Part shown: piece by piece, positions 1 through 64,000 of the stretch
Numbering within the stretch: position 1 is the stretch's first letter
Layout of the letters: each line of letters starts with the position of its first letter
Assembly (NCBI RefSeq): GCF_000169455.1
Contig: NZ_AAYC01000014.1
Span: 1-64,000 of the forward strand
Direction of reading: 5' to 3'
DNA from: Roseobacter sp. SK209-2-6
Lineage (GTDB): Bacteria > Pseudomonadota > Alphaproteobacteria > Rhodobacterales > Rhodobacteraceae
DNA length: 64,000 bases
Notes under the pieces: model-generated
Told to the model about the DNA's origin: nothing
The model's database searches: none
The model's input: the letters and a program-made list of their open reading frames with translations, nothing else
Program-made: the position numbers and the translations under genes

Positions 1-80
1 GGAAGGGCTCTCACCCTTCCCCGCCGACCAGTAAATTCTTCAAGGCCGTTTCCTGTCCACGTGGGACACGGCTTTTGAAA
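1..80. other. Two hairpins at window edge
   Basis: A perfect 7-bp stem (GGAAGGG/CCCTTCC, 1-20) is followed by a second dyad (GCCG and TGTCC pairing with GGACA and CGGC, 45-72) that ends in TTTT on the plus strand. The second looks like an intrinsic terminator for a gene lying left of the window. The upstream gene is not visible, so this assignment is tentative. Confidence 0.35.
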
Positions 81-142
81 TAATTCCACTAAAGGCTACA
101 AGACCGTTGTTAGAGCGAACGTTTAATGTTCTTTCCAAATAG

Positions 143-170
143 AAAAAGGCCTCAGTCAGTGCTGAGGTCT
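143..170 (-). terminator. Intrinsic terminator of the VPLPA-CTERM gene
   Basis: A 9-bp stem (one G-T wobble) with a 6-base loop lies 23 bases beyond the stop codon of the minus-strand gene. Read on the minus strand, it is followed by a run of five T. Position, stem and T-run agree with rho-independent termination of that gene. Confidence 0.75.
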
Positions 171-192
171 CGGTCACATTTGCAATCTAAAA

Positions 193-852
193 TCACAGGG
201 CTGATGATGCTTGTTTCTTGCGCCGACGCAGAAGCCCAAAACCACCGAGCGCAACCGCGAGCAATGGCAGCGAAGCAGGCACAGGAACAGGTGCGACAGC
301 GGAGCTGAACGCAGCAACAAATCTCGCGTCGCGGGTGTTTAGGCTTCGCCAATTGTTGTCATCAGCAGTGCGTTCCCAACCAAAAGTGCCGCCAGTATAG
401 ATGCTGTCGGATGTGGTTACTCTGAAGCCGGATCTCTGGGTGGTGGAGTTTCCGATGCCGCTTGTATCCAAATACGCCATGTACTGAGTACCAGAATTCA
501 GGGCAACGCCCACGGTCCAATTCACCAGTGTATCCACAGTATGAGTCAAGGTTGTGGCTGCGCTGGAGAAAATTTCACTCCCAACGCGGTCGCTTCCATT
601 CCACTCAAAAATTCGCAAAACAGTGTCCAGAGTCCCCCCTTGGACTGGTGTCAAAGTAAAGGCAAAACTGTCGAGCGTGTTGTCACTACCGACTGTGAAG
701 CTCTGACCGAAGGTTTGACCGCAACCAGAAGCCGTTCCCAAGCAGTTGAAATTGCTTGCCCCTGGAGCGCTTGTCGTATCGATGATGGTTGTTGCACCAG
801 CAGGCAATATAGAAAAGGCGGAAACTATCGCGGCGTAGAAAAAGGATTTCAT
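193..852 (-). CDS. VPLPA-CTERM sorting domain protein
   Basis: A secreted protein of 219 residues. The chosen ATG at 852 is preceded by a GGGGGG ribosome site; an upstream in-frame ATG at 900 would add a poorly coding leader. Residues 1-20 form a signal peptide ending near AGA. The middle is a beta-rich domain with two Cys (NCLGTASGCG) that may form a disulfide. The C-terminus has the tripartite signal VPVPAS, a hydrophobic helix and RRRKK, the VPLPA variant of PEP-CTERM. In the known family this tail is recognised by an exosortase in the inner membrane and the protein is exported to the surface or matrix. No exosortase gene is in the window. The function of the middle domain is unknown. Confidence 0.85.
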   Translation of the reverse strand: MKSFFYAAIVSAFSILPAGATTIIDTTSAPGASNFNCLGTASGCGQTFGQSFTVGSDNTLDSFAFTLTPVQGGTLDTVLRIFEWNGSDRVGSEIFSSAATTLTHTVDTLVNWTVGVALNSGTQYMAYLDTSGIGNSTTQRSGFRVTTSDSIYTGGTFGWERTADDNNWRSLNTRDARFVAAFSSAVAPVPVPASLPLLAVALGGFGLLRRRKKQASSAL

Positions 853-900
853 TCTATCCCCCCAGACAAAATATATAAATATGGTTAGCCAGTTTAGCAT

Positions 901-1341
901 AAAGGTTATTTTGGAGTCAAGAAATCAGGAAATGGCTCATCTGGTGTCTTCGAAGGCGATCTTCAGAACCCCTTTGGGAACTGGGATTTGGGAACCGGTG
1001 CCAGCAGTCCACCAAGAGGCAGAGTTAAAGAGCCCTTCACCGGAGCGCCGCTAAAACAGCCGGTGGCGGTTTCCAAACCCCAAGCGGTTACAGGGACCGG
1101 GCGTACTATTCACATTGCTGTATCTGAGCATCGCCAGAGGTGTTTTCCCGTTTACAGGCATTTGGGGTTCGCAGAAATTGACCGCGCGCAAACTTTCCCT
1201 TTGCCGCCACCCGACCCGGGTCGGAAAGCAGAGGGAGGACTTAGCATTCTTGACGCAGCTAGGATACTCGGACCCGCTGCATCACTGATGCTCGAGTGAA
1301 AACGCTCACAAAGTTAGCTCTCAAACCATCTGAAATTGTGG
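901..1341. other. Gene-poor spacer
   Basis: This spacer lies between the VPLPA-CTERM gene and the EAL gene. A plus-strand open frame of 103 codons (988-1299) is Pro/Arg/Gly-rich, resembles no family I know and has no ribosome site, so I do not call it. The part next to 852 presumably carries the promoter of the VPLPA-CTERM gene. Nothing else was seen. Confidence 0.4.
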
Positions 1342-2403
1342 TCAATTTACCTTTTTACCTTGCTTCATGTCTTCAGTCCAAGGTAGCGCCTCTGACGGTC
1401 CACCGAAAAGGTAACCCTGCAGGCAATCAACACCATTGCTAACCAGGAACTCTGCGTCTTCCCTGCTTTCCACCATTTCGGCGACGGTGAACATGTCAAA
1501 TTGCTTGGCTATTCCGATTAGTGCTCGCACAACTGCTTGGTTGTCACGGTTGGCATGAATGCCACGCACAAATTGGCCGTCAATTTTGGCCGCATCGAAC
1601 AGCAGCTGCCGAAAATGGCCAATGACGGTAGTACTAGCGCCAAAATTGTCGAGTGCAAAAGCTATTCCGTGTTTCTGCATCCGGCCCAAAAAATCGGATA
1701 CCAACTCTGGCGCCGCCATGGCGGAGGCTTCATTAATTTCCAGCACCAAACGTTCCCCCAGAGTTGGGTCTTGTTTCAAGGAACGGTCCAGAAGCTGCTC
1801 CCAACGGTGGTAACCTATGGAGCGCGCTGACATATTCAGGGAGAGGCGAACCTGTGGAAACTTCTTCAGTGCCTGCAAACCGTGCTGTAGGGCGTGACAG
1901 TCGATTTCGCGGCCTATTTCCTTTTCTTCAACGACATGCATGAAGTCGCGAGCGGGGATTACCCGTCCGGCCGGGTCCAGCACCCTTATAAATCCTTCGT
2001 AGAAAGCAATCCCTCGCGGTGCCATTGCCTGGGTGACAGGCTGATAGGCCAGCAAGGTTTGATTGTGTTGCACCGCATCAGCAACCATTTGCAACGTGGA
2101 GTGCTCATGCTTTGCAGCGGTCTCGCGGAGCGGACTGCTAGGTTTTTTACCTACTTTAGATCGTTTACTGGGGCCGGGCTTTGAAGTGGACCCCGGCGGG
2201 CGGAAGGGCTCATTCAACTCTGTGTTCGCCTTGTGATGCGGATCATCGCCAAAGACCCGCTGGCTTACTTCTGAGCCAATAGGGGTTGCAGCAAGCGTCT
2301 TTCCAACAGGTTTGGGTTTGTCTGTAGAAAGGAAATCTCCAGCAATAGTCTCCAATTGGGTTGCTAGATTCTTGTCTGAAGAGTCTTGGTTGAGGGTGGG
2401 CAA
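1342..2403 (-). CDS. EAL-fold protein with altered catalytic motifs
   Basis: A protein of 353 residues: a low-complexity, charged N-terminal region (about 1-105) and one EAL domain (about 108-345). EAL domains bind or hydrolyse cyclic di-GMP. The signature glutamate is present, but the motif reads EGF (136-138). N190, E222, K273, E309 and Q329 of the usual active site are recognisable. The DDFGTG motif reads DNFGAS (252-257), so the second metal-binding aspartate is Asn. No GGDEF, sensor or membrane domain is seen. The start is TTG with GGGAG eight bases upstream; the first internal Met is at 106, inside the folded part. I infer a c-di-GMP binding or otherwise non-hydrolytic role rather than an active phosphodiesterase. 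Confidence 0.85.
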   Translation of the reverse strand: MPTLNQDSSDKNLATQLETIAGDFLSTDKPKPVGKTLAATPIGSEVSQRVFGDDPHHKANTELNEPFRPPGSTSKPGPSKRSKVGKKPSSPLRETAAKHEHSTLQMVADAVQHNQTLLAYQPVTQAMAPRGIAFYEGFIRVLDPAGRVIPARDFMHVVEEKEIGREIDCHALQHGLQALKKFPQVRLSLNMSARSIGYHRWEQLLDRSLKQDPTLGERLVLEINEASAMAAPELVSDFLGRMQKHGIAFALDNFGASTTVIGHFRQLLFDAAKIDGQFVRGIHANRDNQAVVRALIGIAKQFDMFTVAEMVESREDAEFLVSNGVDCLQGYLFGGPSEALPWTEDMKQGKKVN

Positions 2404-2640
2404 GAAGAATCTCCCAAAAGGTGTGTGGCGTTTTTCGCTACTCCTAGCTTTTCTAAGTTATTTAATTGTAACCAAGCTCCAAGAAAAATGCCGCCTTCTT
2501 CCTGCGCTAAAATCGCGTTTTCCGCCTACAGCCCCAAGCAGCCTTTGTCCCAGACTCCCACTCTCTGCAAGCAGACATTTGCAGCGTCAAACGGCATTGT
2601 CGCGCAAATCGCCTGGGGAAATTCATCTCGTAAATCCAGC
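2404..2640. other. Spacer between EAL gene and transposase relic
   Basis: No convincing gene lies here. The segment holds the ribosome site and presumably the promoter of the minus-strand EAL gene. It may also contain the lost left end of the IS5-type element; I could not find its terminal inverted repeat by eye. Confidence 0.35.
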
Positions 2641-3454
2641 ATGGTAGCGGGATGTCATGCGCAGCAGGGCCCTGGGAAGTATAAAACCAAGAACTGGTCG
2701 GCTTACAGTGATGCGTTGAAGCGCCACGAATCGCCTTCAATCTGGTTTAGTCCAGAGATGACGCGCGCCCCCACCGCCGAACGACAAAAGCGGACGAAGT
2801 GACGATCAGCATTGTCGCCCCCTCTCGGCAGGTTTCTTCTAGAAGTCGCCTGCCGGGCAATGGACGCACCAATGCCGGCGGAATTGCTTGCTCAGATCCC
2901 ATACCCTCGGGACATCGGCAGGGTCACTACAGACGGCGTCTTTGACACCTGCAAATGCCACGACGCGATTGCAACTCGTGATGCCCAGGCCGTCCTGCCA
3001 ACGCGAAAGAACACCAGGCCCTGAAAACCTGCCAGCGCCGGGACCATCACCTAAAACGAAGCGGAAAATGCAACGAAATACCTGGGATGAGCACTATGGC
3101 AACGATGGTGCGGGTCTCACCGCAGAGGCCGTGTCGAGAAAAGGAGGAGGGTCAGAAAACGATCTGGGGGAGCCTTTTCCCGACGATTGGATGCAACGCG
3201 TGAAGCTGATGGGCCAAAGCCTCATGGCTCGGAACATTGAGCGGCAGGTCGCAGCAATCCAGCTCCGCATCGCGGTACTGAACCGCTACACCGCTTTTGG
3301 CATACCTGTCACAGAAGTCGTAGAACAAGTTTGTCCGGAGAAAGAGCAAGGCCGCTTAGACCTAGAGTTGAGCAACATAGCCGTGTGCATCGCTCAGCGG
3401 ATGGATCGATCTGTAGAAAGGCACTTCGGCTGGGTGAGCAAAAAACTGCTATAG
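2641..3454 (+). pseudogene. Decayed IS5-family (IS903-like) transposase
   Basis: Three separate blocks match the DDE transposase of IS903-type IS5 elements. The N-terminal block (about 2674-2760) reads KTKNWSAY...SIWFSPEM. The catalytic block (about 2855-3024) contains TTDGVFDTCKCHDAI and LPTRKN, around the second catalytic Asp. The C-terminal block (about 3200-3325) reads KLMGQSLMAR...GIPVTEVV. A stop at 2800-2802 and an internal deletion of roughly 100 or more codons separate blocks one and two, which remain in the same frame. A frameshift after about 3024 moves block three to the next frame. The element is inactive. Its presence marks an old insertion in the gene-poor region before glnE. 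Confidence 0.85.
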
Positions 3455-3867
3455 GTTTTGAGGGAGGAAACAGGAAACCCGCCTATCCAAAGATAGCCTT
3501 TCCCACGAGGCGAAGGTGGCGAGGCAGAGTTTTGACAATAGCTTTTGTCTGAGAACTGCTGCCAAGTACCGACCCCTGATTTACTTTCATAACTGCAACC
3601 CCTTACCAGTAGGGGAACTCTAATAGGAAAAATTCATAGTTTGCAGTAGTTAACTAGATCACTCGTCAAAAAAACTGAGCAGAGGCAGAACAAGGCAGCT
3701 TTTTCAATGTATAAATCTACTAGCTACTTTGATAGGCAGGTATTCCTTACCCTGCGTCACTTATTTTACTGCTGACTGTTGGAAACGGGCGGAGAAATCT
3801 GGGTTTCAACGCGGATGTTTGCAGTTCTCGGATTGACCTTCGCTGCTGTGCGGCACAGTCTTTGCAC
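3455..3867. other. Spacer before glnE
   Basis: An AT-richer stretch (notably 3580-3780) without a credible gene. It follows the transposase relic and must contain the promoter of glnE. No clear terminal inverted repeat, operator or RNA structure was found. Confidence 0.4.
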
Positions 3868-6666
3868 ATGAAAGATCAATTGAATATCACCCGTTTGCCG
3901 CGTCCTTATGATGCCGAACTGGGCCGCGAAGCAAGTGATGCAATTCCTGATTTGGATGGTGATCTGCGTAGTTTGGTCGCCGGGGCGGCAGGATCAAGCC
4001 CCTATCTGAAAGAGCTCCTCGCAAAAGAATGCCCATGGGTGGCTGAGGCACTGCTGGCCCCAAAGGCGGCCTTGAATGGCGTTTTTTCCGATTGCCGGAA
4101 TTTAGCACCAGATCAGTTGAAACCCGGCTTGCGACAGGCAAAACGGCGAGTTGCCTTGCTAACTGCCCTGTGTGACCTCTCGGGTGGTTGGTCGCTTGAG
4201 GACGTGACTGCTGCGCTGACAGACTTCGGCGCCCTTGCTGCGGATGTGGCGATAAAGGCAGAAATTGCAACATTAATCCGTCGCGGCAAACTGCCGGGAC
4301 TGGTTGATGCGGATGCTGAAACCGCCGGCGGGCTAACCATTCTGGCAATGGGGAAAATGGGAGCGCATGAGCTGAACTATAGTTCGGACATCGATATGAT
4401 CTGCCTCTTCGATGAAACGCGGTTCGACCCCAGCGACTTCTTCGAGGCGCGGCAAGGCATGGTACGTGCGACGCGAAACATGTGTGCCACCCTGAGTGAT
4501 CGGACCGAAGACGGCTATGTCTTTCGAACAGATCTGCGCCTGCGGCCGGACCCGGCGGTAACGCCAGTTTGCCTCGCGATGGAGGCTGCGGAGCGCTATT
4601 ATGAAAGCCTGGGACGGACTTGGGAACGGGCGGCTTTCATCAAGGCCAGGCCCTGTGCCGGAGACCTTGACGCAGGTGGTCGGTTTCTGAAAACCCTTCG
4701 TCCCTTTGTCTGGCGGCGCCATCTGGACTTTGCCGCTATCCAGGACGCCCATGATATGCGTTTGCGAATACGCGAGAACAAGGGAACGGGCGGTCCAATC
4801 ACAGTGCCTGGGCATGATATGAAACTCGGACGTGGCGGGATCCGCGAGATTGAGTTCTTTACCCAGACACGGCAGCTTATTGCGGGTGGGCGCGATGAAA
4901 GCCTCCGGTTGCGAGGGACCGTCGAAGGGTTGCAGGCGCTGGCTGCACGCAATTGGCTGCCCGACGAAGTCGCAACCAAGCTGCAAGACCACTATAGGGC
5001 CCACCGAGAAGTCGAGCATCGCATCCAGATGGTGCATGATGCGCAAACCCACAAGATGCCAAACAGTGCAGAAGGCATTGCCCGAGTGGCATGTTTAATG
5101 GATCAGGACCCTGCTGAACTACAGGCCCAGATCCGTAGTCGCCTCGTTGATGTGCATGAGATGACTGAAGGCTTTTTTGCACCGGATGCATCGCCTCGGT
5201 CCAAACAAGAAGACCTGCCTGAGTTGGATCAAGCTGTCATTGGGCGCTGGCCAACCTACCCAGCCCTGCGTTCTCCGCGCGGCGCCCGTATCTTTGAGCG
5301 TCTGAAACCTGAATTGCTGGCGCGACTTGCGCGCACCGCCAAACCGGCAGAAGCGCTACAGGCGCTGGATGGTTTCCTGGCGGGACTGCCTGCTGGTGTG
5401 CAGCTCTTTTCACTGTTTGAGTCGAACACGCAGCTTTTGGAACTCCTAGTTGATATCGTCGGGACCTCGCATGCTTTGGCGACCTTCCTGTCTCGCAATT
5501 CCGGCGTTTTTGACGCAGTAATCGGTGGTAGTTTTTTTGAACCCTGGCCCGGGAAAGGCAGGCTGCAAGAGCAGTTGGAGCGGTTGCTCGCCCAGGAAGA
5601 GGATTATGAAGGACAGCTAGATACCGCTCGGCGCTGGTGCAAGGAATGGCATTTTCGCATCGGCGTGCATCACCTGCGCGGTTTGATCGATGGCCGTACA
5701 GCAGGCGCACAATATGCGGATCTCGCAGAGGCGGTGATTTCGGCACTTTTGCCGCGCGTGGTCGCGCAATTTTCGGTAAAGCATGGCGCGCCTCCGGGTT
5801 CGGGTCCAGCGGTTGTCGCCATGGGCTCTCTTGGAGCAGGGCAGATCCATGCGCAATCTGATCTGGATATTATTGTGCTTTATGAGCCAGGAGAGGCAGA
5901 GATGTCTGAGGGGCGCAGGCCCCTGGCAACCCGCACCTACTACTCTCGGCTTACCCAGGCTTTGATCACCGCGCTTTCTGCTCCGATGTCGCAGGGGCGG
6001 CTTTATGAGGTGGACATGCGGCTTAGACCCTCGGGGAACAAGGGACCGGTTGCGACCAGCTGGGCCAGCTTTACCCAATATCAGCAGAACGAAGCCTGGG
6101 TCTGGGAACATCTGGCCCTGACCCGCGCACGGATCCTGGCCGGAGCCCCGGATTTGATGCGGGAGTTTGAGCTGTTCCGCCGCGAGTTGATAAAGCAAAG
6201 CCGCCCTCGGGAGCAGATCTTGGGTGAAGTGGCGGAGATGCGAGAGAAACTGGCCGCCGCAAAGTCCCCCTTTGGCATCTGGGATGCCAAGACGGGCGCC
6301 GGGCGGATGATGGATATTGAGCTGATCTCCCAAGCTGGCGCGCTCTTGGCGGGGGCATCCACGCGGTCGGTGCAGGAGGGGCTGGACAAGGCCGTCGCTT
6401 GTGGCTGGATGAATGACGCTGATGCAGGATACCTGCAAGAATCCTACGCTCTATACTGGTCCGTACAGAGTGCAGTACGTCTTATCACCGGATCCAATCT
6501 GGAGGAGCAGGAGCTTGGCGAAGGCGGGGCGGTTTTCCTTAGTCGGAGTGCAGGATTTGAAACTGTGCCCGCGCTTCAGGAGGCGCTGGAACAGGCCTAT
6601 GAACGCTGTGCTGAAATCATTGCGGCTATTCTCGAGGAGGAGACAGAGGATGCGCAGCCTGAGTGA
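3868..6666 (+). CDS. glnE: Bifunctional glutamine synthetase adenylyltransferase / adenylyl-removing enzyme
   Basis: GlnE adds AMP to, and removes it from, a tyrosine of glutamine synthetase in response to PII, so it sets nitrogen assimilation in the cytoplasm. The protein of 932 residues has the expected two nucleotidyltransferase halves. The N-terminal removase has GKMGAHELNYSSDIDMI near 162-180 and LRLRPD. The C-terminal transferase has MGSLGAGQIHAQSDLDII near 652-670 and DMRLRPSG. A connecting helical region lies between. Length fits the family. ATG at 3868 was chosen; an in-frame TTG at 3862 is possible and neither has a strong ribosome site. The last 17 bases overlap the next small gene, so the two are probably co-translated. 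Confidence 0.95.
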   Translation: MKDQLNITRLPRPYDAELGREASDAIPDLDGDLRSLVAGAAGSSPYLKELLAKECPWVAEALLAPKAALNGVFSDCRNLAPDQLKPGLRQAKRRVALLTALCDLSGGWSLEDVTAALTDFGALAADVAIKAEIATLIRRGKLPGLVDADAETAGGLTILAMGKMGAHELNYSSDIDMICLFDETRFDPSDFFEARQGMVRATRNMCATLSDRTEDGYVFRTDLRLRPDPAVTPVCLAMEAAERYYESLGRTWERAAFIKARPCAGDLDAGGRFLKTLRPFVWRRHLDFAAIQDAHDMRLRIRENKGTGGPITVPGHDMKLGRGGIREIEFFTQTRQLIAGGRDESLRLRGTVEGLQALAARNWLPDEVATKLQDHYRAHREVEHRIQMVHDAQTHKMPNSAEGIARVACLMDQDPAELQAQIRSRLVDVHEMTEGFFAPDASPRSKQEDLPELDQAVIGRWPTYPALRSPRGARIFERLKPELLARLARTAKPAEALQALDGFLAGLPAGVQLFSLFESNTQLLELLVDIVGTSHALATFLSRNSGVFDAVIGGSFFEPWPGKGRLQEQLERLLAQEEDYEGQLDTARRWCKEWHFRIGVHHLRGLIDGRTAGAQYADLAEAVISALLPRVVAQFSVKHGAPPGSGPAVVAMGSLGAGQIHAQSDLDIIVLYEPGEAEMSEGRRPLATRTYYSRLTQALITALSAPMSQGRLYEVDMRLRPSGNKGPVATSWASFTQYQQNEAWVWEHLALTRARILAGAPDLMREFELFRRELIKQSRPREQILGEVAEMREKLAAAKSPFGIWDAKTGAGRMMDIELISQAGALLAGASTRSVQEGLDKAVACGWMNDADAGYLQESYALYWSVQSAVRLITGSNLEEQELGEGGAVFLSRSAGFETVPALQEALEQAYERCAEIIAAILEEETEDAQPE

Positions 6667-6922
6667 GCTGGACCACAAGAACTTGATCCGCGAAGCCTAT
6701 CGGATCGAAGGGATAACTGAGAGCCAATGCCGGAGCATTTTTCTGGATTGGGCGTTGAGCCTGCCTGCAGGAATCGAGAACCGCGAAGCAATTGAGGCCT
6801 TGATGGGGCATTACCAGGATGAACCCAAGGATCATCCAATGACTGGGGTTCTGCACCAAGGGTTAGAGGAAATGAAGCAGCCCAAACGACGGGGAGGCTG
6901 GCGGTCGCGCCCTCGCGACTAA
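6650..6922 (+). CDS. Small conserved protein downstream of glnE
   Basis: A soluble, mostly helical protein of 90 residues with a basic, Arg-rich tail (KRRGGWRSRPRD). The ATG at 6650 lies inside the end of glnE and has GAGGAG about ten bases upstream; the open frame continues further upstream but only antiparallel to conserved glnE codons. I recall similar short frames after glnE in Rhodobacterales, but no function is known to me. Co-translation with glnE is the only hint of a nitrogen-related role. Confidence 0.7.
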   Translation: MRSLSELDHKNLIREAYRIEGITESQCRSIFLDWALSLPAGIENREAIEALMGHYQDEPKDHPMTGVLHQGLEEMKQPKRRGGWRSRPRD

Positions 6923-7018
6923 AAAAGCTGCGTCATAGCTCAGAACCTGTCTGAAGTGGCTTCTCTGTCCGGGGGAGTGGTTTGCATAGTATTCCGTCGA
7001 GGCTGGAAAACTGAACCA

Positions 7019-7048
7019 GAGCGCATATCACGCGGTTGCGCTCTTTTT
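7019..7048 (+). terminator. Intrinsic terminator after the glnE unit
   Basis: A perfect 7-bp stem (GAGCGCA/TGCGCTC) with an 11-base loop is followed at once by TTTTT and a further T-rich stretch. It separates glnE and its small partner from the next gene, whose ATG is 30 bases on. Confidence 0.8.
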
Positions 7049-7078
7049 AATTTTTCTGTCAGGGGCTAAGAGGGGACC

Positions 7079-8293
7079 ATGACAGATGCAGCTTCCGCGC
7101 CAGAGCGCCCCCGCGTAAAACTGAAACCAAAGGCCAATGCCCGCGCCCTTCGCCATGGCTACCCCTGGGTCTATGCCAATGAGCTGGTGACAGACCGGCG
7201 CACCCGCAAACTCACGGCAGGTTCGCTGGCTGTCTTGCTGGATGAGGTGCAACAGCCGCTGGGGTTGGTTGCGATCACTCCAGAAAGCAAGATTATCTGC
7301 CGGATGCTTGATCGCGACCCAGAGGCGGTGATCGATCAAGCCTGGTTCGCAGCCCGGTTGCGGCGTGCGCTGGAGATGCGTGAACGACTTTATGCCAATC
7401 CCTTCTATCGTTTGGTGCATGCAGAGGCGGATGGGCTGCCCGGGGTGATCATCGACCGTTTTGGTGACACCTGTGTTGTTCAACCCAATGCCGCCTGGGC
7501 TGAAACAAATCTCGATGCGCTCAGCGCGGCTTTGGCAGAGGTAACCGGTTGTTCAGTGATCCTGAAGAATGCCTCTGGCCGCACCCGTGGCCTGGAGGGC
7601 TTGGATGATGAGAACCAGGTCCTGCTGGGGGAGGCCCCCACAGCGCCAGTGCCGGTTCTGATGAACGGTGCCACCTATATGGCGGATTTGACCGGCGGGC
7701 AGAAGACAGGGCTGTTTTATGACCAGCGCGACAACCACGCTTTTGCGGCCCGACTGGTGCCCGAAGACGGCGAGGTTCTGGATGTCTTTTCCCATGTCGG
7801 TGGTTTTGGCCTGGCGATGCGAGCGGCGGGCGCTGCACAGGTAACCTGTGTTGATGGCTCTGCTGCTGCCTTGGAACTAGCTGGGCAGGGGGCGACCGCC
7901 TCTGGCTTTGGCGATAGCTTTACTGCCCGTCAAGGCGATGCGTTTGAACAGCTCACTGCGCTGGCCGAAGAAGGCAAGCGCTTTGATGTGGTTATCTGTG
8001 ATCCACCTGCTTTTGCCCCTTCAAAACCCGCACTTGAGGCCGGGCTACGCGCCTACGAGCGCATTGCGAAACTGGCGGCACCCCTTGTGAAACCCGGCGG
8101 ATATCTGGGACTTTGCTCCTGTTCTCACGCTGCGGATCTAGCCAAGTTTCGCAATGCTTCCGCTCGCGGCATCGGCCGTGCCGGTCGCCGGGGGCAGCTC
8201 ATCCATACGGGGTATGCGGGTGCGGATCACCCGCAATTGCCGCAGCTGGCTGAAAGCGGATACCTGAAGGCAGTTTTCTTCCGGTTGGATTGA
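7079..8293 (+). CDS. RlmI-like class I SAM-dependent RNA methyltransferase
   Basis: A protein of 404 residues with a PUA-type RNA-binding region near the N-terminus (about 10-85), a central linker domain and a Rossmann methyltransferase. Visible motifs are GGQKTGLFYDQRDN (about 205-220), the SAM loop DVFSHVGGFG (about 235) and the target-base motif ICDPPAF (about 306). Homologues such as RlmI methylate C5 of a cytosine in 23S rRNA. The exact target here is not shown by the sequence. The ATG at 7079 has GAGGGG just upstream. The stop is 17 bases before the PIN-domain gene, so the pair forms an operon. I believe this matches the family called RSP_2647 after Rhodobacter sphaeroides. Confidence 0.88.
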   Translation: MTDAASAPERPRVKLKPKANARALRHGYPWVYANELVTDRRTRKLTAGSLAVLLDEVQQPLGLVAITPESKIICRMLDRDPEAVIDQAWFAARLRRALEMRERLYANPFYRLVHAEADGLPGVIIDRFGDTCVVQPNAAWAETNLDALSAALAEVTGCSVILKNASGRTRGLEGLDDENQVLLGEAPTAPVPVLMNGATYMADLTGGQKTGLFYDQRDNHAFAARLVPEDGEVLDVFSHVGGFGLAMRAAGAAQVTCVDGSAAALELAGQGATASGFGDSFTARQGDAFEQLTALAEEGKRFDVVICDPPAFAPSKPALEAGLRAYERIAKLAAPLVKPGGYLGLCSCSHAADLAKFRNASARGIGRAGRRGQLIHTGYAGADHPQLPQLAESGYLKAVFFRLD

Positions 8294-8310
8294 GAAAGTC
8301 AGACCCCGCG

Positions 8311-8871
8311 ATGAAGCTCTTGTTGGATACCTGTGTCATTTACCCGACGGTCATGCGGGAAATGCTCCTAGGCGCCGCGCGCCTGGGTCATTTCACCCCG
8401 CTTTGGTCGGCCCGGATCATTGAGGAGTGGACGCGCGCGGCCAAGAAGCTGGGGCCAGAGGGCGAAGCGCAAGCGCAGGCGGAAGCCGCTTTGCTGCGCG
8501 CGGCCTGGCCAAAGGCAGAGGTTATTCCTGCCAGCGCCATTGAAGCGCGGCTTTGGCTTCCGGACCCGGCAGATGTCCATGTGTTGGCCGCTGCAATAAC
8601 GGGGTATGCGGATGCTATCGTCACAGTCAACAACAAGGATTTTCCCAAAAGAAGCCTGGGTGAAGAAGGTTTGGACCGCCTTGGCCCTGACCAGTTGCTT
8701 TATGAGTTCTGGTTGGCGGATCAGGCCGGGATGGAGACCCTGGGACAGTCTGTGCTTGCCGAGGCAAACCGCTTGTCTGGCGGGGGCTGGGAGATGCGCC
8801 CCCTACTCAAGAAAGCGCGTCTTCCACGATTGGCAAAGGCGCTTTCCGGTAAAAGCGAGCCTGGCGGCTAA
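8311..8871 (+). CDS. PIN-domain protein, putative ribonuclease
   Basis: A protein of 186 residues with a PIN fold. The N-terminal strand LLLDTCVIYP carries the first acidic residue (D6). IIEEW supplies a second cluster, DPADVHVLAAA a third and NNKDF a fourth, the usual acidic set for metal-dependent RNA cleavage. No antitoxin gene adjoins it: the neighbour is the RNA methyltransferase 17 bases upstream, which argues for a role in RNA processing or quality control rather than a toxin-antitoxin pair. A TTG start at 8290 overlapping the previous stop is possible, but ATG 8311 fits the PIN fold better. It probably belongs to the Rhodobacterales family named after RSP_2648. Confidence 0.82.
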   Translation: MKLLLDTCVIYPTVMREMLLGAARLGHFTPLWSARIIEEWTRAAKKLGPEGEAQAQAEAALLRAAWPKAEVIPASAIEARLWLPDPADVHVLAAAITGYADAIVTVNNKDFPKRSLGEEGLDRLGPDQLLYEFWLADQAGMETLGQSVLAEANRLSGGGWEMRPLLKKARLPRLAKALSGKSEPGG

Positions 8872-9010
8872 AACACACCCCGAAATGAACTGAACCAGAG
8901 TGGAGCCGGGGTCTTGGCCTGGCTCTCACTGGCTGATAGGAATCAGGGATGGGTAAGTTCCTAAGCAGGAACGGTTTTTCACTCTGCAATTTGCTAGGAA
9001 ATGTCGCATC

Positions 9011-9484
9011 ATGTCCAAAACCACGCCTGCCACACGTATTCCCTCGCGTCGCTTTCCACTGTCGCTGGCTCTGGTGCTCTCTGTTGCGGTTTCTGCCTGC
9101 AGCGTACCCAAACCGCGTGCTGTTCCAATGCAGCCGGGAAAATCGGTCCAAGAGGCGCGTGATGATCTCAGCAGTTGCGCGCGCCGCGCGCCAGAAGCCG
9201 GGCGCAAGGCCGTCGTGGTGAATTACGCTGCCAGCCCGATTTGGGGTGGCTTGGTGCTGGGACCCCTAGTAATTGCTGCGCGCGAAAAAGAAGTTCGAAA
9301 GAACGGCGAGCGCCGCGCGGTAGACAAATGCCTGGAACAACGCGGTTATCAGCGACGTGAGCTGACACCCGAAGAAGAAGAGTTTCTGAACCGAGGGGAT
9401 ACTCACCAGCGTGAGTTCTTCCTCCAGCACCTGATGGAAGGTGGAACGCTGGAGAGTTTCAAAGCCGATTACGTGGTCCAGTAA
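9011..9484 (+). CDS. Predicted lipoprotein
   Basis: A protein of 157 residues. A positively charged N-terminus is followed by a hydrophobic stretch ending in the lipobox VSAC, so it should be lipid-anchored after cleavage by signal peptidase II. A second short hydrophobic segment (PIWGGLVLGPLVIAA) lies near residue 80. The C-terminal half is charged and helical, with two Cys outside the lipobox. I do not recognise a family beyond a conserved Rhodobacterales hypothetical. It converges with the M48 peptidase gene 21 bases away. Confidence 0.7.
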   Translation: MSKTTPATRIPSRRFPLSLALVLSVAVSACSVPKPRAVPMQPGKSVQEARDDLSSCARRAPEAGRKAVVVNYAASPIWGGLVLGPLVIAAREKEVRKNGERRAVDKCLEQRGYQRRELTPEEEEFLNRGDTHQREFFLQHLMEGGTLESFKADYVVQ

Positions 9485-9505
9485 GCGATTTCACATGCAG
9501 CGCGG

Positions 9506-10192
9506 CTAAGCCTTTGTCCATTTGGCCTCGAGGCGTTCCAGGGCCTCGATCCGTTCCTCTGTCTTTGGATGTGACATCAACCAGGCAGGAGCCATGCCAG
9601 ACCGTGCCTGGGTCAATGCTTCAAGTTTGCGAAATAGGCTTTTTTGCGGCTCTAGCCCAATCCCGGATTTGGTCAACAGGGCGGCGGCATATTCATCGGC
9701 TTCATACTCATCCCCGCGAGAGAGACGTGCGGCCAGAAGATTGGTCAAAAGACCAGCAATCCAGGGCCCAATAAAGGGCACGTAGCGCCCCAGAACCATC
9801 ATCAAAGCGGTGCGCAGCGCATTCTGCCCTGAAAAGTCGATCACGCGCTTTTTAGCATGCCCCAATGCCACATGGCCAAGTTCATGCGCAATCACAGAGG
9901 CGAGTTCTGCATCACTGACCTCATCGTTCTGGTACTTGCGATAGAACCCTCTGGTGATGAAGATCCGCCCATCCGGAGCAGCCAGGCCATTTACAGGGTC
10001 AACTTCGTAGATAAAGACCGGGATACGCTCAACCCCAAGTGAGGCCGCCATTTGGTCTGTCAGTCGCTTAAGCTTGGCATCGGCCAGTTCGGTTGAGCGC
10101 TGGTCCAGCTCACGATGGGTGCGCCAGACAGAAATTCTATACATCACCAGACCATAGATCACGGCCAGCAGGATTGGAGTGAAACGCAACAT
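9506..10192 (-). CDS. M48-family zinc metallopeptidase
   Basis: A protein of 228 residues with one N-terminal membrane segment (about 3-20) and a peptidase domain. The zinc site HELGH is at 103-107 and the third ligand motif EYEAD at 162-166. Family members (HtpX, BepA/LoiP types) handle membrane or envelope protein quality control. It is short and lacks TPR repeats, so it is not a BepA; it is closer to small LoiP-like peptidases but has no lipobox. It lies 59 bases downstream of the PhoD-like gene on the same strand and could share its transcript. Confidence 0.88.
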   Translation of the reverse strand: MLRFTPILLAVIYGLVMYRISVWRTHRELDQRSTELADAKLKRLTDQMAASLGVERIPVFIYEVDPVNGLAAPDGRIFITRGFYRKYQNDEVSDAELASVIAHELGHVALGHAKKRVIDFSGQNALRTALMMVLGRYVPFIGPWIAGLLTNLLAARLSRGDEYEADEYAAALLTKSGIGLEPQKSLFRKLEALTQARSGMAPAWLMSHPKTEERIEALERLEAKWTKA

Positions 10193-10251
10193 GGGGAAGA
10201 TATGGGCAGATCTGGTGTTACTGGCAAGGGGAGATGGATCAAAAAGCAGTG

Positions 10252-11763
10252 TCAGAGTTTCAGATCCGGAGAGGTGCCTGACCGCTCAAACTCCCAATTG
10301 GCGCTCCATTCGTTCGCCCTACGATGCAGCACCAGATAGTTCCGCTCAGCAGCATAGCGCCAGATCTGTCCGGGAATGCGCCGGATCCGGATGGGATGAC
10401 CGGGCAGGGGGGACTCCCCCAGTGCCGCAAGAGTGCCCAAAATCTTGGCCCAGGCCCTGGGAGGCGCACGATGGGCAATACCCGAGGCAACGAGCTGGTG
10501 CAGAAGCTCACCGCGTTCTAGGGTCATTTCCCCCCGCGTGGCGAGGTGTATTTCTCCGGACAGGGCGGTAATCTGTTGATCCTTCGGGGCAGCAATCTGT
10601 TTCACCAGACCAAGCATGCGTTTCCAGGACCCACGATGCGCGCGGCTTTGCCATTGATCGCGCAGATCATCCTCGTATTTCTGCATGCGTGGCGTCAGCA
10701 CCATGGCCATTTCCAGCAACGACAGGCGCGGCCCCAAGAGCGGAACCGAAGACATCAACAGGGTGCGACCGGGACTAGGTTTGGCGGCCTCTGCCTCCAT
10801 CATTTGCCATCCCAATTCCCCCATGATCTCGCGCCGGGTGCGCTCGGACCGCAGATCTGGGGCCAGAATGCGCAAGCCCGGCAACTCGACTTTCCACCCC
10901 AGATGTCCCCCATCGGGATCGGAAAACCGGTCGCTCAGCTTTTTCGTACCGCAACCATGCTGAAAGAGCAGGGCAGCCTCGTGTGCCACTTGGAACAGGA
11001 TCTGTCCTGTAGGGGAATAGGTGCGCGAGCGCCGCAGCGACCCCCAGCCATCGCAGATGTCGTGGTCATCCCATTGCATCATTGAGGGGACGCGGGCGGC
11101 AATCCAAGCAAATTCTGGCGCGCGGTAGATCGCAAGATACCGTTGCAGAAAGCCTTCGCGCAGATGTTGGCGAAGGGTGGCCTGATCTGCCTGTGATGGG
11201 TCGCGCGGCAGTTTCTCTGGCCAATCCTGGCTGAGTGGATGCCCGTCCGTGACCTCATCGGCATAGACTTGATCGCCGCCATGCAGAATCAGGGAAAAGG
11301 GGGCCTTTTGATGATCCTTGCATAGGCGTGCCCACATTTTGTTCCGCTCTGGGCCGGCACGATCCAGATCTCCGTGCTCTTCCCCGTTGCAGGAGACATA
11401 GGCGATACGGAGGTCACCGTTGAAATCCCTGCCAAAACCCCTGCCGAAATCGCTGGTGATATCATAGCGGGTACCGTTCCATTGATAGTAGGAGGCCCGG
11501 TCGGCCGGCAGAGGAAAACAAGCGCGCCACAAAATGTGCTGAGAATACTCTGCAATGGGGCTAGGCGAGAAACTGCCATCGGGAGTTTCAATCGGGGCAG
11601 GGGCGTTTGGATCGCTCTCCGACTTAAGAGACAGAAAGAGTGCTGAGAGAGATAGCCTCTCGTTCTCAACACTATTCAAGATCAAGACCGGGCCAAACAG
11701 ACAGGCTGTTTGATCTGGTTTAATGGGTGTTTGAGGTGCGGAAACGGGAGATATGCCTGTCAT
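10252..11763 (-). CDS. PhoD-like metallophosphoesterase
   Basis: A protein of 503 residues. The central phosphoesterase core has HGGDQVYADE and MQWDDHDICDGWGS, metal-binding motifs of the alkaline phosphatase D fold, and a late ALSGEIH motif. No signal peptide is visible, unlike classical PhoD, so it is predicted cytoplasmic and its substrate is open. The N-terminal 100 residues form a beta-rich extension resembling the PhoD N domain. It is divergent from the DUF4389 gene; their shared 160-base gap holds both promoters. Confidence 0.82.
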   Translation of the reverse strand: MTGISPVSAPQTPIKPDQTACLFGPVLILNSVENERLSLSALFLSLKSESDPNAPAPIETPDGSFSPSPIAEYSQHILWRACFPLPADRASYYQWNGTRYDITSDFGRGFGRDFNGDLRIAYVSCNGEEHGDLDRAGPERNKMWARLCKDHQKAPFSLILHGGDQVYADEVTDGHPLSQDWPEKLPRDPSQADQATLRQHLREGFLQRYLAIYRAPEFAWIAARVPSMMQWDDHDICDGWGSLRRSRTYSPTGQILFQVAHEAALLFQHGCGTKKLSDRFSDPDGGHLGWKVELPGLRILAPDLRSERTRREIMGELGWQMMEAEAAKPSPGRTLLMSSVPLLGPRLSLLEMAMVLTPRMQKYEDDLRDQWQSRAHRGSWKRMLGLVKQIAAPKDQQITALSGEIHLATRGEMTLERGELLHQLVASGIAHRAPPRAWAKILGTLAALGESPLPGHPIRIRRIPGQIWRYAAERNYLVLHRRANEWSANWEFERSGTSPDLKL

Positions 11764-11927
11764 GTCGTCCAGAGAGTTAGGTTGCCCATGGCGCTACCGC
11801 AAGGCTTTGCGGTAACATGAGGTTCTCGCAGGAGGAAATCGGGCGGTTAGTCAGAGGATTTCCCCCAAGTCAAAATGCGAATATACGCTATAAAGCGGTG
11901 CAACAGATTTGAGTGATAGGGTTTTCG

Positions 11928-12227
11928 ATGGCGGATCCAGACAAAATTGAAGGCAGGCTTCATGGGGAGCAGTTTGAACCCGAGGCGCAGGAAGGCCTGG
12001 CCTCTCGCTTGATCCACATGATCTTGATCGCGGTGATGATTTCGCTGGCGCAGACTGTCCTGGCGACCGTCACCGTTTTGCAATTCATCGTCATGTTGGT
12101 GCATAAGGCTCCGAATGAGCGGCTTGCAGAGTTTGGCACAGATCTAGGGATCTGGCTGGCAAAAGCCGCGCGCTACCAAACCGCTGCCAGTCAGGTGAAA
12201 CCCTGGCCCTGGAGTGAGCTGGACTAA
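11928..12227 (+). CDS. Small membrane protein, DUF4389-like
   Basis: A protein of 99 residues. An acidic N-terminus precedes one long hydrophobic segment (LIHMILIAVMISLAQTVLAT, followed by more hydrophobic residues) and a soluble tail. The pattern fits DUF4389 proteins, whose role is unknown. ATG 11928 was chosen over a GTG at 11913, because the latter adds only five residues and lacks a better ribosome site. Confidence 0.7.
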   Translation: MADPDKIEGRLHGEQFEPEAQEGLASRLIHMILIAVMISLAQTVLATVTVLQFIVMLVHKAPNERLAEFGTDLGIWLAKAARYQTAASQVKPWPWSELD

Positions 12228-12342
12228 TCCAACCGGCGACAAAGGTTGAATTGCCGCCTGCGGCCCGGCGGTGGTCCCCGGAGGCGCAGAGATTTGTCCC
12301 GGAATTTGCAAGGGCAAGAACTCTGACCCTAAAACTCTGGCC

Positions 12343-12759
12343 TTAGGATTTGTCTTTTTGTTCCTTCATGAGGCGGTCAGCCTTTTTGCGCACCAGCACG
12401 CTACGCAGGTCGTGCATTGTCAGCAAGAGATCGTCGGTCACCGCTTCCAGCTGATCCTCCGTTGCCTTGGTCTGGGCCCAATGGGCAGTCAGGTTCAAAT
12501 GGTCGATGGTGCGCTTGATGTCGTCAATATCGCGTTCTGCCAGTAGCGCGCGACGCTCTGCCATCCAGGATTTGATCTCTGCCATATCTGTATCAGACAG
12601 AGCGCGCCCTCCGTGAGGCTTGATCTCACCATTGCGGATATTCACCGCAGCGATCTGTTCCATGTCGATCCGACGCTGGCGGTTTTCGGTATCCACCCGA
12701 AAGACAAAGGCACCGTTTTCGCGAACACGGAAGTAATAGTCAGGCAGTGAGACAGCCAT
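12343..12759 (-). CDS. Conserved hypothetical protein
   Basis: A soluble protein of 138 residues. The N-terminal third looks like a small beta domain (PDYYFRVRENGAFVFRVD). The rest is charged and helical, with a likely coiled coil in the last 60 residues. It starts 17 bases after the stop of the aminotransferase gene and is probably translated from the same message. I do not recognise a functional family. Confidence 0.65.
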   Translation of the reverse strand: MAVSLPDYYFRVRENGAFVFRVDTENRQRRIDMEQIAAVNIRNGEIKPHGGRALSDTDMAEIKSWMAERRALLAERDIDDIKRTIDHLNLTAHWAQTKATEDQLEAVTDDLLLTMHDLRSVLVRKKADRLMKEQKDKS

Positions 12760-12776
12760 AACGGGTTCTTTCTGAT

Positions 12777-14015
<1,239 letters not shown>

Positions 14016-14078
14016 TCATAGGGTGCGAGCAATTGACGATCAAGCTCCAACAGTCATGAACTCAGAGGAGGGCACCAG

Positions 14079-14495
14079 ATGTCAGACGAAGCAACAATTA
14101 TTGAAGAAACAACGGATTGGTTTGGCCCAGACGCGGCAACTTTTGGCGACCGTGTCGCAGCGGCGCGTGAGGCCGCGGGAATGACCCAGGCAGAGTTGTC
14201 CCGACGCATGGGGATCAAGAAATCAACCCTCACCGGCTGGGAGCAAGACCTGTCAGAGCCCCGCGCAAATAAGCTTTCAACTCTGTCTGGACTGCTGAAT
14301 GTTTCGATGTCATGGCTTTTGACCGGCGAAGGCGAAGGCATGTCAGAACCTGCAGATCAGGTCATCGAACTGAGTGATTTTGGAGCGGTACTGAAAGAGT
14401 TGCGGGAATTGCGTAGTGAGATGCGCAACAACGCTGAACGCGCTGGGCGACTGGAGAAAAAACTGCGGGCCCTGCTGCAGACCGCAGGCCAATAA
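14079..14495 (+). CDS. XRE-family helix-turn-helix regulator
   Basis: A protein of 138 residues. A Cro/CI-type HTH (about 22-78) contains AREAAGMTQAELSRRMG and the recognition helix region KSTLTGWEQD. A short C-terminal coiled coil (about 95-135) probably mediates dimerisation. GGAGG lies eight bases before the ATG. It is divergent from the aminotransferase and 34 bases upstream of sdhE. The targets are unknown. Confidence 0.85.
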   Translation: MSDEATIIEETTDWFGPDAATFGDRVAAAREAAGMTQAELSRRMGIKKSTLTGWEQDLSEPRANKLSTLSGLLNVSMSWLLTGEGEGMSEPADQVIELSDFGAVLKELRELRSEMRNNAERAGRLEKKLRALLQTAGQ

Positions 14496-14529
14496 GCGAA
14501 TCTCTGCTGGCCAAAAGGAAATTTGCGAG

Positions 14530-14784
14530 ATGACCGAGACACGGGAAAACCAGATCAAGCGGTTGAAAATGCGCTCCATGCGTCGCGGTATCAAGGAGAT
14601 GGATATCCTGCTTTCAGCCTATGCGGATGCGAATCTGGAAGCGATGGAATCCGACAAACTGGAGCTTTATGATCAGCTTTTGCATGAAAATGATCAGGAT
14701 CTCTACCAGTGGGTTACGGGCCAAATACCTGCTCCGGGCCTTTATTCTAAGCTCTTGTCGGAGATAGCGGAGACGCATCAATAA
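14530..14784 (+). CDS. sdhE: Succinate dehydrogenase assembly factor SdhE (SDHAF2 family)
   Basis: SdhE helps attach FAD covalently to the flavoprotein subunit of succinate dehydrogenase and related enzymes. The protein has 84 residues, the usual length. The signature RGIKE at 19-23 matches the RGxxE motif required for flavinylation, and WVTGQIP matches the family C-terminal region. ATG 14530 was chosen because it places the conserved motif at the family position; the frame upstream runs into the XRE gene. No sdh genes are in the window. Confidence 0.9.
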   Translation: MTETRENQIKRLKMRSMRRGIKEMDILLSAYADANLEAMESDKLELYDQLLHENDQDLYQWVTGQIPAPGLYSKLLSEIAETHQ

Positions 14785-14856
14785 GCTTAAAAAGCGGGCT
14801 TAACAGATTTTTCGGGAATTTTCTGCATTCTCTCACTCAGCAAATTCGAGTCGGAG

Positions 14857-15360
14857 ATGCGAATGAGTATGGAAATGCCAATCGGCCAGCAGGACCGCAA
14901 AGGGTTCATGACTGGCTACCTTGAGGCCCTGGCGCTGGTGGAAAGACTCCACAGGCTGTTGCTGGATGTCATCAAGGATGAGTTCGAGCGCGTTGGCGTG
15001 CTCGAGATAAATGCCGTCCAGGCCCTATTGCTGTTCAACATCGGGGACAATGAAGTCACCGCTGGCGAACTCAAAAGTCGGGGATACTATCAAGGCAGCA
15101 ACGTCAGCTACAACCTGAAGAAACTCGTGGATCTGGGCTATATGCACCACCAGCGCTGCGAGATCGACCGTCGGTCGGTTCGGGTGCGTCTGACACAGCG
15201 TGGTCGCGAAATCCGCGACATCGTGTCTGGCCTGTTTTCCCGCCATGCCGAGGGGCTTGTCGGCAAAGATGTCATCAATGAAGAGGGCATCGATGAAATC
15301 ACAACGGCGCTGCGCCGTGTGGAAAGGTACTGGTCTGATCAGATCCGTTACATCTATTGA
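14857..15360 (+). CDS. MarR-type winged-helix regulator (LdtR-like)
   Basis: A protein of 167 residues. The winged helix spans about 45-130, with TAGELKSRGYYQGSNVSYN as helices two and three and a basic wing (CEIDRRSVRVRLT). Flanking helices form the dimer interface. The block VERLHRLLLDVIKDEFER resembles what I remember of the alphaproteobacterial regulator LdtR, which controls cell-wall L,D-transpeptidases and stress tolerance in Liberibacter. That link is an inference. Four in-frame ATGs lie within the first 19 codons; 14857 follows a weak CGGAG and is a best guess. Confidence 0.8.
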   Translation: MRMSMEMPIGQQDRKGFMTGYLEALALVERLHRLLLDVIKDEFERVGVLEINAVQALLLFNIGDNEVTAGELKSRGYYQGSNVSYNLKKLVDLGYMHHQRCEIDRRSVRVRLTQRGREIRDIVSGLFSRHAEGLVGKDVINEEGIDEITTALRRVERYWSDQIRYIY

Positions 15361-15711
15361 TACTGCTTTGGGGCCAAAAAGGTCCCGCGGCGAAAGAGAT
15401 TGCAAGAAATGCTTCTCCACCTGTTAAAATTTGGCGCTGAAAAATCGGCCTAGGAATAACTTGAAGAAATCGAGTTTGCTATCGATCGCACTGCGACGCT
15501 TCACCAAAGAAGCCGCAGTGCGTTTTCGTTTCTGCCTTTGGAATTGCAACTTTCCTTGGCCAAGCGCGCCATCTTAGGTGGGAAACCCGTGCGGGTCCAA
15601 GGTCGGAATTGGTCACAGATGCAGTAGTCACAGTGACTGGATTGACCAGTTTCTCATCTGCAGGAGAAAGCGGTTATTGGCCGGTGAAATGCGCCAGTCA
15701 ATGAGTGCTTC
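15361..15711. other. Intergenic region with one terminator
   Basis: No gene was found between the MarR-type regulator and gloA, which converge here. The only clear structure is the hairpin at 15488-15521. A short inverted repeat (AGTCAC/GTGACT, about 15627-15639) lies in the right half, of unknown meaning. Confidence 0.4.
15488..15526 (+). terminator. Probable intrinsic terminator
   Basis: A stem of GCACTGC with GCAGTGC, continued inward by CTTC/GAAG, is followed by GTTTTCGTTTCT on the plus strand. It would end transcripts of the MarR-type gene, although it sits 128 bases past the stop. Confidence 0.6.
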
Positions 15712-16140
15712 CTACCAGTGACCGGTATTTTCCATTGTGTCCCAAGGGGCGGCAGCGTCCAGTGCCTCACCATTTTGCAGCAGCTCAACAGAAATGTTGT
15801 CAGGTGAACGGATGAAGGCCATGCGACCGTCACGGGGGGGGCGGTTTATCGTGATGCCATTGTCCATAAGATGCTGGCAAGTCTCGTAAATGTTGTCGAC
15901 CCCATAGGCCAGATGCCCGAAATGGCGACTGTCGCTCGGCAACTCGTCATCCCCATCCCAGTTATAGGTCAATTCGATCGGAGCCTCTTCCTGACCGGGA
16001 GGGGCCATGAATATCAGCGTGAAGCGGCCCTGTTGGTTTTCGTAGCGTCGGGTCTCCTGGAGGCCAAGAAGCTCGAAGAAAGCCATGGATTTTTCCAAAT
16101 CCTTTACGCGGATCATGGTGTGCAAATAGGTCAATGCCAT
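15712..16140 (-). CDS. gloA: Glyoxalase I (lactoylglutathione lyase)
   Basis: The enzyme converts the glutathione hemithioacetal of methylglyoxal to S-lactoylglutathione. The protein of 142 residues has two VOC modules. All four metal-ligand motifs can be read: LHTMIRV (H7), PIELTYNW (Glu), FGHLAYGVDN (His) and ISVELLQ (Glu). ATG 16140 was chosen, because GAGG lies nine bases before it, whereas the in-frame ATG at 16149 directly abuts the GAGG and cannot use it. The gene stands alone and converges with the MarR-type regulator. Confidence 0.88.
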   Translation of the reverse strand: MALTYLHTMIRVKDLEKSMAFFELLGLQETRRYENQQGRFTLIFMAPPGQEEAPIELTYNWDGDDELPSDSRHFGHLAYGVDNIYETCQHLMDNGITINRPPRDGRMAFIRSPDNISVELLQNGEALDAAAPWDTMENTGHW

Positions 16141-16488
16141 GGGAAACATCCTCGGTTGTGCTTGCCCTGCTAGGGGTTATTTCTGGGGCCGACAGCAACG
16201 GAAGTAAAGGCGTGGCATTTGGTCCCAATCTTCAGGCTACTTGGTCCTCATTTGATTCGCAGTGCCTCTTTTGAGGTACCGATCATGGCCGACTGGCTGG
16301 GGCTCGCAAGTGGAAAGCTAAGCGCCTGTCGAAAACACGATCCAGCAAGTCAGCTAAGATGTGCAGTTTTGGCACTTTCTTCTTTTCGCTTCATCGCCTG
16401 AAGGGCTATGACCGGAGGTGATTTCTTCACTATGATAAGGCTTGGCTGCGGGGCAGTCCCCGGGTCGGCAAAAACTGGAGGCATAACC
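16141..16488. other. Divergent promoter region gloA / thyA
   Basis: No gene is called. An in-frame extension of thyA back to an ATG at 16408 is open, but lacks conservation and would bypass the strong GGAGG in front of 16489. Both promoters must lie here. I see no clear operator or riboswitch. Confidence 0.4.
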
Positions 16489-17385
16489 ATGCGGCACCCT
16501 GAGTACCAATACCTGGATCTGATGGAACAGGTCCTTGAAAAGGGTGACAAAAGGGTGGACCGGACAGGAGTTGGAACGCGTTCGCTCTTTGGCGCGATGC
16601 TGCGATTTGACCTCTCTGATGGTACTGCTCCAATCCTGACCACCAAACGTGTCTATTGGAAAACCGCAATCAAGGAGATGCTTTGGTTCCTGACCGGGGG
16701 CACTAATATTCAACCGCTTTTGCGCGACAATGTGCGGATCTGGTCGGATTGGCCGCTTGCCACTTATCGCAGCGAGACCGGTGAAGAGATTAGCCAGGAA
16801 GATTTCGAACAGCGCATTCTGGAAGACGATGCCTTTGCGACGCGTTGGGGGGAACTGGGTCCTGTGTACGGCAAGCAGTGGCGCCGTTGGATGGGGGCCG
16901 ATGGCCAGGAGCATGACCAGATCACCGGCCTAATTAAGTCGCTGCGCGAAACCCCTGCCAGTCGGCGTATGCTTTTTCATGGCTGGAATGTGGCTGAGCT
17001 AAGTGAGATGGCGCTGCCGCCGTGTCATATGGTCTATCAATATCATGTCACCTCTGATGGGCGGCTGAACTGCCTTCTCTTTCAGCGTTCGGTTGATTTG
17101 CTATTGGGAATGCCCTTCAACTGTGTTGGGGCAAGCGCCTTGCAATTGATGCTGGCGCAGCAAGCGGGTCTGCGGCCGGGTGAATTGGTCTGGGTTGGGG
17201 GCGATGTCCATCTCTACCTCAATCATCTTGATCAGGCGCGCGAGCAAATGGCGCGTGAACCGCGCCCCTTGCCCCAGATTTCACTGACCCGCCATCCCGA
17301 GAATATTGATAGCTACAAAATATCCGATTTTTCGGTGGAAGGGTATGACCCTCATCCACCTATTGCCGCAGAGGTCGCGGTCTGA
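16489..17385 (+). CDS. thyA: Thymidylate synthase
   Basis: ThyA methylates dUMP to dTMP using methylene-tetrahydrofolate. The protein of 298 residues is longer than the E. coli enzyme (264), with a small-domain insertion around 85-125 as in the Lactobacillus type. The catalytic Cys is C179 in PPCHMVYQ. RTGVGTRSLFG, the GPVYGKQWR block and FNCVGASALQLM are present. GGAGG precedes ATG 16489 at good spacing. Dihydrofolate reductase, which recycles its product, is encoded 9.5 kb away, so the two are not in one operon. Confidence 0.96.
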   Translation: MRHPEYQYLDLMEQVLEKGDKRVDRTGVGTRSLFGAMLRFDLSDGTAPILTTKRVYWKTAIKEMLWFLTGGTNIQPLLRDNVRIWSDWPLATYRSETGEEISQEDFEQRILEDDAFATRWGELGPVYGKQWRRWMGADGQEHDQITGLIKSLRETPASRRMLFHGWNVAELSEMALPPCHMVYQYHVTSDGRLNCLLFQRSVDLLLGMPFNCVGASALQLMLAQQAGLRPGELVWVGGDVHLYLNHLDQAREQMAREPRPLPQISLTRHPENIDSYKISDFSVEGYDPHPPIAAEVAV

Positions 17386-17408
17386 CAAGCAAGGCATCCA
17401 CCCATTGT

Positions 17409-18224
17409 TTAGGGTTGGATGCACCCTAGCAGTTCCTGATGCAATTCTGGCGTTGCAGCAGAGATAATCGCCCCTTCTGACGCCAAGGTCAGGGGGGCGC
17501 CCTGCCAGTCGGTGACGATGCCGCCAGCGGCCTCTACCACCGCTGAAACCGCCAAGAAATCATAAGGCTTCAGATCATAGTCGATCACCGCATCAACCTG
17601 CCCGGAGGCCAGTAGCGCATGAGGGTAGCAATCATATCCAAACCGGCGTGTTTGGCCCGCAACCATCAGCTTGGAAAAGAGCTGTGGGTGATCAGAGAAG
17701 AGCTTCTCTCCCTCATTGATGTAAAGGATGGCCTCGTCCAAAGAGCGTTTGGTTGAGGATTGAATTGGGGTGCCATTGAGCGTGGCCGGAACACCTTTGC
17801 CACCGCAGTAAACCTCCTTCAGGGCTGGCATATTGATGCAACCGGCCAGCAGCTCCCCTTTGTGCAGATAGGCGAGCAACATTCCAAAAAGGGGATGACC
17901 GGAAATAAAAGAGCGGGTCCCGTCAATTGGATCAAGAACCCAGAGGTCTTCACCTGTGTCGCCCTTGATCCCGGTTTCTTCGCCAAAGATCCCATGGGTC
18001 GGGTATTTTTCGGAAATGGCCAATTTTAACTCCAGCTCAACAGAGCGGTCTGCCAGGGTCACCGGGCTGAGGTCCTCCTTGAAATCAACATCAGTACCCG
18101 TGCGAAAGAAACCCAGCGCGGTGGCAGAGGCAGCTTCCGCCCAAGCTCGGCAATCCTCTAGCGCGGTTGCTACGGGTAGAGGATGTCCGAGCTGATTAGC
18201 AGGCGGTGATGGGGGCTTAGACAT
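17409..18224 (-). CDS. hisN: Histidinol-phosphatase, inositol monophosphatase fold
   Basis: A Mg-dependent phosphatase of the IMPase family, 271 residues. Metal-binding motifs are GIFGEETG, DPIDGTRSFISG and a late acidic motif in DLKPYDFLAV. The overall pattern matches the HisN type that dephosphorylates histidinol phosphate in actinobacteria and alphaproteobacteria; inositol-phosphatase activity cannot be excluded by sequence alone. ATG 18224 was preferred over a TTG at 18248. The gene converges with thyA; an imperfect dyad (17394-17422) overlaps its stop codon and may act as a shared terminator. Confidence 0.82.
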   Translation of the reverse strand: MSKPPSPPANQLGHPLPVATALEDCRAWAEAASATALGFFRTGTDVDFKEDLSPVTLADRSVELELKLAISEKYPTHGIFGEETGIKGDTGEDLWVLDPIDGTRSFISGHPLFGMLLAYLHKGELLAGCINMPALKEVYCGGKGVPATLNGTPIQSSTKRSLDEAILYINEGEKLFSDHPQLFSKLMVAGQTRRFGYDCYPHALLASGQVDAVIDYDLKPYDFLAVSAVVEAAGGIVTDWQGAPLTLASEGAIISAATPELHQELLGCIQP

Positions 18225-18326
18225 GTGAGGGCTTTCACTGGGTTTCAATAGGGTTGGCTGGGGGCAGGGAATGCGGCAATCTTTAGGGGGAAACGCCGCA
18301 TTCCGGTGCGTTTTGGCTAGAACGCG

Positions 18327-20774
18327 TTAGGCCTTTACGCGGCTCATCGAGGGATCATAGAGGGGCTTTAGATGGACCTGGCAGGGAACCCGTTTGGTTG
18401 CCACCTCCAGCTCATATTCGCCTTGCAACACATAGTCTGCATCGACACCCTCGGGATCGCGGATATAGCCGTAGCCGATGGATTTATTGATTGTATAGCC
18501 AAAGCCACCGGAGGTAAGCCAGCCAACGCGCTTACCATTGCGGTAGATGGTTTCACGGCCCAAAAGTACGACCTCTGGCTCGACGGTGAAACCAGCCATC
18601 ATCTTTTTCACACCGTTAGTTTTGTGGAGCTCAGCGGCTGCGCGGCCTTTGAATGGGGTCGCCTGCTTCAGTTTGACGGCCCAGCCTAATCCGGCTTCGA
18701 AAGGGGAGTGATCAGGGCCAATCTCTGCGCCCCAGGCACGATAGCCTTTTTCCAATCGCAGGCTTTCTATCGCGCGATAACCCGCGTTGACCAGACCAAG
18801 CGGGCGGCCCGCATGCATCAGTGCATCATAGACGGTCTGCGCATATTCTACTGGCAAATGCAGCTCCCAGCCGAGCTCACCCACATATGTGACGCGCAGG
18901 GCCTGAACCGGGCATCCCGCGATCCCAATGGTGCGAATGGTGCCAAATTCAAAACCTTCATTGCTGACGTCATCACGGGTCACAACAGAGAGGATCTCAC
19001 GGGCTTTGGGACCCATCAGGGACAGCACTGCATTGGATGACGTAATGTCGAACAACTGGCAGTTTAAACCAGCGGGGATATTGCGTCGGATCCAGTCAAA
19101 ATCATGGGTTGCATAGCCGGTCCCGGTGACAATGTAGAATTCATCGTGCGCCACCCGACCAACGGTCAGGTCGCATTCAATGCCCCCCTTGTCATTTAGC
19201 ATCTGCGTATAGATGAGTGAGCCGATGGGTTTTGCGACATCGTTGGCACAAATCCAGTTGAGGACAGCTTGCGCGTCGGGGCCTTTGAGGGAAAACTTTG
19301 CAAAAGAGGTCTGGTCAAAGAGGACTGCGGCTTCCCGCGCGGCCCTGTGTTCCCGACCCACGGCCGCAAACCAGTTTTGACGCCCAAAACTGTAGATATC
19401 CTTGGGGTCTTCTCCCTGGGTGCTATCCGCAAACCAGTTGGGACGCTCCCATCCCAGCTTTTCGCCAAAGCAGGCGCCCTGGTTTTTCAGGGTGCTATAA
19501 AGTGGGGATTTCCGGCAGGGGCGCCCGCTGTCGTGTTCTTCATGGGGCCAGGCCATTGTATAGTGTTTGCCATAGGCCTCAACCGTGCGGGTGCGTACCC
19601 AATCGGTATCAAAATGCGGGCGCCCAAAACGGCGGATGTCGGCGGACCAGAGATCAAAGGGAGGCTCTCCTTTTTTGACCCATTCTGCGAGGGCCATACC
19701 AGCCCCGCCACCTGCTGCAATGCCAAAGGCATTGAAACCTGCGCCGACATAGAAGTTATCCAGCTCTGGCGCCTCGCCAATGATGAAATTGCCATCCGGG
19801 GTAAAGCTTTCGGGTCCATTGGTGAGGGTTTTGATCCCCGCGTGTTCCAGCGCAGGAACGCGCCCCAGGGCCAGTTCCATCAACTGTTCAAAATGGTCGA
19901 AATTGCTGTCCAGCAGGGTGTAGTGGAACCCCTGCGGGATACCTTTGGTCGCCCAGGGGATCGGGTTCGGCTCATAGCCGCCCATAACCAGACCGCCCAC
20001 TTCTTCCTTGTAATAGGTCAAGCGATCCGGATCGCGTAAGGTAGGCAAGTTTGACGGCACCCCCTCGAAGGGTTCTGTGACCATATATTGGTGCTCCATC
20101 GGCACCAGCGGCACATTGACTCCAAAGCGTTTGGCAAAGGTCCGGGTCCATTGCCCGGCACAGCAGATGACCTTTTCGCATTCTATACGACCGTTTTCAG
20201 TGATTACGGCGCGGATCTTGCCTTCTTCGATCTCGATATCCGTGACCTTGGTGTCTTCAAAGATCTTGGCTCCGGCCATGCGGGCCCCTTTGGCCAGGGC
20301 TTGGGTGATGTCCGAGGGATTTGCCTGGCCATCCGTAGGCATATAGGCTGCGCCGATGACATCACTGATATCCATCAAGGGCCAGAGCTCCTGCGCTTCC
20401 TTAGGGGTCAGAAGTTCCATCTCCAGCCCAAAGGAATGGGCGGTTGTGGCTTGTCTTTTGACTTCGGTCCAGCGTTCCTCATTGCAGGCCAGACGCAGCC
20501 CGCCGTTCATCTTCCAACCCGTGCCAAGGCCCGTTTCCTCCTCGATCTTGTTGTAGAGGTCGACGGAATAGCCCAGGAGTTGGGTGATATTGGCATTGGA
20601 CCGCAACTGTCCCACCAGTCCCGCCGCATGGAAGGTGGTGCCCGAGGTCAGTTTCTTGCGCTCCAGCAGAACGGTATCTGTCCAGCCGAGCTTTGCCAGG
20701 TGGTAGGCTGTTGAGCAGCCGATGATGCCACCGCCGATGATGACTGCCTTGGCAGTTGAGGGGAGTTCGGTCAT
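18327..20774 (-). CDS. GcvT-family FAD oxidoreductase (dimethylglycine/sarcosine dehydrogenase-like)
   Basis: A protein of 815 residues with four modules: FAD-binding DAO domain (about 8-370), FAO central domain (about 375-430), and an aminomethyltransferase GcvT fold with its C-terminal barrel (about 435-810). GGGIIG (14-19) binds the dinucleotide. SGTTFHAAGLVG places H49 where dimethylglycine dehydrogenase links FAD covalently. Known relatives demethylate N-methylated glycines and pass the methyl to tetrahydrofolate. The neighbours are a kinase eight bases upstream and a betaine-type ABC importer, so it probably oxidises an imported methylamine compound. The exact substrate is open. An upstream in-frame ATG (20921) lies inside the kinase gene and was rejected. 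Confidence 0.9.
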   Translation of the reverse strand: MTELPSTAKAVIIGGGIIGCSTAYHLAKLGWTDTVLLERKKLTSGTTFHAAGLVGQLRSNANITQLLGYSVDLYNKIEEETGLGTGWKMNGGLRLACNEERWTEVKRQATTAHSFGLEMELLTPKEAQELWPLMDISDVIGAAYMPTDGQANPSDITQALAKGARMAGAKIFEDTKVTDIEIEEGKIRAVITENGRIECEKVICCAGQWTRTFAKRFGVNVPLVPMEHQYMVTEPFEGVPSNLPTLRDPDRLTYYKEEVGGLVMGGYEPNPIPWATKGIPQGFHYTLLDSNFDHFEQLMELALGRVPALEHAGIKTLTNGPESFTPDGNFIIGEAPELDNFYVGAGFNAFGIAAGGGAGMALAEWVKKGEPPFDLWSADIRRFGRPHFDTDWVRTRTVEAYGKHYTMAWPHEEHDSGRPCRKSPLYSTLKNQGACFGEKLGWERPNWFADSTQGEDPKDIYSFGRQNWFAAVGREHRAAREAAVLFDQTSFAKFSLKGPDAQAVLNWICANDVAKPIGSLIYTQMLNDKGGIECDLTVGRVAHDEFYIVTGTGYATHDFDWIRRNIPAGLNCQLFDITSSNAVLSLMGPKAREILSVVTRDDVSNEGFEFGTIRTIGIAGCPVQALRVTYVGELGWELHLPVEYAQTVYDALMHAGRPLGLVNAGYRAIESLRLEKGYRAWGAEIGPDHSPFEAGLGWAVKLKQATPFKGRAAAELHKTNGVKKMMAGFTVEPEVVLLGRETIYRNGKRVGWLTSGGFGYTINKSIGYGYIRDPEGVDADYVLQGEYELEVATKRVPCQVHLKPLYDPSMSRVKA

Positions 20775-20782
20775 GTCAGTCC

Positions 20783-21664
20783 TCAGGAGTTTTGAAAGTC
20801 GTCGAGAGCCGCGCGAAAGCGCGTGAGATTGCTGGCGGTATAGGCCGCGTAGTCGAAATCGATTTCTGATGTCTGCTCGGAAACCATGCTCCACATGGTC
20901 TCCCGCAGAAGGGAGGCGCATTTCATCGCTGCGTAGCGATGTAGCAGATCGTCACTCACCGCGGCTTCGAAGTACTCTTCCAGTAGCCAGTGCTCCTGCG
21001 CCTGCGTCAGGCCATTGTTTGATGCCAACCCGCCGAGATCAAAGAGGGGGGAGTTAAAGCCCGCATAGTCAAAATCAATCAGCCAAAGACGTGTGCCATC
21101 ATCCAGAAAATTGCCGCACAGCAGATCATTATGGCCAAAGACCATGTCAAAAGGACCTGCCTCTTGCTCTAGCCTGTTGCCGATCTCGGCCAGTTCCGCG
21201 GCTTCCATGGCATAGGGGCTACCAAGATCACCAAGGGTTGCGGCATAGTCTCGGATCACGTGAAAAACCCAGAAGACCAGCGCGGGGCCGCGCAGATGGC
21301 GGGGCACATCACGGTGACAGGATTTAACTAAATTCAGAACTCGTGGCAGGATCTCTGGGTTGCGGATATCCGCTTCGGTCAGGGTTCTGCTCTCGATGTA
21401 TTCGAGGATTGTCAGATCGCCTTCGGCATGGACAACCGCAGGGGAAAGACCCGCCGCATGAGCTGCACGACCCGCCGCAAGCTCGTTGAAGCGCATGACC
21501 TGATGCAGTGGTATATCATCCCCAACCCGGACCACATATTTTGCCGACTGATCCTGGACCAGATAGTTCACATTGGTAATGCCACCATCCAGAGGGGTTG
21601 CTTCGATTTCCCCCTGCCAGATGGGAAGCGCGCGAATGCGGTTCACTAGATCTGTTTGTGTCAT
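20783..21664 (-). CDS. Choline-kinase-like phosphotransferase
   Basis: A protein of 293 residues with the aminoglycoside/choline kinase fold. GGITNVNYLV is the nucleotide loop. Brenner's motif reads FGHNDLLCGN (D180, N185) and the metal motif LIDFDYAG (D197, D199). Family members phosphorylate choline, ethanolamine, thiamine or similar alcohols. It is placed between the fused permease (two-base gap) and the demethylating flavoprotein, which suggests an imported amino-alcohol as substrate. Which product leads on to the flavoprotein is not obvious. Confidence 0.85.
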   Translation of the reverse strand: MTQTDLVNRIRALPIWQGEIEATPLDGGITNVNYLVQDQSAKYVVRVGDDIPLHQVMRFNELAAGRAAHAAGLSPAVVHAEGDLTILEYIESRTLTEADIRNPEILPRVLNLVKSCHRDVPRHLRGPALVFWVFHVIRDYAATLGDLGSPYAMEAAELAEIGNRLEQEAGPFDMVFGHNDLLCGNFLDDGTRLWLIDFDYAGFNSPLFDLGGLASNNGLTQAQEHWLLEEYFEAAVSDDLLHRYAAMKCASLLRETMWSMVSEQTSEIDFDYAAYTASNLTRFRAALDDFQNS

Positions 21665-21666
21665 GG

Positions 21667-23661
21667 TCAGCTCTCCAATCCGAAACGTAAGCGGGCGCCC
21701 CGCGCACCGGCCTTGATCAACCGGTCAGCAATGATGGCGACAAAGGCGATGGCAAGGCCTGCGACCAACCCTCGGCCGGTATCGGCCTTGGTCAGGGCGA
21801 TATAGACCTCTTGCCCTAGGTCGCGGGTGCCGACCAAGGCAGTGATCACTAGCATCGAGAGCGCCAGCATGATGGTCTGATTGATACCCAGGAGGATTTC
21901 GGGCAGGGCCAGAGGCAGGCGCACAAGGCGCAGGAGCTGCCACTTGGTACAGCCCGAAACTAGGCCTGCTTCGATCAACTCCTCATTGATATTGCGCACC
22001 CCATGGGCGGCGTAGCGCACAGCGGGCGCAAGTGCATAAAGCACGATTGCGATCATTGCGGTGAAATCCCCAACCCGAAACAGCATCACCACCGGGATCA
22101 GGTAAACAAAGCTGGGCAGCGTTTGCAGCGTGTCGATCAACAGGTTTACCACCGCTCCGGCCCGGCGGTTGAGTGCAGCCAAGACACCAAGGGGAACACC
22201 GATCAACGTCGCCAGGATCACCGATGCACCGCAGAGATAGACCGTAATCATGGCCTTGCTCCAGAGCCCGCTGATCAGGATCAGGGTTGAGAGTGCGGCG
22301 CAAAGCAAAGCGAGTTTTGCCCCACCGATGCGCCAGCCCAGAAGAGACAGCATGGCGATCGCCCAAGGCCAGGGTAGCCCCAACAGGACCTTTTTGATTG
22401 GCAAGAGGAACCAATGCAGGAAAAAGACTTTCACCGCTTCGAACAGATCAAAATAGTTCACATTCAGATATTTGACCGTGTCATTCCAAAAAACACCAGT
22501 GGTGATGGTCTGGCTCTCTGGATAGGTGAGCAAAAGCGGAGAGAACTGACCCAACACCCATGTGACAGCCAGGAGGGTAGTCACCAATGCGGTTCGTTTA
22601 TGTCGGGCCAGCCAAGAGCCGGGTTGGACATGTTGGATCTGTCCCATACGTTCTGCAAAGGCCTGGCTCAGCCGATCAACGGCGATGGCCAGCACGACGA
22701 TGGCAATGCCCGCTTCAAAACCTGCACCAATATCGAGACGACGCAGCGCGGCGAGGACATCAAACCCCAGCCCTCCGGCTCCAATCATTGACGCGATGAT
22801 CACCATGTTCAGGGTCAACATGATGACCTGATTGACCCCCACCATAAGGCTTTGACTGGCAGAGGGGACCAGCACGCGCCACATCAGTTGCCGCTCGGTG
22901 GTCCCAGCCATGCGCCCAAAATCCAGGATCTCGGGATCCACGGCTTTGAGCGCAAGGATGGTAATGCGGATCATAGGCGGCGTGGCATAGATGATGGTTG
23001 CGACCAGAGCAGAGACAGGGCCAAAACCAAACATGAACAGGATCGGAACCAGATAGGCGAAAATCGGGATCGTCTGCATCAGATCCAGGATCGGAGAAAG
23101 GATGCGCTCTCCCAGAGGGTGGCGATAGGCCCAGATCCCGGCCATCAGACCGCCACCGGCCCCGATGGGCACAGCGATCAGCACGGAGGCAAGCGTGACC
23201 ATGGCGCTTTCCCACTGCCCAAAGACCGCAAGATAGATACAGCAGGCACCAACCAGCAGGGCGAGTCCCCAGTCACGGCAATAATGCCCCAGGGCGATTA
23301 CCCCTGCAGTGACGGCGATCCAGCTGATTGCAGGCAAGATGACCAGCGGATCAGCGCCGGAATCGAGGAAAAAACCATGGGCGAGAAAGGCAAGCACCAG
23401 CTCATAGGGCTGTTCTATCAACCAGGCCAAGGCGCGGGTGATATCGGTAAAGGCGACGGGTCCTATTGCCGCTTCTTCCACCAGCCACTTCATTGCTGCA
23501 GAGATTTTGGTCTTGAAGTGAATAACCCAAGCTGAGGGGAACTTTACCAGCCAGCGGGCATCCAGGGCTTTGGCCAGATCGCGGCCAAACCAACCCAGCA
23601 GCAGGGTTGCAAGGATCAACCCCCAGGCCATGGCTGTTTGAAAGCGCGCTATAGATCTCAT
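21667..23661 (-). CDS. ABC transporter permease, fused double domain (betaine/proline type)
   Basis: A membrane protein of 664 residues with two complete binding-protein-dependent permease domains in tandem (about 150-330 and 470-650). Each carries an EAA-like loop (IYATPPMIRITI...MAGTTERQLMWRV and ALAPAVRYAAHGV...GCTKWQLLRLVRL). In ProU/OpuA systems a single domain usually dimerises; here the pair is fused. The start ATG overlaps the stop of the ATPase gene (ATGA), showing translational coupling. It forms one importer with the genes at 23658-24680 and 24781-25728. Confidence 0.9.
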   Translation of the reverse strand: MRSIARFQTAMAWGLILATLLLGWFGRDLAKALDARWLVKFPSAWVIHFKTKISAAMKWLVEEAAIGPVAFTDITRALAWLIEQPYELVLAFLAHGFFLDSGADPLVILPAISWIAVTAGVIALGHYCRDWGLALLVGACCIYLAVFGQWESAMVTLASVLIAVPIGAGGGLMAGIWAYRHPLGERILSPILDLMQTIPIFAYLVPILFMFGFGPVSALVATIIYATPPMIRITILALKAVDPEILDFGRMAGTTERQLMWRVLVPSASQSLMVGVNQVIMLTLNMVIIASMIGAGGLGFDVLAALRRLDIGAGFEAGIAIVVLAIAVDRLSQAFAERMGQIQHVQPGSWLARHKRTALVTTLLAVTWVLGQFSPLLLTYPESQTITTGVFWNDTVKYLNVNYFDLFEAVKVFFLHWFLLPIKKVLLGLPWPWAIAMLSLLGWRIGGAKLALLCAALSTLILISGLWSKAMITVYLCGASVILATLIGVPLGVLAALNRRAGAVVNLLIDTLQTLPSFVYLIPVVMLFRVGDFTAMIAIVLYALAPAVRYAAHGVRNINEELIEAGLVSGCTKWQLLRLVRLPLALPEILLGINQTIMLALSMLVITALVGTRDLGQEVYIALTKADTGRGLVAGLAIAFVAIIADRLIKAGARGARLRFGLES

Positions 23662-24680
23662 GACGCTTCCCCGGAACCAAATAACACATGTGCAACGGCG
23701 TTGCGCCCGATGCTGCCGATGATCCGGCCATCGCCATCGCAAACAGGGCGTGGGGAATCTGCGGAGATGATCTCTTCTGCGACCGCAGAGATACGCGTGA
23801 CCTGGGGTATCGGGTCACCCTCACCAGTCAGCTCGGCACTCATGATGCCGCCAACACTCAACACCTTGGAACGTGGAATGTGCCGGGTAAACTCTGCAAC
23901 GTAATCTGATGCCGGGTTGAGAACCAGTTCCTCGGGGGTGGCGACCTGAATGATCTCACCATCTTTCATGATCGCGATACGATCGGCCAGGCGCACGGCC
24001 TCCTCAAAATCATGGGTGATGAAGACAATCGTCTTATGCAACCTTGCTTGTAGGCGCAGAAATTCATCCTGCATCTCACGGCGGATCAGCGGATCCAGCG
24101 CGGAGAAAGGCTCATCCAGGAACCAAAGATCAGGTTCGGTCACAAGGGAGCGCGCGATGCCTACGCGTTGTTGCTGACCCCCAGACAGTTCTCTGGGGTA
24201 ATAAGCCTCTCGCCCTTTCAAGCCGACCAGCTCCACCACCTCCAGGGCGCTTTCCGCGGCCTGTGATTTGGCAACACCCTGGATCGTGAGGGGGAACATG
24301 ACATTCTGCAGAACTGTCAAATGCGGAAGCAGCGCAAAGTGCTGAAACACCATGCCCATCTTGTGGCGCCGGATCTCGATGAGCTCAGCTTCATTCGCGC
24401 AGAGCAGATCCGTACCATCAAAGAGCACCTGACCGGCCGTAGGCTCGATCAACCGGGAAAGGCAGCGCACCAGAGTAGATTTGCCAGAGCCGGACAGCCC
24501 CATGATGATAAAGATCTCACCTTCGGCGATATCAATACTGGCGTTGCGCACAGCACCAATGATGCCAGCTTTCCGAAGGTCTTCACCGCTGGGGGGCATA
24601 TCTCTGTCCAAAAACCGCTCGGCATTGGCGCCATAGAGTTTCCAGACATTGCGGCAGGAGAGTTTGGTCTTGAGGGGCAT
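23658..24680 (-). CDS. ABC transporter ATP-binding protein (ProV/OpuAA type)
   Basis: A protein of 340 residues. Walker A GLSGSGKST (61-69), the signature LSGGQQQR, Walker B LWFLDEPFSALDP and the switch His in THDFEE are complete. The C-terminal 90 residues form a degenerate CBS-type region, as in osmolyte importers that sense ionic strength. ATG 24680 has GGAG upstream; the longer open frame overlaps the spacer after the binding-protein gene. It is coupled to the fused permease by an ATGA overlap. Confidence 0.92.
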   Translation of the reverse strand: MPLKTKLSCRNVWKLYGANAERFLDRDMPPSGEDLRKAGIIGAVRNASIDIAEGEIFIIMGLSGSGKSTLVRCLSRLIEPTAGQVLFDGTDLLCANEAELIEIRRHKMGMVFQHFALLPHLTVLQNVMFPLTIQGVAKSQAAESALEVVELVGLKGREAYYPRELSGGQQQRVGIARSLVTEPDLWFLDEPFSALDPLIRREMQDEFLRLQARLHKTIVFITHDFEEAVRLADRIAIMKDGEIIQVATPEELVLNPASDYVAEFTRHIPRSKVLSVGGIMSAELTGEGDPIPQVTRISAVAEEIISADSPRPVCDGDGRIIGSIGRNAVAHVLFGSGEAS

Positions 24681-24780
24681 GAAGGGCTCCGGCGGTGCAT
24701 GCGCTGGGCTGCGAAGGGAAGAATTGGTGAAAAAGAGCCAGGGCTGCGGTGAGAGCGATGACAGCCCTGGCTGTTCCGGA

Positions 24781-25728
24781 TCAGTTGTTGATCCAGCCGG
24801 ACCAGCGGTCCTTGTTCTCACTCATCCAGGTCGACACCACCGTATCGATTTCAACGCCCTCCAAATCGGCCTTGCCGACCATGGCGCTCATCTCTTCGTT
24901 GCTGATGCGATAGTCCTGAATGATCTCATAGGCTCCCGGCCATGTCTCAGGCAGGCCTGCCCAGGCAGCCTTCCAGATTGGGCCACGCGGTTTGCCGCAA
25001 TCATAGGCCATGTCCGGGTTCACTCCGACAGAAGGGTCAGCATAGCATTCGGCAGAGTAGGGCGGGAATTCAACAAATTCGCCCTCATATTTTGCGGGGG
25101 CCCAATGGGGGACATAGACCCATAGGACAATAGGGTCTTTGCGTTGGTAGGCAGATTCCAGTTCGGCAAAAAGAGCTGCATCGGTGCCCGCATGGACAAC
25201 TTCAAAATCGAGTTCCAGAGCCTCAACACGCTCTTCATCAAAGCCGCCCCAAGTAACCGGACCGCCTACATAGCGCCCATAGGGTGAGGTCTCAGCGGTG
25301 GAAAACTCTTCGGAACACTCTTTGAGAGCTTGCCAATCTGGTAGACCCGGACAGTGGTCCTTCATATAGGCTGGAAACCACCATTCCTCGATTGCCATCA
25401 GGCCGGTTTCGCCTGCGTTCACAACCTTTCCGGAAGCGGTGGCCTCATCCAGGGCTTCGCGTCCCGTGGTCTCCCAGATCTCCATCGCGAGGTGAAGATC
25501 GCCGGTTTTGAGCCCTGCGAATTGGGCGATGTAGTCGGCCTGGACATATTCGACCTTGTAGCCAGCCTCTTGAAGGATGCTGCCCATGATCTTTGTGTTG
25601 ATCAACTGTCCGGACCAATCATGAAGCGTCAATCGGATTGGGTCTGAAGACTCCGCAGCCCAGGCGGAGGAGGTGGAAACGGCGGTGGCCAAAGTCAAGG
25701 CTGCCAGTACATTCAAGTTCTGTCGCAT
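24781..25728 (-). CDS. ABC transporter substrate-binding protein (OpuAC/ProX type)
   Basis: A periplasmic binding protein of 315 residues with a signal peptide (about 1-25, ending AWA). Aromatic residues typical of quaternary-ammonium cages are frequent (EIWETTG, EEWWFPAYMKD, VLWVYVPHWAPAKY), and three or more Cys in the second lobe could form disulfides. The usual ligands of the family are glycine betaine, proline betaine, choline or related amines. AGGGAA lies just before ATG 25728. It is the first gene of the minus-strand operon; an approximately 100-base gap separates it from the ATPase gene. Confidence 0.9.
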   Translation of the reverse strand: MRQNLNVLAALTLATAVSTSSAWAAESSDPIRLTLHDWSGQLINTKIMGSILQEAGYKVEYVQADYIAQFAGLKTGDLHLAMEIWETTGREALDEATASGKVVNAGETGLMAIEEWWFPAYMKDHCPGLPDWQALKECSEEFSTAETSPYGRYVGGPVTWGGFDEERVEALELDFEVVHAGTDAALFAELESAYQRKDPIVLWVYVPHWAPAKYEGEFVEFPPYSAECYADPSVGVNPDMAYDCGKPRGPIWKAAWAGLPETWPGAYEIIQDYRISNEEMSAMVGKADLEGVEIDTVVSTWMSENKDRWSGWINN

Positions 25729-25745
25729 GTGGAATTCCCTATTGT

Positions 25746-25832
25746 GTGGCATTTTGTGCGATTCTTGCCGTCGCTTGCATCTACTTTGGCTTTGTAATCC
25801 GGATTCGTCAACAAAAAGCCACATTAAGCCAC
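25746..25832. promoter_or_regulatory. Candidate operators of the divergent DeoR regulator
   Basis: The gap between the binding-protein gene and the DeoR-type gene contains two tandem 10-base units, AAGCCACATT and AAGCCACGTT (25816-25835), exactly one helical turn apart. A third GCCAC in reverse orientation (GTGGC, 25746-25750) lies beside the binding-protein ribosome site. The arrangement fits a repressor-controlled divergent promoter. The assignment to this DeoR protein is inferred from position only. Confidence 0.4.
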
Positions 25833-25946
25833 GTTTTGCATTGAATTTGCCGGTTTCCTCTCTATCGTGGCTGTAATAGTGTTGTGAAATGTGGGGTTTT
25901 GGCTGCGGTGATCTGTGAGCTTGTGGATGGCCGTTCGAAATTGAAG

Positions 25947-26726
25947 ATGAACCAAAAAACAACGAACCAGCGTGAAGAAGAAATCCTGCGAGAGCTCCAG
26001 CGGGCAGGGGGATCCTGTCGCGTCAGCGCTTTGGCGGAGCAGTTGAGCGTCTCCAACGAGACAATCCGGCGCAATGTCAAAACTCTGGAAGAACGAAACG
26101 TGGTTCGGAAAGTACATGGCGGCGTGCATCTCAACGAAGAGGTCATAGAGCCGCCCTTTGAAAACCGCCTGTCGGAGCAGGCTGATGCCAAGGGAATTCT
26201 GGCCCAGGCTGTCGCGGAAACCATCAGTGATGGTGACTCGGTCTTTCTGGATATCGGATCGACAACGGCCTATGTGGCGCAGGCCCTCAGGAACCACAGC
26301 AATCTCTTTGTTGTGACCAATTCTATTTTTGTCGCCCATACCCTGTCGATGCGGAATAACAATCGCGTCTTTATGGCAGGCGGGGAGTTGCGTGCCCATG
26401 ACGGCGGTGCTTTTGGTGCTGAGGCCCTAGATCTGGTTCGGCGCTTGAATGTTCAGATGGCTGTGTTTTCCGTCGGCGCCGTAAACAGCGAGATGGGCTT
26501 TATGCTGCATGATCTGGAAGAGGCAAACATTGCCCGGGTCGCTGCTGAGAATGCGCAGGTCAGTATCGTGGTGGCAGATAGTGGTAAGTTCAACAAACGC
26601 GCGCCGGTCTCGCTGGATAAGATGTCAGCGATAGATGTTTTCGTTACCGATTGCGTCCCGCCTGTGGAAATCAATGCGATGCTAGATAAGCATGAGATTG
26701 AAATCGTTATTGCGGGGCAAGGCTAG
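25947..26726 (+). CDS. DeoR/GlpR-family transcription regulator
   Basis: A protein of 259 residues. The N-terminal DeoR-type HTH (about 8-62) reads VSALAEQLSVSNETIRRNVKT. The C-terminal sensor domain has the isomerase-like fold that binds phosphorylated small molecules, with FLDIGSTTAYVAQ and VVADSGKFNKRAPV. The gene is divergent from the amine importer/kinase/oxidase cluster and is its likely regulator. DeoR sensors usually bind phosphorylated ligands, and a kinase is encoded in the cluster, so its product could be the inducer. ATG 25947 was chosen over a GTG at 25884 because the HTH starts soon after it. Confidence 0.87.
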   Translation: MNQKTTNQREEEILRELQRAGGSCRVSALAEQLSVSNETIRRNVKTLEERNVVRKVHGGVHLNEEVIEPPFENRLSEQADAKGILAQAVAETISDGDSVFLDIGSTTAYVAQALRNHSNLFVVTNSIFVAHTLSMRNNNRVFMAGGELRAHDGGAFGAEALDLVRRLNVQMAVFSVGAVNSEMGFMLHDLEEANIARVAAENAQVSIVVADSGKFNKRAPVSLDKMSAIDVFVTDCVPPVEINAMLDKHEIEIVIAGQG

Positions 26727-26918
26727 ATCACGAGGTCCTGGGCCATGCGTATGAATGCAACGCGTGACGCAAACGAGTTGTGAAACTGCATGACCAAAGC
26801 TGGAGTGCTGCGAAACCGTGTGGATCTGCAGTGCGCTTGCACTTGTTTCGGTTTTCCGCAAAAAGCCGATCTGAGATCAGCAGCCAGTTCATAGGCCAAA
26901 TCATAGGCAGGAGCAGAG

Positions 26919-27401
26919 ATGATTACTTTGATCGCCGCCCGCGACCGGAACGGAGCCATCGGCAAAGACAATACAATCCCTTGGCGTGCCCCCGAAGATA
27001 TGGAGGCCTTTAAGCGCGAGACCCTAGGTGGGGCGGTGATCATGGGACGCAATACCTGGGATAGCCTGCCGTTCAAGCCTTTGAAAAACCGTTTGAACAT
27101 CACTGTATCTTCACAGAGCGATCTGATGGATCTGGTTTGCGCATCTGTGGAGGAGGCCATTGAGCTGGCCTATGCCCATGGCTATCGGCGTCTCTATGGT
27201 ATCGGCGGGTCAGGAATCTACCGCGCCATGCTGCCATTGGCCGAACGCCTGTTGATCACAGAAGTGGAGACCGAAGTGGAAGGAGCAGATACCTATTTCC
27301 CCGAATTCTCCACTACGGATTGGCATTGCATCGGAGAGACCACTTTGCGTACTGAAAATCCGGCATGTCGTATGGTCGAGTATGTTCGCAAAGGGATCTA
27401 A
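26919..27401 (+). CDS. folA: Dihydrofolate reductase
   Basis: FolA reduces dihydrofolate to tetrahydrofolate with NADPH. The protein of 160 residues has the expected length and motifs: LIAARDRNGAIGKDNTIPW at the N-terminus, the catalytic acid in APEDMEAFK, the NADPH segment GRNTWDSLP and the second cofactor loop GIGGSGIYRAML. AGGAG lies eight bases upstream of the ATG. It stands alone, between the DeoR-type gene and the convergent cold-shock gene. Confidence 0.95.
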   Translation: MITLIAARDRNGAIGKDNTIPWRAPEDMEAFKRETLGGAVIMGRNTWDSLPFKPLKNRLNITVSSQSDLMDLVCASVEEAIELAYAHGYRRLYGIGGSGIYRAMLPLAERLLITEVETEVEGADTYFPEFSTTDWHCIGETTLRTENPACRMVEYVRKGI

Positions 27402-27793
27402 GCCAAGCAAAACTGGCAAACGGCAAGCACCTGCAAGCAAGCGACCTGAAACAAGAGGCTAAGAAAGCGTCAAAATCCTGAAAAATCCCAGGCCCGACCC
27501 CCGGATTGGCCTCCGGAATGGCCCTTTGGGAAGGGGCGCGGAATCAACATGCCGCAAGTTGGCTGAATTTGCGGGTCTATACTGAACGGGGAATGAAGCC
27601 AGGCTGGTCGGGGTTGGACTTGCCGGATGTGACCAACTTGGAAGGCCAGAGCCTGTTGAGCTAGCTGTCGACTACTCAGAACTAGTCTGCTTTGCCCGGC
27701 ATTGCATCAGTGAGGAGCGGGGGACTGGCCGCACCCGACAGGACGAAAAACGTCGTTGGTCTGGCGGAGACGGCAAAAGGCATAGTCTGAAAT
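27402..27793. other. Convergent intergenic region without a recognised gene
   Basis: This region lies between folA and the cold-shock gene, which converge. I see only short dyads (for example GACG/CGTC near 27742) and no strong terminator, RNA gene or coding frame. Confidence 0.35.
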
Positions 27794-28000
27794 TCAGTGC
27801 GCTTTCAGTTCTCCAGCCATTTTTCGACCATCGCGGCCTTCGGTCAGCTCATAGTCGACCTTCATATTGTCTGCGAGGCCTGAAAGGCCGGAGCGCTCTA
27901 CTTGTGAGATATGAACAAAAACATCTTTGCCACCCTCATCCGGCTCGATAAAGCCGAAGCCCTTGGTGGTATTGAACCATTTCACGGTGCCGCTTGGCAT
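27794..28000 (-). CDS. Cold-shock domain protein
   Basis: A single-stranded nucleic-acid-binding protein of 68 residues with one OB fold. RNP1 reads KGFGFIEPDEGG and RNP2 DVFVHISQVE; MPSGTVKWFN is the usual start. Such proteins melt RNA structure at low temperature or in stationary phase. The 200 bases upstream before the next gene are open and could form the long structured 5' leader typical of csp genes, but I could not define a thermosensor by eye. Confidence 0.93.
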   Translation of the reverse strand: MPSGTVKWFNTTKGFGFIEPDEGGKDVFVHISQVERSGLSGLADNMKVDYELTEGRDGRKMAGELKAH

Positions 28001-28204
28001 CTCCCGTGTCTCCTTCTAACTTGTAAATTGTACAAGGCAGCCCCGAAGGGCGGCCCCCCGTCCTGCAGTTCGTACACGTTCTGATTGAGAGGGGGTCGTG
28101 CTCTGCCTGAGTTCAACTGTTGCATGCACGGAGAAAAAATCAAGAGCATGTGGCAAGAGTAGCGAAAAATAATGTGCTAAGCACACCTAGGAAAGAAAGA
28201 TTTT

Positions 28205-28522
28205 ATGATCCTTTACGGTTTGAAAAACTGTGATAGCTGCCGCAAGGCCTTGAAGCAACTGCCTGACTTTCGCCTTGTGGATGTAAAGCAAGAGGGGGTC
28301 CCGCCGGATCTTCTGTTCCAGGCTCATAGCAAATTTGGCGCGAAGCTCTTGAATACTCGGTCAACGACCTGGCGTGGGTTGAGCGAGGAGGAACGTCAAT
28401 CCCCACCACTGGAGCTTTTGGCGGCGCATCCAACTTTGATGAAGCGGCCACTAATCCAGCATGAGGGGGAATTATTGCTAGGCTGGGATCAGAATACTCG
28501 AGCTGCACTTGGAGTGAGCTGA
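28205..28522 (+). CDS. ArsC/Spx-family reductase-like protein
   Basis: A protein of 105 residues with a thioredoxin-like ArsC fold. The motif CDSC (9-12) gives a CxxC pair in place of the single Cys of true arsenate reductases. KRPLIQHEGELLLGW matches the family C-terminal half. It most resembles the YffB subgroup, of unknown role and probably not an arsenate reductase. It stands 41 bases upstream of a small membrane protein gene on the same strand. Confidence 0.82.
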   Translation: MILYGLKNCDSCRKALKQLPDFRLVDVKQEGVPPDLLFQAHSKFGAKLLNTRSTTWRGLSEEERQSPPLELLAAHPTLMKRPLIQHEGELLLGWDQNTRAALGVS

Positions 28523-28562
28523 GCCTCTGACTATGTCAATGCCGTAGTTTGGGAGAGACAAA

Positions 28563-28931
28563 ATGCGCAATGCGGCACTGGTTCTGGGAATTATCGCTGG
28601 GATCTTTGGAATGGTGGTGGGTTTCTTTGGCTATGGATACACTGTAGCCGTGGAAAATTTTGGAGAGATCGAGGGCCTGGCCGAACAGGCAGAGAACGTA
28701 GGTGAGCTGCGCATTCTGGCTGTTCTGTCACCGCTCATGGCCATTGCCGGAGGCGCCATGGCCAGAGCGCGTGCGCTTTGGGGAGGGATTTTGCTCCTGG
28801 CTTCGGCTGCGGCAATGTATCAGGCATTTGGCTTTGGCCTCTTTACCGTTTTCCCGCTTAGCTTTGCGGTGCTTGCCGGGCTTCTGGCATTGGCCGCGGG
28901 CAAGCCGGATGAGGCAAAGGCTCATTTCTAG
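28563..28931 (+). CDS. Small four-helix membrane protein
   Basis: A protein of 122 residues. Four hydrophobic segments (about 4-26, 50-66, 70-86 and 90-113) and a short acidic loop after the first predict an inner-membrane protein. It resembles DUF4064-type proteins, but I am not certain. GGGAGAG precedes the ATG. It may be co-transcribed with the ArsC-like gene. Confidence 0.65.
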   Translation: MRNAALVLGIIAGIFGMVVGFFGYGYTVAVENFGEIEGLAEQAENVGELRILAVLSPLMAIAGGAMARARALWGGILLLASAAAMYQAFGFGLFTVFPLSFAVLAGLLALAAGKPDEAKAHF

Positions 28932-28991
28932 TTTTCTGATTGCCCAGATCCACCTGATTGCCTAGGACCAGTAGACCAGTGCAACCAGCCG

Positions 28992-29024
28992 AAAAAAGAA
29001 ACGCCACTGCTAGCAGGGCGTTTC
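28992..29024 (-). terminator. Intrinsic terminator of the bufferin operon
   Basis: A 12-bp stem (GAAACGCC plus CTGC against GCAG plus GGCGTTTC, with one bulged A) with a TA loop lies 56 bases after the DoxX stop. On the minus strand it is followed by TTTTTT. This is one of the clearest terminators in the window. Confidence 0.85.
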
Positions 29025-29079
29025 CTCGTGATTAAACATTAAACAGCGGTGAGGTTCGCTCTCTTCAGCTTTGAGGGGA

Positions 29080-29616
29080 TCAATCCTCAGCTGGGGCAAC
29101 CATGCGCTTTACAACCGCATCCACCGAAATAGCCCCGGCACCTTTGAAAACCAGAACCAGCAACAGGAATGTCCACATGACCCGCTGATCGACCAGTTCG
29201 ATGGCGTTGTTGAAGAGGCTGCCCAGTTTCACCCCATGTCCGGTGACATCCACGATGGTTTGAACCCAGATGAACCCGATAGTGCCCAGAGCGGCAAGAC
29301 GGGTCATAAGGCCCAGAAGGATCAGCGCTGGCAAGACATATTCCGCGACGGTGCCTGCGAAGATCACCAAGCGCTGGAAAATGTTGAGCTGGGAGACATC
29401 ATAGAGAACCGCTTCTGCCGCATGGGGGAAGATCTGTCCAAAGGCGCCGGCTGATGGAGAGAAGATCGAGCCGTCGATCTTTAGACCCGCAGAGTTCCAA
29501 TAGTAGACCAGCAACACCGCTGCAAAAACCAGGCGGGCCAGGGTCGGAACCGCAAAGCCCGAGAGCCTGTCGGCCTTGCCGAGGAGTGAAGTATATGTGG
29601 AGACAAGTGCGTGCAT
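29080..29616 (-). CDS. DoxX-family membrane protein of the bufferin operon
   Basis: An inner-membrane protein of 178 residues with four predicted helices (about 22-45, 78-102, 105-126 and 143-163). VYYWNSAGLKIDG and EYVLPALILLGLMTRLAAL are typical of DoxX. DoxX proteins commonly end operons that encode DUF2282, DUF692 and DUF2063 proteins. Its role there is unproven; a redox or electron-donor function is often suggested. It begins four bases after the bufC stop and ends the operon. Confidence 0.9.
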   Translation of the reverse strand: MHALVSTYTSLLGKADRLSGFAVPTLARLVFAAVLLVYYWNSAGLKIDGSIFSPSAGAFGQIFPHAAEAVLYDVSQLNIFQRLVIFAGTVAEYVLPALILLGLMTRLAALGTIGFIWVQTIVDVTGHGVKLGSLFNNAIELVDQRVMWTFLLLVLVFKGAGAISVDAVVKRMVAPAED

Positions 29617-29620
29617 GGTC

Positions 29621-30376
29621 TTACCCTTTGTTTTCCAGGCCTGTTATTGCGCCCCCCTGCAAGAGCAGGGTGAGCGTGGCTCCCAGGTCAAAGTTTTCAG
29701 TGTTGGCGCTGGCTTGTTCCAAAGCCTCACCAATGGTGGCGCCCCCCATCAGGGCGCTGATCCAGACTGCACCCGACGGGGGCAGGACCTGGGGAATGGG
29801 ATCGAATTCGGGGCGTGTTATCAGCACGTCCTGCGCTAGCGCCGAAGGCTTGGGCGCATTTTCCCGGGTGTTGAAAAGCCAAAGCGCATGAATGGGCCAT
29901 GACGATTTTATCACTTGAAGTGCGGGCGCCAGCGACAGGCGGCTCTGCATCAAGTCTTCGGCCGACAGCGCGGCCAGCAGATCTGCCTCAATTGGCTCTG
30001 CATCCGCCGCATGGTAAGAATGGCGCAGGGCCAGCTCCAACCGGGCGACATCTGCAAGGTAACCCAGGTGTTTTAGCTGTTCTAGGCCTTCCAGAAACGC
30101 AGGGAACTCCTCACCATAGAACATCATCAAGGGCGAGGATGGAGGATGCTGACGCAGGAATAGCCCTGCAAGCCCATCCATGTTTTTCTGGCCCAAAAGT
30201 TTGGAGATAACCGGAAAAGCACCGTGCATGGCCTCGGTCAGCGACACCGCGACATTGTTGCGGTAGACGTTGAAGCGTCGCCCGGCTGAGTTTTCCTGAT
30301 GATCGGTAAGGCCCAGAGGAATGGGCTCTCCGGCATCCATCATAGCGCGGGCGAATTCTGCCTGGGTCACAGTCAT
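29621..30376 (-). CDS. bufC: BufC/HvfC-type partner protein (DUF2063)
   Basis: A protein of 251 residues. The N-terminal DUF2063 domain (about 5-95) has RFNVYRNNVAVSLTEAMHGAFP and FLRQHPPSSPLMMFYGEEFP. The C-terminal half is an all-helical extension. In the known systems this protein forms a complex with the MNIO enzyme and helps it bind the precursor peptide. The start overlaps the bufB stop (ATGA), so the two are made together in a fixed ratio. Confidence 0.9.
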   Translation of the reverse strand: MTVTQAEFARAMMDAGEPIPLGLTDHQENSAGRRFNVYRNNVAVSLTEAMHGAFPVISKLLGQKNMDGLAGLFLRQHPPSSPLMMFYGEEFPAFLEGLEQLKHLGYLADVARLELALRHSYHAADAEPIEADLLAALSAEDLMQSRLSLAPALQVIKSSWPIHALWLFNTRENAPKPSALAQDVLITRPEFDPIPQVLPPSGAVWISALMGGATIGEALEQASANTENFDLGATLTLLLQGGAITGLENKG

Positions 30377-31227
30377 GCTGCAATGCGCTCCAGTGCGGAG
30401 GCTGCCCGCGCGGCTTCTGCTTCCAGAATGGGCCAGTCAGGGACATCATTGTCCCATTCGATGAGGATCGGCTTGGCGCCGGATTGCGCCAGGGTATAGT
30501 CGAGTAGAGCCCAGACTGGATCCACGACTTCCCGCCCGTGGCTGTCGATCAGCAGGGGGCGCCCGTGGTCATCCTCGTCTTTGTCATGACCGCCCAGGTG
30601 AATTTCGCCGACCTTTTCCAGTGCAAAGGCATCGATGTAACCCTGTGGGGAGAAGTCCAGATTGGTGGCCGAGACAAAAACATTGTTTACATCCAGCAAG
30701 AGGCCACAGCCGGTGCGGCGGGAAATCTCGGCCAGAAATTCAGGCTCGGACCAGGTGCTTTCCGCAAAGGCCAGGTAACTGGAGGGGTTTTCCAGCAGCA
30801 TCTTGCGGCCAATTGCTTCCTGCAATTGGTCGATGTGGTCACATACCCGCGTCAGGGCCGTGTCGGTATAGGGAAGCGGCAGAAGGTCGTTGTAGAAATG
30901 GCTATCGTGGGTCGACCAGGCCAGATGTTCAGAAAAACTCGCAGGGTTGAGCCAGCCTACAAGGGTCTTCAGCCGCGCCAGGTGATCCGTATCCAAGGGG
31001 CCTTCGCCGCCAATCGACAGGCCAACACCATGCACGGACATGGCAAAGCGCTCGGCCAGATGACGCAGTTGCGCCAGCGGGCGGCCGCCATCGCCCATAT
31101 AGTTTTCAGCGTGAATTTCCAGCCAATTGACACTGCCAGGCTCTGCGGTGATCTGGGCAAAATGCTGCGGCTTATAGCCAACCCCCGGCGCTGCAGGCAG
31201 ATGTTTCAAGGCAGCAGTGTCGAGCAT
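30373..31227 (-). CDS. bufB: BufB-type multinuclear non-haem iron enzyme (MNIO, DUF692)
   Basis: A TIM-barrel protein of 284 residues. Metal-binding segments of the MNIO family are visible in order: EIHAENYMG, SVHGVGLSIGG, FSEHLAW, LLENPSSY, LLLDVNNVFV, EIHLGGHD and IEWDNDVP. MNIO enzymes oxidise cysteine residues of precursor peptides into heterocycles (oxazolone/thioamide or thiooxazole) with two or three iron ions and O2. AGAGGT precedes the ATG. It lies between the precursor gene (98-base gap) and bufC (four-base overlap). Confidence 0.93.
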   Translation of the reverse strand: MLDTAALKHLPAAPGVGYKPQHFAQITAEPGSVNWLEIHAENYMGDGGRPLAQLRHLAERFAMSVHGVGLSIGGEGPLDTDHLARLKTLVGWLNPASFSEHLAWSTHDSHFYNDLLPLPYTDTALTRVCDHIDQLQEAIGRKMLLENPSSYLAFAESTWSEPEFLAEISRRTGCGLLLDVNNVFVSATNLDFSPQGYIDAFALEKVGEIHLGGHDKDEDDHGRPLLIDSHGREVVDPVWALLDYTLAQSGAKPILIEWDNDVPDWPILEAEAARAASALERIAA

Positions 31228-31325
31228 GGCAAACCTCTATTTCCAAAAGGCGGGAGGGGTTGGGCAGTCGCTTTAAGAGGGCGGTTCAGATCCCGCCCTC
31301 TCGCATGTTCTTTTAGGCTGTTGCC

Positions 31326-31631
31326 TTATGCGGGCAGGTCGCGCTCTTGAGGCTCAAGGGAGCCCTTGCGCTCTGTGCCGTCTGCCAATGCGGGCAGGTC
31401 GATATCTGCACAGGTACCTGCATCCACCAGGGTCCAGGCGTTGCCCTGATAATCAACGGTAGAGGTGCCTGCGCAGGTGGTGCCAGGACCGGCGGCGCAG
31501 TCATTCTGACCAGCAAGGGAGACACCATAGCATTTTTCTTTGGTGCCGGCTGCGGCAGGAATTGTGGAAGCGGCGGTCAGAGCGGCTGCGACGGCACCGG
31601 CAACGGCGAGGGATTTTGCGGTTTTCGACAT
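31326..31631 (-). CDS. bufA: Bufferin-type RiPP precursor (BufA1, DUF2282)
   Basis: A precursor of 101 residues. A signal peptide (about 1-28, ending PAAA) predicts export to the periplasm, unusual for RiPPs but standard in this family. The core has four Cys (34, 45, 53, 74) in the DUF2282 pattern [21 protein letters not shown] and AGTCADI. Known bufferins have their central cysteines modified by the MNIO enzyme and bind copper, so the modified peptide buffers copper stress. The C-terminal 20 residues are charged. The start has only a weak ribosome site (AAGAG). It is the first gene of the operon. Confidence 0.9.
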
Positions 31632-31692
31632 CTCTTGAAATCCTTTTGGGTTATCTTGCGGTGTCCTGATGACACAAAAAACCTAACCCGGC

Positions 31693-31713
31693 GTGACACG
31701 AATTTTAAGTCAC
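31693..31713. promoter_or_regulatory. Dyad in the bufferin promoter region
   Basis: The inverted repeat GTGAC-N11-GTCAC lies 62-82 bases upstream of the bufA start codon, a usual distance for an operator or promoter element. The binding factor is unknown; no regulator gene adjoins the operon. Confidence 0.35.
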
Positions 31714-32024
31714 GAGCCCGTGTCTCACATCTGCGTCAGGTGCTGTGATGGGTTTTGCTGTTCTAACTCATTGAAAATGAACAAAACTGTCTGTGATCTG
31801 AAACCAAAGCCCTTGCTGGAATTGGGGTTTGAGCATCAAAAAGGGGGGAAATATTACAGGTCGATCCCCACCAACCAGGCGGGTTTGGTCAACTTGTAAC
31901 ATTTGTAATTGCCCCTCTGGCATTTCGGAATTTGCTACCTAGCGCCGCTTCTGGATAGCGGATGCAAGACACGCGGTGCAGTACGGTTCTGATCGCTTGG
32001 GGAAATGTCTGCTATGACAAAAGG

Positions 32025-32049
32025 AAAGCCCCCTGCGAAAGGGGGCTTT
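32025..32049 (-). terminator. Intrinsic terminator of thrS
   Basis: A perfect 9-bp stem (AAAGCCCCC/GGGGGCTTT) with a seven-base loop lies 24 bases after the thrS stop and is followed on the minus strand by CCTTTTG. Confidence 0.8.
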
Positions 32050-32073
32050 GAAGGGTCTAGAAAAATGCCGTTT

Positions 32074-34023
32074 TTAGGTCAGCAGATCCGGAGGGGTTGC
32101 TTCCTGGGTCAGTTTGGCAACGGTCTCATCCAGGCCTTCCACTTTGGTCTGCTTTTCGCCAAGTCGGCGGACGGAGACAGTACGTTCTTCCACTTCGCGG
32201 TGTCCAACAGCGAGGATCACCGGAACCTTGCCCACAGAGTGTTCGCGGACCTTGTAGTTGATCTTCTCATTGCGAATGTCTGCTTCGGCTCGGACGCCTG
32301 CGGCACGGAGCGTTTCCACCACTTCGTTCACATAGTCATCTGCATCCGAGGTGATTGACGCGACCACAACCTGACGCGGGGCCAGCCAGAAGGGCAGTTT
32401 GCCCGCGTGCTCTTCGATCAGAATGCCGATAAAACGCTCAAATGAGCCCAGGCAGGCACGGTGCAACATGAAAGGACGGTGTTTGTTGCCATCCTGGCCG
32501 ATGAAATTGGCCTCCAGTCGCTCTGGCAGGTTGGGGTCAACCTGAAGTGTGCCACATTGCCAGTTCCGGCCGATCGCATCGGTCAGAGTGAACTCCAGCT
32601 TGGGGCCGTAAAAAGCACCTTCGCCTTCCAGGACCTCGTATTCATAGCCGGCAGCCTTGCAGGCATCTCCCAGTGCCTTTTCCACCAGATCCCAGCTTTC
32701 ATCGCTGCCGATCCGCTTTTCCGGACGGGTCGAAAGCTTGATGGTCCAGTTGTGGAAACCGAGGTCGGCATAGACTTTGGACAGGAAGGCGATGAATTTT
32801 GCGGTCTCAGATTCGATCTGATCCTCGGAACAGAAGATATGACCGTCATCCTGGGTAAAGCCGCGCACCCGCATGATGCCGTGCAGCGCGCCCGAAGGTT
32901 CGTAGCGGGCACAGGAGCCGAATTCGGCCATGCGCAAAGGTAGATCGCGATAGGATTTAAGGCCCTGGTTGAACACCTGTACGTGGCAGGGACAATTCAT
33001 CGGCTTCAGCGCGTTGATTGCCTTTTCACGGGCATGGTCCTCGTCGACTTCGACGATGAACATGTTTTCCTGGTATTTGTCCCAGTGGCCCGAGGCCTCC
33101 CAGAGTTTGCGGTCAACAACCTGTGGGGTGTTCACCTCGACATAGCCATCACGCTCCTGCATGCGGCGCATATAGTCCTGCAGGGTGGTGTAGATCTTCC
33201 AGCCATTGGGATGCCAGAACACCTGGCCCGGCGCCTCTTCCTGCATGTGGTAGAGGTTCATCTCGCGGCCCAGCTTGCGGTGGTCGCGCTTGGCCGCTTC
33301 TTCCAGCATATGCAGGTGGGCTTTGAGTTTTTCCTTGCCGGTGAAGGCAACACCGTAGATCCGCTGCAGCATGGCGCGATCGCTGTCGCCGCGCCAATAT
33401 GCGCCGGCAATCGACATCAGCTTGAAGGCATCGCCCGGAAGCTGGCCGGTGTGCTGCAGGTGCGGGCCGCGGCAGAGATCCTGCCAGTCGCCGTGCCAGT
33501 ACATCCGCAGCGGCTCATCGCCGGGGATGCTCTCGATCAGTTCGACCTTATAGGGCTCATTGTTGTCGCTGTAATGCAGGATCGCGCGGGGGCGGTCCCA
33601 GACTTCGGTGCGGACTTCATCACGCTTGTTGATGATTTCCTTCATCTTCTTCTCGATGGCGCCCAAGTCTTCCGGGGTGAAGGGTTCCGCGCGATCGAAG
33701 TCGTAGTACCAGCCGTTTTCAATGACAGGGCCAATGGTGACCTTGGTATCAGGCCAGATTTCCTGCACTGCGCGTGCCATCACATGAGCCAGGTCGTGGC
33801 GGATCAGCTCATTGGCCTGCGCCTCATCCTTCATGGTGTGGATCGCGATTGAGGCATCGGTATCGATCGGCCACTGCAGGTCCCAATGGGCCCCGTTCAC
33901 GGTGGCTGAGATCGCCTTTTTGCCAAGGGAGGTCGAAATGGAAGAGGCAACTTCAGCAGGGGTTACGCCTGCGTCGAACTCGCGTGCATTGCCATCGGGG
34001 AAAGTGAGAGAGATTTGGGCCAT
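32074..34023 (-). CDS. thrS: Threonyl-tRNA synthetase
   Basis: The enzyme charges tRNA-Thr, with editing of mischarged serine. The protein of 649 residues has a TGS domain (1-62), the editing domain with HDLAHVMA and a later Cys/His pair, the class II core with [15 protein letters not shown] (motif 2) and a C-terminal anticodon-binding domain. Zinc ligands are visible in [10 protein letters not shown] and DDGHIFC. ATG 34023 has AGGAG upstream and begins the TGS domain. The open frame extends 155 codons further but without family similarity. It is transcribed alone. Confidence 0.97.
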
Positions 34024-34316
34024 GGTCTGGCTGCTCCTCGTCGGTTTGGCGCCCACAGAACGCCCGGTTGCGGGTATATGTTTGGTTCTGGCCTTTTGCG
34101 ATCTCAGTGAGGGGAAGTCAAGACGGGTATCCAGGCAGCTGAATTTCCAAGAGAAATGAAACTTTGTGTGCAAATGTGTGCGGATGCATGCAAATGTACG
34201 CGCGGGTATACTGGTAAGTATTTGAAAAATATAAGAAAAATATTGAACTGAATCGCGATTTGCGGCAGTTTGGCTGAAACTTACGAAGTAACGGACATAC
34301 CCGGAGGAGTGTTCCA

Positions 34317-34559
34317 ATGACCTGCCCAAGCTCTGATATCGATCTGACGCAAGATGATATGCATCTGATCGAAACAGCCCTGTGCGAGACCCAGAGACTT
34401 CTGGCGCATCGGCATCTGTCCTATGAACACTGCTCATGCCTCGAAGGCGCGCCGAGTGGTGAGAAAGCCCAGATCCTTGGTGAGACACTTAGCCGGATCG
34501 AGGATCTTTTGCGGCGCATGGGCGACCATGGGGATCTCGAAGGTGCGGCGGCCTTCTAG
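34317..34559 (+). CDS. Small hypothetical protein
   Basis: A soluble helical protein of 80 residues with several Cys (residues 3, 23, 39 and 41 in YEHCSCLEG) and two amphipathic helices. GGAGGAG lies nine bases before the ATG, a strong ribosome site that supports it as a real gene. It is divergent from thrS. I do not recognise a family. Confidence 0.65.
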
Positions 34560-34593
34560 CCGGACAGGGGCTCTGGCCGGTCGAGGACTTCGT

Positions 34594-35388
34594 TCAGAGC
34601 TGCCTTTCTCTGAATCGCCGCCAGTTTGAGAGCGCTTTCAGCAGAGGTTTGAATGGCCAGAGAAAGACAAAGGCCATGACTGTCAGAATAGGCCGCGCCC
34701 GCCGTATCAACCGGCTCGCATATCTGTTCGCTTCCTTCTCTTGCCCGGCATCTTGCCCGCTCTCGAGATGGCCGCGGGCATGGTGGCCAATCTCGTGATA
34801 GAGCGTGTGCTGGGTTTTGAGGATCTTCAGCTAATCCTGAAACCTTCCTCCTGCGGGAGAAGGCCAAGTCAGGCAAATGCCGGAACTGTGAATCATATAG
34901 TAGCCTAAGTAGTCCAACTCGTTGGAAAACGGCACGACGTCTATCCGGGCGATGTGCTGCAAGTCGGCCCGCGGCGGCGTCTTCAGCCATTTTTTGAGAA
35001 GGTTTTTCACCCTGTCTTCGCCTTTGATGCTACGGGAAATCGTTACTGGGATGCCTGCGATCAGATGTTTTTCAGGCCTTTTGTCATAGCGTGCCTCAAT
35101 CAGAGAAACGGTTCGGCGGTGCATGGCGTGAAGTGGGGAGGAGTTCAGTCTCTTGATCTCGGTCTTTGCGTGCTCTGCATCAATCTCGTGAAGAAGGCTG
35201 AGAAGCACTGCAAGATACTGACCTTGCGGTCCGCGCGGATATTCCTTCCAGGATATAGAAGAGAGTTTGTCCTTGATCGGGGGAATAGCGTCTGATCCGG
35301 CGGAAAGAAGATTGCGCCAGCCATCGCGGACGGTACGCGGGTGACTTGTTGCGACCCCTCTTAGCAGATGTTCCACATCTTTGTTCAA
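34594..35388 (-). pseudogene. Zinc-peptidase-like gene interrupted by an amber stop
   Basis: One reading frame of 264 codons runs from the ATG at 35388 to the TGA at 34594, broken only by TAG at 34833-34831 (codon 186). Behind the stop, in the same frame, the sequence reads LKILKTQHTLYHEIGHHARG, with the zinc motif HEIGH at 198-202. A second motif EKEANRYASRLI (third ligand likely E219) and a membrane helix (about 234-250) follow. The N-terminal 185 residues are a soluble domain I do not recognise. One base change (for example TGG to TAG) explains the break. Either it is a recent pseudogene or two products are made. No TAG-decoding system was seen. Confidence 0.75.
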
Positions 35389-35487
35389 ATAGTCCTCACG
35401 AGTTGGATTAATTTACTCTTCTTCTATTTGAGATTTGAAACCGAGGCTGCCAAGTAGAGTGTTGCAGAGAATTGGGTTTGGGGTGGG

Positions 35488-36486
35488 CTAGGGCAACGGT
35501 AGGCCTTCGCGGATCATCGCAGAGAATTCTGCTGTGATTCCGCTGCTTTGTGCGCGTTTGGTGATTCGGCTGACTTCGATCAACTCCTCAAGAGGTATCT
35601 GACTGTTCAGCACGCCTGCGTCATAGGCATAGCTTGGCAGGTAGCCATTGGCCATGACCCGCCAATCCAAGGGCACTTCATCGACGATGGTTCGGATCAT
35701 CGTCATGACAACCGTGGTGCAATTGGTGGTCAAAGAGTTGTACCAGCGGGGGTGTTCCGCAAGGCTGTTGGCCGCAACCACATATTGCAGCAACAGTTCG
35801 CGGGCGCGCTCGGGGCTGGTATTGGTGCGAAACAGCTGCACATCTTCTCCGCGTGCGTTGGTGCGGGTGCCAATCACATCGCGCTCATCGGCGGCAACGA
35901 TTGCCAGGGTATTGGCCTTGAAAAGATCGGCTATCGGAGAGAACTCACCGCCTTGTTGGCGGCGAACCTCGACGGACCAGGCAATATAGTCGCCATTTGC
36001 AAAACCAAAGCTGATCAGCATATGGGCAATCGAGCGCCCAGACCAATAGGACATCACCAGATCGACACTTTCCAATTGGTCGAGGTCATAGCTCCGGGTT
36101 TCCCAGTTTTGGTCAAAGTCACTGGTGCTGCGCCAGGTGAAATTGCGCAGATTGTTCAGGGTAAGGGTTGAGCCTTCAACCGTGCCAGTCACCTGACGGG
36201 CGACATCCGGTGACCAATCGCGTTCTGCCGGAGGGGTGAGACTGCTCCACCAGGTAAGAACGGCGGCGATGGCAAAGCAAAAGGTAGTCAGGGCGCGGAG
36301 TTTGCGCGGTCGAAACAGGCCAATCACTGTCAAGCTGCCAAATAGGGCGAAAAAGCCTGCAAAAATTCCAGGAAAGGGAGGCTCGAACGGGAGCCGATAC
36401 CAGAGCGCCAGGGATGCCCAGGACGTGGCCAACAGCATTGCAAGCGCTAGAAATGGCAAAAGAAGGCGGCGGAGATGGCGTGTCAT
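35488..36486 (-). CDS. DUF4105 (Lnb N-terminal periplasmic) membrane protein
   Basis: A protein of 332 residues. Three hydrophobic helices at the N-terminus (about 8-30, 38-58 and 64-82) anchor a large periplasmic domain with WSGRSIAHMLISFGF and YNSLTTNCTT, typical of DUF4105. The conserved Cys in TTNCTT and upstream His give the domain the look of a papain-like (NlpC/CHAP-related) fold; activity is unproven. It lies about 100 bases downstream of nothing on its strand and appears monocistronic. Confidence 0.82.
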   Translation of the reverse strand: MTRHLRRLLLPFLALAMLLATSWASLALWYRLPFEPPFPGIFAGFFALFGSLTVIGLFRPRKLRALTTFCFAIAAVLTWWSSLTPPAERDWSPDVARQVTGTVEGSTLTLNNLRNFTWRSTSDFDQNWETRSYDLDQLESVDLVMSYWSGRSIAHMLISFGFANGDYIAWSVEVRRQQGGEFSPIADLFKANTLAIVAADERDVIGTRTNARGEDVQLFRTNTSPERARELLLQYVVAANSLAEHPRWYNSLTTNCTTVVMTMIRTIVDEVPLDWRVMANGYLPSYAYDAGVLNSQIPLEELIEVSRITKRAQSSGITAEFSAMIREGLPLP

Positions 36487-36660
36487 TAAGCGTCCTGAAA
36501 TGCGATCAAGCGAATGCGGCGCACACTAGGCGCAGCAAGGCAGTCCGGCAAGTCCGCAGACCCATTGAAGGCAACGCGTTCTCCGGTTTCCTGGGAAATC
36601 TGCAATTGCGCTGTATCGGATCCCATGTCACATCTGACCAAAACCAGAGGGGGAAGAGAC

Positions 36661-37422
36661 ATGGCCGAAGCGCAATATCTGGAAACCACCCAAGGGCGCA
36701 GGATTGCCTATCACCTGACCAAGGGCAAAGGCCCTTTTGTGGTGTTCCTGGGTGGGCTCAAATCCGACATGGAGGGAACCAAGGCGGTGCACCTGGAGGC
36801 CTGGGCCAAGGCACGGGGGCAGGCCTTCCTTCGGTTTGACTACTCAGGGCATGGGGAAAGCTCTGGGAGTTTTGAAGAGGGCGCGATTGGGGACTGGCAT
36901 CAGGATACGCTGGCAGCGGTTGAAGCCCTGACACAGGGTCAAGTTCTGCCGGTCGGTTCTTCAATGGGCGGGTGGCAAGCACTTTTGTTGGCGCGGGCGA
37001 TGCCGGAACGTCTCTGCGGACTTGTGACCATCGCCGCCGCGCCGGATTTCACTGAAGATGGCTATTGGGCCAGTTTCAGCGATGCGCAAAAGGCGGAGTT
37101 GGAAAGCCGCGGCTATGTCGAGTTGCCAAGTGATTACATGGAACCCTATCGCATCTCCAAGCGGATGATCGAGGATGGGCGCAAACACCTGGTTCTGCGG
37201 GAGGCGCTGAAGCTGCCTTTCCCTGTTCGGTGTCTGCAGGGAACTGCGGATACGGCTGTGTCGACACAAACGGCCCTACGGTTGCTGGATCACGCAGATT
37301 GCAATGATATGCGCCTCAACTTGGTGAAGGACGCGGATCACCGCTTCTCTGATGGGCCGTGCCTGGGCTTGATCGAACAAGCTGTGGAGGAATTGCTTCA
37401 AGTCCGAGCCAGAGGGGGATAA
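36661..37422 (+). CDS. Alpha/beta hydrolase
   Basis: A protein of 253 residues. The nucleophile elbow GSSMGGW carries the Ser, and GTADTAV and DADHRFSD carry the acid and the His. The pattern resembles ABHD10-type serine hydrolases (carboxylesterases or depalmitoylases). The substrate is unknown. GGGGGAAGAG precedes ATG 36661; a longer open frame upstream overlaps the DUF4105 promoter and was rejected. Confidence 0.82.
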   Translation: MAEAQYLETTQGRRIAYHLTKGKGPFVVFLGGLKSDMEGTKAVHLEAWAKARGQAFLRFDYSGHGESSGSFEEGAIGDWHQDTLAAVEALTQGQVLPVGSSMGGWQALLLARAMPERLCGLVTIAAAPDFTEDGYWASFSDAQKAELESRGYVELPSDYMEPYRISKRMIEDGRKHLVLREALKLPFPVRCLQGTADTAVSTQTALRLLDHADCNDMRLNLVKDADHRFSDGPCLGLIEQAVEELLQVRARGG

Positions 37423-37507
37423 ACTCTGGGTTGAAAGTTGCTTGCGTGAATCAGAGTGCCAGGCCGAGCTGTGCCCTAAGGTGTGACCCTCAATTGGAGC
37501 CGAAACT

Positions 37508-37945
37508 ATGTCTATGGAACAACGTGTTAGCCTGATCACCCTTGGGGTGCCCAATCTGAATGAGGCCGCCAGCTTCTATGAGGCTTTGGGATGGAATCGT
37601 GTCGAGACGCCAGATGGAATTGTGGTTTTTGACCTCATCTCCCAGACTCTGGGCCTCTATCCGATTGAAAAACTTGCCGAAGACATGGGACTCCCCGTTG
37701 AAGCACTGGGAACCGGTGCAACGACCTTGAGCTACAACACGCGATCTGTTGAAGAAGCGCAGCAGGTTCTTGCTCTGGCCGAGGAAGCCGGTGCCGGGAT
37801 CCTCAAACATGTGGAAGAGGTTTTCTGGGGTGGCCACGTGGGCTACTTCCGGGCGCCTGATGGGCATATTTGGGAGGTGAGCTATAATCCGTTTTCTCCT
37901 TTGTCGGAGGAGGGGGCCTTCCAGTGGAATGGTTTCACGTCTTAG
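37508..37945 (+). CDS. VOC-family protein
   Basis: A protein of 145 residues with paired beta-alpha-beta-beta-beta modules of the vicinal oxygen chelate fold (SLITLGVPNLNEAASFYEALGW and FRAPDGHIWEVSYNP). Only part of the metal ligands (His/Glu) is evident, so it may be a binding or resistance protein rather than an enzyme. GGAG lies ten bases before the ATG. It follows the hydrolase gene by 85 bases. Confidence 0.8.
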   Translation: MSMEQRVSLITLGVPNLNEAASFYEALGWNRVETPDGIVVFDLISQTLGLYPIEKLAEDMGLPVEALGTGATTLSYNTRSVEEAQQVLALAEEAGAGILKHVEEVFWGGHVGYFRAPDGHIWEVSYNPFSPLSEEGAFQWNGFTS

Positions 37946-38071
37946 TAACTGGTTGCGGGGCGCAGCACTCGACGTTCGCTGGACCTTGAGGGAAATGGCA
38001 CCTAGCTGTAGTCGGAATAGTCGGCGGTTAGGCTAGAAAAAACGAACGGTTCCTTTTGAAACCGGCAATGC

Positions 38072-38836
38072 ATGAGGCAAGAGATGGATCAGTCGGGCAT
38101 TTGGAGCAGCGAACCGGTGGTTCTCTTGCCGAATATGATGTGTGATGCGCGGATCTTTGCGCCGCAGCTCCAGTTCTTGTCGCAACGCAGCCCGGTCTTG
38201 GTCGCACCTCTTTTTGGCGGGGACCGAATAGAGGATATCGCGGTACATCTGCTAACTATGTTGCCAACTCGGTTTGCCCTTGTAGGGCTTTCGGCAGGGG
38301 GCAGCGTTGCGCTTGAAATTCTGCGCCGCGCGCCAGAGCGTGTCAGCAGGATCTGCCTGATTTCTACAAACCCGCTTTCGGAAACGCCGGACCAAGCGGC
38401 TGAGCGTGAGCCTATGATTATCTCTGCCCGCACTGGACGGCTGGAGGATGCACTATTGCGAAACCTCCCTCCAGAAGCGCTTGCCCCTGGGCCACGTCGG
38501 CTGGAGGTCTTAAGCCTGATTCGGGATATGGGGCTCGATCTTGGAAGTGAGCTATTTGTGGATCTCAGCCGAGCGCTTCAGCGCCGCCGCGACCAGCAGG
38601 CCACGGCACGCCGCTGCAGGGTGCCGGCCCTGGTGTTGTGCGGTGAATATGATCCACTCATCCCGGCCAAGCGCCAGGAGTTTCTGGCGGGGCTGATGTC
38701 GCAGGCCAGTTTCCAGATCATCCCTGGCGCAGGGCATTTGCCAACGGTCGAACAGCCGGAGGCAGTAAATAGAGCGCTGCAATCCTGGCTCAAGACGCCA
38801 CTCAATCTGGCGAACTGGGCCAAAACGGAGGCCTAG
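38072..38836 (+). CDS. Alpha/beta hydrolase
   Basis: A protein of 254 residues. The nucleophile elbow GLSAGGS, the acid in GEYDPLIP and the His in GAGHLPTVE complete the triad. LPNMMCDARIFAPQ near the start is common in this subgroup. The substrate is unknown. An alternative ATG at 38084 is possible and neither start has a strong ribosome site. It converges with the DUF6151 gene across a hairpin. Confidence 0.8.
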   Translation: MRQEMDQSGIWSSEPVVLLPNMMCDARIFAPQLQFLSQRSPVLVAPLFGGDRIEDIAVHLLTMLPTRFALVGLSAGGSVALEILRRAPERVSRICLISTNPLSETPDQAAEREPMIISARTGRLEDALLRNLPPEALAPGPRRLEVLSLIRDMGLDLGSELFVDLSRALQRRRDQQATARRCRVPALVLCGEYDPLIPAKRQEFLAGLMSQASFQIIPGAGHLPTVEQPEAVNRALQSWLKTPLNLANWAKTEA

Positions 38837-38853
38837 CCGCTGCGATAGCGGCT
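38835..38853. terminator. Hairpin between convergent genes
   Basis: A perfect 7-bp stem AGCCGCT/AGCGGCT with a five-base loop overlaps the hydrolase stop and precedes the DUF6151 stop. T-runs are weak on both strands, so termination is likely but not certain. Confidence 0.4.
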
Positions 38854-38862
38854 TCCTAGGGT

Positions 38863-39435
38863 TTAGCTGTAGAGCGTTGCGCGCTCTTCCTTGCTCAGGA
38901 CCTTCGCTTCTGCCACCGGTTGACCAGTTGCGGCATCAAAAAAGGGCGTTTGCCGCCAGCGCCCCGAGAGACGGGCTGCGAGCATCCTGGAGAAAATGCC
39001 AAAGACCATGGGAAACATTCCCTGACTGCGTGGTGGCTTGCCCACCTGGGGAATGTTGGCCTGGGCCTTGATCTTGCCCAGTGAGGCCTTGTCGGCAAAG
39101 AGATCGCTGCGCAGTCCGGCAAAGGCGAGCTGCGGTTTGGCCAGAGTATTGGCAAAAGGCGTACCACAGCAGCCCGCATACCAGCGATGCAACCCCTTGG
39201 GGCTGAGCCGCAATAGACGCAGATGCTCAGCGCCTTTGGTGATTGTGATCCCGTCGGGCGCCAGTTGAAACAGATCAACCCCCTCTGAAGGGTCGGGCTG
39301 GCCATGATACAGCTCTGCTGCGCGACAGTCCGGGCAATGACAGAGCAACCGAAGCCCCGATTTTTGGGCCTCGGGGGCGATATGCCCGGCCAGTTCGCCG
39401 CAATTGCAGGAAAACTCTAGGCCTTGTTCAATCAT
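38863..39435 (-). CDS. GFA-like zinc protein, DUF6151 type
   Basis: A protein of 190 residues. Cys pairs CNCGE, CHCPDC and GCCGTPF form the zinc-binding pattern of the glutathione-dependent formaldehyde-activating (GFA) fold. The family version with this long C-terminus is of unknown role. It starts three bases after the phaZ stop, so both are translated from one mRNA. A link to polymer turnover is only suggested by that coupling. Confidence 0.78.
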   Translation of the reverse strand: MIEQGLEFSCNCGELAGHIAPEAQKSGLRLLCHCPDCRAAELYHGQPDPSEGVDLFQLAPDGITITKGAEHLRLLRLSPKGLHRWYAGCCGTPFANTLAKPQLAFAGLRSDLFADKASLGKIKAQANIPQVGKPPRSQGMFPMVFGIFSRMLAARLSGRWRQTPFFDAATGQPVAEAKVLSKEERATLYS

Positions 39436-39438
39436 GGA

Positions 39439-40725
39439 TCAGCCCTTGACCAATTTGGGTTTGGCGGATTTGGTAGCGGGTTTGCGCCGGGCCTTGCGGC
39501 TATTGGCATCCATGAAATCGATGACCAGTGGGCGAATGTTGTTGCGCCAGCTGCGCCCGGCAAAAATGCCGTAGTGGCCCGCACCAGGTTCTACGTGGCT
39601 TGCCTTTAAGCTTTCCGGCAACCCGGTGCAGAGATCAAGCGCCGCAATGCACTGACCTGGGGCTGAAATGTCATCATTGGCCCCTTCAACGGTTTTTACC
39701 GCTACATCAGTGATCGCGCCAATGTCGACCTTGTGGCCAGCAACGATAAACTCATTTCGCGCAATCTCACGCGATTTGAAGACACGTTCAACGGTAGAGA
39801 GATAGAACTCGGCCGTCATATCCATTACCGCGAGGTATTCGTCATAAAACCGGTTATGGGCATCATGATCGGATGCTTCGCCACGGCTGACGCGCTGGAT
39901 CTGATCGATGAAGGCCTTTGAATGACGTTCGGCATTCATCGACATGAAGGAGGAGAGCTGCAGCAGACCGGGATAGACCTTGCGGCCTACGCCTTTGTAT
40001 TTGAAACCAACGCGCTGGATCATGGTTTCTTCCAGCTGGCCCATGGTGACGCGGCGACCAAAATCGGTAACTTCGGTAGGGGTTGCATCCGGATCAACAG
40101 GCCCACCGATCAGCGTCAAGGAGGAGGGTTGCGCCTTTGGGTCCTGCTCTGCCAGATAGGCGGTGGCGGCTAGGGTCAGGGGGGCAGGTTGACAGACCGC
40201 AACAACATGGGTGTCGGGGCCAAGCTCACGCATGAAATCAACCAGATAAAGCGTATAATCCTCGATGTCGAACTTGCCCTCGGACACCGGGATGTCGCGG
40301 GCATTGTGCCAATCGGTGATATAGACTTCGCAGTTCACCAGCAGGCTTTTGACTGTGGACCGTAGCAGGGTCGCGTAGTGCCCAGACATTGGCGCCACTA
40401 GCAGAACCTTGCGGGGCTGCTCTTCGCGACCGGCGACATGGAAATGGATCAAATCGCCAAAGGCGCGTTCCTGCACCGTGCGGATCTCAACCAGATGGTC
40501 CTTGCCATCTTCGCAAGTGAAGGTGCGGATACCCCAGTCAGGCTTAACCACCATGCGCTGAAAGGTGCGTTCGGTTACCTCTCCCCAGGCGGCCATCCAG
40601 CTGAGAGCGGGGTTTGGAATCGCAGCGAGACTAGGGTAGGAGGCCATGGATAATGCGCTGGCGCCCAGCCATTGGTTCATGTTCCGGGCGGTTTCCATTA
40701 GGTCGTATGACAACATGTAGCGCAT
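39439..40725 (-). CDS. phaZ: Intracellular poly(3-hydroxyalkanoate) depolymerase
   Basis: PhaZ cleaves native PHA granules inside the cell. The protein of 428 residues matches the Cupriavidus PhaZ1 type. The nucleophile is Cys178 in VAVCQPAPL rather than a lipase Ser, as in that family. DWHNARDIP and GAGHYGIFAGRSWR (catalytic His) are present. No signal peptide is seen. It is divergent from phaC; the 141-base gap contains a PhaR-type site, so the depolymerase and synthase may share control. Confidence 0.92.
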   Translation of the reverse strand: MRYMLSYDLMETARNMNQWLGASALSMASYPSLAAIPNPALSWMAAWGEVTERTFQRMVVKPDWGIRTFTCEDGKDHLVEIRTVQERAFGDLIHFHVAGREEQPRKVLLVAPMSGHYATLLRSTVKSLLVNCEVYITDWHNARDIPVSEGKFDIEDYTLYLVDFMRELGPDTHVVAVCQPAPLTLAATAYLAEQDPKAQPSSLTLIGGPVDPDATPTEVTDFGRRVTMGQLEETMIQRVGFKYKGVGRKVYPGLLQLSSFMSMNAERHSKAFIDQIQRVSRGEASDHDAHNRFYDEYLAVMDMTAEFYLSTVERVFKSREIARNEFIVAGHKVDIGAITDVAVKTVEGANDDISAPGQCIAALDLCTGLPESLKASHVEPGAGHYGIFAGRSWRNNIRPLVIDFMDANSRKARRKPATKSAKPKLVKG

Positions 40726-40831
40726 TTAGTTCTCCTTTGGCTGCTCGTCCAATTTCCCTCATGGCGGGACGGAATTCTTGCTAGGTCTCGGACCTTTCGT
40801 CGCTTTGGCTTAACATGGGTAAGGCAGTATT

Positions 40832-40842
40832 CTGCACAGCAG
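40832..40842. promoter_or_regulatory. PhaR operator between phaZ and phaC
   Basis: CTGCACAGCAG is a perfect CTGC-N3-GCAG palindrome, the binding site reported for PhaR of Paracoccus and Rhodobacter. It lies 25 bases before the phaC start and could repress the synthase and possibly the divergent depolymerase. Confidence 0.72.
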
Positions 40843-40866
40843 AAAGAGTATGAGGGATTCCTTAAG

Positions 40867-42672
40867 ATGACAACAAGTGACATATTAGAGCCGGGCATTT
40901 CTCCGGAGCGCATTGAAAAACTTAAGGAAAATATGGAGCGCGTTGACCATCTTTCGAAGAGACTGGTAGAGGTCATGGCCAATCGCAAAGGTCATCACCC
41001 CGGATTGGATGGTCCGAATCAAGAGCTTTTTGCGCGTGCAGCAACGTCCTATTGGGCGGCAATGATGCAAAATCCTGCCAAATTGATGGAGCAACAGGTT
41101 GAGTTCTGGGGAAAATCCGTTCTGAATTTTGCCGAAGCACAGCAAAAAATGGCAACTCAAGAGGATGATGGCGCGCCTGTAGGCAAGCCCAGCGACCGCC
41201 GCTTTGCCAACCCTCTGTGGGAGAAAAATCCCTATTTCAACTACGTGAAACAGCAATATCTCACCAATGCAGAAACCATCCGCGCCGCGGTGGAGGAAGT
41301 GGAAGATCTGGATGCCATTGACCGCCGGCGTTTGAGCCATTTCTCGGACCAGATCATCAACATGATGGCCCCGACAAATTTTCTGCCGACCAACCCGGAT
41401 GCTCTGGAAAAAGCTTTGGAGACAGAAGGCCAGTCATTGATTGATGGGTTGGAGAATCTGGTTGCGGATCTGCAGGCCAATGACGGCGAATTGGTTGTCC
41501 GCCTGGCGGATGAAAGCGCATTTGAAATTGGCGGGAACATCGCCACTACACCAGGTGAGGTGGTCTACCGCAACCGGATGATGGAGCTGATCCAATATCA
41601 CCCCACCACCGAAACCGTGCATGAGACCCCGATTGTTCTCTTCCCGCCCTGGATCAACAAATTCTATATCCTCGACCTCAAGGAGCAGAACAGCTTGATC
41701 AAATGGGTGACAGAGCAGGGCTACACTCTCTTTGTGGTGTCCTGGATCAACCCGAATAGCGACTATGCTGATACCAGCATGGAAGACTATATCGAGGAGG
41801 GTTTCCTGACAGCGATCGAGAAAGCCAAATCGATCTGCAAGGTGAAACAGGTCAATGCGATTGGCTATTGCATTGCTGGAACCACGCTCAGCCTGACCCT
41901 GGCGTTGATGAAAAAGCGTGGCGATAAATCGGTGAAATCCGCCACGCTCTTTACGGCGCTGACCGATTTCTCTGATCAGGGGGATTTCACGCCTTTCCTG
42001 CAGAATGACTTTGTGGACGCCATTATCGAAGAAATCGGCGAGGACGGCATCCTGCCCTCTTACATTATGGCGCGGACCTTTTCTTTCCTGCGGGCCAATG
42101 ACCTGATCTATGGCCCTGCCATCCGCAGTTATATGATGGGAGAGACGCCGCCGGCCTTCGATCTGCTCTATTGGAATGGGGACGGGGCCAATCTGCCAGG
42201 CAAAATGGCAGAGCAATATCTGCGGGGCTTGTGTCAAGGCAATCAGTTTGCCGATGGCGGGTTTGAGCTCTTTGGTGAGACGCTAAAGCTCAAGGATGTG
42301 GATATTCCGCTGATGGCGATCACCTGCGAGACGGACCATATCGCGCGCTGGAAGGATTGCTATCGCGGTGTTCAGCAGATGGGCGGTCGCAGCAAGACCT
42401 TTATAGTCTCTCAATCGGGCCATATCGCCGGTATCGTCAATCCGCCCAGCCGCAATAAATATGGCCACTATACCAATACGGATCTGAAGTCGGATGCGGA
42501 GGGCTGGATGGCAGGGGCAAGCTTCCATGAGGGGTCATGGTGGCCGCGCTGGGAGGCATGGCTCAAGAAGCGCTCTGGTAAGCAGGTTGCGGCGCGAAAG
42601 CCAGGAGATTCGAAGCACCCAAGCCTGGAACCGGCACCAGGAAGCTATGTGAAGCTGCGGGCAAGGGGTTGA
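40867..42672 (+). CDS. phaC: Class I polyhydroxyalkanoate synthase
   Basis: PhaC polymerises (R)-3-hydroxyacyl-CoA. The protein of 601 residues has the class I length. The lipase-like box GYCIAGTT places the catalytic Cys at 335; the acid is in CETDHIARWKD and the His in SQSGHIAGIVNPP. The N-terminal 180 residues are the dimerisation and granule region. phaP follows on the same strand, 132 bases downstream, behind its own operator pair. There is no phaAB in the window. Confidence 0.95.
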   Translation: MTTSDILEPGISPERIEKLKENMERVDHLSKRLVEVMANRKGHHPGLDGPNQELFARAATSYWAAMMQNPAKLMEQQVEFWGKSVLNFAEAQQKMATQEDDGAPVGKPSDRRFANPLWEKNPYFNYVKQQYLTNAETIRAAVEEVEDLDAIDRRRLSHFSDQIINMMAPTNFLPTNPDALEKALETEGQSLIDGLENLVADLQANDGELVVRLADESAFEIGGNIATTPGEVVYRNRMMELIQYHPTTETVHETPIVLFPPWINKFYILDLKEQNSLIKWVTEQGYTLFVVSWINPNSDYADTSMEDYIEEGFLTAIEKAKSICKVKQVNAIGYCIAGTTLSLTLALMKKRGDKSVKSATLFTALTDFSDQGDFTPFLQNDFVDAIIEEIGEDGILPSYIMARTFSFLRANDLIYGPAIRSYMMGETPPAFDLLYWNGDGANLPGKMAEQYLRGLCQGNQFADGGFELFGETLKLKDVDIPLMAITCETDHIARWKDCYRGVQQMGGRSKTFIVSQSGHIAGIVNPPSRNKYGHYTNTDLKSDAEGWMAGASFHEGSWWPRWEAWLKKRSGKQVAARKPGDSKHPSLEPAPGSYVKLRARG

Positions 42673-42696
42673 TTTCAGACATTTTACGGAACTTTT

Positions 42697-42737
42697 CTGC
42701 ATTGCAGCAAAAAAAATCTTGAAATGCTGCGGTGCAG
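42697..42737. promoter_or_regulatory. Double PhaR operator of phaP
   Basis: Two perfect CTGC-N3-GCAG palindromes, CTGCATTGCAG (42697-42707) and CTGCGGTGCAG (42727-42737), lie 30 bases apart, about three helical turns, upstream of the phasin gene. The spacing allows two PhaR dimers on one face of the DNA. Matching the known consensus twice in 41 bases is very unlikely by chance. Confidence 0.78.
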
Positions 42738-42803
42738 AATGCATATTCTCCTCATGCTAGAGAGGCGGGGTGGTCCCGACGCGGCATAAGAGGAACCAGT
42801 AAG

Positions 42804-43247
42804 ATGGCTAAGACCCAAGATTTTACCGCACTGATGAAAGATTTCATGGGTGCTTTTCCTGTGGACACTTCCGCGATGGAAACTGCGTTCAAAAACACCG
42901 CCGAGCTGAATGAAAAGCTGAGCGCTGTTGTTCTGGGCGCTGCTGAGCAGTCTTCGGAAATCTCCACCAAATGGACCAAAGACGCGCTGACCAAAATGAG
43001 CGAAGTCTCCAAGGCGAAAACCGAGCCGGCTGATTACGCCAAAGCGGCGACCGATTTTGCCAGCACCTCTGCCGAAGTTGCAGCCGAAAACATGGCCGCC
43101 TTTGCCGAAGTTGCTAAGAAGGTTCAGATGGACACCGTCGAACTGCTGATGGCCGCCGGTAAGGACATGGGCGAAGAAGCAAGCGCCGCAGTAAAAAAGG
43201 CCACTAACGAAGTGACCACCGCTGCCAAGAAAGCGGCTGCGAAGTAA
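42804..43247 (+). CDS. phaP: Phasin (PHA granule-associated protein)
   Basis: Phasins coat PHA granules and control their size and number. The protein of 147 residues is alanine- and lysine-rich and nearly all amphipathic helix, with no Cys. FAEVAKKVQMDTVELLMAAGKD is a phasin-like helix and the C-terminus is a lysine/alanine tail (AAKKAAAK). GAGGAA precedes ATG 42804; the longer open frame covers the operators. It is followed by a strong terminator. Confidence 0.9.
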   Translation: MAKTQDFTALMKDFMGAFPVDTSAMETAFKNTAELNEKLSAVVLGAAEQSSEISTKWTKDALTKMSEVSKAKTEPADYAKAATDFASTSAEVAAENMAAFAEVAKKVQMDTVELLMAAGKDMGEEASAAVKKATNEVTTAAKKAAAK

Positions 43248-43313
43248 GCGGATTAAACACATTGGTGGCGATGGGGTCTCTCCTCCCTGACTGTCCCGTC
43301 GCCCCGGTGTTTC

Positions 43314-43347
43314 AAAGGACAAGCCTCCTCAGGCCTGTCCTTTTTTT
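43314..43347 (+). terminator. Intrinsic terminator of phaP
   Basis: A long stem (AAAGGACA against TGTCCTTT, extended by GCCT/AGGC) is followed by seven T on the plus strand, 66 bases after the phaP stop. Confidence 0.87.
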
Positions 43348-43395
43348 CGTTTGGAGCCCTCGTTTTCTTGGCAGCGACCGGTCTTAGAGGACGGG

Positions 43396-44268
43396 TCAGA
43401 ATTCTGCCTGCTCAAAGCGGTGATACTGCGGCTGCCATCCGCATTCTGCTTTGATCTTCTCGGCACTCATCTGTTGATCCAGGGTCGGTCCCTCTGCCCA
43501 AGCGCCATATTTGAACATGACATGCTTGCGGCTGCGCAAGAGGTAACTACCGTCGTGGTTCTTTCGGCGACTGATCTCTGCCACTATCTGTTTCAGGGGG
43601 ACACCGATCTCAGCGGCCACATTGAATTCACCGCAAAGATCCGGCGCCTCGAGGAGCAATCGATAGGCTCGGGCGAGATCCTGGCGATGCACCAGAGGCC
43701 AGCGCGTTTTCAAACTCCCCCAGACTTCGATAGGGGCGTCGCCACAGGCCGCTTCTACATAGCGCGAGAATGCCCCGCCGCCGTCTTCGTGGTAAACCAT
43801 CGCAGGGTGAAGAACTGTGCAAGAGATATTGGAGGCTTTCTGGAGTGCCTGGGCGCTTTCTTGCATCCAGGCAAAGGCGCTGATTGGGCGCTTTGGCATC
43901 GTTTCAGTCGCAACCCGGCTATGTGTCTCTCCATATAGCCAGCAGCCCCCTGTATAGATCAGCCGCAAAGGTGTGCTTCGCGCGCTTGCGGCGCTGATGA
44001 GTGCCTGCATCGCTGCGGCATCCACTTTGCCCATATCGCCGGAGAAATCGGTCGCAAGTTGTATGACCGCATCCTGTGCTGCGGCAACTTTACTCCACCT
44101 CTCTGGATGGCGTAGATCGCCGAAGATCGGCCGGGCGCCAAAGCTGTTCAGTTTTTTGGCAGAGGCGGCGGAGCGGCAAAGACCTAGAACCTCGTGCCCC
44201 TGTTTGACCAACTCCTGTGTCACGGCGCTGCCGATAGAGCCTGTGCCGCCAAGGATCATGACTTTCAT
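43396..44268 (-). CDS. NAD(P)-binding epimerase/dehydratase-like protein
   Basis: An extended short-chain dehydrogenase of 290 residues. The nucleotide loop is GGTGSIG (7-13). The usual YxxxK catalytic pair is not obvious: the region reads GGCWLYGET, then AFAWMQESAQALQ, so a dehydrogenase activity is doubtful. Such atypical members often act as NAD-binding regulators or reductases. It is inserted in the pha island on the opposite strand; a functional link is not evident. GGAG precedes the ATG. Confidence 0.78.
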   Translation of the reverse strand: MKVMILGGTGSIGSAVTQELVKQGHEVLGLCRSAASAKKLNSFGARPIFGDLRHPERWSKVAAAQDAVIQLATDFSGDMGKVDAAAMQALISAASARSTPLRLIYTGGCWLYGETHSRVATETMPKRPISAFAWMQESAQALQKASNISCTVLHPAMVYHEDGGGAFSRYVEAACGDAPIEVWGSLKTRWPLVHRQDLARAYRLLLEAPDLCGEFNVAAEIGVPLKQIVAEISRRKNHDGSYLLRSRKHVMFKYGAWAEGPTLDQQMSAEKIKAECGWQPQYHRFEQAEF

Positions 44269-44396
44269 CCTGCTTCTCCATCTTGTTGCAGGATCCGGTG
44301 ATAAAAGCTGAAGTTGGGTTTAGGTCAAGGTGTTTTGCAAAAATTTCCCAACGTAGGTTGCAGGCTTTCTTTTTCTTCTGCGCTCGCATAGGGTTT

Positions 44397-44407
44397 CTGC
44401 AATGCAT
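44397..44407. promoter_or_regulatory. Near-match PhaR site before phaR
   Basis: CTGCAATGCAT matches CTGC-N3-GCAG at ten of eleven positions and lies 22 bases before the phaR start. It is the expected place for autorepression, as known for PhaR in relatives. Confidence 0.5.
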
Positions 44408-44428
44408 CATGCCCGGGGGAGGGAAGAC

Positions 44429-44992
44429 ATGGCGGAACAGGAAAAAGCCCTGTTGATCAAGCGTTACGCCAGTCGGCGGCTCTATAATACAGAGACCAGC
44501 GACTACGTCACGCTAGAGGATATCGCGGGGTTTATCCGGGAGGGGCGCGAGGTTCAGATCGTTGATCTGAAGTCAGGCGACGACCTGACGCGGCAATATC
44601 TTCTGCAGATCATCGCGGAGCATGAAAGCCGTGGTGAGAATGTGCTGCCGGTCAATGTTCTGAATGATCTGGTGCGCAGCTACACCATGCCAGGTGGTGG
44701 TGTTATGCCGCAATTCCTGCAGGCCTCCTTTGACATGCTGCGTGAAAGCCAATCGCAGATGGTTGAAAACATGTCTGCCATGAACCCATTGGCGCAGATG
44801 CCTGGGTTTGAGGCCATGAAAGCACAACAGGAAGCATTCCTGAAGGCAATGACGGGTGGCCTATCCAGCGGCTGGAGCGGTACTGGCGCAGCTGCCGAAG
44901 AACCGGCGCAGAAATCTGATGATGGCGAAGACCTGGACGCGATCAAGCAGCAGTTGGCCGATCTGCAAGAGAAGCTTTCCAAGTTGAAGTAA
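44429..44992 (+). CDS. phaR: PHA synthesis repressor PhaR
   Basis: PhaR binds CTGC-rich operators and nascent PHA, and derepresses phasin when granules form. The protein of 187 residues has the N-terminal DNA-binding block LIKRYASRRLYNTETSDYVT and the PHA-accumulation-regulator region VVDLKSGDDLTRQYLLQII-like, both in family position. The Met-rich middle (QMPGFEAMKAQQEA) and a C-terminal coiled coil follow. GGAGGGAAG precedes ATG 44429. Four candidate operators in the window lie before phaC/phaZ, phaP and phaR itself. Confidence 0.95.
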   Translation: MAEQEKALLIKRYASRRLYNTETSDYVTLEDIAGFIREGREVQIVDLKSGDDLTRQYLLQIIAEHESRGENVLPVNVLNDLVRSYTMPGGGVMPQFLQASFDMLRESQSQMVENMSAMNPLAQMPGFEAMKAQQEAFLKAMTGGLSSGWSGTGAAAEEPAQKSDDGEDLDAIKQQLADLQEKLSKLK

Positions 44993-45399
44993 ACCGGGCC
45001 TTGTGCTCCGCTGTTCAGCGCTTGGACCTTCTTGCCGCGCATTGTCCTGGGTGGCTTGGTGTCTTTGCTCGCTGCCTCACCATCTGTGCCTGGTCCTGGC
45101 GCCAAGTTAGGTGGTGAATTGGCCCGGTGATGCGTGCTTCAAAGCAAACCGATCTGCTTGCGAAAGCACGGGTTAAACCCCAGTGCTGAGCAACGCCGGG
45201 TGAGTGGTCTCTGATCTTTTGGATGCTTGATCTACTAGGGCGGGGGATCTCCCGCCCAGATCACAACCTCCAAAGGAGGGTGTTCTCCGGTTGGGCCCGG
45301 CGCCGCGCGAATGCGCGGCGCGGTCGGTCTCACAAGGATAGGGGAGCAAAGGCTCAAAAGAAGCGAGGCCAAATTGCTCTGGCCGCGCTTTGTCAAATC
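44993..45399. other. Convergent spacer with a run of perfect hairpins
   Basis: No gene is supported. Three adjacent perfect stem-loops occupy 45228-45321. The first (45228-45263) has TGATCT/AGATCA outside and GGGCGGG/CCCGCCC inside. The second (45267-45279) is CCTCC-AAA-GGAGG. The third (45300-45321) is a nine-base GC-only stem with a GAAT loop. Such order suggests a folded RNA or processed 3' end rather than a single terminator, since no T-run follows. It could be a small RNA; I know no family match. The open frame crossing it (45223-45423) is not credible as protein. Confidence 0.4.
45363..45388 (-). terminator. Terminator of the DegT aminotransferase gene
   Basis: The stem GCG(A)GGCCA/TGGCC(G)CGC closes an eight-base loop and is followed on the minus strand by TTCTTTTG, 12 bases after the stop. 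Confidence 0.6.
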
Positions 45400-46608
45400 C
45401 TAGGCAGCTTCTCGACCCATTGAGGTATCGACTGCTGTCAATAAGATCTCGGCGATCACATCCAGTTCGTTTTGGCTGAGGCGAACGGGCAGACGCACAT
45501 CACAGGCCTGCATCAACATGGCGCGGGTCTGAGGTAATTCGGGCAGATCCTGTAGAAATCGCCAGTTCCAGAAAGCGCGGGCATTGTCAGTGGAGAGGCC
45601 AAAGATCTGGACCTTTACCCCGGCGGCAGCGCTGGCTTCTGAGAAAGCGCGGATCTGAGCTGCATCCATGCCCACAAGGTTGAATTGGATCGAATCCGGT
45701 GCACGCTTTTCCGGGGCCAGAGGGGCTGGAACGTGGAAGTTTGGAGAGGCATTCAACAGGTCTGCGACATAGTCGTGATTGCGCAGGCCGTCTTTGACCC
45801 GACGTGCCAATTCCGGAAGTTGTGGGCGGATAACAGCGGCGGACAGATTGCTTAGGCGCAAATTGTAGAGCGGCAGCTGATTTTGCCATTTGGTAAAAGC
45901 CGCGCTGAGTGCGCCGCGACCCTCGCCATCGCAGGTGATGTGCTTTTGCCAGTTGTGTTCATAGGCGCCAGACATAATCACCGCACGTGCCGCCAGGTCC
46001 GCATCATCGGTGATCAGGATCCCGCCTTCGCCAGCATTGACCATCTTGTAGGACTGGAAAGAGAAGCAGCCCACCCGCCCGATAGTGCCGATGTTCCGCC
46101 CGTTCCAAGTGGTGCCCAGGGAATGGGCCGCGTCCTCGATCACTGGAATACCGCGCGCCTCACAGAGCGCCATGATCGCATCCATATCAGAGGTATGGCC
46201 ACGCATATGCGAGATGATCACGGCTTGGATGTCCTGGTCCAGACGGGCTGTGAAATCTGCGATGTCGATGCGGTAATTCTCACCAACTTCGCAGAGCACA
46301 GGCACGCAATCGGCATGAACCACAGAAGACGGGACAGCGGCAAAGGTGAAGCCGGGGATCAGCACCCGGGCGTCACGGGGCAGGTCAAGCGCCTTCAGCG
46401 ACAGGAACAAAGCAGCAGAGCAGGAGGACACGGCCAATGCATACTTGCTGCCCAAAAGTTCTGCAAATTCCTGCTCCAGCAGCGTCACTGGTGCGTTCTC
46501 TGGCGCCGTATAGCGGAACAGATCGCCGGACTGCAGCAAAGCATCGATTTCAGCGCGGGCGGCTTCGGGGATCGCTTCGGCGTCATGGACATTTGGCGGC
46601 TGTTGCAT
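45400..46608 (-). CDS. DegT/DnrJ/EryC1/StrS aminotransferase
   Basis: A PLP-dependent aminotransferase of 402 residues with the DegT fold. The Schiff-base lysine is in SFQSYKMVNAGEGG; EDAAHSLG and the SSCSAALFLSLKAL cofactor loop are present. Family members usually aminate keto-sugars, but this one is not in a sugar cluster: the neighbours are polyamine/amine genes. Related Rhodobacterales genes next to puuB exist as far as I recall. A role in amine catabolism is inferred from position only. Confidence 0.82.
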   Translation of the reverse strand: MQQPPNVHDAEAIPEAARAEIDALLQSGDLFRYTAPENAPVTLLEQEFAELLGSKYALAVSSCSAALFLSLKALDLPRDARVLIPGFTFAAVPSSVVHADCVPVLCEVGENYRIDIADFTARLDQDIQAVIISHMRGHTSDMDAIMALCEARGIPVIEDAAHSLGTTWNGRNIGTIGRVGCFSFQSYKMVNAGEGGILITDDADLAARAVIMSGAYEHNWQKHITCDGEGRGALSAAFTKWQNQLPLYNLRLSNLSAAVIRPQLPELARRVKDGLRNHDYVADLLNASPNFHVPAPLAPEKRAPDSIQFNLVGMDAAQIRAFSEASAAAGVKVQIFGLSTDNARAFWNWRFLQDLPELPQTRAMLMQACDVRLPVRLSQNELDVIAEILLTAVDTSMGREAA

Positions 46609-46753
46609 ATTTCAAATTCCTGAATAATGGATTTCATAAATATAAAACAGATGGTGTGAAGTTCCAAGACTTGCCGTCTAAAAGTTTCTCGCGCGGGGCG
46701 AAATTTCACCAAGCTGTTACGTAGGACCTCTGCCGGAAAACCCTGCAAAGGCA

Positions 46754-46787
46754 AAGGCCTGCCCTGATGGTGATCAGGACAGGCCTT
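46754..46787 (-). terminator. Intrinsic terminator of the puuB-like gene
   Basis: A 15-bp stem, with one G-U wobble on the minus-strand RNA, closes a four-base loop and is followed by TTTGCCTTT on the minus strand. It lies 25 bases past the stop of the oxidase gene. Confidence 0.8.
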
Positions 46788-46811
46788 ATGTCGTTTTCTT
46801 CTTGGTGCGGA

Positions 46812-48122
46812 TTAGATGCCCAATCGATCGCGCAATGCAAACCAGGTCATGGCTAGCGCCAGGAGCGGCGCGCGCATGGCGGGTCCGCCGGGAAAACCGG
46901 GGGCAGGGACACGCGACAGGGTGTCAAAGCCTTCTGCCTGCCCCTGGATGGCCTGTGCCATCAACTGGCCCGCATGGGTGGCGGTGCCCACCCCATGGCC
47001 GGAATAGCCGGAGGCCGACAGGATATTCGGTGTCAGCCGGGTCAGATAGGGCATGCGCTTCATGGTGATCGCCAGGGTGCCGCCCCAGGCATAGTCAAAT
47101 TTCACCTGGCGCAGATGCGGAAATATCTCCAGCATCGGCTTGCGCACCGTGGCCTCGATATCGCTGGGGAAGCGGTAGCCATAGCTCTCGCCGCCGCCAA
47201 AGAGCAGCCGCTTGTCATGGGACAGGCGGAAATAGTTGATGACAAATTTGGTGTCCGCCACTGCAATATCGCGGGCCAGCACCCGGGCGGTGTCTTCGCC
47301 CAGAGGTTCGGTTGCGGCAATGAAGTTGTTGATCGGCATAACCCGCGCCGCGACCTGCCGGTTCAAACCGCCAAGGTAGCCATTGCAGGCCAGCACCACA
47401 TGATCCGCCGTCACCGTGCCGCCTGCACAGCGCAGCCTGGCTGTACTGCCCTCCTGGAGCTCCAGAACCTCAGAGCCTTCATGGATCCGCACACCGGCGC
47501 TTTTTGCCGCCCGGGCCAGGCCCAGGGCATAGGCAAGCGGGTGCAGATGGGCTGCCCCCATATCCAATGAACCGCCTTTATAGGCCGGAGAAGGGCAGAT
47601 TGCCTGCAGCCCATCAAGATCCAGAGGGGTGATCTCATCATAGCCGTAACGCGTTTGCAGATGCTCCGCATAAGCGTGCTCTTCGGCCATTTCCCGCTTG
47701 GAAAAACAGGCATGGGCGACGCCGGATTTCAGATGACAATCGATGCCATGTTTCGCGATCAGCGATTTCACCAGGGTCTTGGCGTCTTCTGACAGATCCC
47801 ACAGCTTGCGGGCGTCCTCCTGACCGACCAGCTTTTCCAGCCCGTCCTGTTCCATGCGCTGGCCAGTGCCCAGCTGGCCGCCATTACGGCCCGAGGCGCC
47901 AAATCCGACGCGTTGCGCCTCCAGCAGCACCACATTCAGTCCGGCCTTCGCCAGATGCAGCGCCGCCGACAGGCCAGTATAGCCGGCGCCCACAACGCAG
48001 ACATCCGCTTTGACATCTTCCGTCAGTGCCGGAAAGCGATCCAGCGGCTGTGCCGTCGCCGCATACCAGCTGGCGGGATATTCGCCTTTGCGGTCATTGG
48101 AATAGAGCAGATTCATTCCCAT
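46812..48122 (-). CDS. puuB: FAD-dependent amine oxidase, gamma-glutamylputrescine oxidase-like
   Basis: A flavoprotein of 436 residues of the DAO fold. GAGYTG (46-51) binds FAD and FGASGRNGGQLGTG is the PuuB/OrdL signature. FGGGESYG and the C-terminal SGYSGHGVG block are also typical. PuuB oxidises gamma-glutamylputrescine to the aldehyde. The glutamine-synthetase-like ligase 110 bases upstream would supply that substrate. The exact amine is not determined by sequence. GAGGT lies five bases before the first ATG (48122); a second at 48116 is possible. Confidence 0.85.
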   Translation of the reverse strand: MGMNLLYSNDRKGEYPASWYAATAQPLDRFPALTEDVKADVCVVGAGYTGLSAALHLAKAGLNVVLLEAQRVGFGASGRNGGQLGTGQRMEQDGLEKLVGQEDARKLWDLSEDAKTLVKSLIAKHGIDCHLKSGVAHACFSKREMAEEHAYAEHLQTRYGYDEITPLDLDGLQAICPSPAYKGGSLDMGAAHLHPLAYALGLARAAKSAGVRIHEGSEVLELQEGSTARLRCAGGTVTADHVVLACNGYLGGLNRQVAARVMPINNFIAATEPLGEDTARVLARDIAVADTKFVINYFRLSHDKRLLFGGGESYGYRFPSDIEATVRKPMLEIFPHLRQVKFDYAWGGTLAITMKRMPYLTRLTPNILSASGYSGHGVGTATHAGQLMAQAIQGQAEGFDTLSRVPAPGFPGGPAMRAPLLALAMTWFALRDRLGI

Positions 48123-48232
48123 AACGCACCTCGCTTGTGCAGAATGCCGCGGCCTTCCGCTTCATTTTGCCAAAAATACCTAATTGCACCGGCGCAGGCC
48201 CCAGGGCGATGCGCCGGAGTTTGGGCGCTGCC

Positions 48233-49591
48233 TTAGACGTTCATCAAGAGGTGCTCGCGCTCCCAGGGGGAGATCACTTGCAGGAACTCTTCGTATTCAG
48301 CGCGCTTCACAATGGAATATACCCGGGCGAACTCGGGCCCCAGCACCTCATGCAGCGCCTTGGCTTCCTCAAAGAGGTCCAGGGCCTGGCCCATGACCTG
48401 GGGAATATCGCCGTCGCCTTCATAAGCATCGCCCTTGAACTGCTTGTGCGGACGTTCTTCGTTGATCAGGCCAAGATAACCGCAGGCCAGTGAGACCGCG
48501 ATGCCGAGGTAGGGGTTGCAGTCCATGCCTGCAAGGCGGTTCTCAACCCGCCGTGCCGAAGGCCCGGAGAGCGGCACACGGATGCCGGTGGTGCGGTTGT
48601 CGCGCGCCCATTCCAGATTGATCGGGGCAGCGTGATCCTTCACGTAGCGGCGGTAGGAATTCACATAGGGCGCCATCACCGCAATCCCTGCCGGCAAGTG
48701 GTTCTGCAGCCCTCCGATAAAGTGGAAAAAGGCATCCGTCTCACCGCCCTGGGGTCCGGAGAAGATATTCTCTCCGGTTTCCATATCGAGGATCGAGTGA
48801 TGGATATGCATGGCAGATCCGGGCTCATTCTCGATCGGCTTGGCCATGAAAGTGGCAAAGCAGTCGTGGCGCAGCGCCGCTTCGCGGATCAGGCGTTTGA
48901 AGTAAAAGACCTCATCCGCCAGCTTGACCGGATCCCCATGCAGGAGGTTGATCTCCAGCTGGCCGGCGCCGCCCTCCTGGGTGATACCGTCGATCTCAAA
49001 GCCCTGATGCTCGGCAAAATCATAGATGTCGTCGATGACGGGGCCGAATTCGTCCACAGCGGTCATCGAATAGGCCTGGCGCGCCGCGGCCGGACGGCCG
49101 GAGCGGCCCATCATCGGCTTGATCTCCTGCGCGGGATCAGTGTTGCGGGCCACCAGGAAGAATTCCATCTCCGGGGCCACTACGGGCTGCCAGCCTTTGT
49201 CGTGATAAAGCTGCACCACCCGTTTCAGCACGTTACGGGGTGAGAAAGGCACCGGTGCCCCATGGCGGTCATAGGCGTCATGGATCACCTGCAGCGTCCA
49301 GTCGGCGGTCCAGGGCGCTGCGGTTGCTGTCGCCATATCCGGCTTCAGCGTCATGTCCTTTTCAATCCAGCCGTCCTCATCCGCAGCTTCGGCCCAGTCT
49401 CCGGTGATGGTCTGGTAGAAGATGCTGTCAGGCAGGTGGAAATAGTCCTGTTTGGCGAATTTCGAAGCCGGCACCGCTTTTCCCCGGGCGATGCCGGGGA
49501 GGTCCGAGATAACGCATTCAACTTCGTCGAGACGACGGCCCTCCAGATAGGTTCTTGCTGCTTCGGGAAGGTCGTCGAGCCAGGCTGACAT
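48233..49591 (-). CDS. Glutamine-synthetase-family gamma-glutamyl ligase (PuuA-like)
   Basis: An ATP-dependent ligase of 452 residues. The metal and glutamate sites are in APEMEFFL, GQLEINLLHGD and GSAMHIHHS; RDNRTTGIRVP and RRVENRLAG match the nucleotide/arginine region. The tyrosine loop that GlnE adenylylates in true GlnA is not evident. Such proteins join glutamate to amines (putrescine, ethanolamine, methylamine). It shares one base with the preceding amidotransferase stop/start and belongs to one transcription unit with it and the oxidase. Confidence 0.85.
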   Translation of the reverse strand: MSAWLDDLPEAARTYLEGRRLDEVECVISDLPGIARGKAVPASKFAKQDYFHLPDSIFYQTITGDWAEAADEDGWIEKDMTLKPDMATATAAPWTADWTLQVIHDAYDRHGAPVPFSPRNVLKRVVQLYHDKGWQPVVAPEMEFFLVARNTDPAQEIKPMMGRSGRPAAARQAYSMTAVDEFGPVIDDIYDFAEHQGFEIDGITQEGGAGQLEINLLHGDPVKLADEVFYFKRLIREAALRHDCFATFMAKPIENEPGSAMHIHHSILDMETGENIFSGPQGGETDAFFHFIGGLQNHLPAGIAVMAPYVNSYRRYVKDHAAPINLEWARDNRTTGIRVPLSGPSARRVENRLAGMDCNPYLGIAVSLACGYLGLINEERPHKQFKGDAYEGDGDIPQVMGQALDLFEEAKALHEVLGPEFARVYSIVKRAEYEEFLQVISPWEREHLLMNV

Positions 49592-50271
49592 TAGGTCCTC
49601 TCTTTCTTCATAAACTCTGCGAGGAAGGTTGCAATTTGAAGGTTGTCGTTCGGGGTCTCAAGCTTGGTGGCGGCGTCTTCCAAGAGGGCATCGGGCACGA
49701 CGCCGCGCCCGCGCTTTTCGATCAGCCCGCCAACAAAGCCGTTGGGGAATTCGGGATGCGGCTGCCAGGAGATGATGTGATCACCATAGGCCAGAATGCC
49801 GTTTTCACAGAACTCATTGCCGCCCAGGATACGGGCGCCCTCGGGGCGCTCTACGACTTGGTCCTGGTGCCAGGCATTCAGGGTCAGGGCTTTCCCGTCC
49901 TGCTCATAGGTGACCTGACCCACGGCCCAGCCGCCGGAATACTTCTCGACTTTGCCGCCCAGGGCCTGGGCGATGATCTGGTGGCCAAAGCAGATCCCGG
50001 CCAGGGGCCGCTTTGCGGCATTGATCTCTCGCACCAGGTCCTCCAGCGGCGGGATCCAGGCATGCGGCTCATAGGCGCCATGTTTGGAGCCAGTGATGAT
50101 CCAGCCATCCGCCTCGGTGGCACTTTCGGGAAAGATCCCATCCACCACGGCCCAGGTTTGAAACTCAAACCCATGGCCTGCCAGCATGTCACGGAACATG
50201 CCGTCATAATCCCCAAAGGGACCAAAGAGATCTTCGGGGGAGTGGCCGGTTTGCAGGATGCCGATTTTCAT
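49591..50271 (-). CDS. Class I glutamine amidotransferase-like hydrolase
   Basis: A protein of 226 residues. The nucleophile Cys is in AGICFGHQ, and HPEF supplies His and Glu of the triad. In this context it is a candidate for PuuD-like hydrolysis of gamma-glutamyl intermediates, although sequence puts it in the general GATase-1 group (GMP-synthase-like), not the PuuD family. Its stop overlaps the start of the PuuA-like gene by one base (TAATG), which predicts coupled translation. Confidence 0.82.
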   Translation of the reverse strand: MKIGILQTGHSPEDLFGPFGDYDGMFRDMLAGHGFEFQTWAVVDGIFPESATEADGWIITGSKHGAYEPHAWIPPLEDLVREINAAKRPLAGICFGHQIIAQALGGKVEKYSGGWAVGQVTYEQDGKALTLNAWHQDQVVERPEGARILGGNEFCENGILAYGDHIISWQPHPEFPNGFVGGLIEKRGRGVVPDALLEDAATKLETPNDNLQIATFLAEFMKKERT

Positions 50272-50331
50272 ATTTCACCAGATTTGATCAAATTCAGAGT
50301 AGCCGGGGCCTGGCCCCTGGACAAGGCCGCT

Positions 50332-51651
50332 TCATACGGCCTCGAGCCAACTGAGCCAATGCTTCTCTTGCGGCATGTCTGCAAAACAGGCGCGTTCCTG
50401 GCGCTTGGTCATAACCAGGTTCCGGATCAGCATCGACGGCAGGATTTTCGCCATCAGCGGATCGCTTTCAAACAGGTCGATGGCTTCCTGCCAGCCGGCG
50501 GCCAGCTGTGGCAGGCCTTCGATTTCATAGACATTGCCGGAGGAGGGCGGCGGCGGAACCATCTCTTCTTCGATGCCCAGGATTGCCGCGCCTAGTACCA
50601 CCGAGAGCATCAAATAGGGGTTGATGTCACCGCCTGCGGTGCGGTGCTCGATCCGGCGGGCCTTGGGGCTGCCGCCGGGAATGCGGATTGCGGCGGTGCG
50701 GTTCTCATAGCCCCAGGCGGCACCAGTGGGCGCATGAGCACCGGGCACCAACCGTTCGTAGGAATTGCCATGGGGGGCAAAGATCAGGGTGCTGGCGGGC
50801 ATGGCTGCCAGGCAGCCTGCGACGGCCTGCGCCAGCAGCGGGCTGCCGGTTTCAGACCCATCGTCAAAGATGTTGTTGCCCGCCTCATCCAGAACCGAGA
50901 AATGTATATGCATGCCATTGCCGGCCTCATCCGCATAGGGTTTGGCCATGAAAGTGGCCGCTAGACCGTGTTTGCGGGCCATGCCCTTGACCAGGGTTTT
51001 GAACAGCCAGGCATCATCAGCAGCGCGCAGGGCGTCCTGATGGTTCAGGTTGATCTCGAATTGGCCGAGGCCTGCCTCTGAGATCGCCGATTGCGCCGGG
51101 ATGCCCATGGCCTCGGCCCCGTCGTAGAGATCGGTGAAGAAGGCATCAAAGGCGTCGAGTTCCGCAACTGAGAGCACCGATTGCTGGTCCAACTGGCGGC
51201 CGGTATGGGGATGCGCCGGGGCGGCAGGGGTCTCACCGCTGTCGTCGACCAGGTTAAATTCCATCTCGGTGGCGGCCAGAACTGTCCAGCCCCGCGCCTT
51301 GTAGCGCGCCAGCACATGGGAGAGCACCTGTCGGGGGTCGCCCAGGAAAGGGGCTCCATCCTCATGTTCCATGACCATCGGGATCAAAGCGGAGGGGCTC
51401 TCTAACCAGGGCATCGGTACCGCGCCACGCCCGGAGGGTTTCATCACCCCATCCGCATCGCCAGTTTCAAACACCAGCGGGCTGTCTTCGATGTCGCGTC
51501 CCCAGATGTCCACATTCAGGGTGGAAATGGGCATGCGTGCGGCGCCATCATCGAGTTTGTCTGCCAGATCTGCAGGCATGCGCTTGCCGCGCATCTGCCC
51601 ATTGAGGTCAGCGGCTGCAATGCGGATGGTCTTAAGCTTGGACAGATCCAT
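50332..51651 (-). CDS. Second glutamine-synthetase-family ligase
   Basis: A protein of 439 residues, clearly paralogous to the ligase at 48233-49591. Metal/ligand motifs are ATEMEFNL, GQFEINLNH and NGMHIHFS, and the arginine region YENRTAAIRIPG is present. ATG 51651 has AGGAG at correct spacing; the open frame continues 18 codons upstream without a ribosome site. It starts the minus-strand unit of two ligases, amidotransferase and oxidase. Two paralogues in one operon suggest two amine substrates or a hetero-oligomer. Confidence 0.84.
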   Translation of the reverse strand: MDLSKLKTIRIAAADLNGQMRGKRMPADLADKLDDGAARMPISTLNVDIWGRDIEDSPLVFETGDADGVMKPSGRGAVPMPWLESPSALIPMVMEHEDGAPFLGDPRQVLSHVLARYKARGWTVLAATEMEFNLVDDSGETPAAPAHPHTGRQLDQQSVLSVAELDAFDAFFTDLYDGAEAMGIPAQSAISEAGLGQFEINLNHQDALRAADDAWLFKTLVKGMARKHGLAATFMAKPYADEAGNGMHIHFSVLDEAGNNIFDDGSETGSPLLAQAVAGCLAAMPASTLIFAPHGNSYERLVPGAHAPTGAAWGYENRTAAIRIPGGSPKARRIEHRTAGGDINPYLMLSVVLGAAILGIEEEMVPPPPSSGNVYEIEGLPQLAAGWQEAIDLFESDPLMAKILPSMLIRNLVMTKRQERACFADMPQEKHWLSWLEAV

Positions 51652-51765
51652 AATAGGCTCCTTTGATCTTGATGCAGTTGTACTGCAGGAAAACCGATCC
51701 GCCAAGAGAATTTGATCAAAAGTTTGCTGTTTCTAGATCCTCGGGTGAGAAGCCTCAGTAAAACC

Positions 51766-51796
51766 ACAAAAAAACGGGCCCTCGAAAGGGCCCGTT
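51766..51796 (-). terminator. Intrinsic terminator of the ABC transporter operon
   Basis: A perfect 10-bp stem (AACGGGCCCT/AGGGCCCGTT) with a CGAA tetraloop is followed by a T-run on the minus strand. It lies 23 bases after the last permease gene. Confidence 0.9.
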
Positions 51797-51818
51797 CTTT
51801 GATCAGGTCTGGTGAAGC

Positions 51819-52625
51819 CTATCGGATCAGATTCATCTTCAGTTTCAGCTTGCGGCGCTGCGTCTGGGGCAGATGCCGGTTCAGGCGTTTGTTGACCACG
51901 CCGAAAATCGCAATGATCACCAGGGTCAACAGGATGAAATAGAAGGCCAGGATCGGATAGGGAATAAAGGGGTTAAAGGTCTTATCCGCAAAGTAACGCG
52001 CATAGTAAAGCGCATCGCCCTGCTGGCGCCAGGTGGGAAAGCCAGAGAAGAAGACCAGTGTGGTGGCATGGAAAAGGAAGATCGCCTCATTGGTATAAGA
52101 GGGCCAAGCCAGCCGCATCATCGTAGGCCACATGATCCGGCGAAAGCGTGACCAGCCGGTCAGCCCATAGGCATCTGCCGCTTCGATATCTCCTTTGGGG
52201 ATCGAGCGCAGCGCGCCATAGAAGATCTCTGCCGAATAGGCTGCAGTGTTCAGGAAGAGAACAATCAGCGCCCCAAGCCATGCGGAAGAAAAGGCATTGA
52301 AGACGGGTGAAACCTGCTTGAGCTGCAAAAACAGGAAATAGGCAAAGAAGAACTGGATAAAGAGTGGTGAGCCCCGGAACAGGAAGATAAACCATTCTGC
52401 CGGTTTGCGCAGGGCCGCACGCGGAGAGTTCTTGGCCAGGGCGATTGCATTGGCCAGGACAAAACCACCCAGCACCGCCAGGGTGCCAAAGTAGATGTTC
52501 CATAGCATGCCCGAGCCGATCAGGGTGAATTGATCACACAGGGTGAAGTCACTACGGGGCAGAAGCCGTTCGCCAAAGCCAAGCGAGCGCAGCCCATAGT
52601 CTTGAAGGGTCTGAAGACAGCTCAT
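51819..52625 (-). CDS. Polar amino acid ABC transporter permease (HisM type)
   Basis: A membrane protein of 268 residues with about five helices. The coupling loop GALRSIPKGDIEAADAYGLT is the EAA motif of the HisMQ family. It starts within the preceding permease gene (four-base ATGA overlap). Together with the permease, binding protein and ATPase upstream it makes one importer, probably for a basic amino acid or polyamine-like ligand. Confidence 0.9.
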   Translation of the reverse strand: MSCLQTLQDYGLRSLGFGERLLPRSDFTLCDQFTLIGSGMLWNIYFGTLAVLGGFVLANAIALAKNSPRAALRKPAEWFIFLFRGSPLFIQFFFAYFLFLQLKQVSPVFNAFSSAWLGALIVLFLNTAAYSAEIFYGALRSIPKGDIEAADAYGLTGWSRFRRIMWPTMMRLAWPSYTNEAIFLFHATTLVFFSGFPTWRQQGDALYYARYFADKTFNPFIPYPILAFYFILLTLVIIAIFGVVNKRLNRHLPQTQRRKLKLKMNLIR

Positions 52626-53413
52626 GCGGCTTTCCTTTGCGCTTCACCGGCAAGGGTGGCTTGGCCATGGGAGAGGCGGTTGGTGATACGGTCCAAGGCG
52701 ACTTCGGACACTTTGGTGAAGAGCAGATAGAAAACCAAAAGCCCCAGGAAATACCACATCATCCAGTCCCCATGAGGGTAATCGGTGAATCTGGCCGTCT
52801 TTGATGCGCCCAGCTCGCGCGCCCAATAGACGATATCCTCAACCCCCAGCAGGAAGAGAAGCGGGGTTGCTTTGATCAGCACCATCCAGAGGTTGGAGAG
52901 GCCCGGCAACGCAAAGGTCCACATCTGTGGCACCAGGATGCGCCAGAATGCCTGGCGATGGGTCATGCCATAGGCCTCGGCAGTTTCGATCTGGGCGCGC
53001 GGCACCGCGTTCATCGCACCAAAGAGTACATTGGCCGCAAAGGCACCAAAGACGATGGCAAAGGTCACGACAGCAATGGTGAAACCATAGGTCTCATGGA
53101 TCCATTGCGGAGAATCGCCAAGTGGCATCTTGGCGATGTCACAGACCAGAAAGTCATTGCCCTGTCGAATGGGCTGGTCCCAATCCGGGCATTTTACCTT
53201 ATGGCGCAGATATTCGATCCCCTGATCCAGGGCGATGACAAAAAACATGAAAAAGGCAATGTCCGGCACCCCACGCACAATGGCGATATAGCCGCGTCCA
53301 ATCCAGCTGAGCGGGGCAAAGCGCGCGCGCGCAGCCATAGCGCCACCAAAGCCAAACAACAGGGCCGAAGGGGCAGCAACAGCAAGGAGCAGCAGAACAG
53401 TGCCGAAGGACAT
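52622..53413 (-). CDS. Polar amino acid ABC transporter permease (HisQ type)
   Basis: A membrane protein of 263 residues. The EAA loop is AVPRAQIETAEAYGMTHRQA. A periplasmic loop with two Cys (VKCPDWDQP and LVCDIAK, about 75-95) is present and could form a disulfide; it is longer than in E. coli HisQ. It precedes the HisM-type gene by a coding overlap. A hairpin in the gap to the binding-protein gene may reduce its expression relative to that gene. Confidence 0.9.
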   Translation of the reverse strand: MSFGTVLLLLAVAAPSALLFGFGGAMAARARFAPLSWIGRGYIAIVRGVPDIAFFMFFVIALDQGIEYLRHKVKCPDWDQPIRQGNDFLVCDIAKMPLGDSPQWIHETYGFTIAVVTFAIVFGAFAANVLFGAMNAVPRAQIETAEAYGMTHRQAFWRILVPQMWTFALPGLSNLWMVLIKATPLLFLLGVEDIVYWARELGASKTARFTDYPHGDWMMWYFLGLLVFYLLFTKVSEVALDRITNRLSHGQATLAGEAQRKAA

Positions 53414-53579
53414 GTAGAAAGATAGGTGCTTACCAGTGGTCAGATAGCAGCTAAGCCACTGGAGCCCTTCCAGGCTGGCGGGATCGGAGCAGAAGGAAAA
53501 GATGGCACGCCTCGTCAGATCTGGGTCACTGCATTACCGGTCTAGGTCACGGCTTTGTGCAGGTATCCGGGGTTTGCAA

Positions 53580-53600
53580 AGGGGGGCATAAAGCCCCCCT
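53580..53600 (-). terminator. Leaky terminator between binding protein and permease
   Basis: A perfect 8-bp stem (AGGGGGGC/GCCCCCCT) with a five-base loop lies 27 bases after the binding-protein stop; the minus-strand RNA ends in TTTGC. In ABC operons such hairpins commonly stop most messages after the abundant binding protein or protect its 3' end. The remaining genes are still reached by read-through. Confidence 0.65.
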
Positions 53601-53626
53601 CACGTGTTTCAAACAGGAGGAATGTC

Positions 53627-54334
53627 TTAGAACTTGCCTTCGATTTCCCACTTGTCCAGAAGCGCGTTCAGCGAGCCATCTGCTTTCATCGAAGCAATTG
53701 CGGCGTCGAATTTGCTGCGCAGCTCATCATCGGACTGACGGAAGGCCATGCCGATACCGCCGCCCAGGAATACATCGCCCAGGAAGACCAGATCGGTTTC
53801 AGCAACGATTGGGTTCAGGAAGTCTTTGTCAGACAGAACCGCATCTGCTTCGCCGGATTTCACAGCAGCAATGGTTTCGTCAGGTGTTGGGAACTCCACC
53901 AAGGTTGCGCCGGATTCTGCAACATGTGCGGACTGGATGGTCGAAGCCTGTGCCGCAACAACAGCGCTTTTGACGTCGATGTCAGCAGAAAGAGCCGCGA
54001 AAGCGGAAGGCGAAGGCTGGGTATAGCCCTGGGTGAAGCTCACAACTTCTTTGCGCTCTTCGGTGATCGACATGCCGGCGATGATGGCATCGTAGTTGCC
54101 GGAGGTCAGGTTGGGGATGATCGAATCCCAATCATTGGTGACCCACTCACAGGTCAGCTCGGCACGCTTGCACAGCTCGTCGCCCAGCTCGCGCTCAAAT
54201 CCATCAACCTCACCGTTGTCGTTGAGGAAGTTGTAGGGAGGGTAGGCGCCCTCGGTGCCCAGACGGACAGTTTCTGCAAAACCCATGCCTGCGGTCAGCG
54301 CCAGAGCGGCGGTGGTCATGATAAGTGATTTCAT
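53627..54334 (-). CDS. Periplasmic amino-acid-binding protein
   Basis: A family 3 binding protein of 235 residues with a clean signal peptide (about 1-20, ending GFA). VRLGTEGAYPPYNFLNDNGEVDG is the typical first strand; residues around SGNYDAIIAGMSIT form the ligand site. Two Cys (CKRAELTCEW) match the disulfide of HisJ/ArgT-type proteins, which suggests a basic amino acid ligand. It is the second gene of the operon. Confidence 0.92.
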   Translation of the reverse strand: MKSLIMTTAALALTAGMGFAETVRLGTEGAYPPYNFLNDNGEVDGFERELGDELCKRAELTCEWVTNDWDSIIPNLTSGNYDAIIAGMSITEERKEVVSFTQGYTQPSPSAFAALSADIDVKSAVVAAQASTIQSAHVAESGATLVEFPTPDETIAAVKSGEADAVLSDKDFLNPIVAETDLVFLGDVFLGGGIGMAFRQSDDELRSKFDAAIASMKADGSLNALLDKWEIEGKF

Positions 54335-54412
54335 CGTTTTACTCCCATTTTATGGTTACTTGTTTAGTTCCGTTTTCCCGGGTTCTCCGGGCCTGACACG
54401 CCAGAGCGTGGA

Positions 54413-55192
54413 TCAGGAATCTCTGCGGGTCGAGGCCAGAAAGCCGCGCAGCCGCTCTGATTGGGTATTGCCAAAGACCTCATCGGGTGGGCCCTGCTCT
54501 TCAATCAGCCCCTGATGCAGGAAGACGACCGTGTCAGAGACGTCTGCCGCGAGGTTCATGTCATGGGTCACAATCATCATGGTGCGCCCCTCTTTGGCGA
54601 GGTCCTGGATAACCTTGATGACTTCTTGCTCCAACTCTGGATCAAGCGCCGAGGTGGGCTCATCAAACAGCAGTGCTTCGGGCTCCATGCACAGAGCGCG
54701 GGCAATTGCCGCCCTTTGTTGCTGGCCACCCGAGAGCTGGGCTGGATAGACATCGCATTTGTCGCCAATACCGACTTTGTCCAGGTAGTGGCGGGCCTTT
54801 TCTTCGACTTCGGCCTTGTCCCGCCCCAGCACCGTTACCGGTGCTTCCATCACATTCTGCAGGATCGTCATATGGGACCAGAGGTTGAACTGCTGGAAGA
54901 CCATCGACAGGTTGGTACGAATACGCAGAACCTGTTTGGCATCTGCCGGGCGCCGCGCCAGTCCCTGGCCGCTCCAAGTGATGGGCTCGCCTTTGAACAG
55001 GATTTCGCCCTGTTGGCTATCTTCCAAAAGGTTGCAGCAACGCAGCAGGGTGGATTTGCCCGAACCAGAAGAGCCGATGAGCGATACCACATCTCCACGG
55101 TGGGCGGTGATGTCAACACCTTTGATAACTTCCAGCTCGCCATAGGATTTATGCAGGCCGCGGATCTCGAGTACAGGTGCCGGATTGGTCAA
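54413..55192 (-). CDS. Polar amino acid ABC transporter ATPase (HisP type)
   Basis: A protein of 259 residues. Walker A GSSGSGKST, Q-loop FQQFNLWSHMT, signature LSGGQQQR, Walker B LLFDEPTSALDPE and the THD switch are complete, in the arrangement of HisP. First gene of the four-gene importer. It energises the permeases at 51819-53413. Confidence 0.94.
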   Translation of the reverse strand: MTNPAPVLEIRGLHKSYGELEVIKGVDITAHRGDVVSLIGSSGSGKSTLLRCCNLLEDSQQGEILFKGEPITWSGQGLARRPADAKQVLRIRTNLSMVFQQFNLWSHMTILQNVMEAPVTVLGRDKAEVEEKARHYLDKVGIGDKCDVYPAQLSGGQQQRAAIARALCMEPEALLFDEPTSALDPELEQEVIKVIQDLAKEGRTMMIVTHDMNLAADVSDTVVFLHQGLIEEQGPPDEVFGNTQSERLRGFLASTRRDS

Positions 55193-55327
55193 AGTTGCTT
55201 CGCCCAGTTTAGGAAATTTGCACTAATTGGACCAAAAATTTGATCGAATGCAATGCGTAAACCGGAGGAAATGGAAGGATTTCCTCCGAATTGCGCAAGG
55301 GAAGCTGCGATTGGACCGCGTTCTTGT

Positions 55328-56095
55328 CTAACGACGTGCTTTGATCTTCATCTCGGTGAGAACCGGACCGGGAGGGGTCGGAACCGCGAGATAGTCCGGG
55401 GCGGGAATCAACGCCAGATCCTTAAGATGCAGCCGCGCTCGGCTGTCGCTTTCTAGATCCTGGATGGCAGATTTGATAATCTGAAACAGTGGGCCGGGAT
55501 CATTTGTTATTGCGGTGATATAGGGCAGCCCCGGTGTCGCAGAGGTCCAATCCACCTCACAGAGTTGATCGGCAAAATCATCATGCTCGCGGATCAACTC
55601 CCATGTTAGCGCATCCAGAGCTGCGAAATCCGCTTCGCCCTCCAGTACTGCCTGGGCCGATTTGCGATGCCCGCCGGTTTCCAGCAGAGACCCGGGAAGA
55701 ATATCGCGGTCCTGCATATGGATCAGTGGCGCCGCCCATCCCGATTGGGACAGCCCTTCATTGTAGGCAAAACACCTGCGGTCGAAATCTCTGAGACGAG
55801 GTTTGCTCCCCTCATTGCGTGCAATGAAAACGCTGCGGTAATACCCCGGAGGGCATCCTTCCAGCCCATAATCAGGTGTTCCGATGAGATTCACCTCGCC
55901 ATAAAGCCGTGTTCGGAAAGGGCAGCCACAGGTTTGCGCCAACAGCAGATCCGGCGATTGCCAGGCCTTCCATGGGTCAATATCGCGGTCCAGTTTCTCG
56001 GGCCCTTGGCCCAGAGTGTTGCGGATCTTGGACCAGAAGAGATCATTGTCTTTCTCTAGTTCTGGTCGGTCATACATTCCAAGAAAGGCGATCAA
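55328..56095 (-). CDS. Soluble PhnD-like binding protein
   Basis: A protein of 255 residues resembling the phosphate/phosphonate substrate-binding fold (PhnD). It starts IAFLGMYDRPE and has no signal peptide or lipobox, so it should stay in the cytoplasm. It is not next to a transporter. Four Cys occur (TCGCPF, GCPPG). Its start overlaps the second TerB-like gene by four bases (ATGA). The role may be sensing rather than transport. Confidence 0.75.
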   Translation of the reverse strand: MIAFLGMYDRPELEKDNDLFWSKIRNTLGQGPEKLDRDIDPWKAWQSPDLLLAQTCGCPFRTRLYGEVNLIGTPDYGLEGCPPGYYRSVFIARNEGSKPRLRDFDRRCFAYNEGLSQSGWAAPLIHMQDRDILPGSLLETGGHRKSAQAVLEGEADFAALDALTWELIREHDDFADQLCEVDWTSATPGLPYITAITNDPGPLFQIIKSAIQDLESDSRARLHLKDLALIPAPDYLAVPTPPGPVLTEMKIKARR

Positions 56096-56532
56096 AGGGT
56101 GGCCTCCGCGCGTTGGCGGGCCTGTGCGCTTTCAACATCGCTGACCCCCAAGAGATTGGAGGATAGGCGCATCAGGGCGTCCTCACTGGAATCACGATGA
56201 CCATCAGCCAGAACCACCTGCCACATGGCCTCTACCACGCCAATCCTGTCTTCAAAGGCCACAGCTTCTTTGATAGCCCGGGTAAAACGCACCGTATCCG
56301 GCGCTTCGGCCTCCATCGCTTCGGCCTGCTCCCGCAGAATGATGGCCCCGCCCAGGTCCATGTCAAAGCGGCGGGTGATGATGCGGTCGATACGGTCTTT
56401 CTCCGGCTCTGAGTAATCATGATCGGAACGACCTATACGAACCAACAATGCGGTGAGCGCCAGCTTGGCTCCCTCGTCATTCAGGGGAGCCGCTGCTGGT
56501 TCCAGCAAGCGGGCGAGCAATTCCTTGAACAT
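56092..56532 (-). CDS. TerB-like protein (second copy)
   Basis: A helical protein of 146 residues of the TerB/DjlA-N fold. Acidic pairs in RSDHDYSEPEKDRID and LADGHRDSSEDALM are the metal-binding sites of the fold, which in tellurite-resistance clusters binds Ca or similar ions. ATG 56532 follows GGGGGG by five bases and is preferred to an in-frame ATG at 56544. It is paralogous to the next gene upstream and coupled to the PhnD-like gene downstream. Confidence 0.83.
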   Translation of the reverse strand: MFKELLARLLEPAAAPLNDEGAKLALTALLVRIGRSDHDYSEPEKDRIDRIITRRFDMDLGGAIILREQAEAMEAEAPDTVRFTRAIKEAVAFEDRIGVVEAMWQVVLADGHRDSSEDALMRLSSNLLGVSDVESAQARQRAEATL

Positions 56533-56543
56533 AGATCCCCCCA

Positions 56544-57005
56544 TTAGGTGTTTTCGGCCTGCGCGGCCAATTTACTTCGTGCGCGAGTGCGGGCTGCTTC
56601 ATTATCGGCGTGAGACAGGCCCATCGCCTTATACGCATCTTCGACGATGCGGATCTCGCCCTCATGTTCGTTGCCATCGGCCAGGACCACTTCCCACAGG
56701 GCGTCCAAAGCAGCCAACCGCTCTTCCAACCCGGTTGTTTCGCGGATCAAGCGCCCAAAGGTATCTGTCTCGGGGGCAGCCATATGCAGCTTTTCGCAGG
56801 TGGCGCGCACCTTGGCTGCTTCAATGGCGTTGTGCTGATAAAGCCGCGCAAGGATGCGATCGATCAGGCTGATCTCTTCCACAAGATAGGCGCGGTCCGA
56901 CTGCGCCACCCGCACCAGCAAGGCCCCTAGAGCAAGTTCAGCATCGGGATCGGGCAAGGCCGGTGTTTCAGAGGGCCGAAAGGCCTGGAAAAACTTCTTG
57001 AGCAT
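56544..57005 (-). CDS. TerB-like protein (first copy)
   Basis: A helical protein of 153 residues, parallel to the TerB-like protein that follows. QSDRAYLVEEISLID and LADGNEHEGEIRIVED hold the two acidic sites. The stop overlaps a possible start of the second copy. No other ter genes are present, so tellurite resistance is not implied. ATG 57005 was chosen, as the longer frame has no similarity. Confidence 0.83.
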   Translation of the reverse strand: MLKKFFQAFRPSETPALPDPDAELALGALLVRVAQSDRAYLVEEISLIDRILARLYQHNAIEAAKVRATCEKLHMAAPETDTFGRLIRETTGLEERLAALDALWEVVLADGNEHEGEIRIVEDAYKAMGLSHADNEAARTRARSKLAAQAENT

Positions 57006-57110
57006 GCTGTCACTATACTCCCAATTGGGCGCTGCAATGCAGGGCAATCTTCGCAGTCCGTCGCCAGGGCGCGGGGTCGTCGCTGAGTCTGAGTGCCGGA
57101 TGCACCCGCA

Positions 57111-57404
57111 TCAGCCATCATAGCCTTCGATGATCTCCATGTCTCCGGTCGCCACCGGATCACGGAGAAGTTTTGCATCCTGATAGGCAATGGAATCATA
57201 GCAGGATTTTGCGGTTTCAAAATCCTTGAACTCTATGACAACCGTTCTAGCGCGCAGATGACCCTCTCGGATCTCCTTTGACCCACCCCGGATCAGAAAA
57301 CGCGCGCCATATTCGGCAAAGGGGGCGGCATTGGCAGACACGTAATCCTTGTAGCGTTCCGCATCGTCTACATCGACATGCGCAACCCAATAGCCCTTTG
57401 GCAT
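57111..57404 (-). CDS. DUF1330 ferredoxin-like-fold protein
   Basis: A protein of 97 residues. GYWVAHVDVDDAERYKDYV and VIEFKDFETAKSCYDS match DUF1330, a dimeric alpha+beta barrel fold related to ABM domains. No enzymatic role is established. It lies between the TerB-like genes and valS and may be monocistronic. Confidence 0.85.
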   Translation of the reverse strand: MPKGYWVAHVDVDDAERYKDYVSANAAPFAEYGARFLIRGGSKEIREGHLRARTVVIEFKDFETAKSCYDSIAYQDAKLLRDPVATGDMEIIEGYDG

Positions 57405-57541
57405 GGCCAGATCTCCCCCAATTTAGTCAAGGCTAAGCTGATACAGTTTGGAGCCAAAGACAATGGTGAGCCTGCAGCCATTTTCCCCTTAAACTATAAA
57501 AGCAGCAGAAAAATTGCCGTAATTCCTTTGTGCTTTCAAAG

Positions 57542-57571
57542 AGGAACGCCCACCAAAAGGCGGGCGTTCCT
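57542..57571 (-). terminator. Intrinsic terminator of valS
   Basis: A 10-bp stem (AGGAACGCCC/GGGCGTTCCT) with an inner CC-AAAA-GG loop lies 25 bases after the valS stop, followed by CTCTTT on the minus strand. Confidence 0.7.
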
Positions 57572-57595
57572 GATGTGCTTTCGATTGGTGGAAAC

Positions 57596-60500
57596 CTAGC
57601 CCAGCTCTTGCAAACGGGCCAGGGCTTCCTTGATCTTGGCCTCTTCCTCTTCGCGCAGAGCGAGGTTTGCGCGGGCTTCTGCCACAACCTCATCGGGTGC
57701 GGAGGCGGTGAATTTGGGGTTGTTCAGACGCCCGCGTAGACCGCCCAGCTCCTTGGCCAGCTTGCCGAGGGTCTTTTCCAGACGTGCCTTTTCGGCACCC
57801 ACGTCGATCACATCCGCCAGCGGCAACCCGAAGGAGGCGCCGGGTGCTGCCACAGAAGCGCAGCCCTTGGGGAAGCTCTCGACCTGCTCCAACTCGGTGA
57901 TGCGGGCCAGCTTCTGGATCATCGCTTCGTTCTTTTCCCAGGCAGAGCGGGCCTGGTTGGAGAACTCGGTGACGACCATCGGGATCTTGGCGCCCGCAGG
58001 CACATGCATCTGCGCGCGGGTGGAGCGGATGTTCTCAATCGCGGTGATCACCCAGTTCATCTCGGCGTCCGCATCCGCGTTTACCAGCTCAGCGCCGTAA
58101 GTAGGCCAGTCCTGATGCACCAGCATGTTTTCACGCTTGGCTGTATTGCCCCACAGTTCCTCGGTGATGAAGGGCATGATCGGGTGCAAGAGGATCATGC
58201 ATTGATCCAGGACCCAGCCCAGCGTCTGGCGGGTCTCTGCAATCACCGCTTCATCGTCCGAGTTGAACAGGGGCTTCGAAAGCTCGATATACCAGTCGCA
58301 AACCTTACCCCAGGTAAAGGCATAGAGCGCATTGGCTGCGTCGTTGAAGCGGTAGGCCTCCAGCGCTGCGTCCACTTCCACGCGCACCTTGGCGGTCTCG
58401 CCGATGATCCACTGGTTCACGGCGGCCTGCGCATCGGGGCAGGTATAGGCCGGAACGTCTGCGTCATAGACCTTGTTGAAATGGGCAAAGTTCACCGCAT
58501 TCCACAGCTTGGTGCCAAAGTTCCGGTACCCCTTGAGGCGTTCCATATCCAGTTTCAGCACGCCGCCAAGTGCGGCCATCGCAGCGGAGGAGAAGCGCAG
58601 CGCGTCGGCGCCGAATTCATCAATGATTTCCAGCGGGTCCACCACGTTGCCGGTGGATTTCGACATCTTCTTGCCTTTTGCGTCGCGCACCAGGCCATGC
58701 AGGTAGACGGTGTCAAACGGGATCTGATCGACCACAGCCAGCTGCATCATCATCATCCGGGCGACCCAGAAGAACAGGATGTCCTGACCGGTGACAAGCG
58801 TCGAAGTTGGGAAGTATTTCTGCATCTCGGCCGTGTCTTCCGGCCAGCCCAGCGTGCCGATGGGCCAAAGGCCGGAGGAGAACCAGGTGTCCAGCACGTC
58901 GGGGTCGCGCCAAACTGGCACAAGCAACCCTTCTCCCAGTTTTGAGGCGATGCCGGAGTTTACTGCAAAACGGAAGCTGTTGATAAGCTCTTCAGCCTCA
59001 CCGCGAGATTCTACCTGCACAACTCCAACTTCGCCGTAATACTCAGCCAGTTGTGCAAAAAGATCCTCTTCATTCGCAGCGCAAAAGAAGGCGAGCTCGT
59101 CGTTCGCAACACCATCTGTTGTTTGTAGGCTTGGTCCATACCAAACTGGGATCTGATGGCCCCACCACAGCTGGCGCGAGATGCACCAGGGCTCGATGTT
59201 TTCCAGCCAGTGGTAATAGGTCTTCTCACCGCTTTCCGGCAGGATCTTCACATCGCCATTGCGCACGGCATCAAGCGCCGGGCCGACAACCTTTTCCGCG
59301 TCCACAAACCACTGGTCGGTCAGCATCGGCTCGATCACAACCTTGGAGCGGTCGCCAAAGGGCTGCATGATCGGCTTGTTCTCGACGTAAGGAACCGTCT
59401 CGGTGACTTGCGTCTCTTCGCCGTCCTCGCCCTTGACGGTCTTGGTCTCAGAAACCATCACCGCCAGGCCTTCGCTGGTGATCTGCTCGACCACAAGTTT
59501 GCGGGCCTCGAACCGGTCCAACCCGCGCAGCTCATCTGGCACCAGGTTGACGGCGTCGGCTTCATTCTCGGTCAGGGTTTTCTCGCCTTTGGCGACAGAC
59601 ATGGCGAGGGTGGCAGCGGCATCATAGCTGTCGCCGTCCGCACGCATTGCGCCCTTCATGTCCATCAGGCGGTACATCGGAATGCCGCCGCGCTTGGCGA
59701 CCTGATAGTCGTTGAAATCATGCGCGCCGGTGATCTTCACCGCGCCAGAGCCGAAATCCTTGTCCGGGTACTCATCAGTGATGATCGGGATCAACCGGCG
59801 GTGTTCTTTGGGGCCGACCGGGATTTCGCAGAGTTTGCCCACAATAGGAGCATAGCGCTCGTCCGAGGGGTGCACAGCCACCGCACCGTCGCCCAGCATG
59901 GTCTCGGGGCGGGTGGTGGCGATGGAGATATAGTCACGGGTTTCCCGCAGGGTGACATTGCCGTCTTCGTCTTTCTCGACGTACTCATAAGTGGCGCCGC
60001 CTGCCAGCGGGTATTTGAAGTGCCACATGTGGCCGGCGACCTCGATATTCTCCACCTCAAGGTCGGAAATCGCGGTCTCGAAATGCGGGTCCCAGTTGAC
60101 CAGCCGCTTGCCGCGGTAGATCAGCCCCTTGTTGTACATCTCCACAAAGACCTTGATCACGGCATCGTGGAAGTTGGGGGAGTTCTCGTGCCCTGTGCGG
60201 GTATCACCCTGGGCGCCCGCCATGGTGAAGGCGGTGCGAGAGAAGTCGCACGATGCGCCGAGGCGTTTCAGCTGTTCCACGATGGTGCCGCCGGATTGCT
60301 CTTTCCATTCCCAGACCTTCTCCAGGAATTTTTCACGGCCCAGTTCGGCGCGGGAGGGCTGTTGGCTCTTGGCCAGCTCGCGCTCCACCACCATTTGCGT
60401 CGCGATGCCTGCGTGGTCGGTGCCCGGCTGCCACAGGGTGTCAAAGCCCTGCATGCGTTTCCAGCGGATCAGGATATCCTGCAGCGTGTTGTTGAAGGCA

Positions 60501-60667
60501 TGGCCCATGTGCAATACGCCGGTGACATTCGGCGGCGGGATCATGATGCAATAGGTGGAGGCTTCAGGCTTGGCATTGGCGCCTGCCTTGAAACAGCCGG
60601 CCTCTTCCCAGGCCTTGTAAAGGCGGCTTTCGGCTTCGCCTGCGTTGAATGTCTTTTCCATCGCCAT
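57596..60667 (-). CDS. valS: Valyl-tRNA synthetase
   Basis: The enzyme charges tRNA-Val and edits threonine. The protein has 1023 residues, against 951 in E. coli. [14 protein letters not shown] carries the HIGH motif and [10 protein letters not shown] the KMSKS motif; [12 protein letters not shown] is the catalytic-domain WFSSG block, and a C-terminal coiled coil (about 955-1020) binds tRNA. About 35 extra residues (around 515-575) precede the WFSS block, encoded by a stretch of lower GC. ATG 60667 has AGGA eight bases upstream; a Met two codons on is possible. The upstream open frame is not conserved. Confidence 0.96.
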
Positions 60668-60809
60668 CAGATCGGTCCTGCGTGCATAAAATCGGTTTGA
60701 TGCCTCCCATAACGAATAGGGGCGCAAAGGAAAAGGGAGTGCGTCTTGCACTCCCTCTGATGCCACTGCAGATGCGGCGAAATTGACGCTGCCGCTTCCT
60801 TGGGTTGAC

Positions 60810-61814
60810 TTAGCTCATCCAGATCTTGCGGCGGCGCTGCTTGACCATCTCATTCCCGTCTTCGGTGCCGTCATGGAAGGTGTTGAACCACTCGTCCCAG
60901 GGCGTTTCATAGGTGCCATAGTTGCAGTCAAAGAAACGGTGGTGCAGCTGGTGGAAGAAGTCGCCGACCAGGAATTTGGCCTTGTTGCCGAGTTTGAGGT
61001 TCTCGAACCCGGCGTGCGAAGTGGGCGCGCCGATGCCGTGGTGGAACAAAAGGAAGATCGCCAGAACAGGGTGCGAGGGCAAGAGGAAGAAAATCATCGT
61101 ATCGAACATCAGAAAGAAGCTCTCCACCGGGTGCATCGCCAGGCCGGACCAGGGGCCAGTATTGATATTGCGGTGATGCCAGGCGTGCACCTTGGTATAG
61201 AGCACGCCCACATGCAGCAGCCGGTGCAGCCAGTAGAAATGGAAGCCCGCCCAGATTGGGATGAAGATCGTCATCAGTGTGAATGTGATCGGATTGCCGT
61301 CCAACGTGATCATGGTGATCCAGCCATTGGCATAGGCGTATAGGATAAAGCTCTCCCAGAAGGTCCAGAAGGTAAGGGCAGGCCCAAGGGTCCAAAACAT
61401 ATTGTCCCAGACCTGATTTTTGAAGGTAAAGACCTTGGCGCCCTTCATCATCGGGCGCATGTCATAGCGGTATTCGTTCGCTTGCGTGCGGAACTTCCAC
61501 AGCGCCAGATGCAGCCCCCCGGCGACGACCATCAGGATGCAGAAGTTGCGCAGCCAGATCTCAAACACCCAGTCCCAGCTAAGCGTCGCGATCCGGTCCA
61601 GCGAGGGGGTGAAGAAATTCCAGGTGATCACGGCAAAAAACAGCAGGAGTGCGCGCAGCGCCAGCGGGTTCCAGCTCTGCAGCAGGTATTTGAGTGAGGC
61701 GAGCGGCTTTATCGGCCAGTCCCAATAGGGGGAGGTCTGGATTGGTAGTGCGGGTGTAAAGTTCCAAATCCGGCGTTTGGCACGTGTAGGCGTTTCGGGG
61801 GCGGGACTGTTCAT
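60810..61814 (-). CDS. Sterol desaturase/fatty-acid hydroxylase-family protein
   Basis: A membrane protein of 334 residues with at least four helices. The di-iron histidine boxes are visible: HRLLH, HAWHHRN and the late HQLHHRFFD; a further HH occurs in FLLFHHGIG. Members oxidise lipid carbon chains (sterols, fatty acids, hopanoids). The substrate is unknown. It is divergent from a LysR regulator, which is its probable activator. Confidence 0.88.
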
Positions 61815-61928
61815 GTCTCGTCTCTCACTCTGGCTGAAATTGGGGAGGCTGCGCTGGACGCATCTCTGTTCGCTGGCAGTAGCCTAAGCCGAGGGCAGAA
61901 TTTTCCAGCATGGTATGTCTTGCAGGTA

Positions 61929-61949
61929 AGGCTAAGTTTTGCTTAGCCT
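61929..61949. promoter_or_regulatory. Palindrome between desaturase and LysR genes
   Basis: AGGCTAAG-TTTTG-CTTAGCCT is a perfect 8-base inverted repeat in the divergent gap, ending five bases before the LysR start codon. It is a likely LysR binding site that would both control the desaturase and block the regulator's own ribosome site. Confidence 0.55.
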
Positions 61950-61954
61950 GGACC

Positions 61955-62863
61955 ATGACAACCCGTATTCCTTCACTGAACTGGCTGCGAGTCTTTGAAG
62001 CAGCCGCCCGCACCGAGAGCTTTGCCAAAGCCGCCGCGCAGTTGAACATGTCAGCGGCAGCGGTCAGCCAGCAGGTGAAGGCACTGGAAACGCAGCTCGG
62101 CACGCCCTTGTTTCAGCGCCATGCCCATGCGGTCACCCTGACCGAGGCGGGGCGGGCCTATCTGCCATCGGTGCAGCAGTCCCTGCTGATGCTGGAGACC
62201 GCGACAACCGGGCTGTTCGGCGAGAGCCGCGAACAGCGGCTTTTTGTTCAATCGGTGCTGTTGTTTGCCCATGGGGTGCTGGCGCCTGGGCTGGCAGAGT
62301 TTCAGGCCCTGCATCCGCAGATTAATCTGGCGCTGAGCACCGGCAATATGGCCACGGATTTTGCCAATCGATTTGCTGATCTGCAGATCGTCTTTGGCAA
62401 TCCCAATCTCTTTGGCAGTGAAGGGGATGAGCTGATGCGCGAAGTGCTCTTTCCGGTGGCGCTGCCAGAGATCGCAGCGCAGATCCAGTCGCCGCAGGAT
62501 CTGATGAAGTTCACCCTGATCGAGGTCTCCACCCATCGTGCCAGCTGGGTGCATCTCTTTGAGGAGCAGCGTCTGCCTCATGGGCAGGCGCGTTATTTCT
62601 TTGCGGATAACTCCCTCATGGCAGCGGAGCTGGCAGCGCAGGGGCTGGGCGTGGCACTGGCGCGTGCGCCTGCATCTGATGCGGTAATGCAAAGATCAGG
62701 CCTGGTGCCCTGCCTGCCAGAGATTTCGGTGCCGGGGCAGGAGGCTTATCATCTGATCTACCCCGATGGCAGCGCCTTGCGCCCGGCTGCCAAGCGGTTC
62801 AGGGAGTGGCTGTTGGATTTTGTGCGGACGGTTGGAAGCCGATTAGCTGAGGGCAGCGCCTGA
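61955..62863 (+). CDS. LysR-family transcription regulator (GcvA-like)
   Basis: A protein of 302 residues. The LysR HTH (about 6-65) has LNWLRVFEAAARTESFAKAA and LNMSAAAVSQQVKALE; the C-terminal periplasmic-binding fold senses an effector. The N-terminal wording resembles GcvA/AmpR. It is divergent from the desaturase gene. ATG 61955 starts the HTH; a longer open frame (61910) crosses the operator. Confidence 0.88.
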   Translation: MTTRIPSLNWLRVFEAAARTESFAKAAAQLNMSAAAVSQQVKALETQLGTPLFQRHAHAVTLTEAGRAYLPSVQQSLLMLETATTGLFGESREQRLFVQSVLLFAHGVLAPGLAEFQALHPQINLALSTGNMATDFANRFADLQIVFGNPNLFGSEGDELMREVLFPVALPEIAAQIQSPQDLMKFTLIEVSTHRASWVHLFEEQRLPHGQARYFFADNSLMAAELAAQGLGVALARAPASDAVMQRSGLVPCLPEISVPGQEAYHLIYPDGSALRPAAKRFREWLLDFVRTVGSRLAEGSA

Positions 62864-62877
62864 GCCAGGGTGGGCGC

Positions 62878-62899
62878 TGCCCGGCCTACCGGCCGGGCA
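62878..62899. terminator. Hairpin between LysR and Lrp genes
   Basis: A perfect 9-bp stem (TGCCCGGCC/GGCCGGGCA) with a TACC loop separates two convergent genes. No T-run follows on either strand; termination is probable from position only. Confidence 0.45.
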
Positions 62900-62924
62900 A
62901 TTCAGTGATGCGCTGGGAAAACGA

Positions 62925-63359
62925 CTACCCGGTCCTGTCCAGCTTGGTGGCCAGATGGATCAGGCTCTCCGAGGACCGCACTCCGCGCGCGCCAGCTATA
63001 TGGTCGATGGTCTCGTCCAGCTCGGCTGTGCTTTGCGCCACCACCTGCGCCAGCAGGTCAAACCGCCCGGATGTGGTATGCACCACCTCCACTCCGGGCA
63101 GGCTGCGCAGCCGGGCAAGGACCTCGGGCCCGGAGCGCGGCTCTATCGACATCAGCACTGTGGCTTGCAGAGGTGGACGGGCCGTCGCAGAGGCCCGCAA
63201 GGTATAGCCAACAATGGCGCCGGTGTTTTCCAGGCGTTCCAGCCGCGCCTGAACCGTAGTGCGGGCCAGCCCCAGCGCGCGCGCAAGGTCAGAGACCGAA
63301 CGGCGCGCGTTCTCCCGCAGCAGGGTCATCAGTTTCTGGTCAATCTCGTCGATATTCAT
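62925..63359 (-). CDS. Lrp/AsnC-family regulator
   Basis: A protein of 144 residues. The N-terminal HTH (about 4-50) reads RRSVSDLARALGLARTTVQ. The C-terminal RAM domain (about 65-140) binds amino acids and forms octamers. It is divergent from the PLP decarboxylase gene and most likely responds to its amino acid substrate or product. Confidence 0.92.
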   Translation of the reverse strand: MNIDEIDQKLMTLLRENARRSVSDLARALGLARTTVQARLERLENTGAIVGYTLRASATARPPLQATVLMSIEPRSGPEVLARLRSLPGVEVVHTTSGRFDLLAQVVAQSTAELDETIDHIAGARGVRSSESLIHLATKLDRTG

Positions 63360-63373
63360 GTGACTCTTCGCAA

Positions 63374-63395
63374 AATGACGTAACTTTTCGTCATT
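63374..63395. promoter_or_regulatory. Inverted repeat in the Lrp/decarboxylase gap
   Basis: AATGACG-N8-CGTCATT is an inverted repeat centred between the two divergent genes, 15 bases from the Lrp start. Lrp/AsnC proteins bind such imperfect AT-rich dyads. The assignment is positional. Confidence 0.5.
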
Positions 63396-63466
63396 ATAGA
63401 CAGAGTGCCGAGAGGAATCGACGGGAAATCCGCGGAAAATATGAAAAACAGATGAGGCTTAATCTG

Positions 63467-64000
63467 ATGCAGCACATCCCCCCGCTTTGGCTTGACCCCG
63501 AAACCCACCTGGCGCGACGCACGCCGGATCATCCGATCCTCTATTTTTCGCCCAGGGTGCTGCACCATGTGGCAGAACGGTTTCAGGCGGGCTTTGGCGG
63601 GCTGGTGACCTATGCGGTCAAGGCCAATCCGCACCCGGCAGTGCTGTCCAATCTGGTGGCTGCCGGTATCAACGCTTTTGACGTAGCCTCACCGGCGGAG
63701 ATGGAGGCGGTCCGCACCGCCAGCGCCGAGGCGGTGATGCATTACAACAATCCGATGCGCTCGCGCGAAGAGATTGACGCGGGCATCAAATATGATGTGG
63801 CCAGCTGGTCCGTGGATGAGCTTTCGGAGCTGGAAAAGCTGCATGCGGTGCCGCGCAGTAAGGAGATCGCGGTGCGTTTTGCCCTGCCGGTTTCCGGTGC
63901 GGCCTATGACTTTGGCAGCAAATTCGGTGCCGCCCCGCTGGAAGCGGTAGAGCTGCTAAAGCGCGTGGCCGCCGAGGGCTGGACCCCGGCGCTCTGCTTC
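63467..64000 (+). CDS. PLP-dependent decarboxylase (ornithine/lysine type), truncated by window end
   Basis: 178 codons of an open reading frame that runs off the right edge. The protein has the alanine-racemase-like barrel of fold type III enzymes. TYAVKANPHP carries the PLP lysine (K52); AAGINAFDVASPAEME and MHYNNPMRSREEI are typical of eukaryotic-type ornithine/diaminopimelate decarboxylases. Ornithine decarboxylase would make putrescine, which fits the PuuA/PuuB-like genes nearby. The true function cannot be fixed without the C-terminal half. ATG 63467 was chosen because the preceding frame holds stops. It is divergent from the Lrp-type regulator. Confidence 0.82.
   Translation, partial: MQHIPPLWLDPETHLARRTPDHPILYFSPRVLHHVAERFQAGFGGLVTYAVKANPHPAVLSNLVAAGINAFDVASPAEMEAVRTASAEAVMHYNNPMRSREEIDAGIKYDVASWSVDELSELEKLHAVPRSKEIAVRFALPVSGAAYDFGSKFGAAPLEAVELLKRVAAEGWTPALCF

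Follow-up and report, generated by a model that had tools for sequence, protein, structure and literature searches.

A Buf1-type bufferin operon of Roseobacter sp. SK209-2-6 and a conserved 29-bp dyad element upstream of bufA, a putative operator

The window, that is, the whole stretch of DNA that was analysed, comprised 64,000 nucleotides of Roseobacter sp. SK209-2-6 (contig NZ_AAYC01000014.1, positions 1 to 64,000). Four ORFs were present on its minus strand from 31631 to 29080 in the order bufA-bufB-bufC-doxX (Table 1), in agreement with the initial annotation, which had described a one-strand operon of these genes. The overlap of the bufB stop with the bufC start (ATGA) that it had pointed out was likewise seen in the sequence.

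Table 1. Genes and DNA features at the bufferin locus, in coordinates of the window
Feature	Position	Strand	Description and basis
bufA	31326-31631	minus	101 aa, Buf1/DUF2282 precursor; ORF and Pfam
bufB	30373-31227	minus	284 aa, MNIO (DUF692) maturase; Pfam and NCBIfam
bufC	29621-30376	minus	251 aa, DUF2063 partner protein (PME-type 1); Pfam
doxX-like membrane protein gene	29080-29616	minus	178 aa; sub-threshold Pfam match, synteny
29-bp dyad element	31710-31738	minus	TGACGnnnnYGTGAnnCACnnnYYCGTGA; putative operator, from conservation
putative promoter	31680-31708	minus	-35-like TTAAAA (31703-31708), -10-like TAGGTT (31680-31685); abuts the 29-bp element
intrinsic terminator after doxX	28992-29024	minus	GAAACGCC...GGCGTTTC followed by TTTTTT; hairpin fold
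hairpin in bufA-bufB spacer	31276-31301	minus	AGAGGGCGG...CCGCCCTCT; fold

The precursor, BufA, was assigned to DUF2282 (PF10048) with an E-value of 1.3e-24 and 86.3 bits against the curated Pfam cut-off of 22.4, which bore out the family proposed for it. Counting by hand in the translation placed its four cysteines at residues 34, 45, 53, and 74 as annotated, and the columns of this four-Cys core were conserved across an alignment of 80 sequences. By eye, the N-terminus resembled a signal peptide, with a Lys-containing start, a hydrophobic run, and AAA-G around residue 28/29. NCBIfam gave BufA no name above threshold, the only model matched being BufA2 (18 bits versus a cut-off of 60), and no PDB sequence matched at E up to 1. 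The charged stretch of 20 residues at the C-terminus had been taken for a variant trait of this precursor. We rejected the tail as a distinguishing feature, as relatives have the same one: its columns R.GSL....RD.P were conserved in at least 95% of 79 related precursors plus that of the window. Among 28 precursors from loci of the same class (30 loci were taken, two of which had no readable precursor), inspection by eye found GSL in 24, GTL in two, and GQL in two, with an RDLP, RNLP, or RDMP ending in seven.

The DUF692 enzyme and DUF2063 partner expected after the precursor both scored above their Pfam cut-offs. BufB matched MbnB_TglH_ChrH (1.2e-100) and the NCBIfam model MNIO_BufB, an MNIO family bufferin maturase (369 bits versus a cut-off of 310), and in the PDB sequences it matched 3bww, 8hci ("DUF692 family protein"), and MbnB chains. 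Eleven of its positions, among others, were invariant in 81 of 81 sequences (E37, H66, H101, E146, D179, N181, H210, H214, D228, H230, and E257). These are residues of the usual metal-ligand types (H/D/E/N), and we take such positions to be the iron-atom ligands of MNIO enzymes. BufC matched DUF2063 (1e-23, 83.8 bits versus a cut-off of 27.2) and no PDB sequence at E up to 1. For DoxX, a homologue was present, as was bufC, in all of 80 related loci, while the operon's own protein fell just below the Pfam cut-off (E 2.2e-4, 22.2 bits versus 23.6) and below that of NCBIfam. The NCBIfam models for BufA2, HvfB, HvfC, HvfX, ApyH, MbnB, and ChrH all stayed below their own cut-offs for the operon proteins.

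The annotated terminator at the end of the operon was recovered as a sequence that folds into a hairpin followed by a T run. It was absent from a simple terminator scan, which returned 4 matches versus 4.3 expected from shuffles. A second hairpin lay in the spacer between bufA and bufB, which folded with a z of -2.3 relative to mononucleotide shuffles. Of 75 related spacers (those of 30-160 bases), 50 had z below -2 with 60 shuffles each, the shuffles preserving mononucleotide rather than dinucleotide composition. This is possibly an mRNA-stabilising or partial-termination hairpin, and it may raise the level of the precursor over that of the enzyme.

The genome of Roseobacter sp. SK209-2-6 (4.55 Mb) held one DUF2282 and one MNIO match, adjoining each other. 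Of the 12 genomes of the genus, this one included, 11 had BufA, and the exception is 86% complete; DUF2282 matches occurred in 140 of the 198 family genomes and in 111 of the 289 genomes of the class. The best 80 of 585 loci ranked by BufB were fetched, and their named members included Leisingera, Ruegeria, Phaeobacter, Pseudophaeobacter, and similar genera. All 80 carried the genes as bufA-bufB-bufC-doxX on a single strand, so the four-gene arrangement is not due to chance. In 78 of them, thrS preceded bufA and shared its strand. Since the neighbouring genes are kept, the site is, as far as gene order tells, a stable chromosomal locus.

We compared the operon with known systems (PMC3511200, PMC12452194, and PMC13097082). 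The Caulobacter Buf1 operon CC3254-CC3257 has the same order of precursor, MNIO, DUF2063, and DoxX genes, and the curated BufB model matched here. Its precursor is likewise a DUF2282 protein with four conserved cysteines (93 aa there, 101 aa here; PMC3511200, PMC12452194). A DoxX gene is common but not required in Buf1 clusters. Buf2 bufferins share export and MNIO modification but differ in having six (or 12) cysteines instead of four (PMC12452194), and the BufA2 model reached only 18 bits against its cut-off of 60. The oxazolin system (HvfABC) and other EGKCG captophorins also combine an MNIO with a DUF2063 partner (PMC13097082), and a signal-peptide precursor and a DoxX-like gene are common in EGKCG captophorin clusters (PMC12452194). 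In contrast, BufA lacks EGKCG repeats, and BufB and BufC scored 227 and 54 against the HvfB and HvfC cut-offs of 360 and 142. To methanobactin (MbnABC) the relation is a distant MNIO homology; the MbnB model scored 54.7 against a cut-off of 325, and the operon has a DUF2063 partner and a signal-peptide-like segment. Sec export is what PMC12452194 describes for bufferins, so the initial annotation's second variant trait, no exporter beyond Sec, is ordinary in this family. Together, the membership of the precursor in DUF2282, the BufB score above the curated cut-off, and the order and partners of the published Buf1 cluster supported the earlier bufferin-type reading at the level of sequence. The operon is a plain Buf1-type bufferin operon of an already published kind (PMC12452194, PMC13097082), one further member of a widespread family. 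The part that is possibly new is the conserved DNA element upstream of bufA.

In Caulobacter, the operon is under SigF and its anti-sigma factor NrsF, with the promoter GTAACC-N16-CGAA (PMC3511200). Here, a 29-bp dyad element was found instead. Its consensus, there in the form TGACGnnnnYGTGAnnCACnnnCTCGTGA, was present in 71 of 80 bufA upstream regions, taken from the window and 79 loci, and had no match in the remaining nine; its near-invariant columns stood alongside diverged flanks. The GTGA core was 97 bases before the bufA start in the window and 84-131 bases before it overall, the longest of these distances being overestimates because some bufA starts were set too far downstream. The symmetry of the element peaked at one of the centres scanned, with 0.60 of base pairs, versus 0.48 at the runner-up. 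Around this centre, pairs at distances 2, 3, 4, 10, 11, 12, and 14 were symmetric in 69, 71, 71, 60, 71, 71, and 67 of the 71 sites; symmetry at other distances was weaker, with 1, 9, and 13 matching in only 4, 2, and 2 sites. A TANNNT box followed the element at constant distance in 56 of the 71 sites (alone in 55, with a second candidate in one). The putative bufA promoter of the window was not picked up by a consensus promoter scan. Based on this conservation, the element is a putative operator of a dedicated regulator. By eye, no regulator gene was recognised adjoining the operon in the window (from ORF starts), and none recurred beside it among the ORFs listed for four loci. Among the open-access papers listed, judged by titles and abstract openings, we found none on a bufferin-operon operator from this group.

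The same element might be read as part of another ECF sigma promoter, with the TGACGC-like block as -35 and the CTCGTGA-like block as -10. By our own count on the alignment columns, 16 bases would separate the two blocks, and the operon is ECF-controlled in Caulobacter (PMC3511200). Against this, GTGAnnCAC, which would fall in mid-spacer, was among the most conserved columns, the dyad was centred on it, and the TANNNT box came at a fixed distance after the element. We consider an ECF promoter unlikely.

An operator outside the SigF/NrsF system was also consistent with the distribution of NrsF. NrsF (PF06532) had no match at E up to 0.001 in the genome of Roseobacter sp. SK209-2-6, which is 100% complete, and the Caulobacter control was positive. 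GTAACC followed by CGAA after 15-18 bases, with no mismatches allowed, occurred in none of the 80 upstream regions (160 bases before the start, window included). Among the 198 family genomes, NrsF was found in 29 at E up to 0.001, 28 of them above cut-off, and bufA was present in 23 of these 29 (lists compared by eye). The element was beside bufA in none of the 23 NrsF-bearing and in 50 of the 117 NrsF-less bufA genomes (Fisher p = 1.9e-5, relatedness ignored), a comparison in which the pattern favours window-like lineages because it was derived from the 80 loci nearest the window by BufB. Two-mismatch matches to the element occurred in three NrsF genomes (G125, G141, and G173), none of them beside bufA. 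At this stringency, 67 bufA genomes had neither NrsF nor the element; their element may be of a weaker form, or they may be controlled in another way. On these grounds, it is an evenly balanced proposition that much of the family has replaced the SigF/NrsF switch with a one-operon regulator on a 29-bp symmetric operator directly adjoining the bufA promoter, and that these two modes of control are mutually exclusive among bufA genomes.

We further examined how specific the element was to bufA. A sequence-only model built from 41 sites found one place at E up to 10 in the genome of Roseobacter sp. SK209-2-6, upstream of bufA; 150 of the 1139 candidates from a first look were scored. The genomes of the genus matched strongly in 11 of 12 cases (E 2e-7 or lower), always at the site of bufA, and the genome without a match was also without a bufA match; a second, weak match (E 0.09) occurred in two of the genus genomes. 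Outside the family, a weak, partial match (E 0.037) occurred in one of 24 genomes. When a shorter pattern was allowed up to two mismatches, it hit three places in the genome of the window (bufA at 0, two others at 2) versus two for a reversed control. Across the 198 family genomes, the element pattern at up to two mismatches gave 69 matches in 62 genomes, versus 4 for the reversed control. A same-strand DUF2282 neighbour was found for all 14 perfect matches, for 13 of the 14 with one mismatch, and for 21 of the 41 with two. Of these 48, 47 lay 153-202 bases before the DUF2282 domain and the remaining one (G074) after bufA; two further matches adjoined bufA on the opposite strand. Of the 140 family genomes with bufA, 50 thus had the element next to it, a count that takes in the two opposite-strand sites and the G074 site between bufA and bufB. 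The other 19 of the 69 matches were away from bufA, one with one mismatch and 18 with two. If it is a real operator, the element would offer a handle on how NrsF-less marine bacteria sense the stress that calls for bufferins, and, being nearly confined to a single site, it would serve as bait for what may be a new copper-responsive regulator.

The mechanism that best accounts for the locus is that of Buf1, because the operon shows the Buf1 features that can be tested in sequence, apart from a DoxX score below threshold and a signal peptide assessed by eye. BufA would be made with a Sec signal peptide, and in the cytoplasm BufB together with BufC would turn the central Cys45 and Cys53 into thiooxazoles. 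The peptide would then leave via Sec, the outer Cys34 and Cys74 would form a disulphide, and the mature peptide would sequester excess copper in the periplasm, with DoxX as an accessory membrane protein. Transcription would be switched by a regulator binding the 29-bp element and not by SigF/NrsF. Modification, export, disulphide, and copper binding are predicted by analogy with the Caulobacter homologue, and the regulator is proposed from conservation of its site. PMC12452194 describes Caulobacter Buf1 as a Sec-exported peptide whose central cysteines carry thiooxazoles and whose outer two are joined by a disulphide; it binds both Cu(I) and Cu(II) and aids growth in excess copper. According to PMC13097082, all characterised MNIO-DUF2063 products carry thiooxazole. 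We consider this explanation as a whole, a Buf1 operon with Caulobacter-like maturation and copper sequestration transcribed via the 29-bp element rather than SigF/NrsF, to be highly probable. The product could instead be a modified metallophore of this family whose physiological target is gold, cadmium, chromate, or oxidative stress. In Caulobacter, dichromate and cadmium induce the homologues via SigF (PMC3511200), the gold-induced "gig" operons are bufferin clusters, and roles beyond copper are expected by the authors of PMC12452194. That source nevertheless has Buf1, where tested, binding copper and improving growth in excess copper, and no other metal genes were recognised by eye, from ORF starts, adjoining the operon, which made a target other than copper quite improbable. 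That the operon is a non-expressed remnant can practically be dismissed, given that all frames were open, the metal-ligand-type residues of BufB invariant, the upstream element conserved, and the gene set intact in 80 of 80 loci.

We looked at five loci in which bufA was not initially seen after the element. One of them, L097 (genome G074), had bufA before the site, its element (1501-1529) lying between bufA and bufB rather than upstream of bufA. Another element was within a LysR-type gene, and a third lay before another gene without the -10 spacing. A further case was G208 (L100/L183), where a two-mismatch copy of the element with the right promoter spacing preceded a gene for a small exported-looking protein. 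This protein had no Pfam match, and we take it to resemble YHS-type proteins; a homologue was present in 108 of 198 family genomes, with two in the genome of Roseobacter sp. SK209-2-6. Among the 30 best loci of these homologues, the element was upstream in G208 alone, the others having at least seven mismatches, and therefore a second target or shared regulon was not supported. A TetR-type gene was beside the gene of L100, a single case. Within the window, a small ArsC/Spx-like protein was encoded convergently with the operon (28205-28522, plus strand), and 74 of 80 relatives also have it at this locus. Judged from ORF starts, the region 48233-51651 (minus strand) seemingly encoded two glutamine-synthetase-like proteins flanking an amidotransferase-like one.
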